Positions 1-64,000 of a stretch of DNA of 64,000 bases are shown piece after piece. Source of the stretch: Phlyctochytrium arcticum (Eukaryota > Chytridiomycota > Chytridiomycetes > Chytridiales > Chytridiaceae); assembly GCA_025602905.1 (NCBI GenBank), contig JAHLKI010000004.1:744001-808000 (forward strand), in the 5' to 3' direction. The notes beneath the pieces are model-generated. The model made no database searches. It was not told where the DNA came from and worked only from the letters and a program-made list of their open reading frames with translations. The position numbers were made by a program, and so were the translations under genes. Position 1 is the first letter of the stretch; each line of letters begins with the position of its first letter.

Positions 1-76
1 CCAAATTCCCCGGCCGACACAGTATTATACCGTCCTTAATCCTGTACCTTCATCACTGTCGGCGTAGCGTTTAAAA

Positions 77-3000
77 ATGAGTGCTGATCTGGGGTCGTCT
101 GGCGAGGCTACCCCACCCTCGAGGTCGAGCAGTGTCATGACGCCTGATTCAAGGGACGACGAAGATAAAATTCGACTTTACTGCTTTTGTCTGTCGGACG
201 GAAAGGATGGTCGCTTTATGATCCAGTGCGACGGCTGCAAAGAGTGGTACCATGGTAAAGTCAAATGCCTGCGCTGAGGATCTTGCCAAAAATTCATGTG
301 ATTGTATTAGGCGAATGTGTTGTGCCAATATTGACTGTCGATGATGTACAGTATCTTCAAAAGTACTTTTGCAAATTGGTATGCTTCTACTTAGTTTTAT
401 TATACGGTCGCCTGCTGAATGATGGGTTTAGTGTGAGCCGACAAGAGGGAAGAGTGTCTGTAAGTCGAACATTTGGATGGAATAAACAAATGCAAGGGAG
501 CTGATGCACCTGGCGCGTATAGATGTGGAGCCCACGAGAAAGTCTAAACGGGATCGGACCCAAGTCAATTATAATGAGCTGCACCAAGGATTGGCGGTAG
601 AGGAATTGCGGTTCACCAAAGTCCTTCGTGCCCGCACCTTTGCCAAAGATCGTTTTCAGCGAATGAAAGGCCATGAAGTTACTATAGATTGGGCCCGGAA
701 ATCAGGACTGAGGGAGCCAGTCGTTGTACCGACACCGGAAGGATTGGGTATGAAGATGCCGGCCAATACCCTCTCGGTATTTGAAATTCTTGGATCCACA
801 TGGAAACTTGAGAGTTAAAACTGTCATCAGGTCCGAGATGTAGCTAAAATATGTGGGCCCGAGCGTGAAGTCGACGTCATTGAAGTTTCGACCCAGTCAG
901 AGAGAAGCATGACCCTCAATCAATGGGCAGATTATTTCGAAAAATCCCCAGCAGCACGGGGACGCATTCTGAATGTGAGCCGCGACAGGACCCAATATGA
1001 CCATCCTATTTGTTGACTCGTCTCCATAGGTCATAAGTTTGGAGTTTAGTGAAACACAGCTTGCCTCACAAGTCGTGCGCCCGCGGCTCGTGCGTGAAAT
1101 AGATTGGACCGACAACTTTTGGCCGCATAGTTTGAAAGCGAGGAACGATTACCCACATGTCCAACTCTACTGCTTGATGAGCGTGAAGGATAGCTACACA
1201 GAGTACGCACACTCCACCCATTAGGCTCCTCTTTGAAACCAACTGACACGTTTTGCAGCTTTCATATCGATTTTGGAGGTTCATCCGTCTTTTACCATCT
1301 TCTTGCGGGCAAAAAAGTATTTTACTTCATTGAGCCAACCAAAAACAACTTGAAAAAGGTACACTATCATATGTGCGATCATCCACTATACCTAAGCTAA
1401 AACGACCCAAAAGTATGAAAAATGGTCATCGTCCCCGGAGCAATCAAATACTTTTTTGGGGGACGAGATCCGGGATGGGGCGATCGAAGTACATTTGGAG
1501 GCTGGAAATACGTAAGATCTACTTTGCCTTCTTAGTATCAACAGCGGCTAACTGGGCGTGGTAGTATGATTATACCAACTGGCTGGGTAATTCATCTCGT
1601 CGACAAAAACCTTGGGTTGAACTGACTGAAAATTGATCTGATAGATACATGCCGTATACACGCCAGCCGATTCTATGGTTATAGGTGGAAATTTTCTCCA
1701 GGGTAACTCATATTGAAGATAAATAGTCAAAGAATCTAATGTGTCGTCTAGGACTAAACATTCGCGGTCAACTGGCTATACAAGAAGTTGAAAAACGTAC
1801 CCTGGTTCCTGCTAAATTCCGGTATAGTCTTCAATTCCTCTAAGTCAGGCCGCGTCCGTCTAAAGCTTCCCTTTAGGTTCCCCTTTTTCGACAAGATGCA
1901 GTGGTATGCCGCTAAAAATTATTTGCGTCTTTTACGAGGTAAGTCGATCTCGGATAACTTACTGCGCATTCTTTAAAATAAACCTCAGCACGGCCAATGA
2001 CTTTGTCAAATTGGGAGCTGGACGGAGTGGATGAGCTCATCAACTACTTGCAAGACATTGCTAGCAAGGTCTCAGACGTCAACAATGTCAGTAAGGAAGA
2101 CAGAAAGGCCATAAAGCGCTCTATTCCACCCAAAGTCAAGAATGTGCAAAAACTACTGAGGCAATTGAGAAAACATTTGACGGCTGCCCAGCAACTGCTT
2201 TCGGAATCAAAGGAAAAGATTGTTTCAAATGGGAGCTCCGATTCAAAACCAGTGCCCTCCGTTACGGCAGACCCCTTGCCTATTAACACGGTTGAGTCCA
2301 ATCCCCCTACCGCACCTTTACCCGCAGCCACTGTTCAGATCCCCACCCTTCCACCCGCGAATCAGCCTGGGGCTGATGCGGAAGACTCGGATGACTGGCT
2401 TTCAGATCTGACTGAGATGGAGTTTCTCGACTCGGACGTGGGCAGTCAGCGAGATGATTGGACTACAGACGACAGTTCTGACGGGTCGGATGATAGCGAG
2501 ATGGATCATACCGACATGTATCTGCCAAATCCAAAACACGCTGTCAAGGTCAAAGGGAAACGTCGCCGGCACGAAAAGGATAAAGCCAATGGAGGTGTAG
2601 AACGAGTGAAACGCCCTCGCGTGAAGGATGACGAGGATGATGATGCTCCATCATCTGCAGCTTTGTCGCGTGAACGTACAAAATCTCTGTCGCATGAACG
2701 TACAAAATCTCTGTCGCATGAGCGTACAAAATCTCTGTCGCCGAACGATCAAATACCTCAAATACCGCGCCATACGAGTCTTAGGCCAACACTGTCACTG
2801 GAGCCAAAGTTGGAGAGACCGCTGGTTAATCCAGCACCGCCTAAACCAGTATTCAAGCCATCGGCGACCATATACCAACCATATCCACCACGTGTGAGTG
2901 CATCTCCTGGAATTGTTGTGCCGAGTGCTTCTTCTACAATTGTTGGACCCAGTGCTTCTCCTACAATCGTGGGACCGGAAGCAGGAACACCGATGAACCC

Positions 3001-3112
3001 TGTTTTCGCCAATCCTTCCGCGGTACCTGTGCCGCCCAAGGAGAAGGAAAAGAAACCAGCCGTTTATTCGCGCTTGATGAAGACCATGACAAAAATGTCG
3101 AAACGAAGATAG
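77..3112 (+). CDS. JHD1: JmjC histone demethylase of the JHD1/KDM2 family (PHD + JmjC)
   Basis: Probable nuclear Fe(II)/2-oxoglutarate-dependent histone lysine demethylase; the family acts mainly on H3K36me1/2. The first exons encode a PHD finger ([20 protein letters not shown], continuing to YFCKLC once two introns are removed). The JmjC domain carries the Fe ligands H and D in FHIDFGGSS, a 2-oxoglutarate lysine in [11 protein letters not shown] and the last ligand H in [16 protein letters not shown]-type helix follows the JmjC fold ([14 protein letters not shown]), then a long low-complexity basic and Ser/Pro-rich tail. At least eight short GT-AG introns are needed, for example 254-298, 380-432, 789-830 and 977-1030 (approximate). 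The only ATG in good frame is at 77, and the last exon (about 1991-3112) ends in a TAG stop. The PHD-then-JmjC order matches fungal Jhd1. Family call is firm; exact exon edges in the 1360-1990 part are less sure. Confidence 0.9.
2666..2737 (+). repeat. Three tandem copies of a 24-base coding repeat
   Basis: Three in-frame copies of a 24-base unit encode the octapeptide SLSHERTK (first copy with R for H) in the disordered tail of the JHD1 gene. Only single-base differences separate the copies, so the expansion looks recent. Confidence 0.9.
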
Positions 3113-3237
3113 TGAAAATCGCAGTCATATATCGGGCATGATGCAAAGTGGGAGCAACATCCCCACCTGTAATTAGAATAATTTAAATTTAGAACAAAAA
3201 ACCTATGTACAAATGATAGCGGGCGTCAAAATTCCAG

Positions 3238-4123
3238 TCAAGAGATTTTCATTCCGGCAAGGTCGGCCATGCATTCGCTTTCTATTCGACGCGTGATTTC
3301 TGGAGGAGGTACGAGCTGGCGCAATGAGCTTTCCACTTCAAATTGTGCGCCAAAGAGTTGCTGGCGTGCTTCGTCCAACTTTTGGGTGATATCTACTTGT
3401 TCGCTTTGCATCTATGAAGTGGTGTGAGTACGGTTTCTACATTGATCATGGTGGAGTCTGTACCCCTGAAAGTAGTGCTTTGAGCCTGAGGACTTCCTTT
3501 CTTTTGGCATCGACCCGATGGGCGCGAACCGCTTGTCCAGGTGTTGGCCTACGATACAGGAAATTAGGACATGCTTTTCCTCATCATGCGCTCCATCATC
3601 CTACCGAAAGTGCAAGCAACCTGCAGTAGCTTCATCGACTTTTAAGTTGGCCGCCCCTCGCTTCGCACCCTTTCTAATGGCAGAGTCTGGCTTTTCTATG
3701 ATTTTCTGCTGTGCAGCAGCAACAATCCGGTCTAGTTGATTCAGATTTGCCACCAAATCTCGGTCGGCACTGATGTCTTGAAACTCCTCCTGGTGAGACG
3801 AGATATCAGGACAAGATGAGATGATTCAACGTATCTTGAAAATACCTGTATTGATGTTCGAATGAAATTGATGAGCTGATCTCTTGCGCTGTGAAGGGCC
3901 TTCGGGTCGTCTCGTGCCAGTCTGGGAAAGGCTTGGGCCATTTTTTCGTAGCTGGTAATCTTGTTTGAACACTGCCAAAAGGCTGGAACCTGGAAAGAAT
4001 AGCTCCTTACCTGCAACCTTTTAAGCAGGCGCTTAATGCCGCTTCGAATACCTCCCGTAGTTTGCGCATTCGTGCGCCTTCGCCAGGAACAACGTCCGAG
4101 GGGCCGGCATGGTCCACCTCCAT
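3238..4123 (-). CDS. NNF1: Kinetochore Mis12-complex subunit Nnf1 (PMF1 family)
   Basis: Small spliced gene for the Nnf1/PMF1 subunit of the Mis12/MIND kinetochore complex, which links centromeric chromatin to the Ndc80 complex. The conserved core is visible across exons: MRKLREVFEAALSACLK, then YEKMAQAFPRLARDDP and ARDQLINFIRTSIQ, then after an intron EEFQDISADRDLVANLNQLD, the usual Nnf1 coiled-coil region. The last exon encodes KLDEARQQLFGAQFEV and ends at a TGA at 3238-3240. The start chosen is the ATG at 4123, giving MEVDHAGPSDVV; an in-frame upstream ATG could extend it. About four exons and roughly 200 residues, normal for the family. Transcribed in the same direction as the calcineurin B gene upstream of it. 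Confidence 0.8.
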
Positions 4124-4598
4124 TTGGGTTGACGGCTTGAATCCAGATAAAGGCTCGGTGAAAGTTTTCTATTTGGTCAAACCTTTACCAGGAGTAAGCG
4201 CAGGCACCGTCGAGTGGGTTGTGTTGTGTGAGGAGCAGATCGTCGCCTCGATCGTCGCGTTCCGTCAAATTTCATACCGTATTCTGCTGAACTGTTTTCG
4301 TGCAACACGAACCCTGCTGAATATAAGCTGAACCAAAAATGGGTAATGTATATTGTATATATACGTCAATCAGCAGCCCTTGCTGTGAATGCTGTCAAGC
4401 GATGCGAAGAGAAGGGTATAAAATACAGAGACTTGCAGAAGCAACCACGATGAAAGACTTGGCTAGGTAAACGGATATGCCCGAAATTGTCCCTATCCTC
4501 TTTACAGTCCAAAGGTAGAGTAGAGCATCCCGTGGGGCAAGTCGGAAAGATTTTGGGGGCCTTTGGCATTCAAATTAGGGGAAGTGTCTGGCACTCGT
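4124..4598. other. Intergenic region between NNF1 and calcineurin B
   Basis: 475 bases holding the NNF1 promoter and the calcineurin B 3' end. Short frames are present but none has an ATG plus recognisable sequence. No RNA gene or repeat is seen. Confidence 0.6.
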
Positions 4599-5259
4599 CT
4601 AAATTCGGTCATCTTCCAAGGTCATTTGTCGTGCAACATCCGTTCCTTCCACCATTTTCTGAAACTCTTCAAAAGAAATTTTGCCATCCATATTCAAGTC
4701 TGCCTCCATGATTGTCTTGTCCACAATTTGCTGCAATTGTCCATCACGCAGGTTGTTGCCAACCATCATTTTGAGCACAAGGAAGAGCTCTCCATTTGAT
4801 ATGTATCCGTCTCGATCCATATCGTACACCTTGAAAGCAACTGAAAAAGACTCTGTCAGTCAAATATTGTGATTCAATGGAGGCATGGTCATACATTTCA
4901 GCTTTTCTGTTCGGTTGCCTTTGGCGGAAAACGCGCTCAACCCTGAAATGAATTCCTTGAAATCAACGTCGCCAGATCCATCATTATCAAAAACGGCGAG
5001 TAGTCGATGTGCTAGAGGATTGTTGGCCACTTGTGGCAAGGCCAGAAACTCTTCTTTCGTCAACGACCCAGAACCGTCCTTGTCCAACTTTACGAAACGC
5101 TTGTACAATCGCTGAATTTCCTCCGCCGAAACTAATAATAAAGAAGCAACCCCGACAAGGTCAGTCTTCATTTGTACAGAGGGCAAGATACCCGCGTATG
5201 TCTGGCTTACAATTTGTGGTCGCGACCATATCCTCCAAATTAGAGCCAGTGTTTCCCAT
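4599..5259 (-). CDS. CNB1: Calcineurin regulatory subunit B
   Basis: Regulatory subunit of the Ca2+/calmodulin-dependent phosphatase calcineurin. Three exons join to about 175 residues, the normal size. The N terminus [11 protein letters not shown] has the Gly-2 needed for N-myristoylation. All four EF-hand loops are intact: [36 protein letters not shown] and [12 protein letters not shown]. The first intron lies between 5209 and about 5134 and a second separates EF-hands 2 and 3 (around 4830-4900). The stop is at 4599-4601. It diverges from the TALPID3-like gene across a 277-base promoter region. Confidence 0.95.
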
Positions 5260-5394
5260 CGTGAATTCTTCAGCGAGATGCTCGTTTTAGGGTCTATGAG
5301 GAAGGTGTAGGTAGTAGCGGGATCGGTGTCTGTGCTGTTAATCTCCAAAAGTCATCCACACTGTGAAAATGATTGTTCTGCTCCAGATTCTGGC

Positions 5395-5418
5395 GAGTTT
5401 CCTCCGGAGTTTCCTCCG
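5395..5418 (+). repeat. 12-base direct repeat in a divergent promoter
   Basis: Two perfect adjacent copies of GAGTTTCCTCCG lie midway between the calcineurin B start (5259) and the TALPID3-like start (5537). The position in a shared promoter suggests a possible factor-binding site; that role is inference. Confidence 0.6.
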
Positions 5419-5536
5419 ACGGGACCGACACTGTGGCGTCATGAGGTCAAATTCAGTTTCGCGTATTCTCCTATGATCTTCAAACCGACTTAAATTTAAA
5501 CTGATCTAACATATAGTATCAAGAAAATCAACATTG

Positions 5537-8500
5537 ATGAACAGCGAGAAAGTCGCCGCCAGCAGCAGTAGTCGAAAAGAAAGAATTGCGTTTGTTCCCG
5601 AGCATGCGCTAGAACAGAGCTTGCGAAGCGCTACGGAATTGTTGGAGCGAGCCAAATCACATCAAACCCGTCAAAATTCAATTGCACCACGAACGAACTA
5701 TGTGGGTGATCGGCCGCCCAGTCCTTTCAAATTTCAGCCTATTATCGCCGGATACACAAATAAACATAACGAATCAAATGCTCCCCAGGCTTCCATCGCG
5801 GATCAGGCACCCAGCGACGCAAAGAATTTGAGCAGAAAGCTTGCTCAAGGTGACTCTATACTCGTGGCATCATTGGAGAACCTTCGGAACAGACTGCATA
5901 TTGCATCGTCAGATCATCTCATACAGTCTGGATCTGAGTCCAGTGTTGACCAGCGAACTTCATTGCCTGAGACGGTGTTGGTGCCGACTCTCGCTAATGC
6001 GGATAGCTCGTTGACACAAGGGTCGCATGAAGTTGGTGGACCAAATCAAAACTACCAGCAGCCCGTAACCTTGGAAAAGAGCGTGCTGTTAGACAATGTT
6101 GATGACACGTCTCGCACCAGGGAGCAGGAGGGGTCCAACAAGAACACACACAATCCAGATGAACGTGTTCAGCTGGAGACAGTGGAAAGATTGCAGCGTC
6201 AGATGCAGGATATTTACAATCAGTTCTTGAGCATTCAAGACAACATATCTCGGGAAAAAGACGAGATTGCGTCGCGTCAAACTACTGACCAGGCGCAACA
6301 GCTAAAAGCACTTCAAGATCGGCAACGTGACTGGGAGTTTTCAACTGTTACCAGACTCGAAGAATTGCAACACGCTCTGCAATCCTTACGGAGCCGCCAA
6401 GCAGAAGCTGTAAGCGGTACGCATGAATCACAATCTGTACCTGAAGGTTCGGCACAGGAATTGATGACAAGGCCATCCGTAGAGGTCGTTGACACTGGAA
6501 CTGAAACGGTCGCGATGACAAATGAGCAAGAACAAGTTGCAGCCTCAGAGAGTGATGCGAAACTCGCCGGAAAGTCATATTCAGAGCAGGCATCTGAGGA
6601 CATGAATGTCTTGGATGGAGAATTTGAAACGCTATTAGAAGTTTTAAAATGGTCACCGCTTGATCAGCTTCTGTTACCAAAACCGCGGTTCATAGAGACG
6701 ACGTCAATAGCGCATAATACAAAGTTACAATCTCCGTCTTTATCCGTCATCTCTCCACCCTTAAGTCCGGACTTGAAGCCGCTGGACCTGTACAACGAAC
6801 AACTTCGAAATATACACATATTGTCAGTCGAGATAGCAAGTAGACTATATGTCAGCCCCCCTTTGAATGTCGACGAAATCTCTTCCACTCGGACGGATAG
6901 GAGCGCCGTGAAAAATGGAAAAAGGCCCGCCCAAAAACCTGGGTCTGAGAACAGAGCGGCTGCTGCAAAGGTGCAAAAACTTGAGTACAACCCTCCATCT
7001 TTGATTAACTTACCCTGCAGAGTAGACAGGGGGGCCGCAGTACGCTGGACGGTGCACATTCCCAATCATTAGCCTATTCAAAACCCTTGAGCAATCAGAT
7101 TTCCAACCTTCCTAATAATACAGCTCAGGCATCAGGGACAAATGTTTCAAGACATACTTCGAGAGGACGGGTGACAAGCGGACCACCGCTTCGACAAGTT
7201 GCAGTTTCTCAAAGTCATAATCGGGAATCTCACAGGTGAATAATCGCGTCCTTTACTGCTGGGATACATGATACCAATGCCTATTCCAGTATCGCTCATG
7301 ATACCTCACTGCAAAGGATTAGTAATGAAAATGTTCCGAGCCGTACACATGCCTCCACACAAGCTCCACCATTTTATAACGTCCGGATCTCGACCGCGCC
7401 AGTGTTCCTTCGAAGGACTACCATCCGGCCTCCGAGTTTGCAATTTCTGGCAAATGCAAAGCGTCAATCACATCATGACAAGGAAATTAAATTTGACCGG
7501 TAACTATTGTTTTCCGGCTGATCATGATGTGGTAACTTACGATTCCGTCTTAGGGCCAGTGGGCGCTCAACTTTGAAAAAATCTACTGTCGATGTCCACA
7601 ATGACCAAGTCTCTGTAAGGCCTCTTAATGGCGGAGCAATGTTACCCGCACAAAACGCAGGCCCCGTGCCAAAATGGGAGATACCTGGTAATTTATCCGT
7701 ACCACGACGATGTTATCTTTTGCTAATGCTTGCTGACAGCAGCACCCAAATTGGAATTCGATGAGGCGGTACAAACCTCACCAGGAGTTACTCGGGACCA
7801 AGCTACTCAGATTGGTCTTCAGGACAGTGCACCACAATCATCGAAAGGTAGCAAGCTGGCGGTAGCGTCAGCAGGAGTAAATACCGTTGGGGAAGAACGG
7901 GCAATTCAGACGGTATCGAAAGAAAGTCGGGAACAGGCTACACAAGCTGAGCAAGAGCGTACAGTTTCAATTGGTGGTATGTTTGAGATCATTTGCACCA
8001 AATGTAATCCTATTATTCATTGTCTTTGATCTTTCACTTCTCAAAGAACAAACAGCATCTCCCCAATGCGTAAGCGAATCAGCCACACACCTTCCTGACA
8101 ATCTCTAATAATATGACTACCTGTTATATAGAAAGCTTCAATTCAGGTTCTCGTTGATTACGAAGATGATGAATTCGAGGAGGCCCCAATCACCGGAACT
8201 AGCCAGTCGGAAGAACCGTTTTCAATATCGTCAATATGGAAGCATGATGGGCCATCACTCTCAACAAATCCAATTGTAACGTCAACAGCCAAAACGTCTC
8301 CGGTCTCCACTCCGACAAAAGTAGGTACGCAACCAGTAACAAATCCATGGGCGGATGCCGCGGATCAAATTCAAGAAAGGATATCACGCGGTGCGCGTAA
8401 AATTGCGGTTGGTCATATGCTTCCTCGCCATGCGTTCATCATGGATGGTGTCTCTAATTATCTCCTAGAATTTGCCGACACAGGAGCCTGTCGGCTCGAC

Positions 8501-11500
8501 CCCAACTGTTGTACCGCCAACCATTGCCCAACCATCTGCAGCGATGACAGGAAATGAGATGTCGAATTTTCAAAGAGACTATCCGCCAGCAGAAGCAAAT
8601 GTTGCAGTTCGCGCAAGTCCGAACAGCGAAGTCGGCGAAATTACAACTTGGCCGTCTTCGATCATGGACGATCCACAAAATGCAGTCTCTATGTCCGTGG
8701 TTGAAGATAGGCAAGTCAAGCAAGCACCCCCTGTAAGAAAGACAGAAACGATGCGAACAGTATCAGTTCAAACACGGTTGAGAGACAGTAGTGAGAAGCC
8801 GCCAGGACAAGTGCACCGGTAGGCAATCTATGAGCGTACGATGATGCCGGAGTGCTTCAAGCTAAAATAGCCCTAACAGTAAATCATCACATGCACGAAA
8901 GCGCCTACCTATAGGTTCATTTGAACAACTTTTGGCCGAATGGGTGCAAAAAGATGTTCTAGCGGGACTCTCGAATGACGTTCTGTTAGAAAAATGTTCT
9001 AAGCTCTCTGAAGGTTCGTATACCAATGCCACCTTCGCGTGATTTCTCCCTTTGGTTTTCTTACTCTCCTATTTCTGGCAGAGCTGCGCAGAGATATCTC
9101 AAAATGTTTGTCGACGAGGCATGCATCCTCGCAAGTTGGCAGTACGAATGCTGATGTCGAGCAGAAGAGGTTGGCTGAAGATCTGATAGCAGAAGTGGTG
9201 GAGAGCTCATGCAGGGAAATAGTCTCTGACCAAATACTGCGAGGTTGGTAACTTTGACATTCTTGTGGTGTCGGTGAAGCTCATCTCTGGGTAGGGCTAC
9301 AAACCAAGGTCATGATAGTTGATGCGGAGACCCAGGCCAACATTTCTCAAGAGCAACTCGAAAATGACACGTCAATGGGTGTTCATCACTGCGTCGACGA
9401 TGACATTATGACCAGAATTGAGGAACCGAAGTCCCTGAAAATTGACCCTCATTTGCCGGTAAAAGCAAACCAGGTTGATTTGGATCCAAGCAAAGATGAA
9501 AACGCGGAAATTGACGACGAAATCGGACAACGCGCGGCGGATATGCCTATTTCAAACAAAATCGGACGACAAGCGGATATCCTTATTCCTCAATTCGAGT
9601 TCGAGACCCGTTTAGCAACTCTGGAGAGAACCGTATTGAAGGCCGAGCAAGCTACAGATGCTGTCGTAACCCCCAAAAAAGCAACTGATAGTTCATGGAA
9701 GACAGAAGTAAAGGACGCTCTTGCAGATGCATTCCTGGAGCTGAAGAGCTCGCTTCCGGGCAAGGACGCACATTCGGCGCACGTGCGTTCCTCGGCCCCA
9801 TTGCCTGGATCATCGCATCAGTCACGATCTGACAATACCCATCTCGACATTAGTCGCGGACGATTACGCGTCCAACGTGAGGTTGACCGGAAACGTAAAC
9901 TTTTGGAAAAGATTTACTTGCAAAGTCAGGAGACACAAACCAATCAGGATCAATCATTGACTCAGTTCTTGCATGGGCAAGCGTCAGATGGTGGGGGCCA
10001 TCATTCACCAGAAAAGACATTGATCCGAAACGCCCCAGAGGAAGAGACACTGGGCGCTTCATTAGCAGGAGACCATTTGAGCGCAGACCCTATTAACATC
10101 AGCGCCTCAGCAGAAGACCCCCCTGTTGATGCTAAGAGACAAATTCAACGATATCTTGAATTGGAGCGGAAGAAGTTTGAGGAAGAAGCACAGCCTAAAA
10201 TTAGGGCAATTCAGGATAGCGAACAGAGAGAGCTCAGAATACAGGAGGAAGCCAAAAGGCTTTATGAACAGGCCGAACAAATTGCAAAAAAGCAACTTGA
10301 AGAAGAGGCAGCAAGGGCGCAACGATGGAACATGGCAGAGGAAGACCGAAAACTCATGGTAGAACAGGAAAATGAAGCACAAAAGAAGTGGATTGCGAAT
10401 GAGCAAGACATGTTTAAAGCACAAAGAAGGGAGTTCGAGGAGAAATTAAAGGAGATAACACAGCGCGCTCTACGGGCCCTAGGCCCAGCGCATCCGTTGC
10501 CCAACGTTCCCATCCCGACAATGCCAAATGCTGACGAGACTGTCCAGCCAATGCTACCGCCTCATCCAACTACTCGACCGACTTTCTTGCGGAAGGGCCT
10601 CTCAAAAACCGGTCAGGCTTTACTTGACAAGAACATGAAAGACGCCGGACTAGATAGTCTCAACTACGATTCTCCACTTTTTAGCGAAGGAGAGGTTCAA
10701 ATGCGAAGGTATGCTGATGACCTTGTTTCTGTACCCAGTTTATTGATATCCTGGTTCAGTGAAGGGGAGGTTTTATTGGAAGTAACGAGCGGCCATGCTG
10801 ACCGGTCGATGCTGCGAGGTCTGACCGCGGAGTCCGCAAGTGTTCTTTCCGAATTCAGTAACTCCCAACGTATACCCCCCGTGCCTGAATCACTACGTAT
10901 ATCTCGACCATCACCAAAAAAAAGGACGGATCAAGGCTTGCCCTTGTTTTTAAATGATGCCTCTAGGATAGAGATGGATAGTTTCACTGCTACTCATCCA
11001 ACATTCTCGTTCCGCCGCGATGTTGTTGCAGAAAAAAGCAGCTTAAACATGAGTTCCATGCAATTTGGAGCGAGCGAATCCGAGCTCATGCCATCTGAAG
11101 GGGAGGTGCGCATCGGAACGCCGGAACTCGAAATCATAATAGATCAGAGAAATCGCAGGCAAGCCAACATCGACCACAACGCTCTATCCAGGGCACAGGA
11201 TCAGAATAGTGATGATGATCTCGAGTCATTCTCAGCCGCGTTGAAGGCACGTCGGAGAGCCGCGCATTCCCAGCATAGACCGAGTCCATCAATTTCAGGA
11301 ATGTCAGGAACATCCTTTCTGAGTTCATCTGATGGCCTTCAAACGGACCAATTTGCTGTTTCGATGCGCGACAATAAGATTTCGGAGAATCTTGTACTAA
11401 ACCGCGATGGGTTGGACGCAACTCCCACAGCTTTAAGCGGTCCATCGGACAGTGTGATGTCAACTGACCTATCGAGCATTGTAAGAGCGCGAGTACCCCG

Positions 11501-11567
11501 GAAAGGCGCGGTGCCAGATCCATGGGATGCACTCGGGATGAAGAATGCCTCATCCCACAACTCCTAA
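5537..11567 (+). CDS. Large coiled-coil protein, probably TALPID3-like centriolar/ciliary protein
   Basis: Long multi-exon gene. The first exon (5537 to about 6969) encodes a disordered N terminus, a coiled coil around residues 215-290 and a Pro/Ser-rich stretch. Exons follow at roughly 7020-7232, 7262-7504, 7550-7690, 7740-7974, 8140-8400, 8470-8820, 8910-9014, 9080-9244 and 9300-11567. Repeated AVQTS/ATQIG/AIQTV/VSVQT segments occur in the middle, then the helical block FEQLLAEWVQKDVLAGLSND. The last exon has a basic helix (REVDRKRKLLEKIYLQSQ), a charged coiled coil (about 10120-10460) and three SEGEV motifs. This layout resembles TALPID3 (KIAA0586), a distal centriole protein needed for ciliogenesis, and fits a flagellated fungus. 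The match is by remembered pattern, so another centrosomal coiled-coil protein is possible. The start is the ATG at 5537; stop TAA at 11565. Confidence 0.5.
10709..10759 (+). other. 51-base intron, in frame and without stop, in the TALPID3-like gene
   Basis: GT at 10709 and AG at 10758-10759 flank 51 bases that stay open in the coding frame. Splicing joins QMRS to EGEVLLE, restoring a second clean SEGEV motif. Retention would add 17 residues (YADDLVSVPSLLISW-type, hydrophobic). Removal seems likelier because the flanks then match the repeated motif. Confidence 0.6.
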
Positions 11568-11643
11568 CGCGTTTTACGGGAACAAGTCCTGACAGCGTTT
11601 CCCATCGATGGGATCGGATGGTACGCTTGAACTCCGCATATTT

Positions 11644-13564
11644 TCATGACGAGAGCAAGAACGGGTGCTGAACGGCCTCGGCCGCAGTAATACGTTGATC
11701 GGGATTTAAGCACAATAATCTGCTCAAGAGGTCATATCCTTCCGGAGGGATGTTCTTTGCTCCATGTCGGTGCAGGCGCTGACAGAGTTCATTTAAGGGG
11801 ATGGGGGCACCAACGGAGGGTATGTTGGTCTCAAAGCGCCTTCCTGTATGATACGACTCGGGTTCAGCCACAAACTTTCCACCCTTGATATCACTTCAAC
11901 TTACGTAAATGGTGGCATACGTCTTTCATGGCTTGTTTGCCAAAAATATACGCAATTTCCAATAACGCTTCCTGATCTTCGTTGGATTGAAAGAAGGGAA
12001 AATGTCCTGAAAATATACAGAGCAGAGTAACTCCAGCTGACCAAATATCAATAGCTGCATTTTTACAAACAAACCCAATTAGAAACTGGCGGCGTCCGCA
12101 TGAATGGCCTCGTACGTACCACGTGTTTGATTCGATACCTTTAGGAGAACTTCGGGAGCCCGAAAGCCACGCGTTCCTGCGCGATTAGCACGGACTGATG
12201 GTCTTGATGGCATTGATAGTTAGGAGCTTGTCGATATTTTCATCAAGGAATCACGCCAGATACCTTCTGTCATTATGGATATATCCAGGTGTTTGGTGAT
12301 GTCGATTCAAGTTGGACAAAGATCGAATAGCTCCATGATCAGTACTTTTAGGCTTCACTTCATCCTGATAAATATTAGATTTGGTTGCTCTAGATGTGAA
12401 ATTGAGGGAGGCGCGCACCTGGGCAAGTCCAAAGTCCACCAAAACGCCTGTACCAATGCTCGGATGATACAGAAAGTTGCTGGGTTTCACGTCCCGATGG
12501 ATGATGTTGTGCTTGTGGACGTGCTCCAGAGCCATCAGCAACGAGCGCATATAGCTACGAATGTGGGTAACTGTCATATCCAAGTAGAAGTCCTACAAAT
12601 TTGGTACGTGAGAATAATGCAGGAGACGACGTGGCAATAAACATGTGCATACGCGAAAATCCAGATGTCGAAAATATGGCAACCTGAGCGGATTGTTAGG
12701 AGGGTCGAGATGCCAAGCCATACGATAACCTACACTGCCAGTACCTTAACCAGAAAGTTAGATACTGAATAATGGGGTAGTAGGCAAAGCACCTACTTGG
12801 TCCTCATGCCGCATTGCCGTGATGATCGGTACTACATTCGGGTGACCACTTTGAAATACGATTAGCCGGCGCAACTCTTACAGATTGGCACGTTTCCCGA
12901 ACCTCAGAATATGGAGAATTTTGATTTCACTGTATATACGCTGTGGGCTGCTTGTGACATAGATTCTCTTTATCGCGACAGTAGGCAAGCCCCTCGCGTC
13001 TACATCGGTGTTCTCAAACTTGATCATCTTCCCGAATAGTGATTGATAGCTCGCCCATTGTTCATTGTTATAAGAGTGGTAATTCAGATCGTACGCCTTA
13101 TAGACAGAGCTGAATGTTCCTACGTGATTGTTAGAAACTGCCACGAGATACAGAGCCAGACAAAACCAACCTTCACCAATCTTGCTGATTAGTCGGTAGT
13201 TTTCCAACAAGTTTGGAAATACATTGTAAAAGTCCTCAAGCTCTTCCTGGATTCCATCATTTATATCATGACCCGTTGGGGTAACCACCTTTCGCCTTTT
13301 GACAGCGTGTGCCGAGGCTGCCCGCTCCTGCTCCTCTTCACTTGCCGCTCGTTTCAACTGCTGTTCGGGACCCTCAAGCTCTTGTGGCTGCCGTGGCATC
13401 TTCCCCGCTACACAGTTGTTGAACTCTACTTTTGTAGGGCGTAGATCTGAGCGAACTATGGCGCTTTCTTCTTGTTGAGTAAGAACGGTAGCGTCCCCGT
13501 CTGTCGATCGGTCAGGACCTGAATCGGCTGTTGCGGCCTGAGAATTTGTTATGGCGCCGTTCAT
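11644..13564 (-). CDS. CDC7: Cdc7-type protein kinase (DDK catalytic subunit)
   Basis: Serine/threonine kinase that with Dbf4 fires replication origins by phosphorylating MCM. Visible kinase landmarks: glycine loop KIGEG before SVYKAYDL, VAIKRIYVTSSPQRIYSEIK (ATP lysine), HRDVKPSNFLYHP (catalytic loop), LVDFGLAQ (DFG), GTRGFRAPEVLL (activation segment, APE) and a C lobe ending in NPDQRITAAEAVQHPFLLSS. The insertion between the glycine loop and the VAIK lysine (NYHSYNNEQWASYQS) is typical of Cdc7. At least seven exons with short introns. The frame runs open to 13690 but starts there with GTG; the first ATG is at 13564 (MNGAITNSQ), which I used. Convergent with the TALPID3-like gene, 76 bases apart. 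Confidence 0.88.
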
Positions 13565-13753
13565 TGAAAAAATATAGCACGATCCGCCAATGTATAACGA
13601 GGCGGCGACCACCAGCGATCGCAAGCTCCGAATCTCCGACTCGCCAGTCACGATATCGGTCAGAATAAATTCGTTGAAACTTGAACGCACCAGCTATTCA
13701 CTGGAGATCTAACCGTTATCCATAATTTATTTAACTCGGGCAACTTGGAGAAC

Positions 13754-15181
13754 ATGAGGTCACAGTGTGGAAGGGACGTTCGGTTGGGTTCGAACTTTGT
13801 CAAGCTTCGAATGGTACTCAAAACATATCATCAAGATAAATATTCCCTTTGATAACCTTTTCGCCACAGAACCAGTCTTGCCGAGGACTGGCGACAGCGG
13901 TCCCGTCAGAAACAGCATCTATTTCACCACGGAAAGATGAAAAAAAGGCCAAAATCTTTGAACAACGTACTTTGTCCGGTATACAACCGACCGGCGTTCC
14001 ACATCTGGGAAACTATGTGGGAGCCCTTGCGAATTGGGTGCGACTGCAGGAAGGAGGGGACAAGGGCTCATCACCCGGGAAAGCCGGAAACGTTCTTTAC
14101 AGCATTGTAGATTTGCATGCCCTAACTGTCCCCCAAGATCCGGCAAAGCTTCGAAAGAATGTGGTTGATATGGCAGCGTCACTGCTGGCCTGTGGCCTCG
14201 ACATGGACAAGAGCATTCTGTTTCGCCAATCCAAAGTTCCACAACACTCTGAGCTAGCCTGGCTCCTCTTTTGTCAAACGCCCATCGGATGGCTCAGTCG
14301 GATGCATCAATGGAAATCCAAGCTTCAAGCATTGCAACGCTCGAATGGGTCACTGTCTGGAACATCCGCCGCTGCCACCATAGCGCTCGCCTCGGAAAAG
14401 CTGGATGATGATCCAACCATGCAGGGTCTGAATGTCGGACTTTTAGCGTATCCTGTGCTGCAAGCAGCCGACATCTTGATTTATCGGTAAATGACATCTC
14501 TCAGCGTATGCAAATGGAGGATGCTTTAGTAATCTCTGTGCTGGTGTAGAGCTACGAATGTGCCAATAGGCGAAGATCAAGTACAGCATCTCGAGCTGAC
14601 TGCCATGGTGGCAAGAAGCATAAACTCGCGGTACGAAAAGGAAATTTTCCCTATACCACGGGGCTACTTTGGTAACAAATTTGTTTTTAACTATACGCGT
14701 TCGATTTCCGCTAACGTATTACCCAGCATCATCCGAATCAAAACGAATTATGTCTCTTCGCAATCCTGTGGTCAAAATGTCAAAGTCGGATCCGTCCGAG
14801 GCATCTCGCATCAACATCGATGATACCCCCGACCAAATCAGGTCAAAGATCCGAAAAGCCACTGTGGACTCTGACAAGGGCATCACTTATGACCCGCTGA
14901 CCCGACCAGGGGTCGCCAATCTCATCAACATTCAATCAGCACTCACAGAACGAGGCGCAGATCAAATTGCTGCGGAATATGCTTCTTTGGGAAACAAGGA
15001 GTTTAAAGACCGTGTAGCTGAAGTGATTATTGCTCATCTGGATCCGATCCGAACTCGGCTCTCAGACCTGCGTGCGGAAAAAGGTTTTGTGGAAAGCTTG
15101 TTGGTAAAAGGGGAGGACCAAGCCCGCGAAATTGCTGGTAGGACCTTGCGTGACGTTCAAAAGGCGATGGGCCTTCGGTAG
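13754..15181 (+). CDS. MSW1: Mitochondrial tryptophanyl-tRNA synthetase
   Basis: Class I aminoacyl-tRNA synthetase charging mitochondrial tRNA-Trp. The HIGH-type motif is [11 protein letters not shown] and the KMSKS motif is [14 protein letters not shown]. The family block [14 protein letters not shown] is present as [14 protein letters not shown]. The long exon opens at a TTG with no ATG, so I add exon 1 at 13754-13813 and an intron at 13814-13869. This gives an arginine-rich presequence ([20 protein letters not shown], then [11 protein letters not shown]) with a plausible cleavage site, supporting a mitochondrial location. Further introns lie at about 14489-14549 and between about 14672 and 14730. 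Stop TAG at 15179. Divergent from CDC7. Confidence 0.9.
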
Positions 15182-15405
15182 ATTAAATGTTAGTTAGAAT
15201 AGCGATTAGTTTCATTTAAGATTTACCATTAGTTTAAAACATCATGCTGTAACACAAGAGTAACCCCGCGGAAACATTTAATAGCAAGCAAAATTTCAGG
15301 TACATTATAGAAGGAAAGGGGGATCAAAAAGATGAATTGTAAAAGGACTCGATGAGAAATGTGAAAAAAAGGATAGTAGCAATTTCAGTTTTGACGCTGT
15401 GCGGA

Positions 15406-17150
15406 TCACATAGGGATGCCAGCGAGCAGATCGTTGTTGTTGGCTCGACTCAAGCGGAGTTGAACGTTGCCGAGGGTCCGCGTCGCAAAACCAGCCTCAC
15501 AGTATGCGAAATCTATGTTGCGATAGGTGTCAATGTTTGGATTATACAGGAAAAACGCAACAAATGCCACTTACAATACTCCCATTTCCGCTTGAAGACC
15601 TCATCATACTTGTCTTCCAAGTTGTGTTCTTTGGCGATTTTGTCGCAGTTTTCCATGAACTTTTCCCTCCAGATGCGCAGTGCCTTGGCGTAATGGGGAC
15701 CAATATTGCGAGTCTCGTCCAAAATGAGATTTCCCTTGCTGCCCTGGTACACGGCGTCCACCAGCGCCGTCATGGATGGGCAATGGCCACCAGGAAAGAT
15801 GTGTCGTTGTATAAAATCCACCTTCTTGAGGTAGTTTTGATAACGAGAATCGGGCATTGTGATGACTTGAAGCGCAACGATTCCATTGGCGGGGTGAAGC
15901 AACTCGTGGCATTTTTGGAAAAAGACTGGCAAGAATTCGGGGCCGACAGCCTCCAGCATTTCTATTGCAATAATTCGGTCGAATTTCTTGTGGGGGTTCA
16001 TGTTGCGATAGTCCAGAAGCTGAACATCGATGGCGGACGTCAACCCGGCCTCTGCTATTCGTTTTTCAGCCAATGCTTTTTGCTCCTTGCTCAGAGTCAA
16101 TGTGGTTACGCGACATCCATGGCGGCGAACAGCCTCAATGGCGAGTGCTCCCCATCTATAATGTGATTAGCCTAATCAGCGTTGTTTGAAAAGGTATACA
16201 GATGTCTGACTTACCCGGTGCCAACTTCCAGGACGTGCATGCCTTCTTCGATGGCAGCCATGTCAAGCATGGCGTGGATCTTCCTGTATTGCGCAGCCTC
16301 CAAAGTATCATCCTCCCCATCCCAAATCGGACACGAGTACATCATACTAGGATCCAGGAAACAACCAAACATCTCGTTGCCCAGATCGTAATGGGCTTGT
16401 ATGTTTGTCACTGCATTCAAGATGGTGTTTGGAATCCGAGAATTTAACACGCTATTCAAGACCGAGTTGAGTCCAACAGGAAGCAGTTGCATTTCTGCAT
16501 AATTGTCCCGATTGAGTGCGACAATTTTTAAGAGCGTGGCCAGATTTGTCGCTGTAATCTCTCCATACATGTATGCCTCTCCAAAACCCTACCAATCAAT
16601 CGCGCATTAATTGATCTGTTCGATATTCACCCAGTTTTCGCAGAAAAAAACACATACCATGGCGCTGAAAAGCATTAGCCGCACCCAGAATGTGTCTTTT
16701 ACTACTTGCAGTGTTGCCCTCAAATCTTGATCATGGCGATCGCCAAACTCGTGTACTTGTCCATTTTCTAATGTAATGCGAAGGAACCCGCGCTTTGTGC
16801 GTGATAGTGTTGATAGACATGCTGATCGTGCTGTAGGAAGGAAAAGATCACTGTTAATGTCGGATTACTTATCGGATGCATCAAATGGCCCAAAAAGCGT
16901 GGGAATAATGGGGGGAGTTTTGGCAAACGCGAGAGGAGTCATGAGATGGGAAATGTTGTCGCGAGAGGCGGCGAGCGTTTTGCAACTTACCCGAAGACTT
17001 CACAAACTTGTAGGGCGAAAAGGCCGTCAACCAGCGTGCCCACTGGGCAGGAGCACTTTGGATCAGTTGCTGCTTTTGCGAATCGACAACGGTTTGTGGT
17101 GAGTTTGCTGTGCGTTGAGTCATGCTGTCCGATGCTGTTGTATTTGACAT
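15406..17150 (-). CDS. Cyclopropane-fatty-acyl-phospholipid synthase family methyltransferase
   Basis: SAM-dependent enzyme that transfers a methylene or methyl group to unsaturated acyl chains. The SAM site is VLEVGTGWGALAIEA, split by an intron after GTG. Family landmarks follow: NIQAHYDLGNEMF, LDPSMMYSCPIW, IEMLEAVGPEF, YIQRHIFPGG-like FIQRHIFPGGHCPS and DETRNIGPHYAKAL. The C terminus YCEAGFATRTLGNVQ is also typical. About 430 residues after joining six exons, similar to bacterial Cfa. No N-terminal transmembrane pair of the fungal sphingolipid C9-methyltransferase type is seen, so the Cfa group is preferred. Start is the ATG at 17150 (MSNTTASDSMTQR); stop TGA at 15406. Convergent with the tryptophanyl-tRNA synthetase gene, 224 bases away. 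Confidence 0.88.
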
Positions 17151-18532
17151 TAATTTTATGTAGATCGCGAGATCGGGGTTGCTGTGATGATGATGATGGC
17201 GAAATGACAAATGGGATGAGAGCTGATGATGCACGGAAGGAGGCCCGTTCGGATGCAGGCAAGGAAGGACAGCGATGCGTCCGTTATAGTTTGCCGCCGT
17301 GGGTCTAGCAAGGACAGGCAAAGGGTGATGCGTTTCCCCACTGGGCAGATGAGTATCAGGTAAAGGTTGTGGGTGATGGACGCAAGGTGGGATGTGGCGA
17401 AAAATGTCAAAGGGGTCGGGGGGAGGGGAGATGGGAAGGGTAGCGACGATTTATTATAAATAGAGTGTGCTGCGCGCGTGCAAGGGCAGATCGGACAGAA
17501 GGACGAGGTTGCCGCGGAAATCTGCGATTCTATTTCCCTTGGGTTCTTCCCTCCTATAGAAGGGATATTACCTTGTGCTTGGTAACGTTTTCGGGGGACA
17601 AAGTTGCACCAAAGGGGCAGAAGGTATTTACTCGTTGTCGTGGTTCTTCTTCTTCTTTTCCGGAGGATGACTTTTGCCAGTTTTGCCAGGACCAGCTGCA
17701 TCAATGTAGCTGCTGCATTTTATGTTTCCGCGATGGCCGTTGGCTTCGATATATGCGATGCGCGCGACCGAAATGTCATGACGAGAGCGATCGCCTTGTT
17801 TCAAGCCACTACAATTACACCGAGCGCTCGGCGGATCGACTTCACCGCCTTACTTCACCGCAGTAACCGCACCTCCAGCTGAGTCCAGCACCGCCTGGAA
17901 ACCACCGCCAAGTTTATTCAACAAGAACGCTGCGATGCGATATCCGTTCAATATGATATCGGCTGCTGCTTACCGCTGGCTTAATATGATACTGGCCCCG
18001 ATGTACTGGCCTGAGGCCTCACGCCGGCACGGCATGACAAAGCCGTGGTATGATAATAATTACCTTGCGGTTGCACCAATCCCTTCATGATAGCAACAGG
18101 TTGCTTCCTCTTGATTTTCTGGATAAAATTAAAGTCTGGGGACCGCCAGTTATTGCAGGGTGTATCATATCATTCTTTGAAAGTCGGTGTGCGACCGACA
18201 CTACCACAATTTTTATTTTGCGGAAAGCTTCTTTTTCTAACTCGTTAGCAGAAGAGAGTGATGAAGCACAAAAGGGTGCTACTAGTACTTTCCACTCTGT
18301 GGTGGAAAATAACGCCCAGCTTCTGTCGGACCAACTTATACACATGTCACAATTCATATGAGAGCCATTCTTTTTCTTTTCCCTTTCATCTGAAGCTCTA
18401 CTTCTTTGACGACGAAATCTAGATCCAGGTCGTTTACCCTACCACAGTATGATTTTCTTATGGCACCCAGCATATCCAAGTCGCGCTTGACATCCATTCT
18501 TTTGCAAGAGGTTTGAAAGAGATCCGTTGCAC
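17151..18532. other. 1.4-kb region without a supported gene
   Basis: Lies between the divergent CFA-synthase and the coiled-coil gene. Open frames here start at TTG or GTG and show no recognisable family. A consensus TATAAATAG sits at 17455-17463 on the + strand and reads as CTATTTATA on the other strand, about 300 bases upstream of the CFA-synthase ATG. It may hold long 5' leaders or an unrecognised non-coding transcript. Confidence 0.5.
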
Positions 18533-19329
18533 ATGTCACTCCCGGCCCAAATGCTGGAAGGCACCGTGAAAGTTGTCTCAGAAGGAACAGAGTATGCCCT
18601 GCATGCCGCCACCAAGGGCGATCAATGGTTCCTCACGCTCGTCGGGCAAAAGTCTGTTTTCCAACTTGAACAGAGCCGGCTGGCTGCCCACAAGCTGGTG
18701 CAAAGTAGGAATGTAAACAATACGCTTTCTGCATGGAGACGATCGGATATCCTAGTGTCCTGCAACGACTCTGCCAATGTAGCCAAGGTCGGTTTCATCC
18801 ATGAGATCTGCACATACGAACGAAACAGCCAACATCAGCTCAGGTTGTGCTTGATCCCATGGGAAAAGATCCATTAGAGTTTGAGCTCCTTGCACTGACG
18901 GCCAGCCAATCATTTCAATATTTCCGAGAGTACATGCTCGAGACCACCTCACCCTTGAACGCCTCAGCAGGTTTGGGGACACTTGGCCTTGCCTCATCAA
19001 CTAACGGAACCATTCTAATGGTACTCTGATGACAGCAATCAAGATACGAGAATTGGAAGCTCAGGTCCAAGAGCTCAAGAATGAAAACGAGAGACTGCGT
19101 GGGACTCCGTCAGCGGCTTCATCACTTCCACATCACAATTCCATGGATCCAAGTAAGTGGCAGGAGCATGAACGTCGTTTGTCTTTTCATAAAGCATGTG
19201 TCTATCAGTGCCCGCAACAACAGCAATCAAACGGCCAGCACCCGCTGCAAGGAGTCTGATCAACCCCCGCGTAAGGATGAAGGTGGCGAGAGGGGCGATT
19301 CTCGGCGATCCCAGTCCGACTTCAAGTGA
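18533..19329 (+). CDS. Small head-plus-coiled-coil protein, possibly XRCC4/XLF/PAXX superfamily
   Basis: Five exons join to about 197 residues. Residues 1-115 look like alternating beta strands (EGTVKVVSEGTEYALHAA, QWFLTLVGQKSVFQLEQ, SDILVSCNDSANVAKVVL, LEFELLALTASQ), followed by a helix and a heptad coiled coil (IKIRELEAQVQELKNENERL). The end is polar and basic (RRSQSDFK). A beta-sandwich head followed by a coiled coil and a short basic tail is the plan of XRCC4, XLF and PAXX, the non-homologous end-joining scaffolds; PAXX is about the same length. I see no diagnostic motif, so this is a fold-level suggestion. Introns at about 18707-18749, 18787-18850, 18970-19034 and 19154-19208. The start is the ATG at 18533. 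Confidence 0.6.
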
Positions 19330-19635
19330 AGAGTGAGTCAATGTCGGAGTCCGTGGATTCATTTATTGCTACCTTGTCAGATCTGGGTGCAACCTCATGG
19401 TCTTCCACCCTCAATAATGTAGCCAACCAACGTTCGAATTATTTATGAATTTCTCGTGAAATATGCACAAAAATGCTAAGCATGTGAGAGTGAGGAGAGT
19501 GATGTGCCAAGGGAGAGCACAGGTTTCTAGAAATTGGAGCTTGTGGGGTAAACGGGAATCCAACCGGGGAAAACATTCCAGTAAAAGAATGATAGATAAA
19601 AGGATAGATAGAATAAGATGGACAGTAGGGAATAC
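19330..19635. other. Convergent intergenic region
   Basis: About 300 bases between two convergent genes, holding both 3' ends. No gene or repeat is seen. Confidence 0.6.
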
Positions 19636-20223
19636 TCAGATCTCGTCGATATCGAACTCCACGTTGACCTCTGTGCATTATAAAATGGTCAGGAATGCTT
19701 CAGATTTAAAGCCAAAATAAACATACCTTCGTCCGAGTCTTCCATGATCTGCGTGTCGTTGATTTTGATGTTATCTGGCAATTCACCATACGATTTCAGC
19801 ATACGTGCTTCATCTGGCGTGTACTTCAAGATAACATCAGCCTTTGCGTCCTGGAAATCTCGCAAACCAAGTAATATCAGATCGCCCTGTGTAATCCTAT
19901 CAAACAATCGTTAGCTCTACGAGGTACAAACCAGGTCCAATTAATGTTCCTCCTCACCAAACTTTCTTTCGGAACGCTCCTCGAATATGTGCCATTCGCT
20001 TTTCTCCATCACAACACTGAGACTCCACCCAACCGTTTCCCAGCATCTTGGTCACTGTAGCATATTCTTGCCCATCTTCCTTAAACACCAGTTCACGCTT
20101 TTCAGACTCGTTCTCGTTCTTTCCTCTAAGAGCCAGGTTTTAATACAGGTCCGCAGGCTGACAGGGGGATGTCTTTACTCACCGCTTTCGGTTCTTGCCG
20201 CCCTTTCCCTTGTTCTTTGGCAT
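19636..20223 (-). CDS. TIF11: Translation initiation factor eIF1A
   Basis: Binds the 40S A site and promotes scanning and start-codon choice. The N-terminal tail is basic ([15 protein letters not shown]); the OB-fold carries [16 protein letters not shown] sequence, [14 protein letters not shown] and [13 protein letters not shown], then [14 protein letters not shown]. The acidic tail ends VEFDIDEI, as in other eIF1A proteins. Four exons; the first ends after KNRKR at about 20184. Stop TGA at 19636. Divergent from SRP40, with 268 bases between the starts. Confidence 0.95.
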
Positions 20224-20491
20224 TTTTGCAGATGACTTTCGTGGTTACTTTGTTGCAATAGGGTTGCTCAACGGCCTCCAAAAACGACGGCAATGGGTAC
20301 TTTTTTGGCACAGGGGATTGTGCCAATTTGCAACGAAGATTTCCACCTAAATGGTGCGTCAGTGCTTTTCCCTCACTGCCGCCAGGGCGCCATGGCAACA
20401 AATAACATCACGTGTCTAAATGAACTCTGGTGAGACTATCGTTGAAATATTTTTGGATTTCGGCCAAAATACGAAAAAGTGTGTCGCTGCC

Positions 20492-21939
20492 ATGCCTCAA
20501 GTATTATCAGACCAGGAGCGGATGAAACTTGGAAAGCTGGTGTACGACTGGCTTAAAGATGATCTTGAGATCCCCAAGGCTGCAAAGCTGTTGGAGAAGA
20601 AACTGTCTCTGGAGGTCGGTTTGGGATCAAAGAGGTTTTTCCTTGCAAAAGAGTTTATTCTGATCTTTTTTTGATATGATAGACAAGTGTGAATGTGGGA
20701 AAATCACTGGAGGAGATTTACAAAGAGTTTCTGTAAGCACAATTTGTAGTCTTACCTGTCTTGGCTCCCAACTGAATTTGACCGATCTCATCCACAGTAG
20801 CACTATTGCATCAGCATTGCCACCTAGCACCACTAGCAGCGACTCTTCAAGCTCGGACTCTTCCAGTTCCGACTCCTCTAGCAGCGACTCTTCAAGCTCT
20901 GATGATTCCTCGTCCTCTGACTCGTCAAGCAGTGATGACTCTAGCTCTGATTCCTCGTCCTCCGATTCGGATTCGGATGACGAGGCTCCCCCCGCGACGC
21001 CCAGTCCGGCAACAAAGGTCGTTCCTAAAGACGCCCCTTCGTCAGATTCAGACAGTGATTCCCCCGCCCCCGCCAAACCTAGTCCGGCAAAGAAAACAAA
21101 GGCTGCTGTGAAACCCGCGGAGAGTTCCTCCAGCGAAAGTTCAGATTCGGACAGCGATTCCCCCGCCCCCGCCAAATCTAGTCCTGCCAAAAAGACAAAA
21201 GCTACCGTAAAGCCCGCCCAGAGTTCCTCCAGCGAAAGCTCAGATTCGGACAGCGATTCCCCCGCCCGCGCCAAACCCAGTCCGGCAAAACAGACGAAAG
21301 CTACTGTAAAGCCCGCGAAAAGCGCCTCTAGCAAAAGTAGCAGCTCTTCTTTGTCCGAGTCATCTGATTCAGACAGTGATAGCTCGTCAAGTAGCAGCGA
21401 TAGCTCAACCTCCGCCTCTTCTGCTCCCAGCCCAAAGAAGGAGATTGCCGAGGTGAAAGTTGCTCCTGGGAAGCGAAAACGTGACGATTCTTCCTCATCG
21501 GACTCCTCAACTCCCGATGCCGTGACTCCCCCAGGCAAGAAGCAAAAGCCAGCCACATCTACAGCAGTAAGTCATAATGCCCCCAAAAAGCTTAGACCTC
21601 TACTCATCACTAATTATAAATCAATTGCAGGAACGATTCCGGCGAATCAAGGAAGAAGAAGTTGACCCGGATGCGGTTGTCGACAACTCGTATATGGCCA
21701 AAGGTGGAGCGGAAAGCAGTTATGGGTTCAAGGCCCATCAGGATCTGATTGTTACGCGTGGGAAGGGTTTCCGTAACGAAAAGAACAAGGTAATACATGA
21801 CAGTCTTTTTGCAAATTTGACATTTGTTTGTTGACTTTTGTGGTTGATCTTGCAGAAAAAGCGTGGCAGTTACCGAGGTGGACAGATTGACATGCAATCT
21901 TATTCTATCAAATTCGACAACGCTTCAGATGACGAGTAG
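20492..21939 (+). CDS. SRP40: Nucleolar phosphoprotein Srp40/NOLC1 (Nopp140)
   Basis: Nucleolar chaperone of snoRNPs and RNA polymerase I. The N terminus (MKLGKLVYDWLKDDLEIPKA) is LisH-like. The centre is alternating Ser/Asp-rich acidic tracts and Pro/Lys/Ala basic blocks, the Nopp140 pattern for CK2 phosphorylation. The SRP40 C-terminal domain is complete: RFRRIKEEEVDPDAVVDNSY, ESSYGFKAHQDL, GKGFRNEKNKKKRGSYRGG and a final SIKFDNASDDE. Introns at about 20612-20682, 20731-20795, 21567-21630 and 21790-21855. An in-frame ATG at 20420 could add 24 residues; the shorter start fits the LisH region better. Confidence 0.9.
20830..21440 (+). repeat. Ser/Asp-rich and basic block repeats in SRP40
   Basis: Imperfect coding repeats: Ser-Asp runs, then about three copies of a unit reading SDSDSPAPAKPSPAKKTK with spacer KPAESSSSES. 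This is the standard alternating block structure of Nopp140 proteins. Confidence 0.85.
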
Positions 21940-22409
21940 CACCATTGACGCCTTAGCTTATTTATCTAGCCATGAACATCTTTATTTAGTCGTCGCATAG
22001 TGTTTGTTCTCTCTTTCTCTTATTTAACCCAATCGCTCTTTGAACCGCTATTCTGTTTCGCAAACATGTTGCGGTCGACCCCGGGGTCGACCATCTGGGC
22101 AGCAACCTCTGCGCAGTGATATCGTGGCGCGCAGCGGCCGCTGACAAGTTAGAGTATCTTTGCCGCACAGTCACGTTAACACTTTGGCGCGCTTGTCTCG
22201 TCCCGCCAGCGGCTAGCAAACTGTTGTTTATTTCGCTATCCAACAAGGGAAATCTGAAGAAGAAAACCTGCTGTTATACCCAAGAGGAGTCCGGGAGTAG
22301 TCTGTGTAGTCGCCGCATTCGAAATAGAACCTCATTCAACTTGTAAGTTTGTCTCAAGTGGCCGAGCCTGAACTTGCTTCTAATACCATATTTAGTCACG
22401 TCCACAACG
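21940..22409. promoter_or_regulatory. Upstream region of the giant acidic gene, with palindromes and a likely 5' UTR intron
   Basis: 470 bases between SRP40 and the next + strand ATG. It contains a perfect 20-base palindrome at 22073-22092 and a 12-base palindrome CAGCGGCCGCTG near 22130. GTAAGT at 22343 and TTTAG ending at 22395 look like a 53-base intron in the leader. No open frame with an ATG enters the giant gene from this region. Confidence 0.5.
22073..22092. promoter_or_regulatory. Perfect 20-base palindrome
   Basis: GGTCGACC-CCGG-GGTCGACC equals its own reverse complement and the symmetry stops sharply at both ends. It lies about 320 bases upstream of the giant gene's ATG. It could bind a dimeric factor or form a hairpin in RNA; neither is shown. 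Confidence 0.7.
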
Positions 22410-25400
22410 ATGCTTGGTGGATCTGATGTACAAAGCCCTGCGGGAACTGATGTGCTAGGCAATAGCAATGGTGATTTCAAAAAGGAGATGCTTCCTCAAT
22501 CATCTGGATCTCCGGAAGACTCAGCCAGAGATCAACCGCTTTCCACTGAACCAGGCGTGGGAACATTTGGCGAAGCTTCCACTTTGACTCTTGGAGAGAC
22601 CAATGCATCTTCCCCTGGAACATTGACTGAAGGGCAAGCCGGGCCAGCTACCACCCAATCGTCCACTCCCACCAAGAATGAGACTAGCCCTGAGATTGTA
22701 CCTCAAACGAAAAATCCCATAAAACGCGCAACTCTGGCGACGACGCAACCTGGAAAAGGCGTTCGATCTGTAAATCCTACCAAAGGATCAGCCGCGACAC
22801 TCTCTTCGTCTGCTACTAACCGCCCCAAAGCTCTAAAGCCGGCAAGTCCTTCTACGGCTTCGGGATCTGCGAAACCGGAAAGAGTTCCGATATACTTGCG
22901 CGGGGCAAAAACCCCCCCTGCAGCGGTAACAACCGCCGCAAAAGCTGCCGTAGCGGTCAAAGGAAAGACTCCAGCATCTGGTACCGCGCAGGTCCGAACC
23001 AGTACTTTGCGGGAACCCATAAAATCGAGCAATGAAAAGGTAGGAGTGACTTCTGCTGGACGCGTCACGCGTGCCACAGTTGTATCTCCTTCATCAACGA
23101 CACTTGCCACCAAAAAAACAACACCATTGTCTACCACCCGTCCCTCACGTTCTACCAGCATTTCTTCGACCCCGCCTACTTCTTCCTCTAGCCGACGACT
23201 GTCCATCACGCCCAGATCACCATCCATCGCCCGAAGTGCTTCTCGAGCCCCTTCAAGAGACTCGGGTGTCCGTAAAGAGGATGATAGAAAGGTCGGAGTG
23301 GCAAAGACATCGCCATCCCCTCTCGCCTCTGCCGCCAAACTTGAAAAACTGGAAAAGCGTGCCCAAGAGCTTGTTGCCGAGAACACGCGTTTGACTACAG
23401 AGACAGAAAAGATTGCAGTCTTGCAGCAACAGCTGGAAGATCGTGAAGCACAATCTGCTCGAATGGCGGAGCTGGAGCAAGCAGTCGCATCAAAAGCTGC
23501 AGAGCTCGATCAGGTCAACGAGAAAATCAAAAGTCTGACTGAGGAATCGTCAGCCGATGCCTCGTTGAAGGCCTCTCTGAAAGAGCAGCTTGAAAGTACA
23601 CAGGCAGAGCTGGAAAGCGTAACGCAGAAGTTGGAGATTCTGCAAAAGGAGAGTGATGCCAAGATTGCGTTTTTGGAGGAGGAGAAGTCTCGAGTGACAG
23701 ATTTGGAGCGAGAGGTGGTTGAACTCTCCACGGAAGTCACGCAGCTCTCTCTTCTCCCGCAAGAAGTACAATCTCTAAAGTCTGAGCTTGAAAAGTTACG
23801 AGAGAAGGAATCTGAGCTGGAGGCACTTCGGTCTGCCGCTCACAATCGCGCGGATGAAATCATTGACTTGGCGGAGCAGCGGAAGTTGCTTGAAGAAACT
23901 TTGCGTAATCAAAGTTCGACGGTCGAGTCTCTGCAAGAGGAAATCAAGCAATTGCAAGCGGCCCTCCAGGAAAAATCCCAGATCGAAGACGCTGCTAAAG
24001 CGAAATTTGACGAGTTGACCCACGAGCTAGAGTCACTGAAGGAGTCCCGAGATGCTATTTTGAAGGAAAAAGAGATCTTATCTGCAGAGCTTCAGGACTT
24101 GCGCGCCTCGTCCGCGGAAGCTGAAGCGCGGAAACAGGATGAAATTTCCCGAGACATTGCAAGTAATGCCACCATAGAATCACACGAGAAACTGATCCAG
24201 GAACTCGAGGAAAAGCTGCGTAGCCTCACCTCCGAATACGACGCTTTCAAGAGCAGCAATCATGGTAATGAGCAAGCCGCGAAGCTGGAATTAGATGAGC
24301 TGCGCGTCCAACTAGTCGAACTGGAAGAGATGCGAGTGGAACTCGGCGCTGCTATGAAAGAGACTATAAGTCTGCGCATGCAAGTTGAAGACATGTCAGA
24401 GGAGCGAGATGGCATGTCGGCCGCTTTGTTGAAAGCCCAAGCAAATGCTGTGGTCATAGATGATCTTCACTTTCAGCTGGAGGACAGTCACCGAAATCAT
24501 GCGGCTATTGTCGATGATTTGCGAGCTCAACTTGATGAGAGTCATGCCGCCTTGGCCGCCAACAAGGAGAAGTATATTGGTCAATTTCGCAAACTAGAAG
24601 AAGATATGAAGCAAGCCAAGTACCTCTATGATGAATATAAGCAACAAATTGTAGAATTGAGCAGCGAAAACAAATCATTGAAGCAAGAGGTCAGCTCCCA
24701 CATTGACGTACTCTCAGAAGTCAAATCCGGCCACGAAGCCGAGAAGGCTGCGCTCACTGCACAAGTTACTTTCTTGAAAGAGGAGAACGAAAAAGTCAAG
24801 AATCAGCTGGATCGAACATTATCAGAATTGGCGCGTCTTACGGAGTTGTACACAGCCACGGAGGCAAGTTACATTCAAGAGACAAATGAGAAGGCAGCTT
24901 CCTATAAGGAGCAACTCGAGACGCTTGAAAATGAATTGGCGTCGTCACGAGCCTTGTCGGAGGAGAAAGACTTGCAAATCGCGGAACTTCGAGCTGCCAC
25001 TCCAGTCAAAGTACCCTCAGTGGAGATGGTTGAACATGAGGGGAATAGCGCTCGGGAACTTCCGGAGGTGCCCGAAAATGCGGAAGGCGATAGGAAGGAA
25101 GTTGAGGATCCGTTGTTGGACGAGAGTTCTGCAGAGCCCGCAGAGTTGCACTCCAAGGAAGAATCACCCCTTGATGATCACTCACTTGATGGAGACATCA
25201 CCGATGTAGTCGACCCAGAGCCCGAGGTAGATGAATCGACTTCAGTTGACATGACCAAGTTGGAGCAACTTGAAAGCGAAGCCGTTGAAAGCGAGGCTGA
25301 TAATACCTCCCATGTATTGCCAGAAACGGCATCAACGGACTCGGAGCCGCTGCCGACCACTCAGAATGAGGAGGTCGAAGAAAACGGAGAAATTGGTCAA

Positions 25401-28400
25401 GTTGAGCCAGCTGTCCAACTTCATCAGGAGTCCGCCGACGATGTTGAGCATCGCCCACTATTGCGCGCGCTTGATAACGATTCCGATTCTGATGATATCG
25501 AGGAGAATGACGAAGAGCCCCTTCAAGAGGATATCCAGGATCGCGCACCGGACTCAAAGGCAGACGCTGTTGAACATGAGCGAACCGAACAACTTGACGA
25601 TGCTTCCGACCTCTCAGAAAGCGAGTCTCTCGCAACTGGTCCAGTTACGTCCGAGCCGACAACAGCTGACGATGTTCCATCCGCGCACGTTGGGAAACTC
25701 ATGGCTGACGAACGCGCTGACCTGAAGGCAGAGGTCCGAGCAGATGAGGTTTCACCACGAGCTCTTGCAGCTACTCCTGACGCTGAAAATGCACTTAATG
25801 AATCGGAAGCCGAGGCAGGCACCGAGCCCTTGGCCACAAAACCCCTCACCAGGGACATCCCTCTTGATGATATTACCATAAATCTCCATCAGGTCGCAAC
25901 ACTAGAGGACACGCAAACCGAGGAGGCAAACGAACTTGGCTGGACTATCGGAGAGGAAAGCGCCGCGGAAGGCGAGCATGACGATGTTCAATCTGAATCT
26001 TTGGATAACGATACTCTCGACCAGATCTCGAACCGAGAGGAACAGGACAGTGCACCCAGCTCCATCGTTGAGGAACGCGGCGAGCTGCTGGCAACCGCGC
26101 CCGTGGAACTGAAAACTGGAAGTTTGAATGGACAGGAAGAGCTAACGGATATTACCGAAGCCCCTGAAGCTGCCGCACTAGAGGACAGCCGGGATTTGAT
26201 TGAAGATGTCGAGCATGTTGTCAGTTTGGATGTGGAGGAAACACAAGCGGATGAGTCCTCTCTGCAGATAGATCGTGAATTGCCTCAGTCTGATATAGAG
26301 GATGCCACTACTCAGGACGTGGATGTTCTTGAGTCACACGATAATGACGATCAATCCGATGTACATTCATACGCTGATGAAGCTGTCGGACCGGGTGCGC
26401 CCGTAGATACCGAGTCCCTCATCCCGGAAGTTCTTTCAACTCAGGATTTAGCCCCTCAGACTGTTGTCGACGACCAACCGGCACTCGACGCCCATGCCAC
26501 TGGTATCCTTGACTCAGCACAAAATGACAACGAAGATGATGACGTTATCTCCCACACAGAAGGCGATCGGGAAGCCGAGGATGCAAAAACAGATTTGGTA
26601 GTGGACATTGAGGAATCAGCCCAACCTGAAGACTCTTCTCCGTCCATTGATACAACGACCAACGAAGATTTGGATGACGCAGCGGCAGATACGGTTGACG
26701 AAAGTATTAAAGCGGGAGATGAGGTAGCGAACAAACCTCTTGAATCGTCCTTTGAGCTGGACCTTGAGGACACAACGCACAACGTTGACGTACGGGAGGA
26801 GGACGTTTCAGCTACTACGCCAGCGGGGGACGCTAGCGATTCGGACCGGGAAGATGTAGCCATATCTCTCTCGGGCCAGGACCAGGATGACGTTACCAAG
26901 GTAGATTCTGACCTCGCAATTCCGGCAAATCTGGAGGCCGACAATACGGAACCCACATCTGTAGAACAGCATGCCGAAGTATCTGCACCCGAGAGCAACT
27001 TTGGTATTCTTGCTGATGAACAGACCTCGGAGCAAGATGCCGAAAGTCCAGCTGACCCAAGTGAGCTCGAGACCAGTCTGAACCAAGAAATCAGCGAAGG
27101 ACAGCCTGATGTCGTATCCACGGAAGAGATGAGCAATTTCGCGGAAGTAGTTGAGGACTCTTTGTCGGAACCACCGATGCCGGAGGGAGATAGCTTATCC
27201 GAGGACGCACTCCAAAATGATCAAGCCCCGGGGTCAGAGAACGAACAGGCAGATTCCCAAATTTCTGATGAGACGAGCCAGGTCCCAGCGTTAGATAGTG
27301 CCCTGCCAGTTGCGGAAGCAACTCGGCTAGAGCCATCCTTAGCGGAAAACGTCTCTTCGAATGTAGTTGATGAGGACGCGGAGGATGACACCAAGTCGGT
27401 GGTCGAACGCAAGTCAGCGACGCTACTTCCAGTCGATGCGGAAATGGAGAACAACGTCCAATCAGATGCACCACTCACAGTCGATACAGAGATGAAGGGC
27501 GCAAACCAAATGGAGGAGCCCCTCCCAGTCGATGCCAAATTGGAAGACGACGCTGAATCAGAGGAAACACTCCCGGTCGATGTCGAATTGGAAAGCGAGG
27601 CCAAGCCAGAGGAACCGCGTGCTGTGATGGAAGATGAACTTAAACCAGATGAACCACTCCCAGTTCATGCAGAATTGGAAGACGAAGCTGAGTCTGAGGA
27701 AGCACTCTCAGGCGATGTAGAGTTAGAAACTGAGGCCCAGCTGAAGGAACCGCACCATTTAGTGGCATACGAAGTTGAGCTAGAGCAACCTCTTGCTGTT
27801 GTGGAACCGAAACATGAACCAGTTTCCGACGATGTTGTACTGGATTTGGACAATAACATTGATGGACGTGCGGCACCGATGGAAGAAGATTTAGAGCCCG
27901 GAAAAGAGCTCGGTGCCGAATTCGAAGCAGACGAGAGCCAATCGCAAACTTCAGAAGAACTGGTTACTGATGCACCAGCATCTTTGGAAGCTGAGTTTGG
28001 TTCAGACTACGAGCGGGAGCTCGAAAGTCAAGCAGAAGAGTTGACGGCGGCAGAAGAAAACAATAACATGGAAGCTCAGACGTTAACATCTCCATCTGCT
28101 GGCGCGGAAATGGCAGACGGCCTGCCTGCTGACGAGGCGGCGGCGGTATCGACTAAGTCTGAGGACGTACCCGATCAGAAGGCACAAGACTCGGATTCTG
28201 AGCTAGATCTCGATGAAGCTGGCCACAAAAGTGTCGACGAGGAACATGGTACAGTTGACATCTCGGAAAGCTTATCCGCCAGAAGTGAAACATCTAAGGA
28301 GGATGCTGTTTCTCAAGCTGATGTTACTGATATGAAGCCCTTCGCACAAGAATCCGAATTTGACGCTGATTTGCCCATCAGGGATCAAATTGGCGGAATG

Positions 28401-28709
28401 GTTACTGCCGAGTACGTTCCATTGCCTGCAAGTCCGGTGCCGGATCAGGAGGACAATGATCACCAGGACGAGACCCATGCCACAACAGTTGCTGAGGATA
28501 AAAGTGAGAAAGACTCGCACCCGCACACGCAAGATTTACCCGAGGAGCTTCCGGAAAATCCCTTCCTGAAAGGCGTCTCAGCTGACAACATCAAGACCGA
28601 GACAATGAACGACGACACCGAGATTCAATCGTTAATCCATGAAGATTCAGAATCCATTATGCCTTCCAAGGCAACCGACCCTTTTGATACCACTCCCCTC
28701 CTGCAGTAA
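22410..28709 (+). CDS. 2,099-residue acidic coiled-coil protein of unknown function
   Basis: A single uninterrupted frame of 6.3 kb, unlike the intron-rich neighbours. Residues 1-310 are Ser/Thr/Pro/Lys-rich and basic, with a run of SRSTSISSTPPTSS-type sequence. Residues about 320-890 are a continuous coiled coil (KLEKLEKRAQELVAENTRLT onwards). The remaining 1,200 residues are strongly acidic and probably disordered, with degenerate repeats of the type LPVDAELEDEAESEE. The protein ends in DPFDTTPLLQ. No catalytic or known binding domain is visible. Basic N terminus plus long coiled coil suggests a cytoskeletal or tethering role, which is inference. The frame opens at a TTG at 22374; the ATG at 22410 is used. 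Confidence 0.85.
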   Translation: MLGGSDVQSPAGTDVLGNSNGDFKKEMLPQSSGSPEDSARDQPLSTEPGVGTFGEASTLTLGETNASSPGTLTEGQAGPATTQSSTPTKNETSPEIVPQTKNPIKRATLATTQPGKGVRSVNPTKGSAATLSSSATNRPKALKPASPSTASGSAKPERVPIYLRGAKTPPAAVTTAAKAAVAVKGKTPASGTAQVRTSTLREPIKSSNEKVGVTSAGRVTRATVVSPSSTTLATKKTTPLSTTRPSRSTSISSTPPTSSSSRRLSITPRSPSIARSASRAPSRDSGVRKEDDRKVGVAKTSPSPLASAAKLEKLEKRAQELVAENTRLTTETEKIAVLQQQLEDREAQSARMAELEQAVASKAAELDQVNEKIKSLTEESSADASLKASLKEQLESTQAELESVTQKLEILQKESDAKIAFLEEEKSRVTDLEREVVELSTEVTQLSLLPQEVQSLKSELEKLREKESELEALRSAAHNRADEIIDLAEQRKLLEETLRNQSSTVESLQEEIKQLQAALQEKSQIEDAAKAKFDELTHELESLKESRDAILKEKEILSAELQDLRASSAEAEARKQDEISRDIASNATIESHEKLIQELEEKLRSLTSEYDAFKSSNHGNEQAAKLELDELRVQLVELEEMRVELGAAMKETISLRMQVEDMSEERDGMSAALLKAQANAVVIDDLHFQLEDSHRNHAAIVDDLRAQLDESHAALAANKEKYIGQFRKLEEDMKQAKYLYDEYKQQIVELSSENKSLKQEVSSHIDVLSEVKSGHEAEKAALTAQVTFLKEENEKVKNQLDRTLSELARLTELYTATEASYIQETNEKAASYKEQLETLENELASSRALSEEKDLQIAELRAATPVKVPSVEMVEHEGNSARELPEVPENAEGDRKEVEDPLLDESSAEPAELHSKEESPLDDHSLDGDITDVVDPEPEVDESTSVDMTKLEQLESEAVESEADNTSHVLPETASTDSEPLPTTQNEEVEENGEIGQVEPAVQLHQESADDVEHRPLLRALDNDSDSDDIEENDEEPLQEDIQDRAPDSKADAVEHERTEQLDDASDLSESESLATGPVTSEPTTADDVPSAHVGKLMADERADLKAEVRADEVSPRALAATPDAENALNESEAEAGTEPLATKPLTRDIPLDDITINLHQVATLEDTQTEEANELGWTIGEESAAEGEHDDVQSESLDNDTLDQISNREEQDSAPSSIVEERGELLATAPVELKTGSLNGQEELTDITEAPEAAALEDSRDLIEDVEHVVSLDVEETQADESSLQIDRELPQSDIEDATTQDVDVLESHDNDDQSDVHSYADEAVGPGAPVDTESLIPEVLSTQDLAPQTVVDDQPALDAHATGILDSAQNDNEDDDVISHTEGDREAEDAKTDLVVDIEESAQPEDSSPSIDTTTNEDLDDAAADTVDESIKAGDEVANKPLESSFELDLEDTTHNVDVREEDVSATTPAGDASDSDREDVAISLSGQDQDDVTKVDSDLAIPANLEADNTEPTSVEQHAEVSAPESNFGILADEQTSEQDAESPADPSELETSLNQEISEGQPDVVSTEEMSNFAEVVEDSLSEPPMPEGDSLSEDALQNDQAPGSENEQADSQISDETSQVPALDSALPVAEATRLEPSLAENVSSNVVDEDAEDDTKSVVERKSATLLPVDAEMENNVQSDAPLTVDTEMKGANQMEEPLPVDAKLEDDAESEETLPVDVELESEAKPEEPRAVMEDELKPDEPLPVHAELEDEAESEEALSGDVELETEAQLKEPHHLVAYEVELEQPLAVVEPKHEPVSDDVVLDLDNNIDGRAAPMEEDLEPGKELGAEFEADESQSQTSEELVTDAPASLEAEFGSDYERELESQAEELTAAEENNNMEAQTLTSPSAGAEMADGLPADEAAAVSTKSEDVPDQKAQDSDSELDLDEAGHKSVDEEHGTVDISESLSARSETSKEDAVSQADVTDMKPFAQESEFDADLPIRDQIGGMVTAEYVPLPASPVPDQEDNDHQDETHATTVAEDKSEKDSHPHTQDLPEELPENPFLKGVSADNIKTETMNDDTEIQSLIHEDSESIMPSKATDPFDTTPLLQ
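27430..27800 (+). repeat. Degenerate acidic coding repeats
   Basis: About eight diverged units of 15-17 residues built on LPVDAELEDEAESEE sit near the end of the giant acidic protein. The units differ by many substitutions, so the expansion is old. Confidence 0.7.
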
Positions 28710-29310
28710 GATGCATTGAGAGTTATCATTGAGGCATTGGCGTAGAGTATTTAGACTATGACATTTGTACGGCGTAGTTGTGTAGTGCATATCGCCGGAT
28801 CTGTAGACACATTTATATAGGCCTCTTTGTAGATTTGCAGTATGTTTTGTATGATTTGTATATGAATGAACTTATGTTCCCAGGTCTGAGCCTGGATAGA
28901 ACGAAAACACAACTGACTATCACGTTGGTTTTGCAACTTTTGAGCGTACACCGCAAACATCAACAAGTTACTTGGTCGTCCTATCATAGCATTCGCGTGA
29001 ACAACACACTTTCTCGACCAGGAAGTAAAACTTGGATACGCACCGTATGCTCTTCCGCGCGCGGAGCCTTGATGCTCAGGGTCTCGCGGCAGAAAGGCAC
29101 AAGACGCTCATCACGACGCCAATGTTTATAACAAAAGACCCTTTCATCACGCGAGCAGCTCATGAGTAAGCAAAAATGAACAGGCACCATCCATTTTTTC
29201 CTAAGTATAAATGCAGAGCCGCCGTCCCTAAATTTCCCCCAACTTTCTTCAGACCTTTTTGGTAACTCAATACTTAGTCCATAACTTTTTATCTGCACCA
29301 TTTATCAACC
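28710..29310. promoter_or_regulatory. Upstream region of the 88-residue orphan gene
   Basis: 600 bases between the giant gene and the small gene. A clear TATAAAT at 29206-29212 lies 105 bases before the ATG at 29311, and a CCAAT lies near 29114. No supported coding sequence. Confidence 0.5.
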
Positions 29311-29719
29311 ATGAACCCATCTGCCGACGAGGTATATTTCGCGGCATTCATTGCGCAGTCTTTATTTTTACTTACATTATGATCTGCTTCTTTTGTTTTT
29401 AGTATGGTCACCCTATTAGCCTAGCTGCTTACTCCTCGCATTCGTCTTTTTCGACCTCCCTGGCGGATTTGTATGGCAGTTCGGCCGGTCTGTACATTGA
29501 TACGGGCGAATCCACCAAATCATCGGCACCCCCCGCTGCCAAGGACGTGAAGAGCAGCCGTGAGGATACTCAGACTTTGGAGGTATGTGTGATTTCTTGT
29601 TCATTCCGGATGTCTATACCGTTGAAGTAACAGTTTTTTTTTCCTTTGAACAGAAGCAACGTCAATCTTCTCGTGATTTGAACGTCTCTCACAACGGGCG
29701 TGAAATGTCTCGGAATTGA
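29311..29719 (+). CDS. 88-residue Ser-rich orphan protein, three exons
   Basis: Exons 29311-29331, 29403-29582 and 29654-29719 join in frame through two introns with good GT-AG ends (71 bases each). The product begins MNPSADEYGHPISLAAYSS and ends NGREMSRN before TGA. It is hydrophilic and Ser-rich with no signal peptide, membrane segment or known domain. The intron phases (both between codons), a TATA box 105 bases upstream and the matching open frames support a real gene. Each exon is too short to stand out alone. Convergent with PEP carboxylase, 182 bases apart. Function unknown. Confidence 0.7.
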
Positions 29720-29901
29720 TCTTTTCATCATTGGAAATGCCCGGTGGAATGCTTTTGAGCAAGAAAATCGATGCGAAGCATATTGTATTAAAAGTTATTT
29801 GTTGGAAGAAGAAAAAAATGTAGCGCCAGACGTGCCAAGAATAAAAATTGTGTGTGTGCGTGCCCAACTACTTGTGCAATAAGTGAACGAGAGATATAAA
29901 T

Positions 29902-32900
29902 TTAACCAGTGTTGCCCATTCCCATGGCGATGCCCTGGATGGTGACCGACATCAAATCGCGAATTTGAAGATTTTCTTCCACGCCTTCTTCCTCCGATTG
30001 ACGAAGTAGACTAAGTGCTTCCACTTGCAACAAGCTAACAATTCGGCGTATTAGGTACCCGACACAATCATGAAAGGCCTCTAGCAAAAACTTACTTGAT
30101 GGGATCGGTGAAGGGTAGACGAGTTTCAACTGCACGGCGTACTACGGGGTCAGATGAGAGCAAGTGGTCCGCCTGGGTGACATTCAGGATGGATTTGATA
30201 CACAAATCAAGCTTCTCGCGCAATTCCTTGCCTACGTGACGAACTTCGGGAACAGCCAGGCGAGAGTCGTAGTATTCTATCAAAGTAGGAGGCAGTTAGA
30301 ACGTGATATGCAACGCTTGGGAAAGAATTCCTTTGACTCACCAGAAATGCGTGGGTCGGCCTTGGCCAGCGTCATTTGGATCAAATCCAAGGTAGACTTG
30401 AAGAAGGGCCAGCTTTTGTACATTTCGCGCAGCATCTCGATCTTGCCGGCCGCCTTTGCCTCGACAATAGCTGCCTCAAGTCCCAACCACACAGGTAATT
30501 GCAGGCGGGTTTGCGTAAAGGCAAAGATCCATGGGATTGCTCGCAAAGTTTCAATTCCACCCGTTGCTCGTCGCTTAGAGGGGCGCGACCCAATGTTCAT
30601 GCTGCCAATTTCGGCCAGTGGAGTTGCAGATCGGAAGTAAGGAACAAAATCCGGGGTTTCGCGGACAACTTTACGGTATGAGTGGAAGGATGTTTCAGAC
30701 ATTTGGGACAGGAGATCGCGCCATTCTTGCTTGGGTGGCTCTGGTGGTGCCAGGGTGGAGATGAGGGTTGCAGTGGTGTATCGTTCAAGCGTCTGCTCGG
30801 CTGTTCCTGTGTGACCAAACTACTCTGATGTCAATAAGTAGTTCTCCGCAAGTTCATTTTGCCAAAACTCACATGGTGATCGATAATTTCTCCCTGAATA
30901 GTGATACGCATCCGTCCCTGAACAGTGCCGTTAGGCTGCGACAGAATGGCCAAGTGCTGTGGACCGCCTCCTCGACCAACACTTCCACCGCGTCCGTGGA
31001 ATAGAGTCAACTGAATGTTGTGTTTCTCACAAGTCTTTGCCAGTTCCTCTTGAGTATTGTATAAACCCCATACGGATGTCAATCGACTGCCGTCCTTGGC
31101 AGAGTCAGAGTAACCCAGCATCACTTCCTGACGGCCGTTGATAGAGTTTCGGTAATATTCGACGGACAGAAGCCGGTCCATTGTGGCGGCGGCAGATTCG
31201 AGATCCGCTTTGGTTTCAAACAGAGGAGCGACCCGCATGGGCTGCTCTACTCCGGCGGTTTTTTGCAAAAGTGCAACACTGAGAACGTCGGATGGAGTCC
31301 TTGCCATCGAAATAACATAGGCACCCAGCGCGTCGGAACCGACATCTGCCAGCATACGGAATGTGGCAAACACCTCCTTAACATTGTCCGAAACATTCTC
31401 AGATCCTGCCCCCTTTACTGGCCATTCATGAGGAATGAGTGGGCGCTTGCTTTGCAACTCTACATGCACAGTTCTGATCAGATAACAATCGTGCGATCAA
31501 CGAAGGTCAGGTTCACTCACCCTGAATAAGCCACTCTTGTTTCTTGTCCTCTGACCACTCAATGTATGATCCGAGACCAAGCCATTCGGTAATAGCATCC
31601 ATGGCTTCTGCGTGTCGCTCAGACTCTTGCCGGATGTCGAGTTTGATCAATGACAGGCCAAATGCCGAGATTCGTCGAGCCAAGTTCTTGAGACGTCCAT
31701 TGGCTACAAGCACATCCCCACAGTTCACCAGCGAGCGGTAACAGAGCATGAGTGGCTCAAGGATATCCTCGGGCTTGGAGATGAAACCTTCTGGGGGCGG
31801 GGGCGGGTTCGTTACTCCTATTGACTGTTGGAGATATTCCTCGGTGGCCTTGCAACGGTCGCGGAGAACGGACAAAAGTAAACGGTAAGGCTCATCGCGA
31901 GGAACATTTCCACGCGGGAATGTAAGATTGGTTCTGCGGGATGATTGGACCAATAGTTCCTCGGGAATGGCAGCGACAGCCTTGCGAAGGGCCTCGTCCG
32001 CGACAGTCATACTTAGATCAAACATGAGCTTGTCGACCTCAGCGTAAATGAGGGTCGCAGCACGCCAGCGGCAAAGTTTAATGACTTCTCGCGTGACCTC
32101 GGAGTCGACAAAAGGATTGCCATCTCGGTCGCCACCAATCCAGCTTCCAAACGTGATCAATTTGCTCATGATGGGCAGTGGGGGTTGACCAATCTCAGCC
32201 AGCGCGTAATCGACGGTAGACATGAAGTTGGGGACAGCTGTCCAGATGGCGTTTTCGAGGACCATGAGTCCACTACGAGCCTCGTCTTCGGGAGTAGGCT
32301 TTATGCGACGCACAGTGTTGGTTCGCCAGGTTGCAAGGATCTCACTGCGAAGTGAGGTGCGAAATTCATCCTCTTCTTCAGGAGTCATGATGGTGCGGTC
32401 GCGGACAGCCAAAAGATTGGCAATGTGCAGGTACTTGTCCAGGAGCGTACGGCGAGCAGCTTGTGTAGGGTGCGCAGTCAACACCAGATCAACATTTTGC
32501 GTCAGAAGCGTGTCGCGAATCTGCTTTGGGGTAAATCCTTTGGACATGAGCAGGCCAAAGGCATCGTGACAAGTTTGCCGGTACGAGAGCGAGCTCTTTC
32601 CACGGCGGTATCCGCGCCATCGCCGAACACGGTGCTGACGCTCTGCAATATCTGCCAAGATCAAAAACTCGTGGAAAGCGCGAGCAACCTCGACTAAATC
32701 ACTGGACTGTTGAATACTTCTAATGCGAGTTACAAGGTCCTGGAAGGTCTCATCTGTGTGGCATTTGAAATAGTTTTGGGAGGATGTCAACAGCTCATCA
32801 ATCAAATTGGCAAGTTGCTCGGGAACTCCTCCACCCACGCCGGCATGTTCCCTTATGATTTGCATGAGAAGGTCGGAAAGCAAAATAATGTCATCCTGGG

Positions 32901-33133
32901 CCCAAAGATTAGCATTCCGGCCAACGAGTACAAATAAATCAACCCAAATGTCTTACCCGTAGCGGGGCGTTAAAGTCAACGGCATCCTTCCCGTCGGCTG
33001 CAGATTGTCCTGGGCTTCCGATCAGAGATGTAATGAGCTCTTTAACCGACTCTGTGCGGCCCAAGTCGGTAGTGCTTTCGCGGGGGGAGGCTACAGCATA
33101 GTCGTCCGCGGCAAGTGCCTGGTCGGCCGACAT
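29902..33133 (-). CDS. PPC: Phosphoenolpyruvate carboxylase
   Basis: Carboxylates PEP with bicarbonate to oxaloacetate, replenishing the TCA cycle. All family signatures are present: catalytic His in VDLVLTAHPTQAARRTLLDK, FGSWIGGDRDGNPFV, MLGYSDSAKDGSRLTSVWGL, the glycine loop LFHGRGGSVGRGGGP, GSRPSKRRATGGIETLRAIP with FTQTRLQLPVWLG, and the C-terminal GMGNTG. Full length is about 960-970 residues, the family norm. At least seven introns, including ones at about 32893-32957, 31470-31514 and 30832-30880. The start is the ATG at 33133 (MSADQALAADDY). No plant-type N-terminal phosphoserine motif is evident. The introns show it is a resident eukaryotic gene, not contaminating bacterial DNA. PEPC is normally described from plants, algae, protists and prokaryotes; fungi usually rely on pyruvate carboxylase. 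Confidence 0.95.
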
Positions 33134-33529
33134 TCTTGAAGTTTCTTCTATTCTGCTGTTGCTTCAAGACGGGTTTTATATTCAAGTATCCGCAATATCC
33201 GCACTGGCAGCTAGTGCTTGAAGGCCTGAAACGGGGGGAATGCCCGGGGTCCCGCTTTATATACGTTTTAATCTTTGACACACTGCGCAGCAAATCTCAA
33301 TCATATCGCGCTTGATCAAATCAATTGATGACAACTATCGATTACAGATTCCTGGAAATTTGAAAAATCCGCCGGATTCAAGCTACAACTCCGTCGCAAA
33401 AACACCAAAAACGATCTTGGGAATTGCTTTCAAGGAAACTACAACATTCTCATTGCGACAATGGCATCGCCAATAGTTGCTCACGGCGGACAGGACTTTC
33501 AGTGGGAAAGGTATATCTACAAGGTCTAG
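33134..33529. other. Intergenic region upstream of PEP carboxylase
   Basis: 396 bases between the 3' end of the JMJD7-like gene and the PEP carboxylase ATG, presumably the latter's promoter. No gene, repeat or clear TATA box seen. Confidence 0.5.
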
Positions 33530-34913
<1,384 letters not shown>

Positions 34914-35470
34914 GGGCACTGAAAAGTATTCTCCCTCCCCGTCCGAGCTGGTAGGCCCGGTCGTTGTAGCCGCTAGGTTGTTTGTGAGAAACTCCGACAC
35001 CCCGCGGCAGCCGGCAGGGTAAGTCGACGATCAGTTTTCACAACATCCACCGATCATATAGGTTCTGATAGTGTAGCACGTATGATATCCTCCAATGTCA
35101 TCATTTCGCAAAAGCAAAGGGACTCCTCGACCTGCCTGTCTTCCCAATCTTTGATAGGCACAGAGCCCTGGAATTCCAAAGATTTCCTGCTGAAAAGCCA
35201 AGAGACGTTTAGTTTTTCCATTGAATTACACTTTTAATTGTCAAAGATTCCCTAGAGTTGAGTGTGCACCGTGGAAGGATGCAAAACCCTTAAATACCCT
35301 TAAGGATCTCACGCACCGAAGCGCATTACTGAAGCTTGGGATTACTGGTTTGGCCAGAACCGATAGAATGGGTAACTGCATCCTTTTTGCAACACACATC
35401 TAGACGTCCAGTCATTTTATAGATAGACTTTATTCCGGCTAATAGTGATCGAAGAAATAGGACCCTGCCA
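34914..35470. other. Divergent promoter region, JMJD7-like / cyclase
   Basis: 557 bases between two divergent ATGs. The first 87 bases continue the JMJD7-like frame without an ATG and may be its leader or a small exon. Nothing else recognised. Confidence 0.5.
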
Positions 35471-38400
35471 ATGGCCCGTCATCGTGGTCTACAAGAATGG
35501 TGGGATTTACTAGTAGCTCACTTAACAACAACAGATACGATCCCTCATGTGTCGAGGAAACGGACGGGTCGCACATCTACATCCAGTCTTAAACAGAGCA
35601 GTGTCAAAAACGTTGCAAATTCAAAGACCGGAGGTCAACCTTTGAAGCGGAAGAGTGCGCCAAAACCGCGAGTCAAGTCCTCCCAAGTCGCCCCTGAAGA
35701 CGATGACAATGCTACGTCTAGCCAAGGCATTCAGAGCCAATCATCTACTGGTGAGGCACCACCCTCAACCTTGGCCGCGGCCGAGCTCAAGGATGTCAAT
35801 ATGTCATTTCTTGATATTAGCTCACTGGACACTGATGATGCCGTCTTGCGCCGATATATGAGTCGCTTCACCTTCCGATTTCGCAATCGTCGCACGGAAG
35901 AGCACTATTTCCGTACTCAACTTCTGCCGAATCGAGTTCTTCATCTTCGTCTACTGGCCTTCCTGCAGCTTCTCCAGTATTCCGGGATAATGTTCCCAAC
36001 GTATCGAGCATATGACTGGTTTAATTCACCCAATGTTGAACGTTTTCCGCCAGGGTACATAATACACTGGACATGTTCGGGTCTGGTATGGCTGTTCATT
36101 TTGTATGCGACCCTATGGCGAAAAGGGAATATGTACATCATGCTATGCTTAAGATCCAGAAAGTGGCGGACTTTTCTGACAATCATTGAGGTGACTTATC
36201 CCTCTCACGTTCCAAAGTCGATCATGACACTAAAATCTTGTCCCAGACGCTTGCCGTGGTCACTAATGGAGTATGGGACTACTACCTGGCACCTACTACT
36301 CATGACGCAGTGGGGGCAATTTCCACCACTCCACTCCTGTACTTTGCTGCGGCGAGCGGCTTCGCCTCCACGTACATACAGGGCGTCTTTGGACTGCTGT
36401 TAGTCATGGGACTTTGCGTGGGAAAATTGGCATTAGTCGCTTACTGGCGTGGGGAACACCATGCTCTTGTATATGCTTTGCCTCTGGTGGCTGCGATCAT
36501 TATATCGAATGGTCTCCTTATAGCAGGGGACAAGAGGCGCCGAATCGGGTTCGTTAGTTGCGCTCTCCAGTGATATTTTATGTCTAACACGCGTAACTGG
36601 ATAGTTATATCAAGTACCAGGTGGTTGAAGATCGACTAGCACAAATGCGACTGGAGAGGATGAAAACTGACTATCTACTATCACTGTCGCTACCCAAACC
36701 AATTGTCGCAAAACTGCGCGAAAGTGGACTTGGAAGCCTAGACCTTATCGCCGAGCGTTTCCCACAAGGTATTCAATATTCTTTTCCATGTCACGCCAAA
36801 GGAAGAAGCTCATACTACGGATCCCCAGCAACCGTCATGTTTTGTGACCTGAAAAATTTCAAGGAAGTAACGTCCACCCTCGGGTCAACAAAAGAAGCGT
36901 TGACGCTTCTGAATGGCATCTTTCAACATGTGGACGAAGCAATAGAAGAGTTCAATGACCTATCCAAAATCAAGGTTGCTAGTATTGTAACTAACAAGCA
37001 GGACTCTCTCTAATCCTTCAGCAGACAATATCTACGAAGATATTATTGGTTGGGGGCCTCCAGTCAACACTTTCTCATTTACGTCAGGTGTGTGCCTTCA
37101 ATTCCTAATTTCATAAAGGGCATAAACGCCAATCATTATCGGAGTAGATGGTTGAGCTTGCGATCGGCCTTCGAGAGTACTTTTCCGTCCCACAAATATA
37201 TGACGTGGGAGGCACGCGACTCAATATCAAACTTGACATAGCCTTCGGCATAGCTACAGGTATGTAAAGTATAAAATTACGCGCCCAATTCCAACTGACT
37301 GAACGGCGCATTTAGGACCACTTGTGGCCGGAATCGTTGGCCGTAAAAAGTTTGTCTATGAGGTGTGTGGTTCGTGTCCCGGTTTATACATGTTTTGCCT
37401 CACTTAACGTACTATTCGTTGATTTTTCAGATTTATGGGGATGTCGTCAACACAGGTACTTGGGTACATTGCATGTTAGTGGGGAAAAAACTAACATTTC
37501 CTTGCTCCAGCCAGCAGGTGATATGCCAGGTTATATTCATTCTCAGGCAGTGTTACCAACAATCTCTCTATTGTCATGATAGAATGTGCTCTCTCGCATC
37601 AGAACAGGAAATAATAATAACGGAGGGAGCTCAGCGTCAACTAAGAAATGGTGAGTCTGCTCCAGTTTCGATTGCAGACGCCGGTGCTATTTTATTTACA
37701 CACGGGCCAGTTTTTGATCTACAGCCTTTGGGCCCGAAATATGTCAAAGGCAAAGGGGAAATTCCGGTTTTCTCGGTTACCGGTTTCACTGAACACCCTG
37801 ATGGAGTGATATCCCCACCACGGAGGTTTTCTCGCAAGTCGAGTATTACCACGGGTGAAGGTCCGACTTCACGGTTGGGATCCTTGGTCACCTCCGCCTT
37901 TATAAAGACGCCGTTAACAACAGAAATGGTAGAGGACAGCGTAAGCGGACAATTACCGACCGTTAGTGAAGAAGGTGGACCGGAGGAGTGTCGCTCCGTA
38001 CTCAGCTTTGCACAACCCCAGAGTCTAACTGGTGCATCCAAAATTTTACTCGATCGGTACCTCAGTATTGGCTCGGGGGGTTTGGGCTTAGGAGGAGGAA
38101 TGGAATCACACCAGCCTGCAAAAGCAGCCATGGGAGTGGCCAAACTCGGTAGCCCTCTCACTCTTGCCAAGACTACGCGGACCAACATCGCCCATGTAGA
38201 TCGCGAGTTTGGTGGCTTTAACAACCCGCCTAAAGCGCAAGCGGAACGCAAAAATTCGGCAAGGTCTGGCTCCCGGGGTGGAGGTGAAGCGGGAGAAACG
38301 ACAAACGTCTTGGCCGCGATTCGGGAAGCATCAGAACCGAAAGCCAAAACACTCGCGGAGGAAGAAGATCCGTCCGCGCCAGAGGCCAAGGAGGTGCTTA

Positions 38401-40623
38401 TAGATGTGGTGCTGCGCATGGCTTCTAAGATTGACATGGAGAGCGCGACGGGCCTAAGCTATATGAAGGTTGTATACGAGGAAACCGACGCCTTAAGTGT
38501 ACGATTCAAGAACGCGCTTATCGAGCAGCGGTTCCGTTGGGACTTTACCGGGGACACGCGAGACAAATTTGTCAAAATTGGTGCAATCATTTTGCTGGTC
38601 GAAATATTGTTCTACTTTATGGCTATTTGGAATGCGATTCACTCGGGGGTACAATTGACGTACAAAAAGGTCGATTACTATATGATGGTTGGGCTGGGGA
38701 TAGCCAGCGTGGGTCTGCAAATGCTCCTCACTGGAGTTCTTGTCTTTTCAACAACCGATCCCTCCCCACCATCACGAAATTTCGCGGCTCGCACTGGATT
38801 CTTTTGCGTCTATGTCTTTACCTTATGGGTGAATATATTTTCCGTTTCTCTGCCATGGTCCCATCTGAAGGACACTCACTTTCTGACGAGCTTTGTGCTC
38901 CCTCATCTGGGAGTGTTCCTGATTATGCGCATCGACGGGATGATCTATCTATTTCGCTTGATTGCAGCAATCGTTTTCGGTATTACCCTGATCGGAGTTC
39001 AAATATATCTTCGCCATACACTCTGGCAAGAGGTTGCCTGTATGATTCTCAGTGGGGCACTGTGGATGGTCATATTCTACCTGGTGGAACGACAGCAACG
39101 TGTTGACTACTTGATTGATTTGATCTTGGACACTCAAGGCGAATTGGTTGCGGAGGAGATCAACAAAAGTGCGGCCGTGCTGCACAGCATATTACCGCAG
39201 GCAGTTATTTTGAAGCTTCTGGAGAACCCGACGAGTATAGTCTACGAAGAGATGGAGATGGTGACTGTTCTTCATATGGATATCGTAGGGTATGTGATTA
39301 TTGTTTTCCTGCAAGTAGAGAAGATTCTTATGCTGGTCCCGTCGTACAGGTTTACTGCAATGTCAAGTCAACTAGAACCTTTGACAATCGTCAAGATGCT
39401 CAATACACTATTTACATTTTTCGATCATCTCACCGAAGAATATGCGGTCGAAAAGGTATAGTTGCGCATGTTTCTTTCTTATAGCCACTGAACTAAAACA
39501 TGACCCCGCAAAGATCACTACGATAGGTACATATTTTTTACAGATGGATGAAGCCGTTTTGAGTCAACTCATTCCAATTTTTAGGGGATGCATACGTCGC
39601 ATGCTCGTCCTTTGCTCCAGACGCTGACCATAAAACTGGGGCGCTTTCAATATGTCTTGTCGCGCTTCAAATGCAAGCATACGTGGATCATCAACTCAAC
39701 ACGAGCCAGATTGTCATGCAAATCATCAAGTCCCCGCTGAAGATGAGAATTGGTATCCACACCGGTATGCGGGACGTACAGCGCGCGAAAACACAGAAAC
39801 ACTTATAACTTGATGAGCAGGTCCAGCTTCCGGTGCCATCATGGGTGGGCCCAAGAACTTTCGGTATGATGTCTTGGGAGACACAGGTACGTAGCCAACT
39901 TGGAGCCCACAAATGGTCATAAAGTTAATGTAAATTTTTCACTTTACTGCACAGTTACGTTTGCGGAAAAGGTATATTATATTCATCAGTTAAACTTACT
40001 GCCATCTAACATGCCCTTTGTGCTGATAATAGACACAAGAGCTTTGTCCTACTGGCCAAGTATCCATCACCCAAGTTACTTACTCACTTGTCCGTGACTA
40101 TCACGGATTCAGTTTTCTCTGTCAAATCCCGAGTAAGGCCATCCCTTCACATCTCCGCACGTATACCCTACTCGCCGCTGACGAACGAATTGTCAATCAT
40201 ACCGGCACGGATTGCGACGCACCACCCCCGCCTCCACCCAGTGCACCTCCCCTACAACGAATGCGGTCGCTGAGCGCCGCGTCAAGAACGTCCGCTCCAG
40301 GCGCGTTTTCCAATAGTGCGCTACGTACAGGTCCGGTTGCAACGCTGGGCGTCCCAGGCGGTCCCCGGCGCGCCGGCAGCTTTGTAGTCCCCTCCACATC
40401 TCGCGCTGCTGCGACTGCGAGTCCTCTCACTGACATGCGAAAAAGTGTACCACTTCAAGCTCCACCGCCCGTGCTCCCTATTCTTACCACATCCATGCCA
40501 TCCAGTGAAATCCCGCAGACGCCCACGGAAGAGCCAACACAATCCATACCCCGAGCCTCATCCTTCGTTCGGGATTTCCTGCGCGTAACAGACAAAAAAA
40601 AGGCGGATGGGTCGAAGATTTAG
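35471..40623 (+). CDS. 12-transmembrane class III nucleotide cyclase with two cyclase domains
   Basis: Integral membrane cyclase built as two repeats of (conserved RF-rich lead, about six TM helices, catalytic domain). Lead 1 reads SRFTFRFRNRRTEEHYFRTQ and lead 2 SVRFKNALIEQRFRWDF. TM set 1 spans about 35930-36540, TM set 2 about 38570-39100. Cyclase domain 1 has TVMFCDLKNFKEVT, KIKTISTKILLVGG, FGIATGPLVAGIVG, FVYEIYGDVVNTASRM; the second metal Asp is absent but the catalytic Asn and Arg and the purine-side Lys are present. Cyclase domain 2 has MDIVGFTAMSS and ITTIGDAYV, so both metal Asp residues, but GDTVTFAEK lacks Asn/Arg. The two halves therefore complement each other in one active site, in the reverse order to animal adenylyl cyclases. 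The C-terminal tail is Pro/Ser-rich. Substrate is uncertain: Lys favours ATP, and a Glu replaces the usual adenine-binding Asp. Many introns; start ATG at 35471. Confidence 0.88.
37511..37517 (+). other. 7-base microexon in the cyclase gene
   Basis: CCAGCAG, with introns 37456-37510 and 37518-37582 on either side (both GT-AG). Including it yields VNTASRMCSLASEQ, the conserved cyclase motif. Skipping it joins AACACAG to AATGTGC and reaches a stop after 12 codons. Confidence 0.85.
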
Positions 40624-40941
40624 AAGCTCGTTGATGCCCGTTTTCCACACCCTTCTTGTACATTATCGTTTTGCTCTCTGCCGCCTTTGATGCGTGGGCT
40701 ACAGTGGCAAGCGTCTCTATCATGTCCACACCTGTAACTTATTCTCCTTTTTCCTAGTCGCTATTTTAAAGATTTATAGATTCTTTGTTTTTGCCATAGT
40801 CTGCTGCTCTTGTTCCTCTTGACAAATGGGATTCTTGATGTGTCATTTTTCTGTGTCATCTCGCGATCTAAGGTCACTTCAGATTTTGGATCACACCTTC
40901 CTCTTGATCAACTACGATAAACCCACAAACGTTGTCCAAAG
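40624..40941. other. Intergenic region upstream of DJ-1
   Basis: 318 bases between the cyclase stop and the DJ-1 ATG. Contains T-rich tracts but no supported gene or RNA. Confidence 0.5.
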
Positions 40942-41777
40942 ATGCCGCCTACAGACAGCAAACAACCGAAAGTCCTTGTTGTGGTCGCGGACGGGAGTGA
41001 GGAGATTGAAGCTGGTTCTTGACCCTCCTGCTCTCAACCAAGAACTCCCACACTAATAACACCTTTAGTCGTGCCAATCGATATCCTCCGCCGAGCCAAC
41101 ATTTCCGTGACAGTAGCAGGCCTCAAATCCTCACAACCCGTCACATGTAGCCGGAATGTCGTTTTAGTCCCCGACCTGGCATTATCAGACATCAATGAAG
41201 AGTTTGACATGATCGTACTGCCCGGTGGATTGGCTGGCGCTGAGGCTTTTGCCAGTGTAAGAAGAATTCACCATTGGTTGATTTGGCTCTTGAATCGAGG
41301 GCTTATAATTAACGGTCATTTTTAGTCGAAAGAACTTCATTCTATTTTGAAATCGTTTGAAAGTAAAGAGCGATACATTGCTGCAATTTGTGCAGCGCCC
41401 ATTGCATTGTTGGCTGCAGAGATTGGGAAGGGGTCTCGCCTTACATCCCATCCGAGTGTTCAAAATCGATTGGAGAAAGGTATTGTTTGTAAACATGGGG
41501 GGTGATTTGAGACGTCTTTGATAGTCTTATTGGCGATGGGATTGTTTAGATTACACGTATCAAGATGAGCGAGTTGTTAAAGACGGGAAGCTAATTACAA
41601 GGTAACCAAGTTCCTCTTCCGTGTTTGGATAGCTTTTCACCCAAAGGTCTAACCCCATCATCTTCTTTTGCAAGTCGGGGGCCGGGAACCGCCTTTGAAT
41701 TTGCATTCATGATTGTTGAGACCTTATGTGGCAAGGATGTCCTCAAGCAGGTAGTTGCACCCATGATGTGCAGTTAA
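40942..41777 (+). CDS. DJ-1/PARK7 family protein
   Basis: Member of the DJ-1/PfpI superfamily, linked to oxidative stress and deglycase activity. The N terminus [16 protein letters not shown] holds the conserved Glu-18 equivalent. The block [17 protein letters not shown] is followed, after an intron, by the nucleophile elbow [16 protein letters not shown] with the reactive Cys (Cys-106 equivalent). [32 protein letters not shown] and a C-terminal helix complete the fold. Introns at about 41007-41067, 41258-41326, 41481-41551 and 41601-41674. Stop TAA at 41775. About 190 residues, normal for the family. Confidence 0.92.
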
Positions 41778-41957
41778 GACCTTGTACGAGATATTGTCGG
41801 CTCATGAGGGAATCTTTGAACATAAGTAAGATTAAGATAGTAACGTAAAAAGGAAAAAAGTAGATACACAATATCAAGCTATATACTGCAAATGCACTTC
41901 GCTAAATACATATGGAGGAAGGTGTGAGCGGACTGGACGGGTGCACTCGATGACAGA

Positions 41958-44513
<2,556 letters not shown>

Positions 44514-45337
44514 GTTGTGCTCGGCCGACCGAACCTTTGGCAATGCTATTCGGCGGTTTGCCTTTCAACAGTAGCTGAAACGGTAGCTGAAGGGATGGGG
44601 TTGGTCGGATTGCTTCAAAGTTTTGGAATGTTGGAACAATTGTGGTTTCGATCCTTCTCCGAATCTCCCAGCGGCGGCGATCCGGCAGTCGCAAAAAGTG
44701 TCCCAAAGACCCTCTGATGTGTCGTTACTCAAATATGTTGGCCGCAAGGGTTTATCGCAAAGTCTTTCTCCTTTTTGCTTTTTGTTGGCGGTGGGTTCCG
44801 AGGTCTTGAAGGTCCTTCGTTCTCCAAAGTCTCAGCAACGTCACTTTCTCTTGCTTTTTTTCTCCTGAAGCAGTCTCTTTCAGCTTTTTTCGCTCGCAGT
44901 TTCTGGAGCGTTGCTGAGACAAACCTTGAGTGGTCCTTGTAGCCCAGAGAGTTGATGCGGCGGGAAAATTCGTCGTCTTCTTCGTTCGGTCGTTCGTTGC
45001 CGGTCAAAACACACCGCAAAAGCACGACAGGAGGCTGTTTTCCAAAGACCCTTTTCCAACTCCTACACCGTATATAATTCCAATACTCCCGTAGCCGGCA
45101 ACGCAAGGCGAAAGTCAAAAATCCTAACGACCCCGCTCTGGCACAAAAAACCCAAAACGTCGAAGCGAAACGACGTCAATTCACCTTTCATACGGCAAAG
45201 CAAGGGCGCTGCGCATTCCGCTGGCGCGAACCGCATTCCACCGCTTGGCTCGATCCGTCCCATTAATTAGTAAACATTCTCACGCTGGACATTTCAAAAA
45301 GTGGACACTATATCTGATATGTGGAATGTGAGAGCGC
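44514..45337. other. Intergenic region upstream of the Fpk1-like kinase
   Basis: 824 bases between the ASH2 3' end and the kinase ATG, both genes on the minus strand. A TATATA lies at about 45070. A 129-codon minus-strand frame at 44729-45118 begins with TTG and resembles nothing known. Probably promoter and leader. Confidence 0.5.
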
Positions 45338-48300
45338 TAGCGACTACGGTTGGCCATAAAATCTGCCTCGCCTTCTATATCTACCATGACATCGTCCCCC
45401 TCTGCATCTTGCGTGTCATCATAATCCTCTTCCTCTTCCAAGACTGGTCTGCCGGATGGCGCAAATAGCGGATGGGCCTTCCGGTGGTCAGAATCCATCG
45501 TCGGATTGTAAGATGTCGAAGTCGATTGAGTAGATGGTGCTGATATCACTTGTTCATGAGTTGACAACGGCTTGACTGGCTCGGCTATGCTAATGGTCGA
45601 CGGGGCCGGGATCGCATTTGCAGGAGCGACTGCAGGTGTAGCTGGCAATGAGGGTGCAGAAGCTTTTGTCCCCGACATGGCAATGGCTCCACCCGATACG
45701 ACATTCGCCTCATCCCACATGGGCAACTGGTCAGCTTCGCACATGGGTCGCAGCTTCAATTCGGGGGGAGGTGGGAAGCGAAACTCTGGGCCAAAGCTCA
45801 TCGTCGCACTTCCACCCTTGTATGAGGATATGGCTGGATAATACTTCCCTACCCCACCAGTACATCAGCGTCGTGTATAAACGGCAATCCGTAGGAGACC
45901 TAAAAAAACTCACCCAAGTACAGATCCTGGAATGCGTCTCCCAAACATTGTCCATTCCGGTAATATACAATTCGAGATCCTTTGGCTACCGTCAAAGGAC
46001 GGCTCCGAAATGGTAAATAGGGAGTATCTCGATCCCACAGCCGCCGCAACAGCTCGTCCATATGCCGCGTTTCAACCGGCGGTAAATGAATGGCAACTCC
46101 CAATACATCACCGGGTGAATAGCCCGCTGAATAGCCCTCAGGCACACCAGTATATATCGGTTTAGCCCGATGGAAGAGCGTGCCAGGTGAATCGCGGTAA
46201 CCGTAGCTAAACATGTCGTAACCACACGGAGCTTGCAAATCGCCACTGATTTGAGAGTATCCGATTCTGACTTCAAGTTAGCTTAATTATTTAGTCTGAT
46301 TGTCGCAAATTGACCCCACCTAAGATGGCCTTGGTGCTCATTCACAACAGCCTCAAAGTACCAATTTCCTTCCCACACCCCATGAGTAGCCTTGCCCATC
46401 CGGTACCCTTTATCCGTATGAACAGTAAAGCCGCTATCCGTGACAGTCATTTGTGGAGCTCGATGCGTCGTATCATTGCTCATCTGTACTGGGCCACGAA
46501 AGTTGTCTATATCCGGGTAAATCTCGATGGCAGTGGCCGGATCAATATGCTCATCCTTGACTCGCTTCTTTTTTGAGCGTCGGGGCCGCCGACTTTTGGC
46601 TGCCGCTGCACTTTCTTTGCCATTTATGTCTGGTGCCCCAACTGATCCCGTTCGTGGCGTGCCCTTGGACTTTTTGCTCTTCTACAAAATTTAACATGTT
46701 ACATTTGGACACTCCCCTGGAAATCCAATCATCACTCACTGTCCCTGCTACCACACTGTTGATTGCGCTAGCGACAGATTCCGTATCATCCGCCGCCGCC
46801 GCCGCCTCTGCTCGCTTCCGTTTAGCTTTAGCACCTTGCAGATACCCCTCTGGCGAGATATCCACATCGCCATCACGCATGCGTCGACTGGCTTGATCAT
46901 ACGTGGATGGAAGCGCCATAGTCGCCAGTGCCCAGAGACCTATGTTCAAGGTCAGTGTTGTATTTTAGTGAAAAGAAACCGCATTCCCCACCAACCTTGA
47001 TCATTCCCGAATGCCTTTGTTCCCGCCACAAATTGTTTCTGGGTAGATAGGCAGCTCGCAACCGTATTTTCCCAAGTTGCTGTCCGGTTTTTGGTCCAAA
47101 ATTTGTGCCAGTTCGCATCAATAAATGCGCAAATGTCAGATTTCCAGCCATAGTACTTGAGGGTTAGAATATTTGGGTCTTGTTTGCGCGGTGGGTGGGC
47201 AAACGTAAGATTGAATAATGTGAGGTGTATCACATCTACCCTAAATTCGCAAGACACACAATTGGTATACAATGGACGACACTTAATGAGTTTTGAGGAG
47301 AGAGGGCCTTACCAGGTCAACGTAAAGCGCCGAATCTCGTCAACGGAATTAGTGCAGTATTTACACTTGAGCTGGTAAAAATCATCTCCAAGCAAGGGCT
47401 TGTTTTCAGGTAACCAGCGCTGCAATACATCGAGGCATCCTTTTACATCAATTATTTAGAAAATTTGTGGTGGGTTGGCAACTGTTGGATTTCGTCATTT
47501 ACCTTGATGAAACCATCGCCGGCAAGAACAACATACCAACATTGGCCGTCCGGGTCTAACATAGAGGTTGTGAATACCAATGTAACCCATACGTAAATTG
47601 TATTATATTCTTACTCGGGCAAAGATCTTCCCGCGCAATAGCATGTTTGGTTCGTGTTCACTGTTGCTTGCGGTGCGGGCTGGGTGAAGCCAGAGGTTAG
47701 ATGTATGTTCCGCAACAAGAAAGTGTATAGATGTCACCGACCTGTCGCATTGGTAGTGGTACTGACAAACTGCCATTGGGTTGGACATGCCAGCTTATTT
47801 CCTCCTTTCGTGGAAAATGCGAAATGCGTAAAGGAGTCTCTTGGGCTTTCCCTTGCTGCAGTCCACTCTGATAACTTGGCGGACCTGTGGTGACTGGGGC
47901 AGAGGTCTATTTTTTAAGGACCAGTTATGATGAAAGTTCAAGAGCAACAGAAACCAAAATGAGAGAGCGACCTGCTGGTGGGGCTGCCCTTGGAGATTGT
48001 GGGTATGTAGCCGCCAATGCGCATCTTGCTGTGGCGGATGATAAGGGGTTGAATACGACGGTATAGCAATAGAAGGCGCTGTAGATTGTGGCGGACGGCC
48101 CGAGGGGGGTTGCTGGTGAGAAGGGGATGGATATAGGGGGAGGCCGCTAGTGTGGTGGGTATGAGTGGGAGGTTGGGGTTTGGAAATAGTTTGTGATGTG
48201 ATGAATCCGCTCGATCCTGTAGCTGGGGGGTATGGTATTATATCCGGTCTTGAAGACGATACTTGGGAGGCATTAGTTTGAACAAAGAGTGGATGATGAT

Positions 48301-48649
48301 GTGTATTAGGAGACTTTTGCTGGTCTCTATCATGAGAAATTGACTGGCGAAATGTCTGGGGTTCGCGTGCTAGCGATGCTTCGTCCCCTTTCTCAGCCAG
48401 TAGCTCCTTGAACAAGTGATTCGCCGCAAAAGACGCTGGTGATGAAGAAGAAGGGCTGTTGAGGGTCTGCGGTCGTTGTTGTTCTTGATTTGGCTGGTTG
48501 CGTTCAAGCTGTTCCTTGTCTTGCTGGTGATGGGCAGAGTCGGGACTTGCAAAGCGAGCTTGTTTTGGCGAAGTGAAAAGCGACTCGCGACGTTGCGAAG
48601 CCGTATCCTCTGGACTAGCATCCGAAGTAAGGAGAGCGGCAATGTTCAT
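45338..48649 (-). CDS. ASH2: COMPASS subunit Ash2 (atypical PHD, winged helix, SPRY)
   Basis: Core subunit of Set1/COMPASS H3K4 methyltransferase. The N terminus (MNIAALLTSDAS) is followed by about 240 disordered Pro/Ser/Gln/His-rich residues. After an intron comes a zinc-finger region: TCYCAGRSLPEPGRPMLVCC, SCRRWFHQGCLDVLQRWLPE and LKCKYCTNSVDEIRRF. The winged-helix domain reads LTLKYYGWKSDICAFIDANW and FVAGTKAFGNDQGLWAL. A nuclear-type basic linker (SRRPRRSKKRVKDEH) leads to the SPRY domain: GFTVHTDKGYRMGKATHGVW, WYFEAVVNEHQGHLRVGYS, CGYDMFSYGYRDSPGTLFHR and YYPAISSYKGGSATMSFGPEF. About ten exons. The ORF begins with GTG at 48667; the ATG at 48649 is used. The acidic tail ends FMANRSR. Confidence 0.88.
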
Positions 48650-49548
48650 CGCTCGGATCTCCCCCACATTTCCTCTTTCAACTTGCTCAACTCTCTAAGC
48701 AAGATTCCCAATTTCACGAAACCTTTCCAAGAGCAAGTGGCAGCGAATTTCATTACGCGCCGAAATTGTGTAGGTTCTTTCACCGCCACTTGCCCGCTTC
48801 ACCAATTTCGCAAAATTCGCAATTTTGTCCTTGAGCATTTTCTTGAAGAACTCTCTGGTAAGTCTAAATGCAAACTTTTACAAGGACGGGAGATCCATGG
48901 TATCCTTGATAGTTATATGAAGTGATCCACTTTTGACTTGAGTCTGTCTTTCGGGCGGCGCGGAGAAGGGAATTGCGAATTGAAAAAACACTCAAAAGGC
49001 GGGCCAAACTGGCTGATATGCTCAAAGAAAATGAATGTAAAGAAGTAGGAATAGATGCTGCAATCTGAAGCTGTGCAGTAGGAAATTGTATAGGAATTTG
49101 TTGGATCATTCTCATTCCGCGCAAACGTCAGTTGGTCGCGCGGGTTTGGCCGCTGTTGTCTGTCTCCTCCTTCCTTTCGCCAAAAGCTCAAATAGCGCCT
49201 GGAATCCCGCAACTATTTCTTTCCTAAACGGACTACTGCTGAACCTACTTTCAAACGTTCCGTCTATTGGACTTTTTTGTCTACCGCTGGCCGTGGGGGA
49301 ACCGGGAATGGCATAAACGTCACTACTGCAGACTTAGGAATTGGCATAGATATAGAGTGTACGTAGCGAGGAAACCTGGAGGAGCTTCTTAATAGACTGT
49401 TCAAACTGCGGGAGGTCTGGCTCGGGCGGCGGTAGTCTTGCCTATTCTCGGAGAGAGTCAAAGTTTGTGCGTAGCTGGTTTGTGTCTGCTTCAAATACCA
49501 ATTGCTAACACTATCGTTCTAGTCTGAATAGCCTGGGAGTAAATAGGG
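48650..49548. promoter_or_regulatory. Divergent promoter region, ASH2 / WH2 protein
   Basis: 899 bases between divergent ATGs. Several short inverted AATTTCG-type stretches occur near 48710-48830, but no gene, RNA or long repeat is supported. Confidence 0.45.
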
Positions 49549-52500
49549 ATGCCATTCTGGGGCAAGCACAAGAAGGACCGCAAGGGACGGTCACCGCAAC
49601 CGCCAAGTGAACGCGGCAGTAGTCCTCGTAGGTCTCTAGCTGACGACGAAGATTATCTCGGCCCCTCGCAAGCAGTCCATCACCGAGGTCATTCGAGTGA
49701 TTTTGAGCATCCATCGAAGCGTCCCAATTCACCTTCAAAGTTTGGGCGGCTCAACCTGGATTTTGATTTTGCTGATGATCTTCTTATACCTCCTGGTTTG
49801 CAAAGAGACAGCGGGTCATCTTCACAACGGGACCACTCACGAAGCCGAGATGGGTCAAATTTGTCCAATGAAAGAAACCATCTCCGCCAGTTTTCTGGAG
49901 AGTATCGACAGATGCAGCATGCAAGGGATCGATCACCCCGTAGCGACATTCGATCTCGTTCCAGGGAACAACCGGGACCGAGCGAAGGTCACCAATTTCG
50001 AAAAGCAGTGGCACGAGACCCGTCCAGCGGAAGGGTTCCGATTGTTGTAGTGTCTTCGGCTGGACCTTCCGTAGTCGTTCATTGTGACGAACACAAAAGG
50101 GTAAAGTATGTGCTTGACAAAGCGGCAGCCGCATTTTCAAAAGATGGCTTTACTGTATTGGAAGCTCGCGGGCCAGATGGCCGAAAGGCGACAGGGAATG
50201 AACGAGTAGTGGCCTTTTGCGGACCAAACAGAATTCTGGTGGCCAACGTGGTTAGTCGCGACATACCCCCCCCAAGGTTGAGTGGAGATACTCCCAGACG
50301 CTCGACGGAGCGCCGTGGAATGTCCGGTCACGAGCAGGCCCAGCGGGGCCGAGATCGTAGCGGGGACCATCGCAGTAACAGCAGAGATCATTTTGCCAAA
50401 CCTAGCTCACACGATCACGTTGTCGGGCATCGCGCTGAATATAGTGTGGGATCTCGCAGTAGAGATGTTAGTGCGGGGCGCAACGCAAGAGCACTATCTC
50501 CGCCTACACAGCATCTCCGGCGCCCTTCCTCTGATTACAGAGATTTTCCCTCCCATCACCTGTCGCCTGCTGCTGAAACGGGCCCACTTCAACTAGACCG
50601 AGAGCGGCCTACCTCTCCTCTCATGACCTCGGCGGCTGATATTCGTCGCTACAGTAGGGAGGTTCCTGCAGCCCAAGCGCCGCCACGGAGTAGCAGTCGT
50701 TTGTCTACCAACCGCGAGGAAGAACGGAGTGATGCAAAAGGCCAAAGGTGGAGTAAAGTTAGCCAGAGCGAGATTAGCAGCCGTTCGAGTCGGGACATGA
50801 GCGGATTGGATCGCCCTGCGACACGGACTTCGTCCCGCTTGTCAGGTTTAATGGAAGATCTTGCTTTGATGGTCGACTCAGGTACAAGTCCAGCCACGCC
50901 AGAAGCAAGTAGGCCCCTTCCGCGGGTTCTCAGTGTAGATACCTCATCGAATCCCCGGACACAACAAACATCACCACAACCTGTATCCCCGCGTCATTTT
51001 AGCAGAATCGCGGAGCAATTCCCATCACTGCACGAGATTGACTCGCTGCTTGAGCAAGCGAATGCCCCGACCGGCGAGCAATCTCAGGCTTTTCTTGCAA
51101 AGAAAAAGTCTTTTCACCGACAGGACATTGATCGACGACTTACAGAGATTCTGAATTCCGTTGGAATGGAAATTGATGATGCACTTAACGAGCTTACAGT
51201 CGCGGACGCGGACCTTATAGAGTCTGAACCGGAAGAAGAAGAAGAAGTTGTTACATCCCCTCCGGCTGGACCGCCAAGTACCCCGCTATCCGCTACAGTA
51301 AATCCCTCCCACAGTGAATGGAAACTGCAACCTCCGCTAACCGATAGTGATTCCATTTCTTCCGCTGAAGGTGTCACTCGTCCAAGGTCAAAGTCTGCAA
51401 CCCGACGTGCTCGACGGCTAACGCGTATTTCACGAGCTTCGGCGCTGGATATAGTCGCTGCTTTGGAGGATCAGCAAAACCGGGAGCCCAGCCCAGAGCC
51501 TGATACCCCTATGCTTGCCATGCCTACCTCTGACCGGTTATCAAGACGAGTTAGTCGCATTTCCCGCGCTTCGGCTCTCAGCGTTTTTTCTGGCATGCTA
51601 TCACCTGAAGTTGACCAAGAAGCAGAGGATGAGGGAAATGGCACGGATTCGGGCGAGCAGGCCGAGTCGGATCTGTTGCCAAAGCAAGATGAGACACGGG
51701 TATTACTGGGCAGGCCCCCAAGAAAAGTAATGGGACCTGGGAGACGGGGCCGTTCGGAGACCGACACGAGTAAGTCTGCACAAATTCTACCCACGCCAGC
51801 TCCAAGTGGGCTTCGCAACCTGTCCGCGTCCACTCAATCTACCTTACCAACACCGACACCCGCTGTTTTGCCCACGGAACCTCCAAGGTCAACCGTACGC
51901 ACTGCAGATCTAAAGTCTGATGTTTCGCAGAAAGAGGAGCGCCCCACTTCGCCTTGGGGAGAAAGTGTTCTTCCATCCGAAGTACTGAAATCAGCTGGAG
52001 CAGCGAGTTCCTTAGCACCTGAAAAGGCGATCCCGTACGAAGAGGAAAAAGAGCCGAGCACGGTCGTAAAAGAGGAAGACAAACCCGCGCTCGATGAGTT
52101 GCCCGCACCGGAGACATCTAATGACGATGGCCAAGAAGCTGATTCGGTAGATTTAAGCACCAGCGTGATCAACCCACCAACCCCCCTTGAAGCGTCAGAT
52201 GCCGCTACAAATCAAGGTGACGCGCCTTTAGAAGTGTCTCCGGAGCCAAAGCTAGATGGCCCTGTTGATGAAATCTCAACTTCAGTACCCTCCTTGGAGG
52301 ACAGTGTTGTGTTAGCACCATCTCCCCCACCACCACCTCCGCCGCCGCCGCCTCCACCACCTCCGCCAGGTACATTAGGAGCGGCACCTCCTCCGCCACC
52401 TCCACCACCGCCCCCGCCTCCTCCGCCTGCTTCGAGTGGAATACCACCTCCCCCGCCACCTCCTCCTCCGCCGCCCGCTATGAGTGGAATGCCACCTCCC

Positions 52501-53541
52501 CCACCACCACCACCACCACCGCCTCCTCCAGGCGGGATGCCACCAAACCCTCCTCCACCGCCCCCTCCGCCCCCACCGGGTGGCATGCCTCCCCCACCGC
52601 CTCCCCCTCCCCCCAATGCATTGGGAGGACCTCCGCCACCACCACCTCCTCCACCCCCAGGGATGGCAAATGCTCCAGCAGCAGCCGCTGCTCCAGTTGA
52701 CGCTCAGGCCGCATTTTTGGCAGAGTTACGCAACGCCGGTCGTCGGAAGCTGCGCAAGGTTAATCGGGATGCTCCACCTCCCGGTACAGAAAAGGCCCCC
52801 GCAGAGAAATCTGCAGTAGCATCAGCCGAAAATGAGAAAAAGAAGGAGGATGCGCGAAAGATGCAGGCCGAAGCTGAACGCCAAGAGCTGTACATTGAGT
52901 TGTTAGGATATATGGAGGCCCCGAACGGCAACATTGAGGAGTTGGCGGATAAGGCAAAATTGCAGACAAATCTCGTGCGCAGCTTTGCTTTTACGCTGAT
53001 GCGAAAGGGTTGGGTCAAGGGTTACCGGATAACTGATCGTCTCCCGGAAGAAAAACCTGCTGGGAAGGCTGGGAGCGTCATGAAGAATGGTCGAAAGGTC
53101 TTGGCTGGACGCCAACCCCTCAAAGTTTGGCCCGGACGCGAGGTCATGATTTGCATCGAGCTCCAAGATGTTACTGAGAAAGAGCTGGTCGCCATTGCCG
53201 GCGGTCATAAGCCGGTTGATGCATCATCCCATCAGCAGGAGGAAGACAATGACGATGATAAGAACAATCGCGATGTCACACGCAAGGGCGAAGTTGCTCG
53301 CGTGTTCATGTATCGGTTTGATGAAAAGTCCAAGCAACATCTTCTGGACGAGGTTGCTCTGGTAGCAACCGCCAACTTTCCCAAAAAGACGGAAAAGTTT
53401 AGCGACCCAGAACCGCGACAAGACAACTCCCTCCGCATGCGGCAAAAATGGGAGGACTGGGAAGAAAAGAAATTGAGATATTTACAGAGCGATTGGCCTC
53501 AGTTTGAGCTTATTTTCAACAAATTGGTGAGGAAGTTTTAG
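49549..53541 (+). CDS. Polyproline/WH2 actin-binding-type protein of unknown subfamily
   Basis: One exon of 1,330 codons. Residues 1-160 are Ser/Arg-rich and disordered. Residues about 163-235 may form a small domain (IVVVSSAGPSVVVHCDEHKR to CGPNRILVANVV). A long disordered part with RISRASAL repeats follows. Residues about 925-1045 are polyproline runs with Gly-Met spacers, likely profilin/SH3 ligands. Directly after is a WH2-like motif, FLAELRNAGRRKLRKVN, which would bind G-actin. The C terminus (about 1105-1330) has a helical, winged-helix-like segment (YIELLGYMEAPNGNIEELAD, FTLMRKGWVKGYRI) and ends LIFNKLVRKF. Polyproline plus WH2 resembles verprolin/WASP, but there is no WH1, CRIB or acidic VCA end, so it is not a standard WASP or WIP. 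Start ATG at 49549. Confidence 0.85.
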   Translation: MPFWGKHKKDRKGRSPQPPSERGSSPRRSLADDEDYLGPSQAVHHRGHSSDFEHPSKRPNSPSKFGRLNLDFDFADDLLIPPGLQRDSGSSSQRDHSRSRDGSNLSNERNHLRQFSGEYRQMQHARDRSPRSDIRSRSREQPGPSEGHQFRKAVARDPSSGRVPIVVVSSAGPSVVVHCDEHKRVKYVLDKAAAAFSKDGFTVLEARGPDGRKATGNERVVAFCGPNRILVANVVSRDIPPPRLSGDTPRRSTERRGMSGHEQAQRGRDRSGDHRSNSRDHFAKPSSHDHVVGHRAEYSVGSRSRDVSAGRNARALSPPTQHLRRPSSDYRDFPSHHLSPAAETGPLQLDRERPTSPLMTSAADIRRYSREVPAAQAPPRSSSRLSTNREEERSDAKGQRWSKVSQSEISSRSSRDMSGLDRPATRTSSRLSGLMEDLALMVDSGTSPATPEASRPLPRVLSVDTSSNPRTQQTSPQPVSPRHFSRIAEQFPSLHEIDSLLEQANAPTGEQSQAFLAKKKSFHRQDIDRRLTEILNSVGMEIDDALNELTVADADLIESEPEEEEEVVTSPPAGPPSTPLSATVNPSHSEWKLQPPLTDSDSISSAEGVTRPRSKSATRRARRLTRISRASALDIVAALEDQQNREPSPEPDTPMLAMPTSDRLSRRVSRISRASALSVFSGMLSPEVDQEAEDEGNGTDSGEQAESDLLPKQDETRVLLGRPPRKVMGPGRRGRSETDTSKSAQILPTPAPSGLRNLSASTQSTLPTPTPAVLPTEPPRSTVRTADLKSDVSQKEERPTSPWGESVLPSEVLKSAGAASSLAPEKAIPYEEEKEPSTVVKEEDKPALDELPAPETSNDDGQEADSVDLSTSVINPPTPLEASDAATNQGDAPLEVSPEPKLDGPVDEISTSVPSLEDSVVLAPSPPPPPPPPPPPPPPPGTLGAAPPPPPPPPPPPPPPASSGIPPPPPPPPPPPAMSGMPPPPPPPPPPPPPGGMPPNPPPPPPPPPPGGMPPPPPPPPPNALGGPPPPPPPPPPGMANAPAAAAAPVDAQAAFLAELRNAGRRKLRKVNRDAPPPGTEKAPAEKSAVASAENEKKKEDARKMQAEAERQELYIELLGYMEAPNGNIEELADKAKLQTNLVRSFAFTLMRKGWVKGYRITDRLPEEKPAGKAGSVMKNGRKVLAGRQPLKVWPGREVMICIELQDVTEKELVAIAGGHKPVDASSHQQEEDNDDDKNNRDVTRKGEVARVFMYRFDEKSKQHLLDEVALVATANFPKKTEKFSDPEPRQDNSLRMRQKWEDWEEKKLRYLQSDWPQFELIFNKLVRKF
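52325..52670 (+). repeat. Polyproline-coding low-complexity tract
   Basis: CCN-rich tract coding for six runs of 8-15 prolines with Gly/Ala/Met spacers. The opposite strand reads as polyglycine, which is a shadow. Confidence 0.95.
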
Positions 53542-53590
53542 TGTGCAGTGTATATCACAGAGAACTATATTAACAATTCTTCATTTCAAG

Positions 53591-54253
53591 ATGGCCACCT
53601 CAGGAATTGTCCAATCCATTCATCATCAAGTTGTACAGACACTGGCGGAGATGCGGGCGATGGGAGAAGCCATGCATCAGACCTTTGCCGCTTTTCCTGT
53701 CGCGCAGGTTCGCGAGATTGTAGAGTCAATCCCAGGACGCATCAAGGCTATTGCCATCAAACTGCAAAAGCAGACAGGCATCATCATTCGAGACGAGAGT
53801 TTGAAGCTTACGCCCGAATTTTTGCGGTTAATGAATCTGGCGCCGGAGGGATCAAAGGATCCTGCGGATAGGGCCGACGACGCGCTATTAGAAATTGTCA
53901 AGAAAGTGTCCGCGGATAAACTTAGAGAAGGGGAGAACGCTGATGAGAACGCAGCAAAATCGCCGCCACCTACTAGCTCTGCAACATCACCGGCCACTTC
54001 GCTGCCCACCGAGACAAATAAGGACGGGGAAGGATCAACGCAGCCGAGCAATGTTTCCAGTTCATCCTTGGCAAGGAACGCAGGCACTGGTGCCGCTTCT
54101 GCGCCCGGAGGAAGTACACCGGATATGCTCAACCCCCAGGGCATGATCACCATGGGGGGACTTCCTTTCGATGTCTTGCTACCCTTACTGAAAAAGTCCT
54201 TCAATCGGCAAGAGATTAGCGAAGATCGACTTTCACGACGCCTGACACTGTAA
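53591..54253 (+). CDS. Uncharacterised 220-residue protein
   Basis: Single exon starting at an ATG in a good context (AAG-ATG-GC), only 49 bases after the stop of the WH2 gene. Residues 1-115 are predicted helical (SIHHQVVQTLAEMRAMGEAM, REIVESIPGRIKAIAIKLQK, LTPEFLRLMNLAPEGS). A Ser/Thr/Pro linker (about 125-180) leads to a C-terminal helix (LPFDVLLPLLKKSFNR). No signal peptide, membrane helix or known domain is recognised. The small gap from the upstream gene is unusual here. Confidence 0.75.
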   Translation: MATSGIVQSIHHQVVQTLAEMRAMGEAMHQTFAAFPVAQVREIVESIPGRIKAIAIKLQKQTGIIIRDESLKLTPEFLRLMNLAPEGSKDPADRADDALLEIVKKVSADKLREGENADENAAKSPPPTSSATSPATSLPTETNKDGEGSTQPSNVSSSSLARNAGTGAASAPGGSTPDMLNPQGMITMGGLPFDVLLPLLKKSFNRQEISEDRLSRRLTL

Positions 54254-54541
54254 AACTGGTTCTGATTTACGCCAAATCCCTGGATGGGCTATTCTTCTTC
54301 TTCTTCTTCAATTTATGTACATGTTTTTTTTTCCTCTTATTTTTTACTTCAATTTCTTTGTACCTCTTTAAATTTATATTTGCATCGCCATAGAATATCT
54401 TTGATCAGTTCCAAAATCTCTTCTTCGAAATACTCCGAGCGGGCATGCATTACGTGAGTAAACAAACTTTTGGCGACCTGTCAGTCGCCCCGTCAGTCGG
54501 TCAACCATTTTTATTTTTGAACAAGTGTAGCCTGCCAAAAG

Positions 54542-55624
54542 ATGGAACCACTTGGGGTGCCCAACTGCGATTGTAATCTTCTCGCTGTGAAGCATATCGT
54601 CAGAAAGAAAACTGCCAACATAGGACGTATGTTGACCACTGCCTGATGTTTTGAAAAACATGCAAATTCAACATGTTCTTCTACAGGACCATTTTATACC
54701 TGCCAGCGAAAGGGATATCATCCGAATTTTTGCAGTTTTTACAAATGGGGAGATGGTAGAAACTATAGTCTCACAACAGGGCCGCCAAGTGGATCGCAAA
54801 CAACTGCTTCGCCCTCACCTCAGAAACGTCCACACGAAAACGATGAAGACTTCTCCCTAAGTCAGCAACCACCGGACAAGTATCGCATTACATCGTTCAC
54901 CCCTCAACATGCGGGGAACGAAAGTTTTCTCTATAAGGATGACACAGTTGATGATGATGGTTTTGACGATGGGGATCTCGCATCAATAGGAAACTTGGTA
55001 GACCATCTCAGTAGCCAACGACAAGCAAGCTTGGAAATTGATCGCGGCTCAAATCCATTCTATGTGGCACCGGGAGAGGCTTCAGTACCTGGTAGCCAGA
55101 CATCTTCCAAGGGCACTTTGGAACCAGAGTATTATCATCCAGGAGATTCCATTGCCGGGGTACGACTGTCTTCTGGGAGCACAACAGGTCACTTGGAGGG
55201 GTACCAGAATGATTCACCTAGGCGAACAGATACCACTCCTCTGTATACAAAAGACGGAATTTCCAACGCTCAAATGCAAACTCCCAAGCGCGTGGGTGGA
55301 GCAATGGAGGGAGGTCTACCTACCCCACAGACGTCGTCGGCAAAGCGCAACCTCGGATTCGACCTTCTTGCACTTTCCCAGCAAAGTAGCTCATCGTTTG
55401 CATCTTCCATCGACGAAGCTACAGCCGACCCAGCATTGTCCGGTGTCAATTCCTCTACCATCAAGGCATATGTGGAGGTCTTGGAGAAGGATGTCAAGAG
55501 AAAAGATCGGCAAATAGCAGCGTTGACCAAGACGCGCGACCATCTACGCCAAGAGCTTCAAATATGGCGAAACGCAAAACCCACTACTTCTAAGTCGTGC
55601 GGAAAATGTGGAACGAATATCTAA
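54542..55624 (+). CDS. GRF zinc-finger protein with coiled-coil C terminus
   Basis: Two exons, 54542-54626 and 54687-55624. The zinc finger spans the intron: VPNCDCNLLAVKHIVRKK, then GRPFYTCQRKG and NFCSFYKWGD, matching zf-GRF (C-x-C, then C, then C with FxW). In TOP3A, NEIL3, APE2 and ZGRF1 this finger binds single-stranded DNA. The rest is disordered and Ser/Asp-rich, then a coiled coil (AYVEVLEKDVKRKDRQIAAL) and a final CGKCGTNI that could hold a second metal site. No catalytic domain is attached, so it looks like a stand-alone adaptor. The start ATG at 54542 is just 25 bases before the finger; an upstream exon cannot be excluded. Confidence 0.78.
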
Positions 55625-55846
55625 GTTCCTCCTTTGGCAATTTTGAGCGTCTTTCATAGGATAGATTTGCGATTAATTTCCATTCAGATTTCCATTTGTT
55701 GGATTTCTTGCCATTTGTTGATCATACACACACGTGACCCGTGGATTTGATGATGACAAGCTCCGCTTGGGTTGGCCGTAACGGAGCAGCTTTGGCTTTG
55801 GCGTCCAATGTAAACTTCAACATCTTTTTAGTAAAGTAGCACCCTC

Positions 55847-56921
55847 ATGTCCTCTGCAACGACCCGTAGTGCGGCCGTGAAGCGTCTGATGAGAGAGCTG
55901 GCCGACCTGGAAAGCGACCCATCACCGGAATTCACGGCAGGAATTATAGACGACAACCTGTTCGATTGGTATGGGTGTGCTGTTTATCCACAGTAGACCG
56001 TTCTCTTACATGTTCGCTCCCGCAGGCATTTCACTATAAGGGGACCTTCTGAAGGAGGCTTTGAGGGTGGTCGCTTTCATGGCAGACTGGTTTTCCCCGT
56101 AGATTATCCTTTCAAGGTTCGAGTTTTGCAGTGCCAAACACCTTGCTGTTGGTACATCATTCTGATCAAACTTGTAACTTTAGCCGCCAAATATCTCTTT
56201 TTTGACTCCCAACGGACGCTTCGAAGTCGGAAAGAAGATTTGCCTGTCTATTACGGGTCATCACCCGGAATTTTGGCGACCTGCTTGGGGCGTACGCACG
56301 GCACTGGTGGCATTAATTTCGTTTCTGCCCACTAGGGGCGACGGAGCGATCGGCTCTTTGGACTATACCGAGGAGGAGCGGCGGCAGTTTGCTGCCAAGA
56401 GTCGAGACTGGAGCTGTACCTCATGTGGCAAAAAAATGTCGGATGTACTTCCTGATGAGGCTGATGCCCCTCGCGGGCGACTACTATGTGAACCTGATAT
56501 TGTCTTTAGTACGGCTGAACCGGCAACGGAAGCTGTTGCAGGAAGTAGCACAGATCGGTCCAATACGGTGCAGCCTGCAGTGCCTTCTGTACCTAGCGCA
56601 CCGGCCCCTCCAGCTACTCCAGCGGTAGGTCCAAGCGGTAGCAGCTCCCTACCAGCAGTCGATAATCGGAATCAGCCTGCACCATCGGCTGCCCAACCTG
56701 CTTCTCGAAACCCCGCAGTGAATGCACGTGTAAATACATCCAATGCGGGAGTACCCGCGAATGCAGCGCCTCCCCAAACGCCCATGGACAGCGTTGCACA
56801 TCTCCAGCAACGCCTTCGACAGATTGACCAGGGCCTCTGGATCATTATCTTCCTCATAGCTGTTCTCATGATACGCCGGCTGACTACGGGGGCTGAGGAT
56901 ATGGATAAACCACTGGAGTAG
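55847..56921 (+). CDS. UBC6: Ubc6/UBE2J-type E2 ubiquitin-conjugating enzyme, ER tail-anchored
   Basis: E2 of ER-associated degradation. The fold is clear: AVKRLMRELADLESDPSPEF, FHGRLVFPVDYPFKPPNISF, the diagnostic UBE2J active-site block TPNGRFEVGKKICLSITGHH with the catalytic Cys, and FWRPAWGVRTALVALISFLP. A Pro/Ala/Ser-rich linker follows, with one C-terminal membrane helix (GLWIIIFLIAVLMIRRL), giving a cytosolic catalytic domain. Two introns, at about 55970-56025 and 56117-56190. Start ATG at 55847. The C-x-x-C (SCTSCGKK) in the linker is also seen in UBE2J proteins. Confidence 0.93.
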
Positions 56922-57104
56922 GATGGGAACTGCACCAAGTGGCCCCAATTCCCCATATACGACTGACTCAAAGCCTTCCACTCATCTGACACAAGGCTAG
57001 CAGATTTTCACACACAGAGTGAATAAAGCAAAAACACAAGATAATGTACAATAACTTTCAATGTAATATGACCATGTCACCGGTACAAACCCGGAGGCTT
57101 GAAA

Positions 57105-58093
57105 TCAGTCGCCCTTTTTCTGCAAACGCACGTTGTTCAAATAAGCATTTCCTCAGTGAATAGGAAAGGTCCAGCAGTCAACTTACCGAGCATTGACCAA
57201 AGAATGGGAAGCCACACGTCATTCCCGCAATGAAGTAAATCAGCAGGAAGCCGGCAACGCCCATGATAATCAGCAACTTGGTATTCTTCCACCACTCGCG
57301 CCTGCGCAAAGCGGTTGAGCGGCGCTTGAATGCAAAAGAGGTCTGGTTCAAATTGTCCGTTTTATCCACCAAAATATCGATGCGCTCCCCACGTTCCAGC
57401 ACTTTTTCTGATATGTCATGTCGTGTTAGAGCGTTTGCAACCTGTTGGAAGGTCCGGAAAACTACATACCGATATTATGCACCATCACATCGCGCACTTG
57501 ATCAATGTCCCCCTGGACTTGACGCAAGCGGTCCGCTCCTTGATCACTGGAATAAAAGTCCTGTAGGGCTTCGTTTAAAGAGGTATGCTGGGTGTGTCAG
57601 ACGAGGACTCGTTACCATTTGCTGAGCGATAACCTTGGAGAACTCATTCAGGCCGTAGGCGATGGCATTTTGTGATCGTTCACCACCATATGCGCTCTCG
57701 AACTTCTTTGCAATGTCCTCAAGAAATGCAAATGGCAATCGACGACCTAAAGAAACGAGGTCAGCGTTAGAGAACGTGTAACAGCCGACCCCGGGAAACA
57801 TCTGGGAAACATACCAAACGCATCATCCGCGAGGCACAGGTACGTGATATTGTTACGCGTCATGTAGTGGAACAAGTAGCTTTAAGCATATGCCATAGGA
57901 TGGTTAGATATTAGCAGGAAGCTGGGCCTTTTCGGACCAATACATACCGGTCATAAACAAAAGTCATTTTGGAGTCTCCCTCCGGAAGCCGTTCTAAAAT
58001 GTGCTGGGTGACAGTCGTAAAGTTGCCTGTAGTGGTGGCATGCTCGGCAAGGATGATGGCGCCGCGAGCCGCTAGACCGTAGATGATTGGCAT
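57105..58093 (-). CDS. VAMP7-type longin R-SNARE
   Basis: Vesicle SNARE for late endosome/lysosome (vacuole) fusion. Longin domain: MPIIYGLAARGAIILAEHAT, DRYLFHYMTRNNITYLCLAD, LPFAFLEDIAKKFESAYG. R-SNARE helix: VQGDIDQVRDVMVHNIEKVL then ERGERIDILVDKTDNL with the zero-layer Arg. A C-terminal membrane anchor (LLIIMGVAGFLLIYFIAGM) and a short luminal tail follow. Five or six exons. A GTAAGT donor lies just before an in-frame TGA at 57178; splicing to the exon after TTTGCAG ends the protein QCSKKGD at 57105, closer to animal VAMP7 tails than the unspliced QCSVS. Start ATG at 58093. Confidence 0.9.
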
Positions 58094-58284
58094 AGCGATA
58101 AATTGTATGAAGCTTTTGAGGAAAGAATGTTGCAGGAATGCCTTCGGGAGAACATGACACACTGAACACATTGCCACCACTTTCAACGGTCACGTGCAGC
58201 CGCAACCCCAGGAGTCGTTTCCCGACGCGAATTTCACACGAACGCGCCAAGTGCAAAAGATCGAGCAAATGCTCTAGCAATAAC

Positions 58285-59133
58285 ATGGTTCAACGCAGAC
58301 GGAGGATGGATCAGCAGTCGGAAACTGCAGCAATTGTAATCCAGCGACATGTACGGGGCTTCCTGATCCGCCATCGGCTGGCGACGCAGCGGCGAGCAGC
58401 TACCAAAATCCAACGTCAACTCCGCCGACACTTGGCTCAAAAATGGTTCAGAGTTCTCTTGCCGACTTCCGCAAAGGCTAGAGAAGCAGAGGCTGCATTG
58501 CTGAAAACACAGCGACAGATTTTGCACCACGAGGCAGAATTGCAGCTTGCCCGAGGGGCCGGCGATGTGGGTGTTTGGGAAAATAAGCGAAAGGGTCAGG
58601 CTGCTGTTGTTATTCAGGCTTTTTTTCGGCGGTATTTAGCACGGAAGGAAGTAGCGCTTCGGCGGGCACAGAGAGACAAAGGGGCGGCATTAGCTGCCGC
58701 CGCAGAGCGACTTCGCCAAGAATCGTTGAATCAGCAATCGACCGAGCCGCCGATGAAGGATTATGATGCCATATTAGGTGAAGTGCTCGAGTATTTGCAG
58801 GAAAGCCGATCGAACCAGCGGCATCAACCCCAGCAAGGCTCGAGCAAGCTACCGGAGAGCTACGAGCTCCGACCACTGTCAATACTGGAATCGGTAGCAG
58901 AGGTGAACGAGTATATACATTATATTAGCAGTGCCGTAAAAGGGATATCTGAGGGTTGCGCCGTTGAGATACCGGCACCCGCTTCGCATAAGGGTGGGAC
59001 TGCAAATGTCAATATGAGAAAAGCTCACTTGGACTCTCACAAACTGGCTAATGGACGCTGGTGGGAAGTGTCCCAGCCATTTGACTGGTTTGCCGAAACT
59101 GGGCCAAATACAAAGCAGAATCTCGTCCTGTAG
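58285..59133 (+). CDS. IQ-motif protein of unknown function
   Basis: Single exon. Three IQ-like calmodulin-binding motifs: ETAAIVIQRHVRGFLIRHRL, RAATKIQRQLRRHLAQKWF and QAAVVIQAFFRRYLARKEVA. The rest is helical and charged, with a C-terminal block RWWEVSQPFDWFAETGPNT that looks conserved rather than disordered. Small IQ proteins are common in flagella, but no subfamily is recognised. An in-frame ATG at 58138 would add 49 basic residues and leave only 44 bases to the VAMP7 start, so the ATG at 58285 is preferred. Confidence 0.72.
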   Translation: MVQRRRRMDQQSETAAIVIQRHVRGFLIRHRLATQRRAATKIQRQLRRHLAQKWFRVLLPTSAKAREAEAALLKTQRQILHHEAELQLARGAGDVGVWENKRKGQAAVVIQAFFRRYLARKEVALRRAQRDKGAALAAAAERLRQESLNQQSTEPPMKDYDAILGEVLEYLQESRSNQRHQPQQGSSKLPESYELRPLSILESVAEVNEYIHYISSAVKGISEGCAVEIPAPASHKGGTANVNMRKAHLDSHKLANGRWWEVSQPFDWFAETGPNTKQNLVL

Positions 59134-59296
59134 ATATGATCATAAAATAGAAATCTAAAAGGCCTGATGTATCATGTATCTCTTTGATGTTCGCTAGTAC
59201 GGCTGCGCAATTTTCCGAGTCAAAGCCACTTGCGAAGGTTGTGTTGATGACAGGTTGCGCGCGGAGACGAGATCGTCCAGGTACAAATCGGTCAAG

Positions 59297-60056
59297 ATGC
59301 TCAAACAACCTCGCCAGACAGGCGACGAAATATGGAAGACCAAAGTCGAAAAGATTGTGAGTGCCCTCGTCGGCAACGAAAACACCTGGTCAACGATCTC
59401 ACAAAGCGGGGGAATGACTTTAGAGCGCCGAACTTTTCACGCTCACATACGGCTCTGTTGTCGCTCAGTTGATGAAAGACTTTGAGAACTACTCTGAAGT
59501 GAATAAGCAGCTGGATAAGATGTAGGGTGCTGTTTTAGAATATCTTTAAGGAACTTTGGTAAAGCTAATGTCCGCCGTTTTACTTGTCAGGGGGTACAAT
59601 ATCGGTGTGCGCTTAATTGAAGATTTCCTGGCCAGGTCTGGGACAAACAAATGTGGGGACTTTAAGGAAACAGCAGACATGATATCCAAGGTACTCGGAG
59701 CGGCATTTCTGGACGATCTGGAGTTGGTAAACTAACGGTTGTATTGTCAGGTGGGATTCAAAATTTTCCTCGGCGTGTCGCCAATTGTCACAAACTGGTC
59801 GGCGGACAACAAAGAGTTTTCTCTCATTCTGGAGGATAACCCGTTGGCGGACTTTGTGGAGTTACCGGACGATGCCGTGGGGGAGCTATGGTACTCAAAT
59901 ATTCTGTGTGGGGTTTTGCGTGGGGCTCTCGAGATGGTGCATATGCAAGTGGAGACTTCCTTTGTTAGCGACGTTTTGAAGGGAGACGACTCAACAGAAC
60001 TGCGTGTAAAACTGCTCAAGTATCTTGAGGAGGAGGTCCCTGCAGGCGAGGACTAG
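59297..60056 (+). CDS. BET3: TRAPP complex subunit Bet3/TRAPPC3
   Basis: Core subunit of the TRAPP vesicle-tethering and Rab exchange complexes. Exons join to about 180 residues: [69 protein letters not shown] (with the Cys that is acylated in Bet3), [20 protein letters not shown] and [16 protein letters not shown]. All are standard Bet3 blocks. Introns at about 59357-59425, 59524-59590 and 59690-59751. Start ATG at 59297, stop TAG at 60054. Confidence 0.94.
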
Positions 60057-60289
60057 AATTTCACCACAAGTATCGGTGATGGACCTTTTGGATTAGGGCG
60101 GTCATATATTTGTAGGTTGTGCCATGGTCGACCGCAAGTTTGCGTTCCTTGGGTTGGAAGATGCCCGGGTCGAACCGATGTTGGGGTTGGTGTATTTGGC
60201 GGGAACTAGAGCAACTATCGAGGTTGCTGGCCAAACGTAGGCAGAACTTTCCCCAGAATTGTACATAATGAATCAAGCTGTATTTTTGT

Positions 60290-61053
60290 CTATTTCTCAA
60301 GTCCATTCTGAACATAGAACGCGTTCAAAATGCTAACAATCTTTTCTAATGCAACCAGCCATTTGCCCATCTCTACATATAGCTTCTCCTGGTCCGATCC
60401 AAGCTTGGCGTAAAAGTCCTTTCGGTAAGGGCACGCCTTCATTGCGAGCTGTCAAAAAATAAATTAGCAACGGGAGGGGGGGATCCGAGGGAAATCCGAC
60501 GAGCGACTTACAGAGAAGACGGGTCGAACCATGAAGCTGTGAAACTTGGACAGAGTTTGCTCGTATGCCTTGGTGAATGATACAGTTAATTCCTCAGACT
60601 TGTCATCCAGATTTCTCCGCAAGCCTTTGGCGGTAAACTCCAAACCACGCTTCAACCACAGCAAACCGTCAGTTGCCGTCTTCTTTCCTTCGGCCTTCTC
60701 GCTCTGAACGAGTTCTTGCAACGTCTTGTTCTTCTCTGGGCTCTCGGTATAACGCGTACGAATTTTCTGTGTCATACACATTCATTAGATTTGTGAGCCG
60801 ACCGCTGATGGCTCATTACTCACAGTGATGTTGCCTTGCAGATCAGATTTGACGGGGCCAAAAGCAGCACCCATTGAGTCTAGCGCAGCATTAGATCAAC
60901 GGCGACTCTGGATGGCTCATATGCATTGTCCATACCAAACAACTTTGTGAGAGAGTCGGTGGCCTCCAAAAACGGAATAGTGTCAATGTGCTCATTGGTG
61001 CCGACGGGCACGTCCACATAGGACCGAGACATTGTTTCGAAAAAGTCAGGCAT
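60290..61053 (-). CDS. Glycolipid transfer protein (GLTP/HET-C2)
   Basis: Cytosolic protein moving glycosphingolipids between membranes. All sugar-binding residues are visible: KSDLQGNITKI (Asp-48, Asn-52, Lys-55 equivalents), GLLWLKRGLEFT (Trp-96) and FHSFMVRPVFS (His-140). N terminus FFETMSRSYVDVPV and IPFLEATDSLTKLFG are typical; the end YVQNGLEK follows a normal last helix. Four exons. The start is the ATG at 61053. Convergent with BET3. Confidence 0.93.
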
Positions 61054-61953
61054 GGTGAGCGGTACAAGAAAGATTGAAAGTGATTATTTGGTGGTAGATC
61101 GCTTCAAGATGATGCGGTTTCTGCGGCAGGATGCGCCGTCATCAGCGACGCGAGTGCAGCGCCACACATGTGACCTATGGGTGCCATAGCAACAATTTTC
61201 TCATTTAAGCCAGGTTTGCGCCGACCTGACGCTCTTCATTCCCATCCACGCAAGGTAAGATATCCCGACCGAACGCCCTTCCCACATTTTACTGCCATCC
61301 CAACATGTATCTGATGAGTACATATGGATTTTAAACGTCTTAGCACGAAAGTGCGTTGCTGATGTTACATATGTCTGCCTTCCTACTGACCCACATGGGG
61401 GCGATGCTATGCGAGCGAGAGGGACTGTTTGATGCGTCTTGGGACTATCACTGACCTTCTTCTCTTCATTCTATCCATCAGATTAGGAACGCGTTCTCCA
61501 CATACTTGCGTTGGTCGCTGACTGTTCCTTGCGAGCCTAACAGCAAAATCAAGATCTGGATCATTTCTGTTACGCCCGCTGGGTCATTTCGGATGCAGTA
61601 GTCATTAGGATTGCTTTTGGAATGTGCAAAGATGACAATTTTCTGTCACCGCAAGGATTTGTTCAGGAGCCTGCCTCGGCAGGAGAACCCACCTGGACTG
61701 CCTTGCAAATGGTGTACACTTCCGCCCCTCAGGCGTGTCTGAGCACATACCCTTGCTACATTGTATAGATCTTTCATAGCGCGTCTATGGTGAATAAATT
61801 TGCATCGTCCATCAAATTGGCGTTATACTTGAAAAGGTTAGAAAAGCAGTTTGAAATGAAGTGAGATGAGATGGGAAAACATCTATTGGCCGAATAAAAA
61901 GAAAGCACAGAATGAAAGTTACAGCTGGTATTGAATCGAGACATCTATACAGA
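61054..61953. other. 900-base region without a supported gene
   Basis: Between the cyclophilin 3' end and the GLTP ATG. It holds a 55-codon minus-strand open segment (61478-61642) preceded by an acceptor-like GACAG, and a short perfect hairpin (CCTGCC-TC-GGCAGG) near 61671. No complete gene could be assembled. Confidence 0.45.
61478..61642 (-). other. Unassigned open segment resembling a terminal exon
   Basis: After an acceptor-like sequence the minus strand reads KIVIFAHSKSNPNDYCIRND and on through TEMIQILILLLGSQG to FLI and TGA. Composition is protein-like and stop-free, but no ATG-bearing upstream exon joins cleanly. It may be a small gene, a gene remnant or chance. Confidence 0.25.
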
Positions 61954-62622
61954 CTACAGTTCTCCGGATGCCGCGATGACAATCTTGGCGGAGGGCTTGC
62001 CGGAAGACGCTCCGTATTGCTCAATCTTCTTGACAACATCCATGCCGGCAGAGACTTTGCCAAACACAACGTGCTTGCCGTCCAGCCATGGCGTCTGCGT
62101 TGTGCAGATGAAGAACTGCGAGCCATTGGTGTTACGTCCAGCGTTGGCCATCGACAAAACCCCCTCTCCAGTGTGCTTCAACGTAAAGTCCTCATCCGCA
62201 AACTTCTCTCCATAGATGGACTTGCCACCGGTACCATCACCCCGAGTAAAGTCTCCTCCCTGGCACATGAAGTTTGGGATAACGCGGCTGTTATGTAGGG
62301 TAAGACATTTGACAAAGGGATGAAAGATTACAAACAAAAGACGTACTGGAAGGAAGACCCAGCATATCCAAAGCCCTTCTCGCCGGTGCACAGGGCGCGG
62401 AAGTTTTCTGCAGTCTTGGGGACAACATCATTTCGCAACTATTCAAAGATTTTCTTTAGGAACAGGACTCATTCACAGTTCGGTTTTGGTGCATACCTCC
62501 ATCTCGATCCGGCCAAGCGCTTGTCCGTTTGCAGTCATGTCAAAAAAGACTTTGGAGTTGGCAACCCTTGACTGAAGGGTCGCGGCAAAGCGAAGAGCAG
62601 CGCTGCTACGGAAAGGGCTCAT
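61954..62622 (-). CDS. CPR3: Cyclophilin, probably mitochondrial peptidyl-prolyl isomerase
   Basis: PPIase of the cyclophilin A/D type. After a presequence-like N terminus ([19 protein letters not shown]), the enzyme reads [40 protein letters not shown], the active site [39 protein letters not shown] and [14 protein letters not shown]. The catalytic Arg (FHRVIP), Gln in QGGDF, Phe and Trp (WLDGKH) are all present. The arginine-rich, acid-free leader suggests mitochondrial import, as in yeast Cpr3. Three exons; stop at 61954, start ATG at 62622. Confidence 0.93.
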
Positions 62623-62864
62623 GGTTGATGTTTTTGATTCTGAGAAGGTTGGAATTGGAGGTGGTGGACAACCATCTCCCCAAAGTCGGGAGCGTCTCGG
62701 GCGAGGTAATATCCGGTTCCAATCGCTCGCCGGGGGGAGACAACCAAGCCACCTCCGGACCGACAGCTCGGTAACAACGTCCAGACCAAGGAATTCGAAA
62801 TACAAGTTCACAACATATATTGCCAACCAAAAAAGTTTAAACTATCTATTCGCTCTTCTATCTT

Positions 62865-64000
62865 CTATTTCTTTGTAGTCTGACTAGTATAGCCTTCTAA
62901 TTGAGCTAAGAATCGTTCCATCATCGCTTCAAAAATGGGGTTTGCTTCAAGGTGGTCCTCGAGCTTGAAATGGAAGCTTTGAAGTTGCTCCAAAGCTGCC
63001 TTTACGCGGGTTTTGCGGTGGTTCTTCTTGACCTGCGCCGGAGTCACCACAATTTCCCTGACAGGCGCCGTTCCTCGGCCCCAATAAAGCTCAAATCCCG
63101 ATTCTTCAAAATCTCCAATAAACCTTTCCCACGCGGCGTCGGTGAAAGTGGTCTCCTCCGCGCACATGTCTTGGTGAAAGAGATGGACACACGGGAGCAT
63201 ATACTGGCGGGAAAACATGCAATTGCAGTCGAGGTTGTCGATTTGGGGCACTGGCTTACCCTTTTCGATGCGAACGGCGACCATCATAATCTGATCGACC
63301 ACAAGACGTTGTAATGGATGCGGTAACTTTGCTGGAGCAGGATACTGGGCAGTGTGAGTCAAGCGCTTACGGCGGAACGTGTAATCTTGCTGTGCCGCGT
63401 TTTTAGCGTAGCGCTCGTTGACATTCACAATAGTTTTGACCGCCCCACAAAGTGTAGCAGTTGGCTTGCCAACATCCTTTAATTGCTTGTGGTAGGACTC
63501 GAGAGCGTTGGTCGACGTTATCTGCAGGAGCACTGGCGAATGCTGCCTTGCACCCATCGACCAACATTCAAGATGATCCATGTTGGTCCAGTTTCTTTTA
63601 AGATATGTCGCCATATGTGCAGGAGCTCCGGCGATTGCTTCGTCGACCAATTGACGGCAACCGAGGCGGGTCCTCTTATTAAGAGCATGCATCATCTTGG
63701 CGTATGTCGCACGGTGACTGGTCAAATGCTTCATAAACGTACGCATGACGTGAACCTGGAATAGTGAACGTCAGTCTCTCTCCTCGTTAGCCTCTTTCCT
63801 GAATGCCACATTAAACAAGGAAAAAGCATGCCAAACCTTGCAATAATAAATACGGGGTGTTTCTTCACCAGCTGCCATGCCTGGAAAAGCCTTCCGGATG
63901 CCAAGGTTCTCAATATGAGATTGGTCAATCATCACATTGTTTGGAATCCACTTCTTTCCAGTTTCAGCGAGAACAAGATTTCGCAAGGCATTAAGCCCAG
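62865..64000 (-). mobile_element. MULE-type transposase with SWIM zinc finger, cut by the window edge
   Basis: C-terminal part of a Mutator-like transposase. The part nearest the right edge reads NVMIDQSHIENLGIRKAFPG, then after an intron (about 63757-63769 to 63838) YYCKVHVMRTFMKHL; together these match the second catalytic Asp and the C/H motif of MULE transposases. Downstream is a SWIM finger, CNCMFSRQYMLPCVHLF (C-x-C, C-x-H). The frame is then intact to a stop at 62865. The first catalytic Asp, the start and the terminal inverted repeats lie beyond the window. No frame disruption is seen, so it may be a recent or domesticated copy. Confidence 0.75.

What the first reader, a model, noticed from the sequence alone, without database searches (positions are those of the whole stretch)
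35471..40623. 12-TM double cyclase with catalytic halves in reversed order
Domain 1 carries the Asn/Arg (VVNTASRM) and purine-side Lys of an animal C2 domain but lacks the second metal Asp. Domain 2 carries both metal Asp residues (DIVGFT, TIGDAYV) but not Asn/Arg, like C1. Animal adenylyl cyclases have C1 first. Reversed order is known for Dictyostelium GCA and ciliate/apicomplexan guanylyl cyclases, and fungi normally have the peripheral Cyr1 type. This would be a membrane cyclase of protist architecture in a fungus.
Basis: partly seen in the sequence, partly recalled or inferred. Interest (0 to 1): 0.75.

Follow-up and report, generated by a model that had tools for sequence, protein, structure and literature searches.

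The report
Reversed-order membrane adenylyl cyclase in chytrids
A chytrid fungus carries a 12-span membrane enzyme, probably making the messenger cAMP, whose two catalytic halves sit in the opposite order to the animal enzyme; the same genome also holds an animal-order version, so the two arrangements can be compared in one organism.

Summary
Confirmed. Window 35471-40623 is one intact 17-exon gene; my hand-spliced protein equals, letter for letter, a public hypothetical protein of Phlyctochytrium arcticum (1401 aa). Layout: membrane bundle, cyclase domain 1, membrane bundle, cyclase domain 2. Domain 1 holds the base-reading Lys and the Asn/Arg pair but Thr in place of the second metal Asp. 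Domain 2 holds both metal Asp but Thr/Lys instead of Asn/Arg. That reverses the animal tmAC order and leaves one composite site. The pattern recurs in a family of 25 rows (24 named, all as chytrids). The "protist" reading is half right. Protist reversed enzymes carry guanylyl-type Glu; this family carries Lys/Glu, so cAMP is the likelier product. All-column trees join it to two sequences labelled Pigoraptor, not to protist guanylyl cyclases, but that exclusion is lost when active-site columns are dropped. The premise about fungi is incomplete: this genome has a Cyr1-like cyclase and also a second 12-span cyclase in animal order whose halves group with those of animal tmACs. Verdict: new variant of a known kind. 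Activity, product and the origin of the reversal are not shown.

The parts
35471..40623 (+). reversed-order double cyclase gene, 17 exons, 1401 aa
   Evidence: spliced protein equals P0001
35936..36522 (+). first membrane bundle (aa 156-332)
   Evidence: hydropathy
36759..37646 (+). cyclase domain 1 (aa 393-550), C2-like: K444, E518, N525, R529; second metal Asp replaced by T448
37647..38546 (+). long linker between domain 1 and second bundle (aa 551-830)
37711..39289 (+). single exon joining the end of domain 1, second bundle and start of domain 2 (aa 552-1077): shows one gene
38571..39086 (+). second membrane bundle, six spans (aa 839-1010)
   Evidence: hydropathy
39252..40098 (+). cyclase domain 2 (aa 1066-1227), C1-like: D1075, D1119; Asn/Arg positions are T1201/K1205
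40099..40620 (+). C-terminal tail, Pro/Ser-rich
   Evidence: translation

Best explanation
It is a membrane-bound class III adenylyl cyclase acting as an intramolecular pseudo-heterodimer with the halves in reversed order. Shown from sequence: one polypeptide, two membrane bundles, two complementary half-sites. Inferred: D1 and D2 pack head to tail; D2 (D1075, D1119) holds two Mg ions and the triphosphate; D1 reads the adenine with K444/E518 and steadies the transition state with N525/R529. The second, degenerate site (D402/T448 with T1201/K1205) is not catalytic and may be regulatory, as the forskolin site is in tmACs. The membrane bundles are presumed to gate activity in response to a signal not identified here, and cAMP is presumed to act through the genome's cNMP-binding proteins and PDEs.
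For: Intact gene and conservation in 25 family rows. D1 prefers the animal C2 profile in 25 of 25 and D2 the C1 profile in 24 of 25, masked or not. Lys at the first base position: among the 357 proteins fetched, the Asn/Arg half of all 142 canonical-order two-domain proteins is K/D, while 19 reversed ones have Glu. Lys plus Asp in place of Glu plus Cys turns fungal GCs into ACs (passages of PMC12264004); the family has Lys plus Glu, so this supports ATP through the Lys only. NeoR, whose half lacks the catalytic Asn/Arg, has T455/K459 there (same passages), as D2 here has T1201/K1205. An AlphaFold2 model of the 1036-aa orthologue P0024 (mean pLDDT 64.3, pTM 0.51) has human AC5, AC9 and AC8 as its seven best PDB chains; the AC9 soluble-domain entry scores TM 0.75 by its 494 residues, which I take to need both domains.
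Against: No activity, expression or cDNA evidence. Glu instead of Asp at the second base position is outside the norm: K/D in 299 of 299 Lys-bearing Asn/Arg halves outside this family, so specificity could be relaxed. The model is of modest confidence, is of an orthologue lacking the first bundle, and its coordinates were not in my files, so I measured no distances.
Confidence: 0.76

Rival explanations
1. A fungal member of the protist reversed-order guanylyl cyclases (ciliate, apicomplexan, Dictyostelium GCA type), making cGMP.
For: Same order and the same split of residues. With active-site columns dropped, a clade with reversed GC halves is not rejected (p 0.18, 0.12). Weak membrane-bundle profile match to GC bundle 1 (probability 85-88).
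Against: Lys, not Glu, at the base position in 23 of 25 rows; all-column tree rejects the clade (p 0.011, 0.013); PF00211 is the only Pfam family found, so no P4-ATPase part.
Confidence: 0.1
2. About origin, not mechanism: a direct descendant of the animal-type tmAC whose two halves changed places (domain swap), so D1 is true C2 and D2 true C1.
For: Profile preference swaps even with catalytic sites masked; in the all-column tree D1 and the C2s lie on one side of a branch with 94/92.
Against: Without active-site columns the swapped pairing (p 0.26, 0.18), the order-conserved pairing (p 0.34, 0.25) and an own duplication (p 0.39) are all allowed; membrane bundles give no clear correspondence.
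Confidence: 0.35
3. A catalytically dead or purely regulatory relative.
For: Glu at the second base position and the retained lone Asp in D1 depart from tmAC C2.
Against: The residues needed for one site are kept over the family, apart from gaps and a few damaged models.
Confidence: 0.07

Closest known systems
Animal 12-span adenylyl cyclases (AC1-AC9) and their canonical-order chytrid kin (P0240-P0248)
   Same: Bundle, cyclase, bundle, cyclase; one composite site; Lys and Asn/Arg in one half, two Asp in the other; the seven best PDB chains are human AC5, AC9, AC8
   Different: Order of the halves reversed; Lys/Glu instead of Lys/Asp; D1 keeps metal Asp 1 (animal C2 has A, S or G; chytrid canonical C2 has F in 4 and S in 1 of 5 read); linker of 289 aa in the window protein against 125-244 in four animal enzymes
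Reversed-order guanylyl cyclases: ciliates and oomycetes (fetched; ciliates in the trees), Toxoplasma TgATPaseP-GC (passages of PMC6592433), Dictyostelium GCA (recalled)
   Same: Reversed order and the same split of catalytic residues
   Different: They carry Glu at the base position; the ciliate and oomycete ones and Toxoplasma's bear an N-terminal P4-ATPase; kept apart from the chytrid family in the all-column trees
Pigoraptor-labelled reversed-order proteins P0032 and P0034
   Same: Reversed order; Lys at base position; D1 and D2 each group with the chytrid halves (98/94 and 99/93; 84/90 and 92/83 without active-site columns)
   Different: Lys/Asp rather than Lys/Glu; P0032 is cut off before its D2 Asn/Arg positions; cultures were fed on a bodonid
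Fungal Cyr1-type adenylyl cyclase
   Same: Class III cyclase domain
   Different: Cyr1 is peripheral with PP2C next to one cyclase domain (recalled); the window gene shows only PF00211, twice; PP2C and cyclase exons lie side by side on C22 of the same genome (not spliced)

Membership tests
Class III nucleotide cyclases (PF00211) | Cyclase homology domain above the curated cut-off | tested here: met
   two stretches, 225.6 bits for the protein against cut-off 21.9 (unrefined model, first 1301 residues)
Animal-type tmAC | Two bundles of six spans, each before a cyclase domain | tested here: met
   (first bundle 5 clear peaks in the window protein, 6 in S. punctatus; two of four animal enzymes also give 5; hydropathy only)
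Animal-type tmAC | Metal half (C1) first, Asn/Arg half (C2) second | tested here: not met
Animal-type tmAC | Lys/Asp base pair in the Asn/Arg half | tested here: not met
   Lys/Glu
Animal-type tmAC | Groups with tmAC halves in a tree | tested here: inconclusive
Protist reversed-order guanylyl cyclase | Reversed order of halves | tested here: met
Protist reversed-order guanylyl cyclase | Glu at the first base position of the Asn/Arg half | tested here: not met
Protist reversed-order guanylyl cyclase | Groups with GC halves in a tree | tested here: inconclusive
   rejected with all columns, not rejected without active-site columns
Protist reversed-order guanylyl cyclase | Makes cGMP | not testable with these tools
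   needs an assay
Protist reversed-order guanylyl cyclase (Dictyostelium GCA) | Sequence kinship to DdGCA itself | not tested
   DdGCA was not fetched
Cyr1-type fungal adenylyl cyclase | PP2C domain beside one cyclase domain, no spans | tested here: not met

The most novel reading that the evidence does not exclude
A second lineage of membrane adenylyl cyclase, old enough to predate the split of fungi and animals, kept in chytrids and Pigoraptor and lost elsewhere, whose halves specialised in the opposite order to tmACs independently of both tmACs and protist guanylyl cyclases, and which in chytrids reads adenine with a Lys/Glu pair.
Probability: 0.35. Interest if true: 0.72.

Novelty: new variant of a known kind. 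Interest (0 to 1): 0.55.

Why it matters
Of the 42 reversed-order two-domain proteins of my sample, 19 carry the guanylyl-type Glu and the rest are this family (19, two of them damaged) and four K/D proteins, so the family parts domain order from nucleotide choice. One genome holds both orders, a natural comparison of which membrane bundle sits on the metal half and which on the base half; the role of the membrane regions of these enzymes is called unknown in the abstract of PMC9433096 (search listing). It also suggests that membrane cyclases of animal layout were present in early fungi and lost later in many.

Tried and rejected
Deep origin of the reversal: trees with all columns, without active-site columns +-2 and membrane-bundle profile comparison. 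Result: unresolved. A first bundle comparison seemed to favour an unswapped order (chyR-1 with chyC-1, probability 90), but it included part of the cytosolic helix before the domain; with more cut off the signal was gone (0.8 and 0.4), so I dropped it. A second wide protein search with alignment A1 seems to have drawn its words from the first row; its 120 listed rows are mostly animal tmACs and hold no row named as a chytrid; used only as a reference set. tblastn on plasmids gave 234 records under 60% identity; the genera it lists are bacterial; not used. Papers: nine searches on cyclases listed no paper whose title or abstract start describes 12-span adenylyl cyclases in chytrids; most subscription papers are not in that library; PMC12716839 was checked for cyclase terms and has none. 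Rows: one search used 10 of the 25 family proteins and 4 of the 9 canonical chytrid ones. From its 89 rows to the 63 I left out P0022, P0257, P0258, P0040, P0131, P0059, P0060, P0047, P0052, P0057, P0027, P0029, P0031 (long or odd rows); P0041 also out (61 rows). Against a simple story: P0059 domain 1 (canonical order) fell beside the chytrid D2s (97/72), and the two other reversed K/D proteins P0257/P0258 did not join the family, so reversed Lys-type enzymes may have more than one origin. The metal halves of reversed GCs sit with GCs but beside tmAC C1s (88/75).
Full report
Identity and gene. The window lies at C4:744001-808000 of a 31.5 Mb genome. The spliced protein of 35471-40623 is identical to P0001, a hypothetical protein of the chytrid Phlyctochytrium arcticum, and the best match of the C38 paralogue lies on a 219,886-base contig of that species, the length of C38 here; I take the genome to be that species. 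My first model retained two 60-nt introns; comparison with P0001 led to the final 17 exons.

Anatomy. Layout: about 155 residues, membrane bundle, D1, linker, membrane bundle, D2, Pro/Ser-rich tail. The catalytic letters were read from a profile alignment and mapped to codons: D1 D402/T448, K444/E518, N525/R529; D2 D1075/D1119, T1115/D1194, T1201/K1205. This is one complete site shared between halves, with the metal half second, and one degenerate site.

Conservation. One search scored 7,992 candidates; 1,008 passed and 120 were shown. Rows P0001-P0025 form the family (bits 2548 to 419); P0026, unnamed, has one recognised domain at 334 bits; then the score drops to 189. 24 of the 25 carry species names; ten of these taxa were looked up and all ten are Chytridiomycota, in Chytridiales, Spizellomycetales, Rhizophlyctidales, Polychytriales and Cladochytriales or unplaced; the other names I recall as chytrids. 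P0017 has no name. No row named for another fungal phylum is among the 120 listed; many rows are unnamed, so this is not proof of absence. Gaps and odd letters come from rows whose models look truncated or damaged (such as P0006, P0007, P0011, P0013, P0017, P0025).

Which half is which. Profiles from 15 animal tmACs scored the halves: D1 prefers C2 in 25 of 25 (mean 94.0 against 54.6 bits), D2 prefers C1 in 24 of 25 (90.6 against 68.8). Masking catalytic positions +-2 left 25 of 25 (44.6 against 18.6) and 24 of 25 (43.9 against 25.5). Positive control: the canonical chytrid halves come out unswapped, 8 of 8 and 8 of 8 (P0246, with one domain found, was left out). Eight reversed GCs come out swapped, 7 of 8 and 8 of 8. 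The two Pigoraptor proteins are swapped in both halves unmasked; masked, one D1 of two prefers C1 and the means are nearly equal (36.6 and 37.3).

Base choice. Among 565 cyclase domains of the 357 proteins fetched, 355 have both Asn and Arg. Outside the family these carry K/D (299), E/C (14), E/S (12), E/K (5), E/H (2) or E/N (1); within it K/E (19) and three edge or damaged cases. All 142 canonical two-domain proteins are K/D. Of 42 reversed ones, 19 have Glu first, 17 are K/E (this family), 4 are K/D (P0032, P0034, P0257, P0258) and 2 are damaged family members. A second half with unread Asn/Arg positions (P0017, P0020, P0032) counted as lacking them, and proteins split into three pieces, such as the oomycete ones, were not counted. 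The sample follows from my queries and is heavy in animal tmACs. Lys argues for ATP; Glu for Asp is conservative but unseen elsewhere in the sample.

Relatives. In the 89-row tree the chytrid D1s and Pigoraptor D1s form one group (96/95), the D2s another (98/88, with P0059 d1 inside), and both halves of reversed GCs group with animal GCs (99/95). With 63 rows the two family groups stand at 98/94 and 99/93, and holding D1 with GC D1s or D2 with GC D2s is rejected (AU p 0.0106, 0.0133); there the metal halves of GCs sit beside tmAC C1s instead (88/75). Without active-site columns the family groups drop to 84/90 and 92/83 and none of the deeper groupings that I tested is rejected. So 'not a protist GC' rests partly on active-site letters, and swap, order-conserved and own-duplication histories remain open. 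Opistho-1 and Opistho-2, the labels of P0032 and P0034, are clones of Pigoraptor vietnamica and P. chileana, grown on a bodonid prey (passages of PMC7147346); the two proteins are only 28% identical, which makes one shared prey gene unlikely but does not exclude contamination.

The rest of the genome. Other PF00211 hits were read: PP2C and cyclase exons side by side on C22 (Cyr1-like, not spliced), three cyclases on C20 with what look like coiled-coil N-terminal parts, an FHA-GAF cyclase on C16, a PAS-like cyclase on C1 with a matching hit on C13, a partial one on C5, and on C38 a second 12-span double cyclase. I spliced the last; its public counterpart P0240 reads C1 first (D,D | K,D | D,L), C2 second (F,T | K,D | N,R), with kin in Spizellomyces, Thoreauomyces, Geranomyces, Fimicolochytrium, Powellomyces, Borealophlyctis and the blastocladiomycete Paraphysoderma. 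In one search its halves group with animal C1 (91/91) and C2 (99/95). Without active-site columns the C2 group stands (98/98) but the C1 group is not in the best tree and is not rejected either (p 0.38). Its first bundle matches animal bundle 1 (E 1e-11 over 191 columns); its second does not tell animal bundles 1 and 2 apart. So one fungus holds both orders. G-alpha, PDE and cNMP-binding domains are present.

Structure. AlphaFold2 on orthologue P0024 with 20 others: mean pLDDT 64.3, pTM 0.51, cyclase domains mostly 60-93, linker mostly below 50. The seven best PDB chains are human AC5, AC9 and AC8; AC9 soluble domains TM 0.75 by target. This agrees with D1 and D2 pairing as C1/C2 do, but does not prove it. 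A second structural aligner was busy and not used.

Literature. Reversed order is stated for Toxoplasma GC, with a similar two-GC protein in Dictyostelium (passages of PMC6592433). A review of membrane ACs speaks of identical domain order and its text has no hit for fungi, chytrid or Dictyostelium (abstract start and one passage, PMC9552081). The chytrid cyclase papers that I opened concern rhodopsin-GCs (passages: PMC4046227, PMC8815786, PMC12264004, PMC9616733). The nine searches on cyclases listed no description of this family.

Noticed in passing
L024 (C38:206000-213000), exons 1-4686: A second 12-span double cyclase in animal order with Lys/Asp whose halves group with animal tmACs; kin in Spizellomyces and related chytrids, Borealophlyctis and the blastocladiomycete Paraphysoderma.
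   Followed up: yes
L021 (C20:332500-342000): Three cyclases in one cluster with what look like coiled-coil N-terminal parts; read by eye, one is guanylyl-like (Glu/Cys), the others have altered catalytic letters and might be heterodimer partners.
   Followed up: partly
P0131 (eukaryote transcript): P4-ATPase and MORN repeats fused to a double cyclase in canonical order with Lys/Asp, perhaps an adenylyl counterpart of the alveolate ATPase-GC.
   Followed up: partly
P0257, P0258: Two further reversed-order proteins with Lys/Asp from unnamed transcriptomes that do not join the chytrid family in the tree.
   Followed up: partly
window 30831-32952, - strand: Phosphoenolpyruvate carboxylase (PF00311, 379.9 bits on the ORF 31513-32952); as I recall unusual in fungi.
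   Followed up: partly
window 15513-16166, - strand: Cyclopropane fatty-acid synthase-like methyltransferase exon (PF02353).
   Followed up: partly
window 62865-63770, - strand: ORF with a SWIM-like zinc-finger pattern by eye, perhaps a MULE-type transposon remnant; no Pfam match.
   Followed up: partly
C1:1518771-1519487 and C13:347494-348210: PAS-like cyclase hits with equal or nearly equal scores on two contigs: recent duplication or duplicated assembly; sequences not compared.
   Followed up: no
P0001, P0002, P0014: NCBI files P. arcticum in Chytridiales, yet this protein is 62% identical to Spizellomyces over all of it and only 33% over half of it to the namesake Phlyctochytrium planicorne: the placement looks doubtful.
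   Followed up: partly
P0005, P0006, P0012: Orthologues are named 'Nitrogen permease regulator 2' in public records, although only PF00211 is listed for them: likely a propagated misnomer.
   Followed up: no
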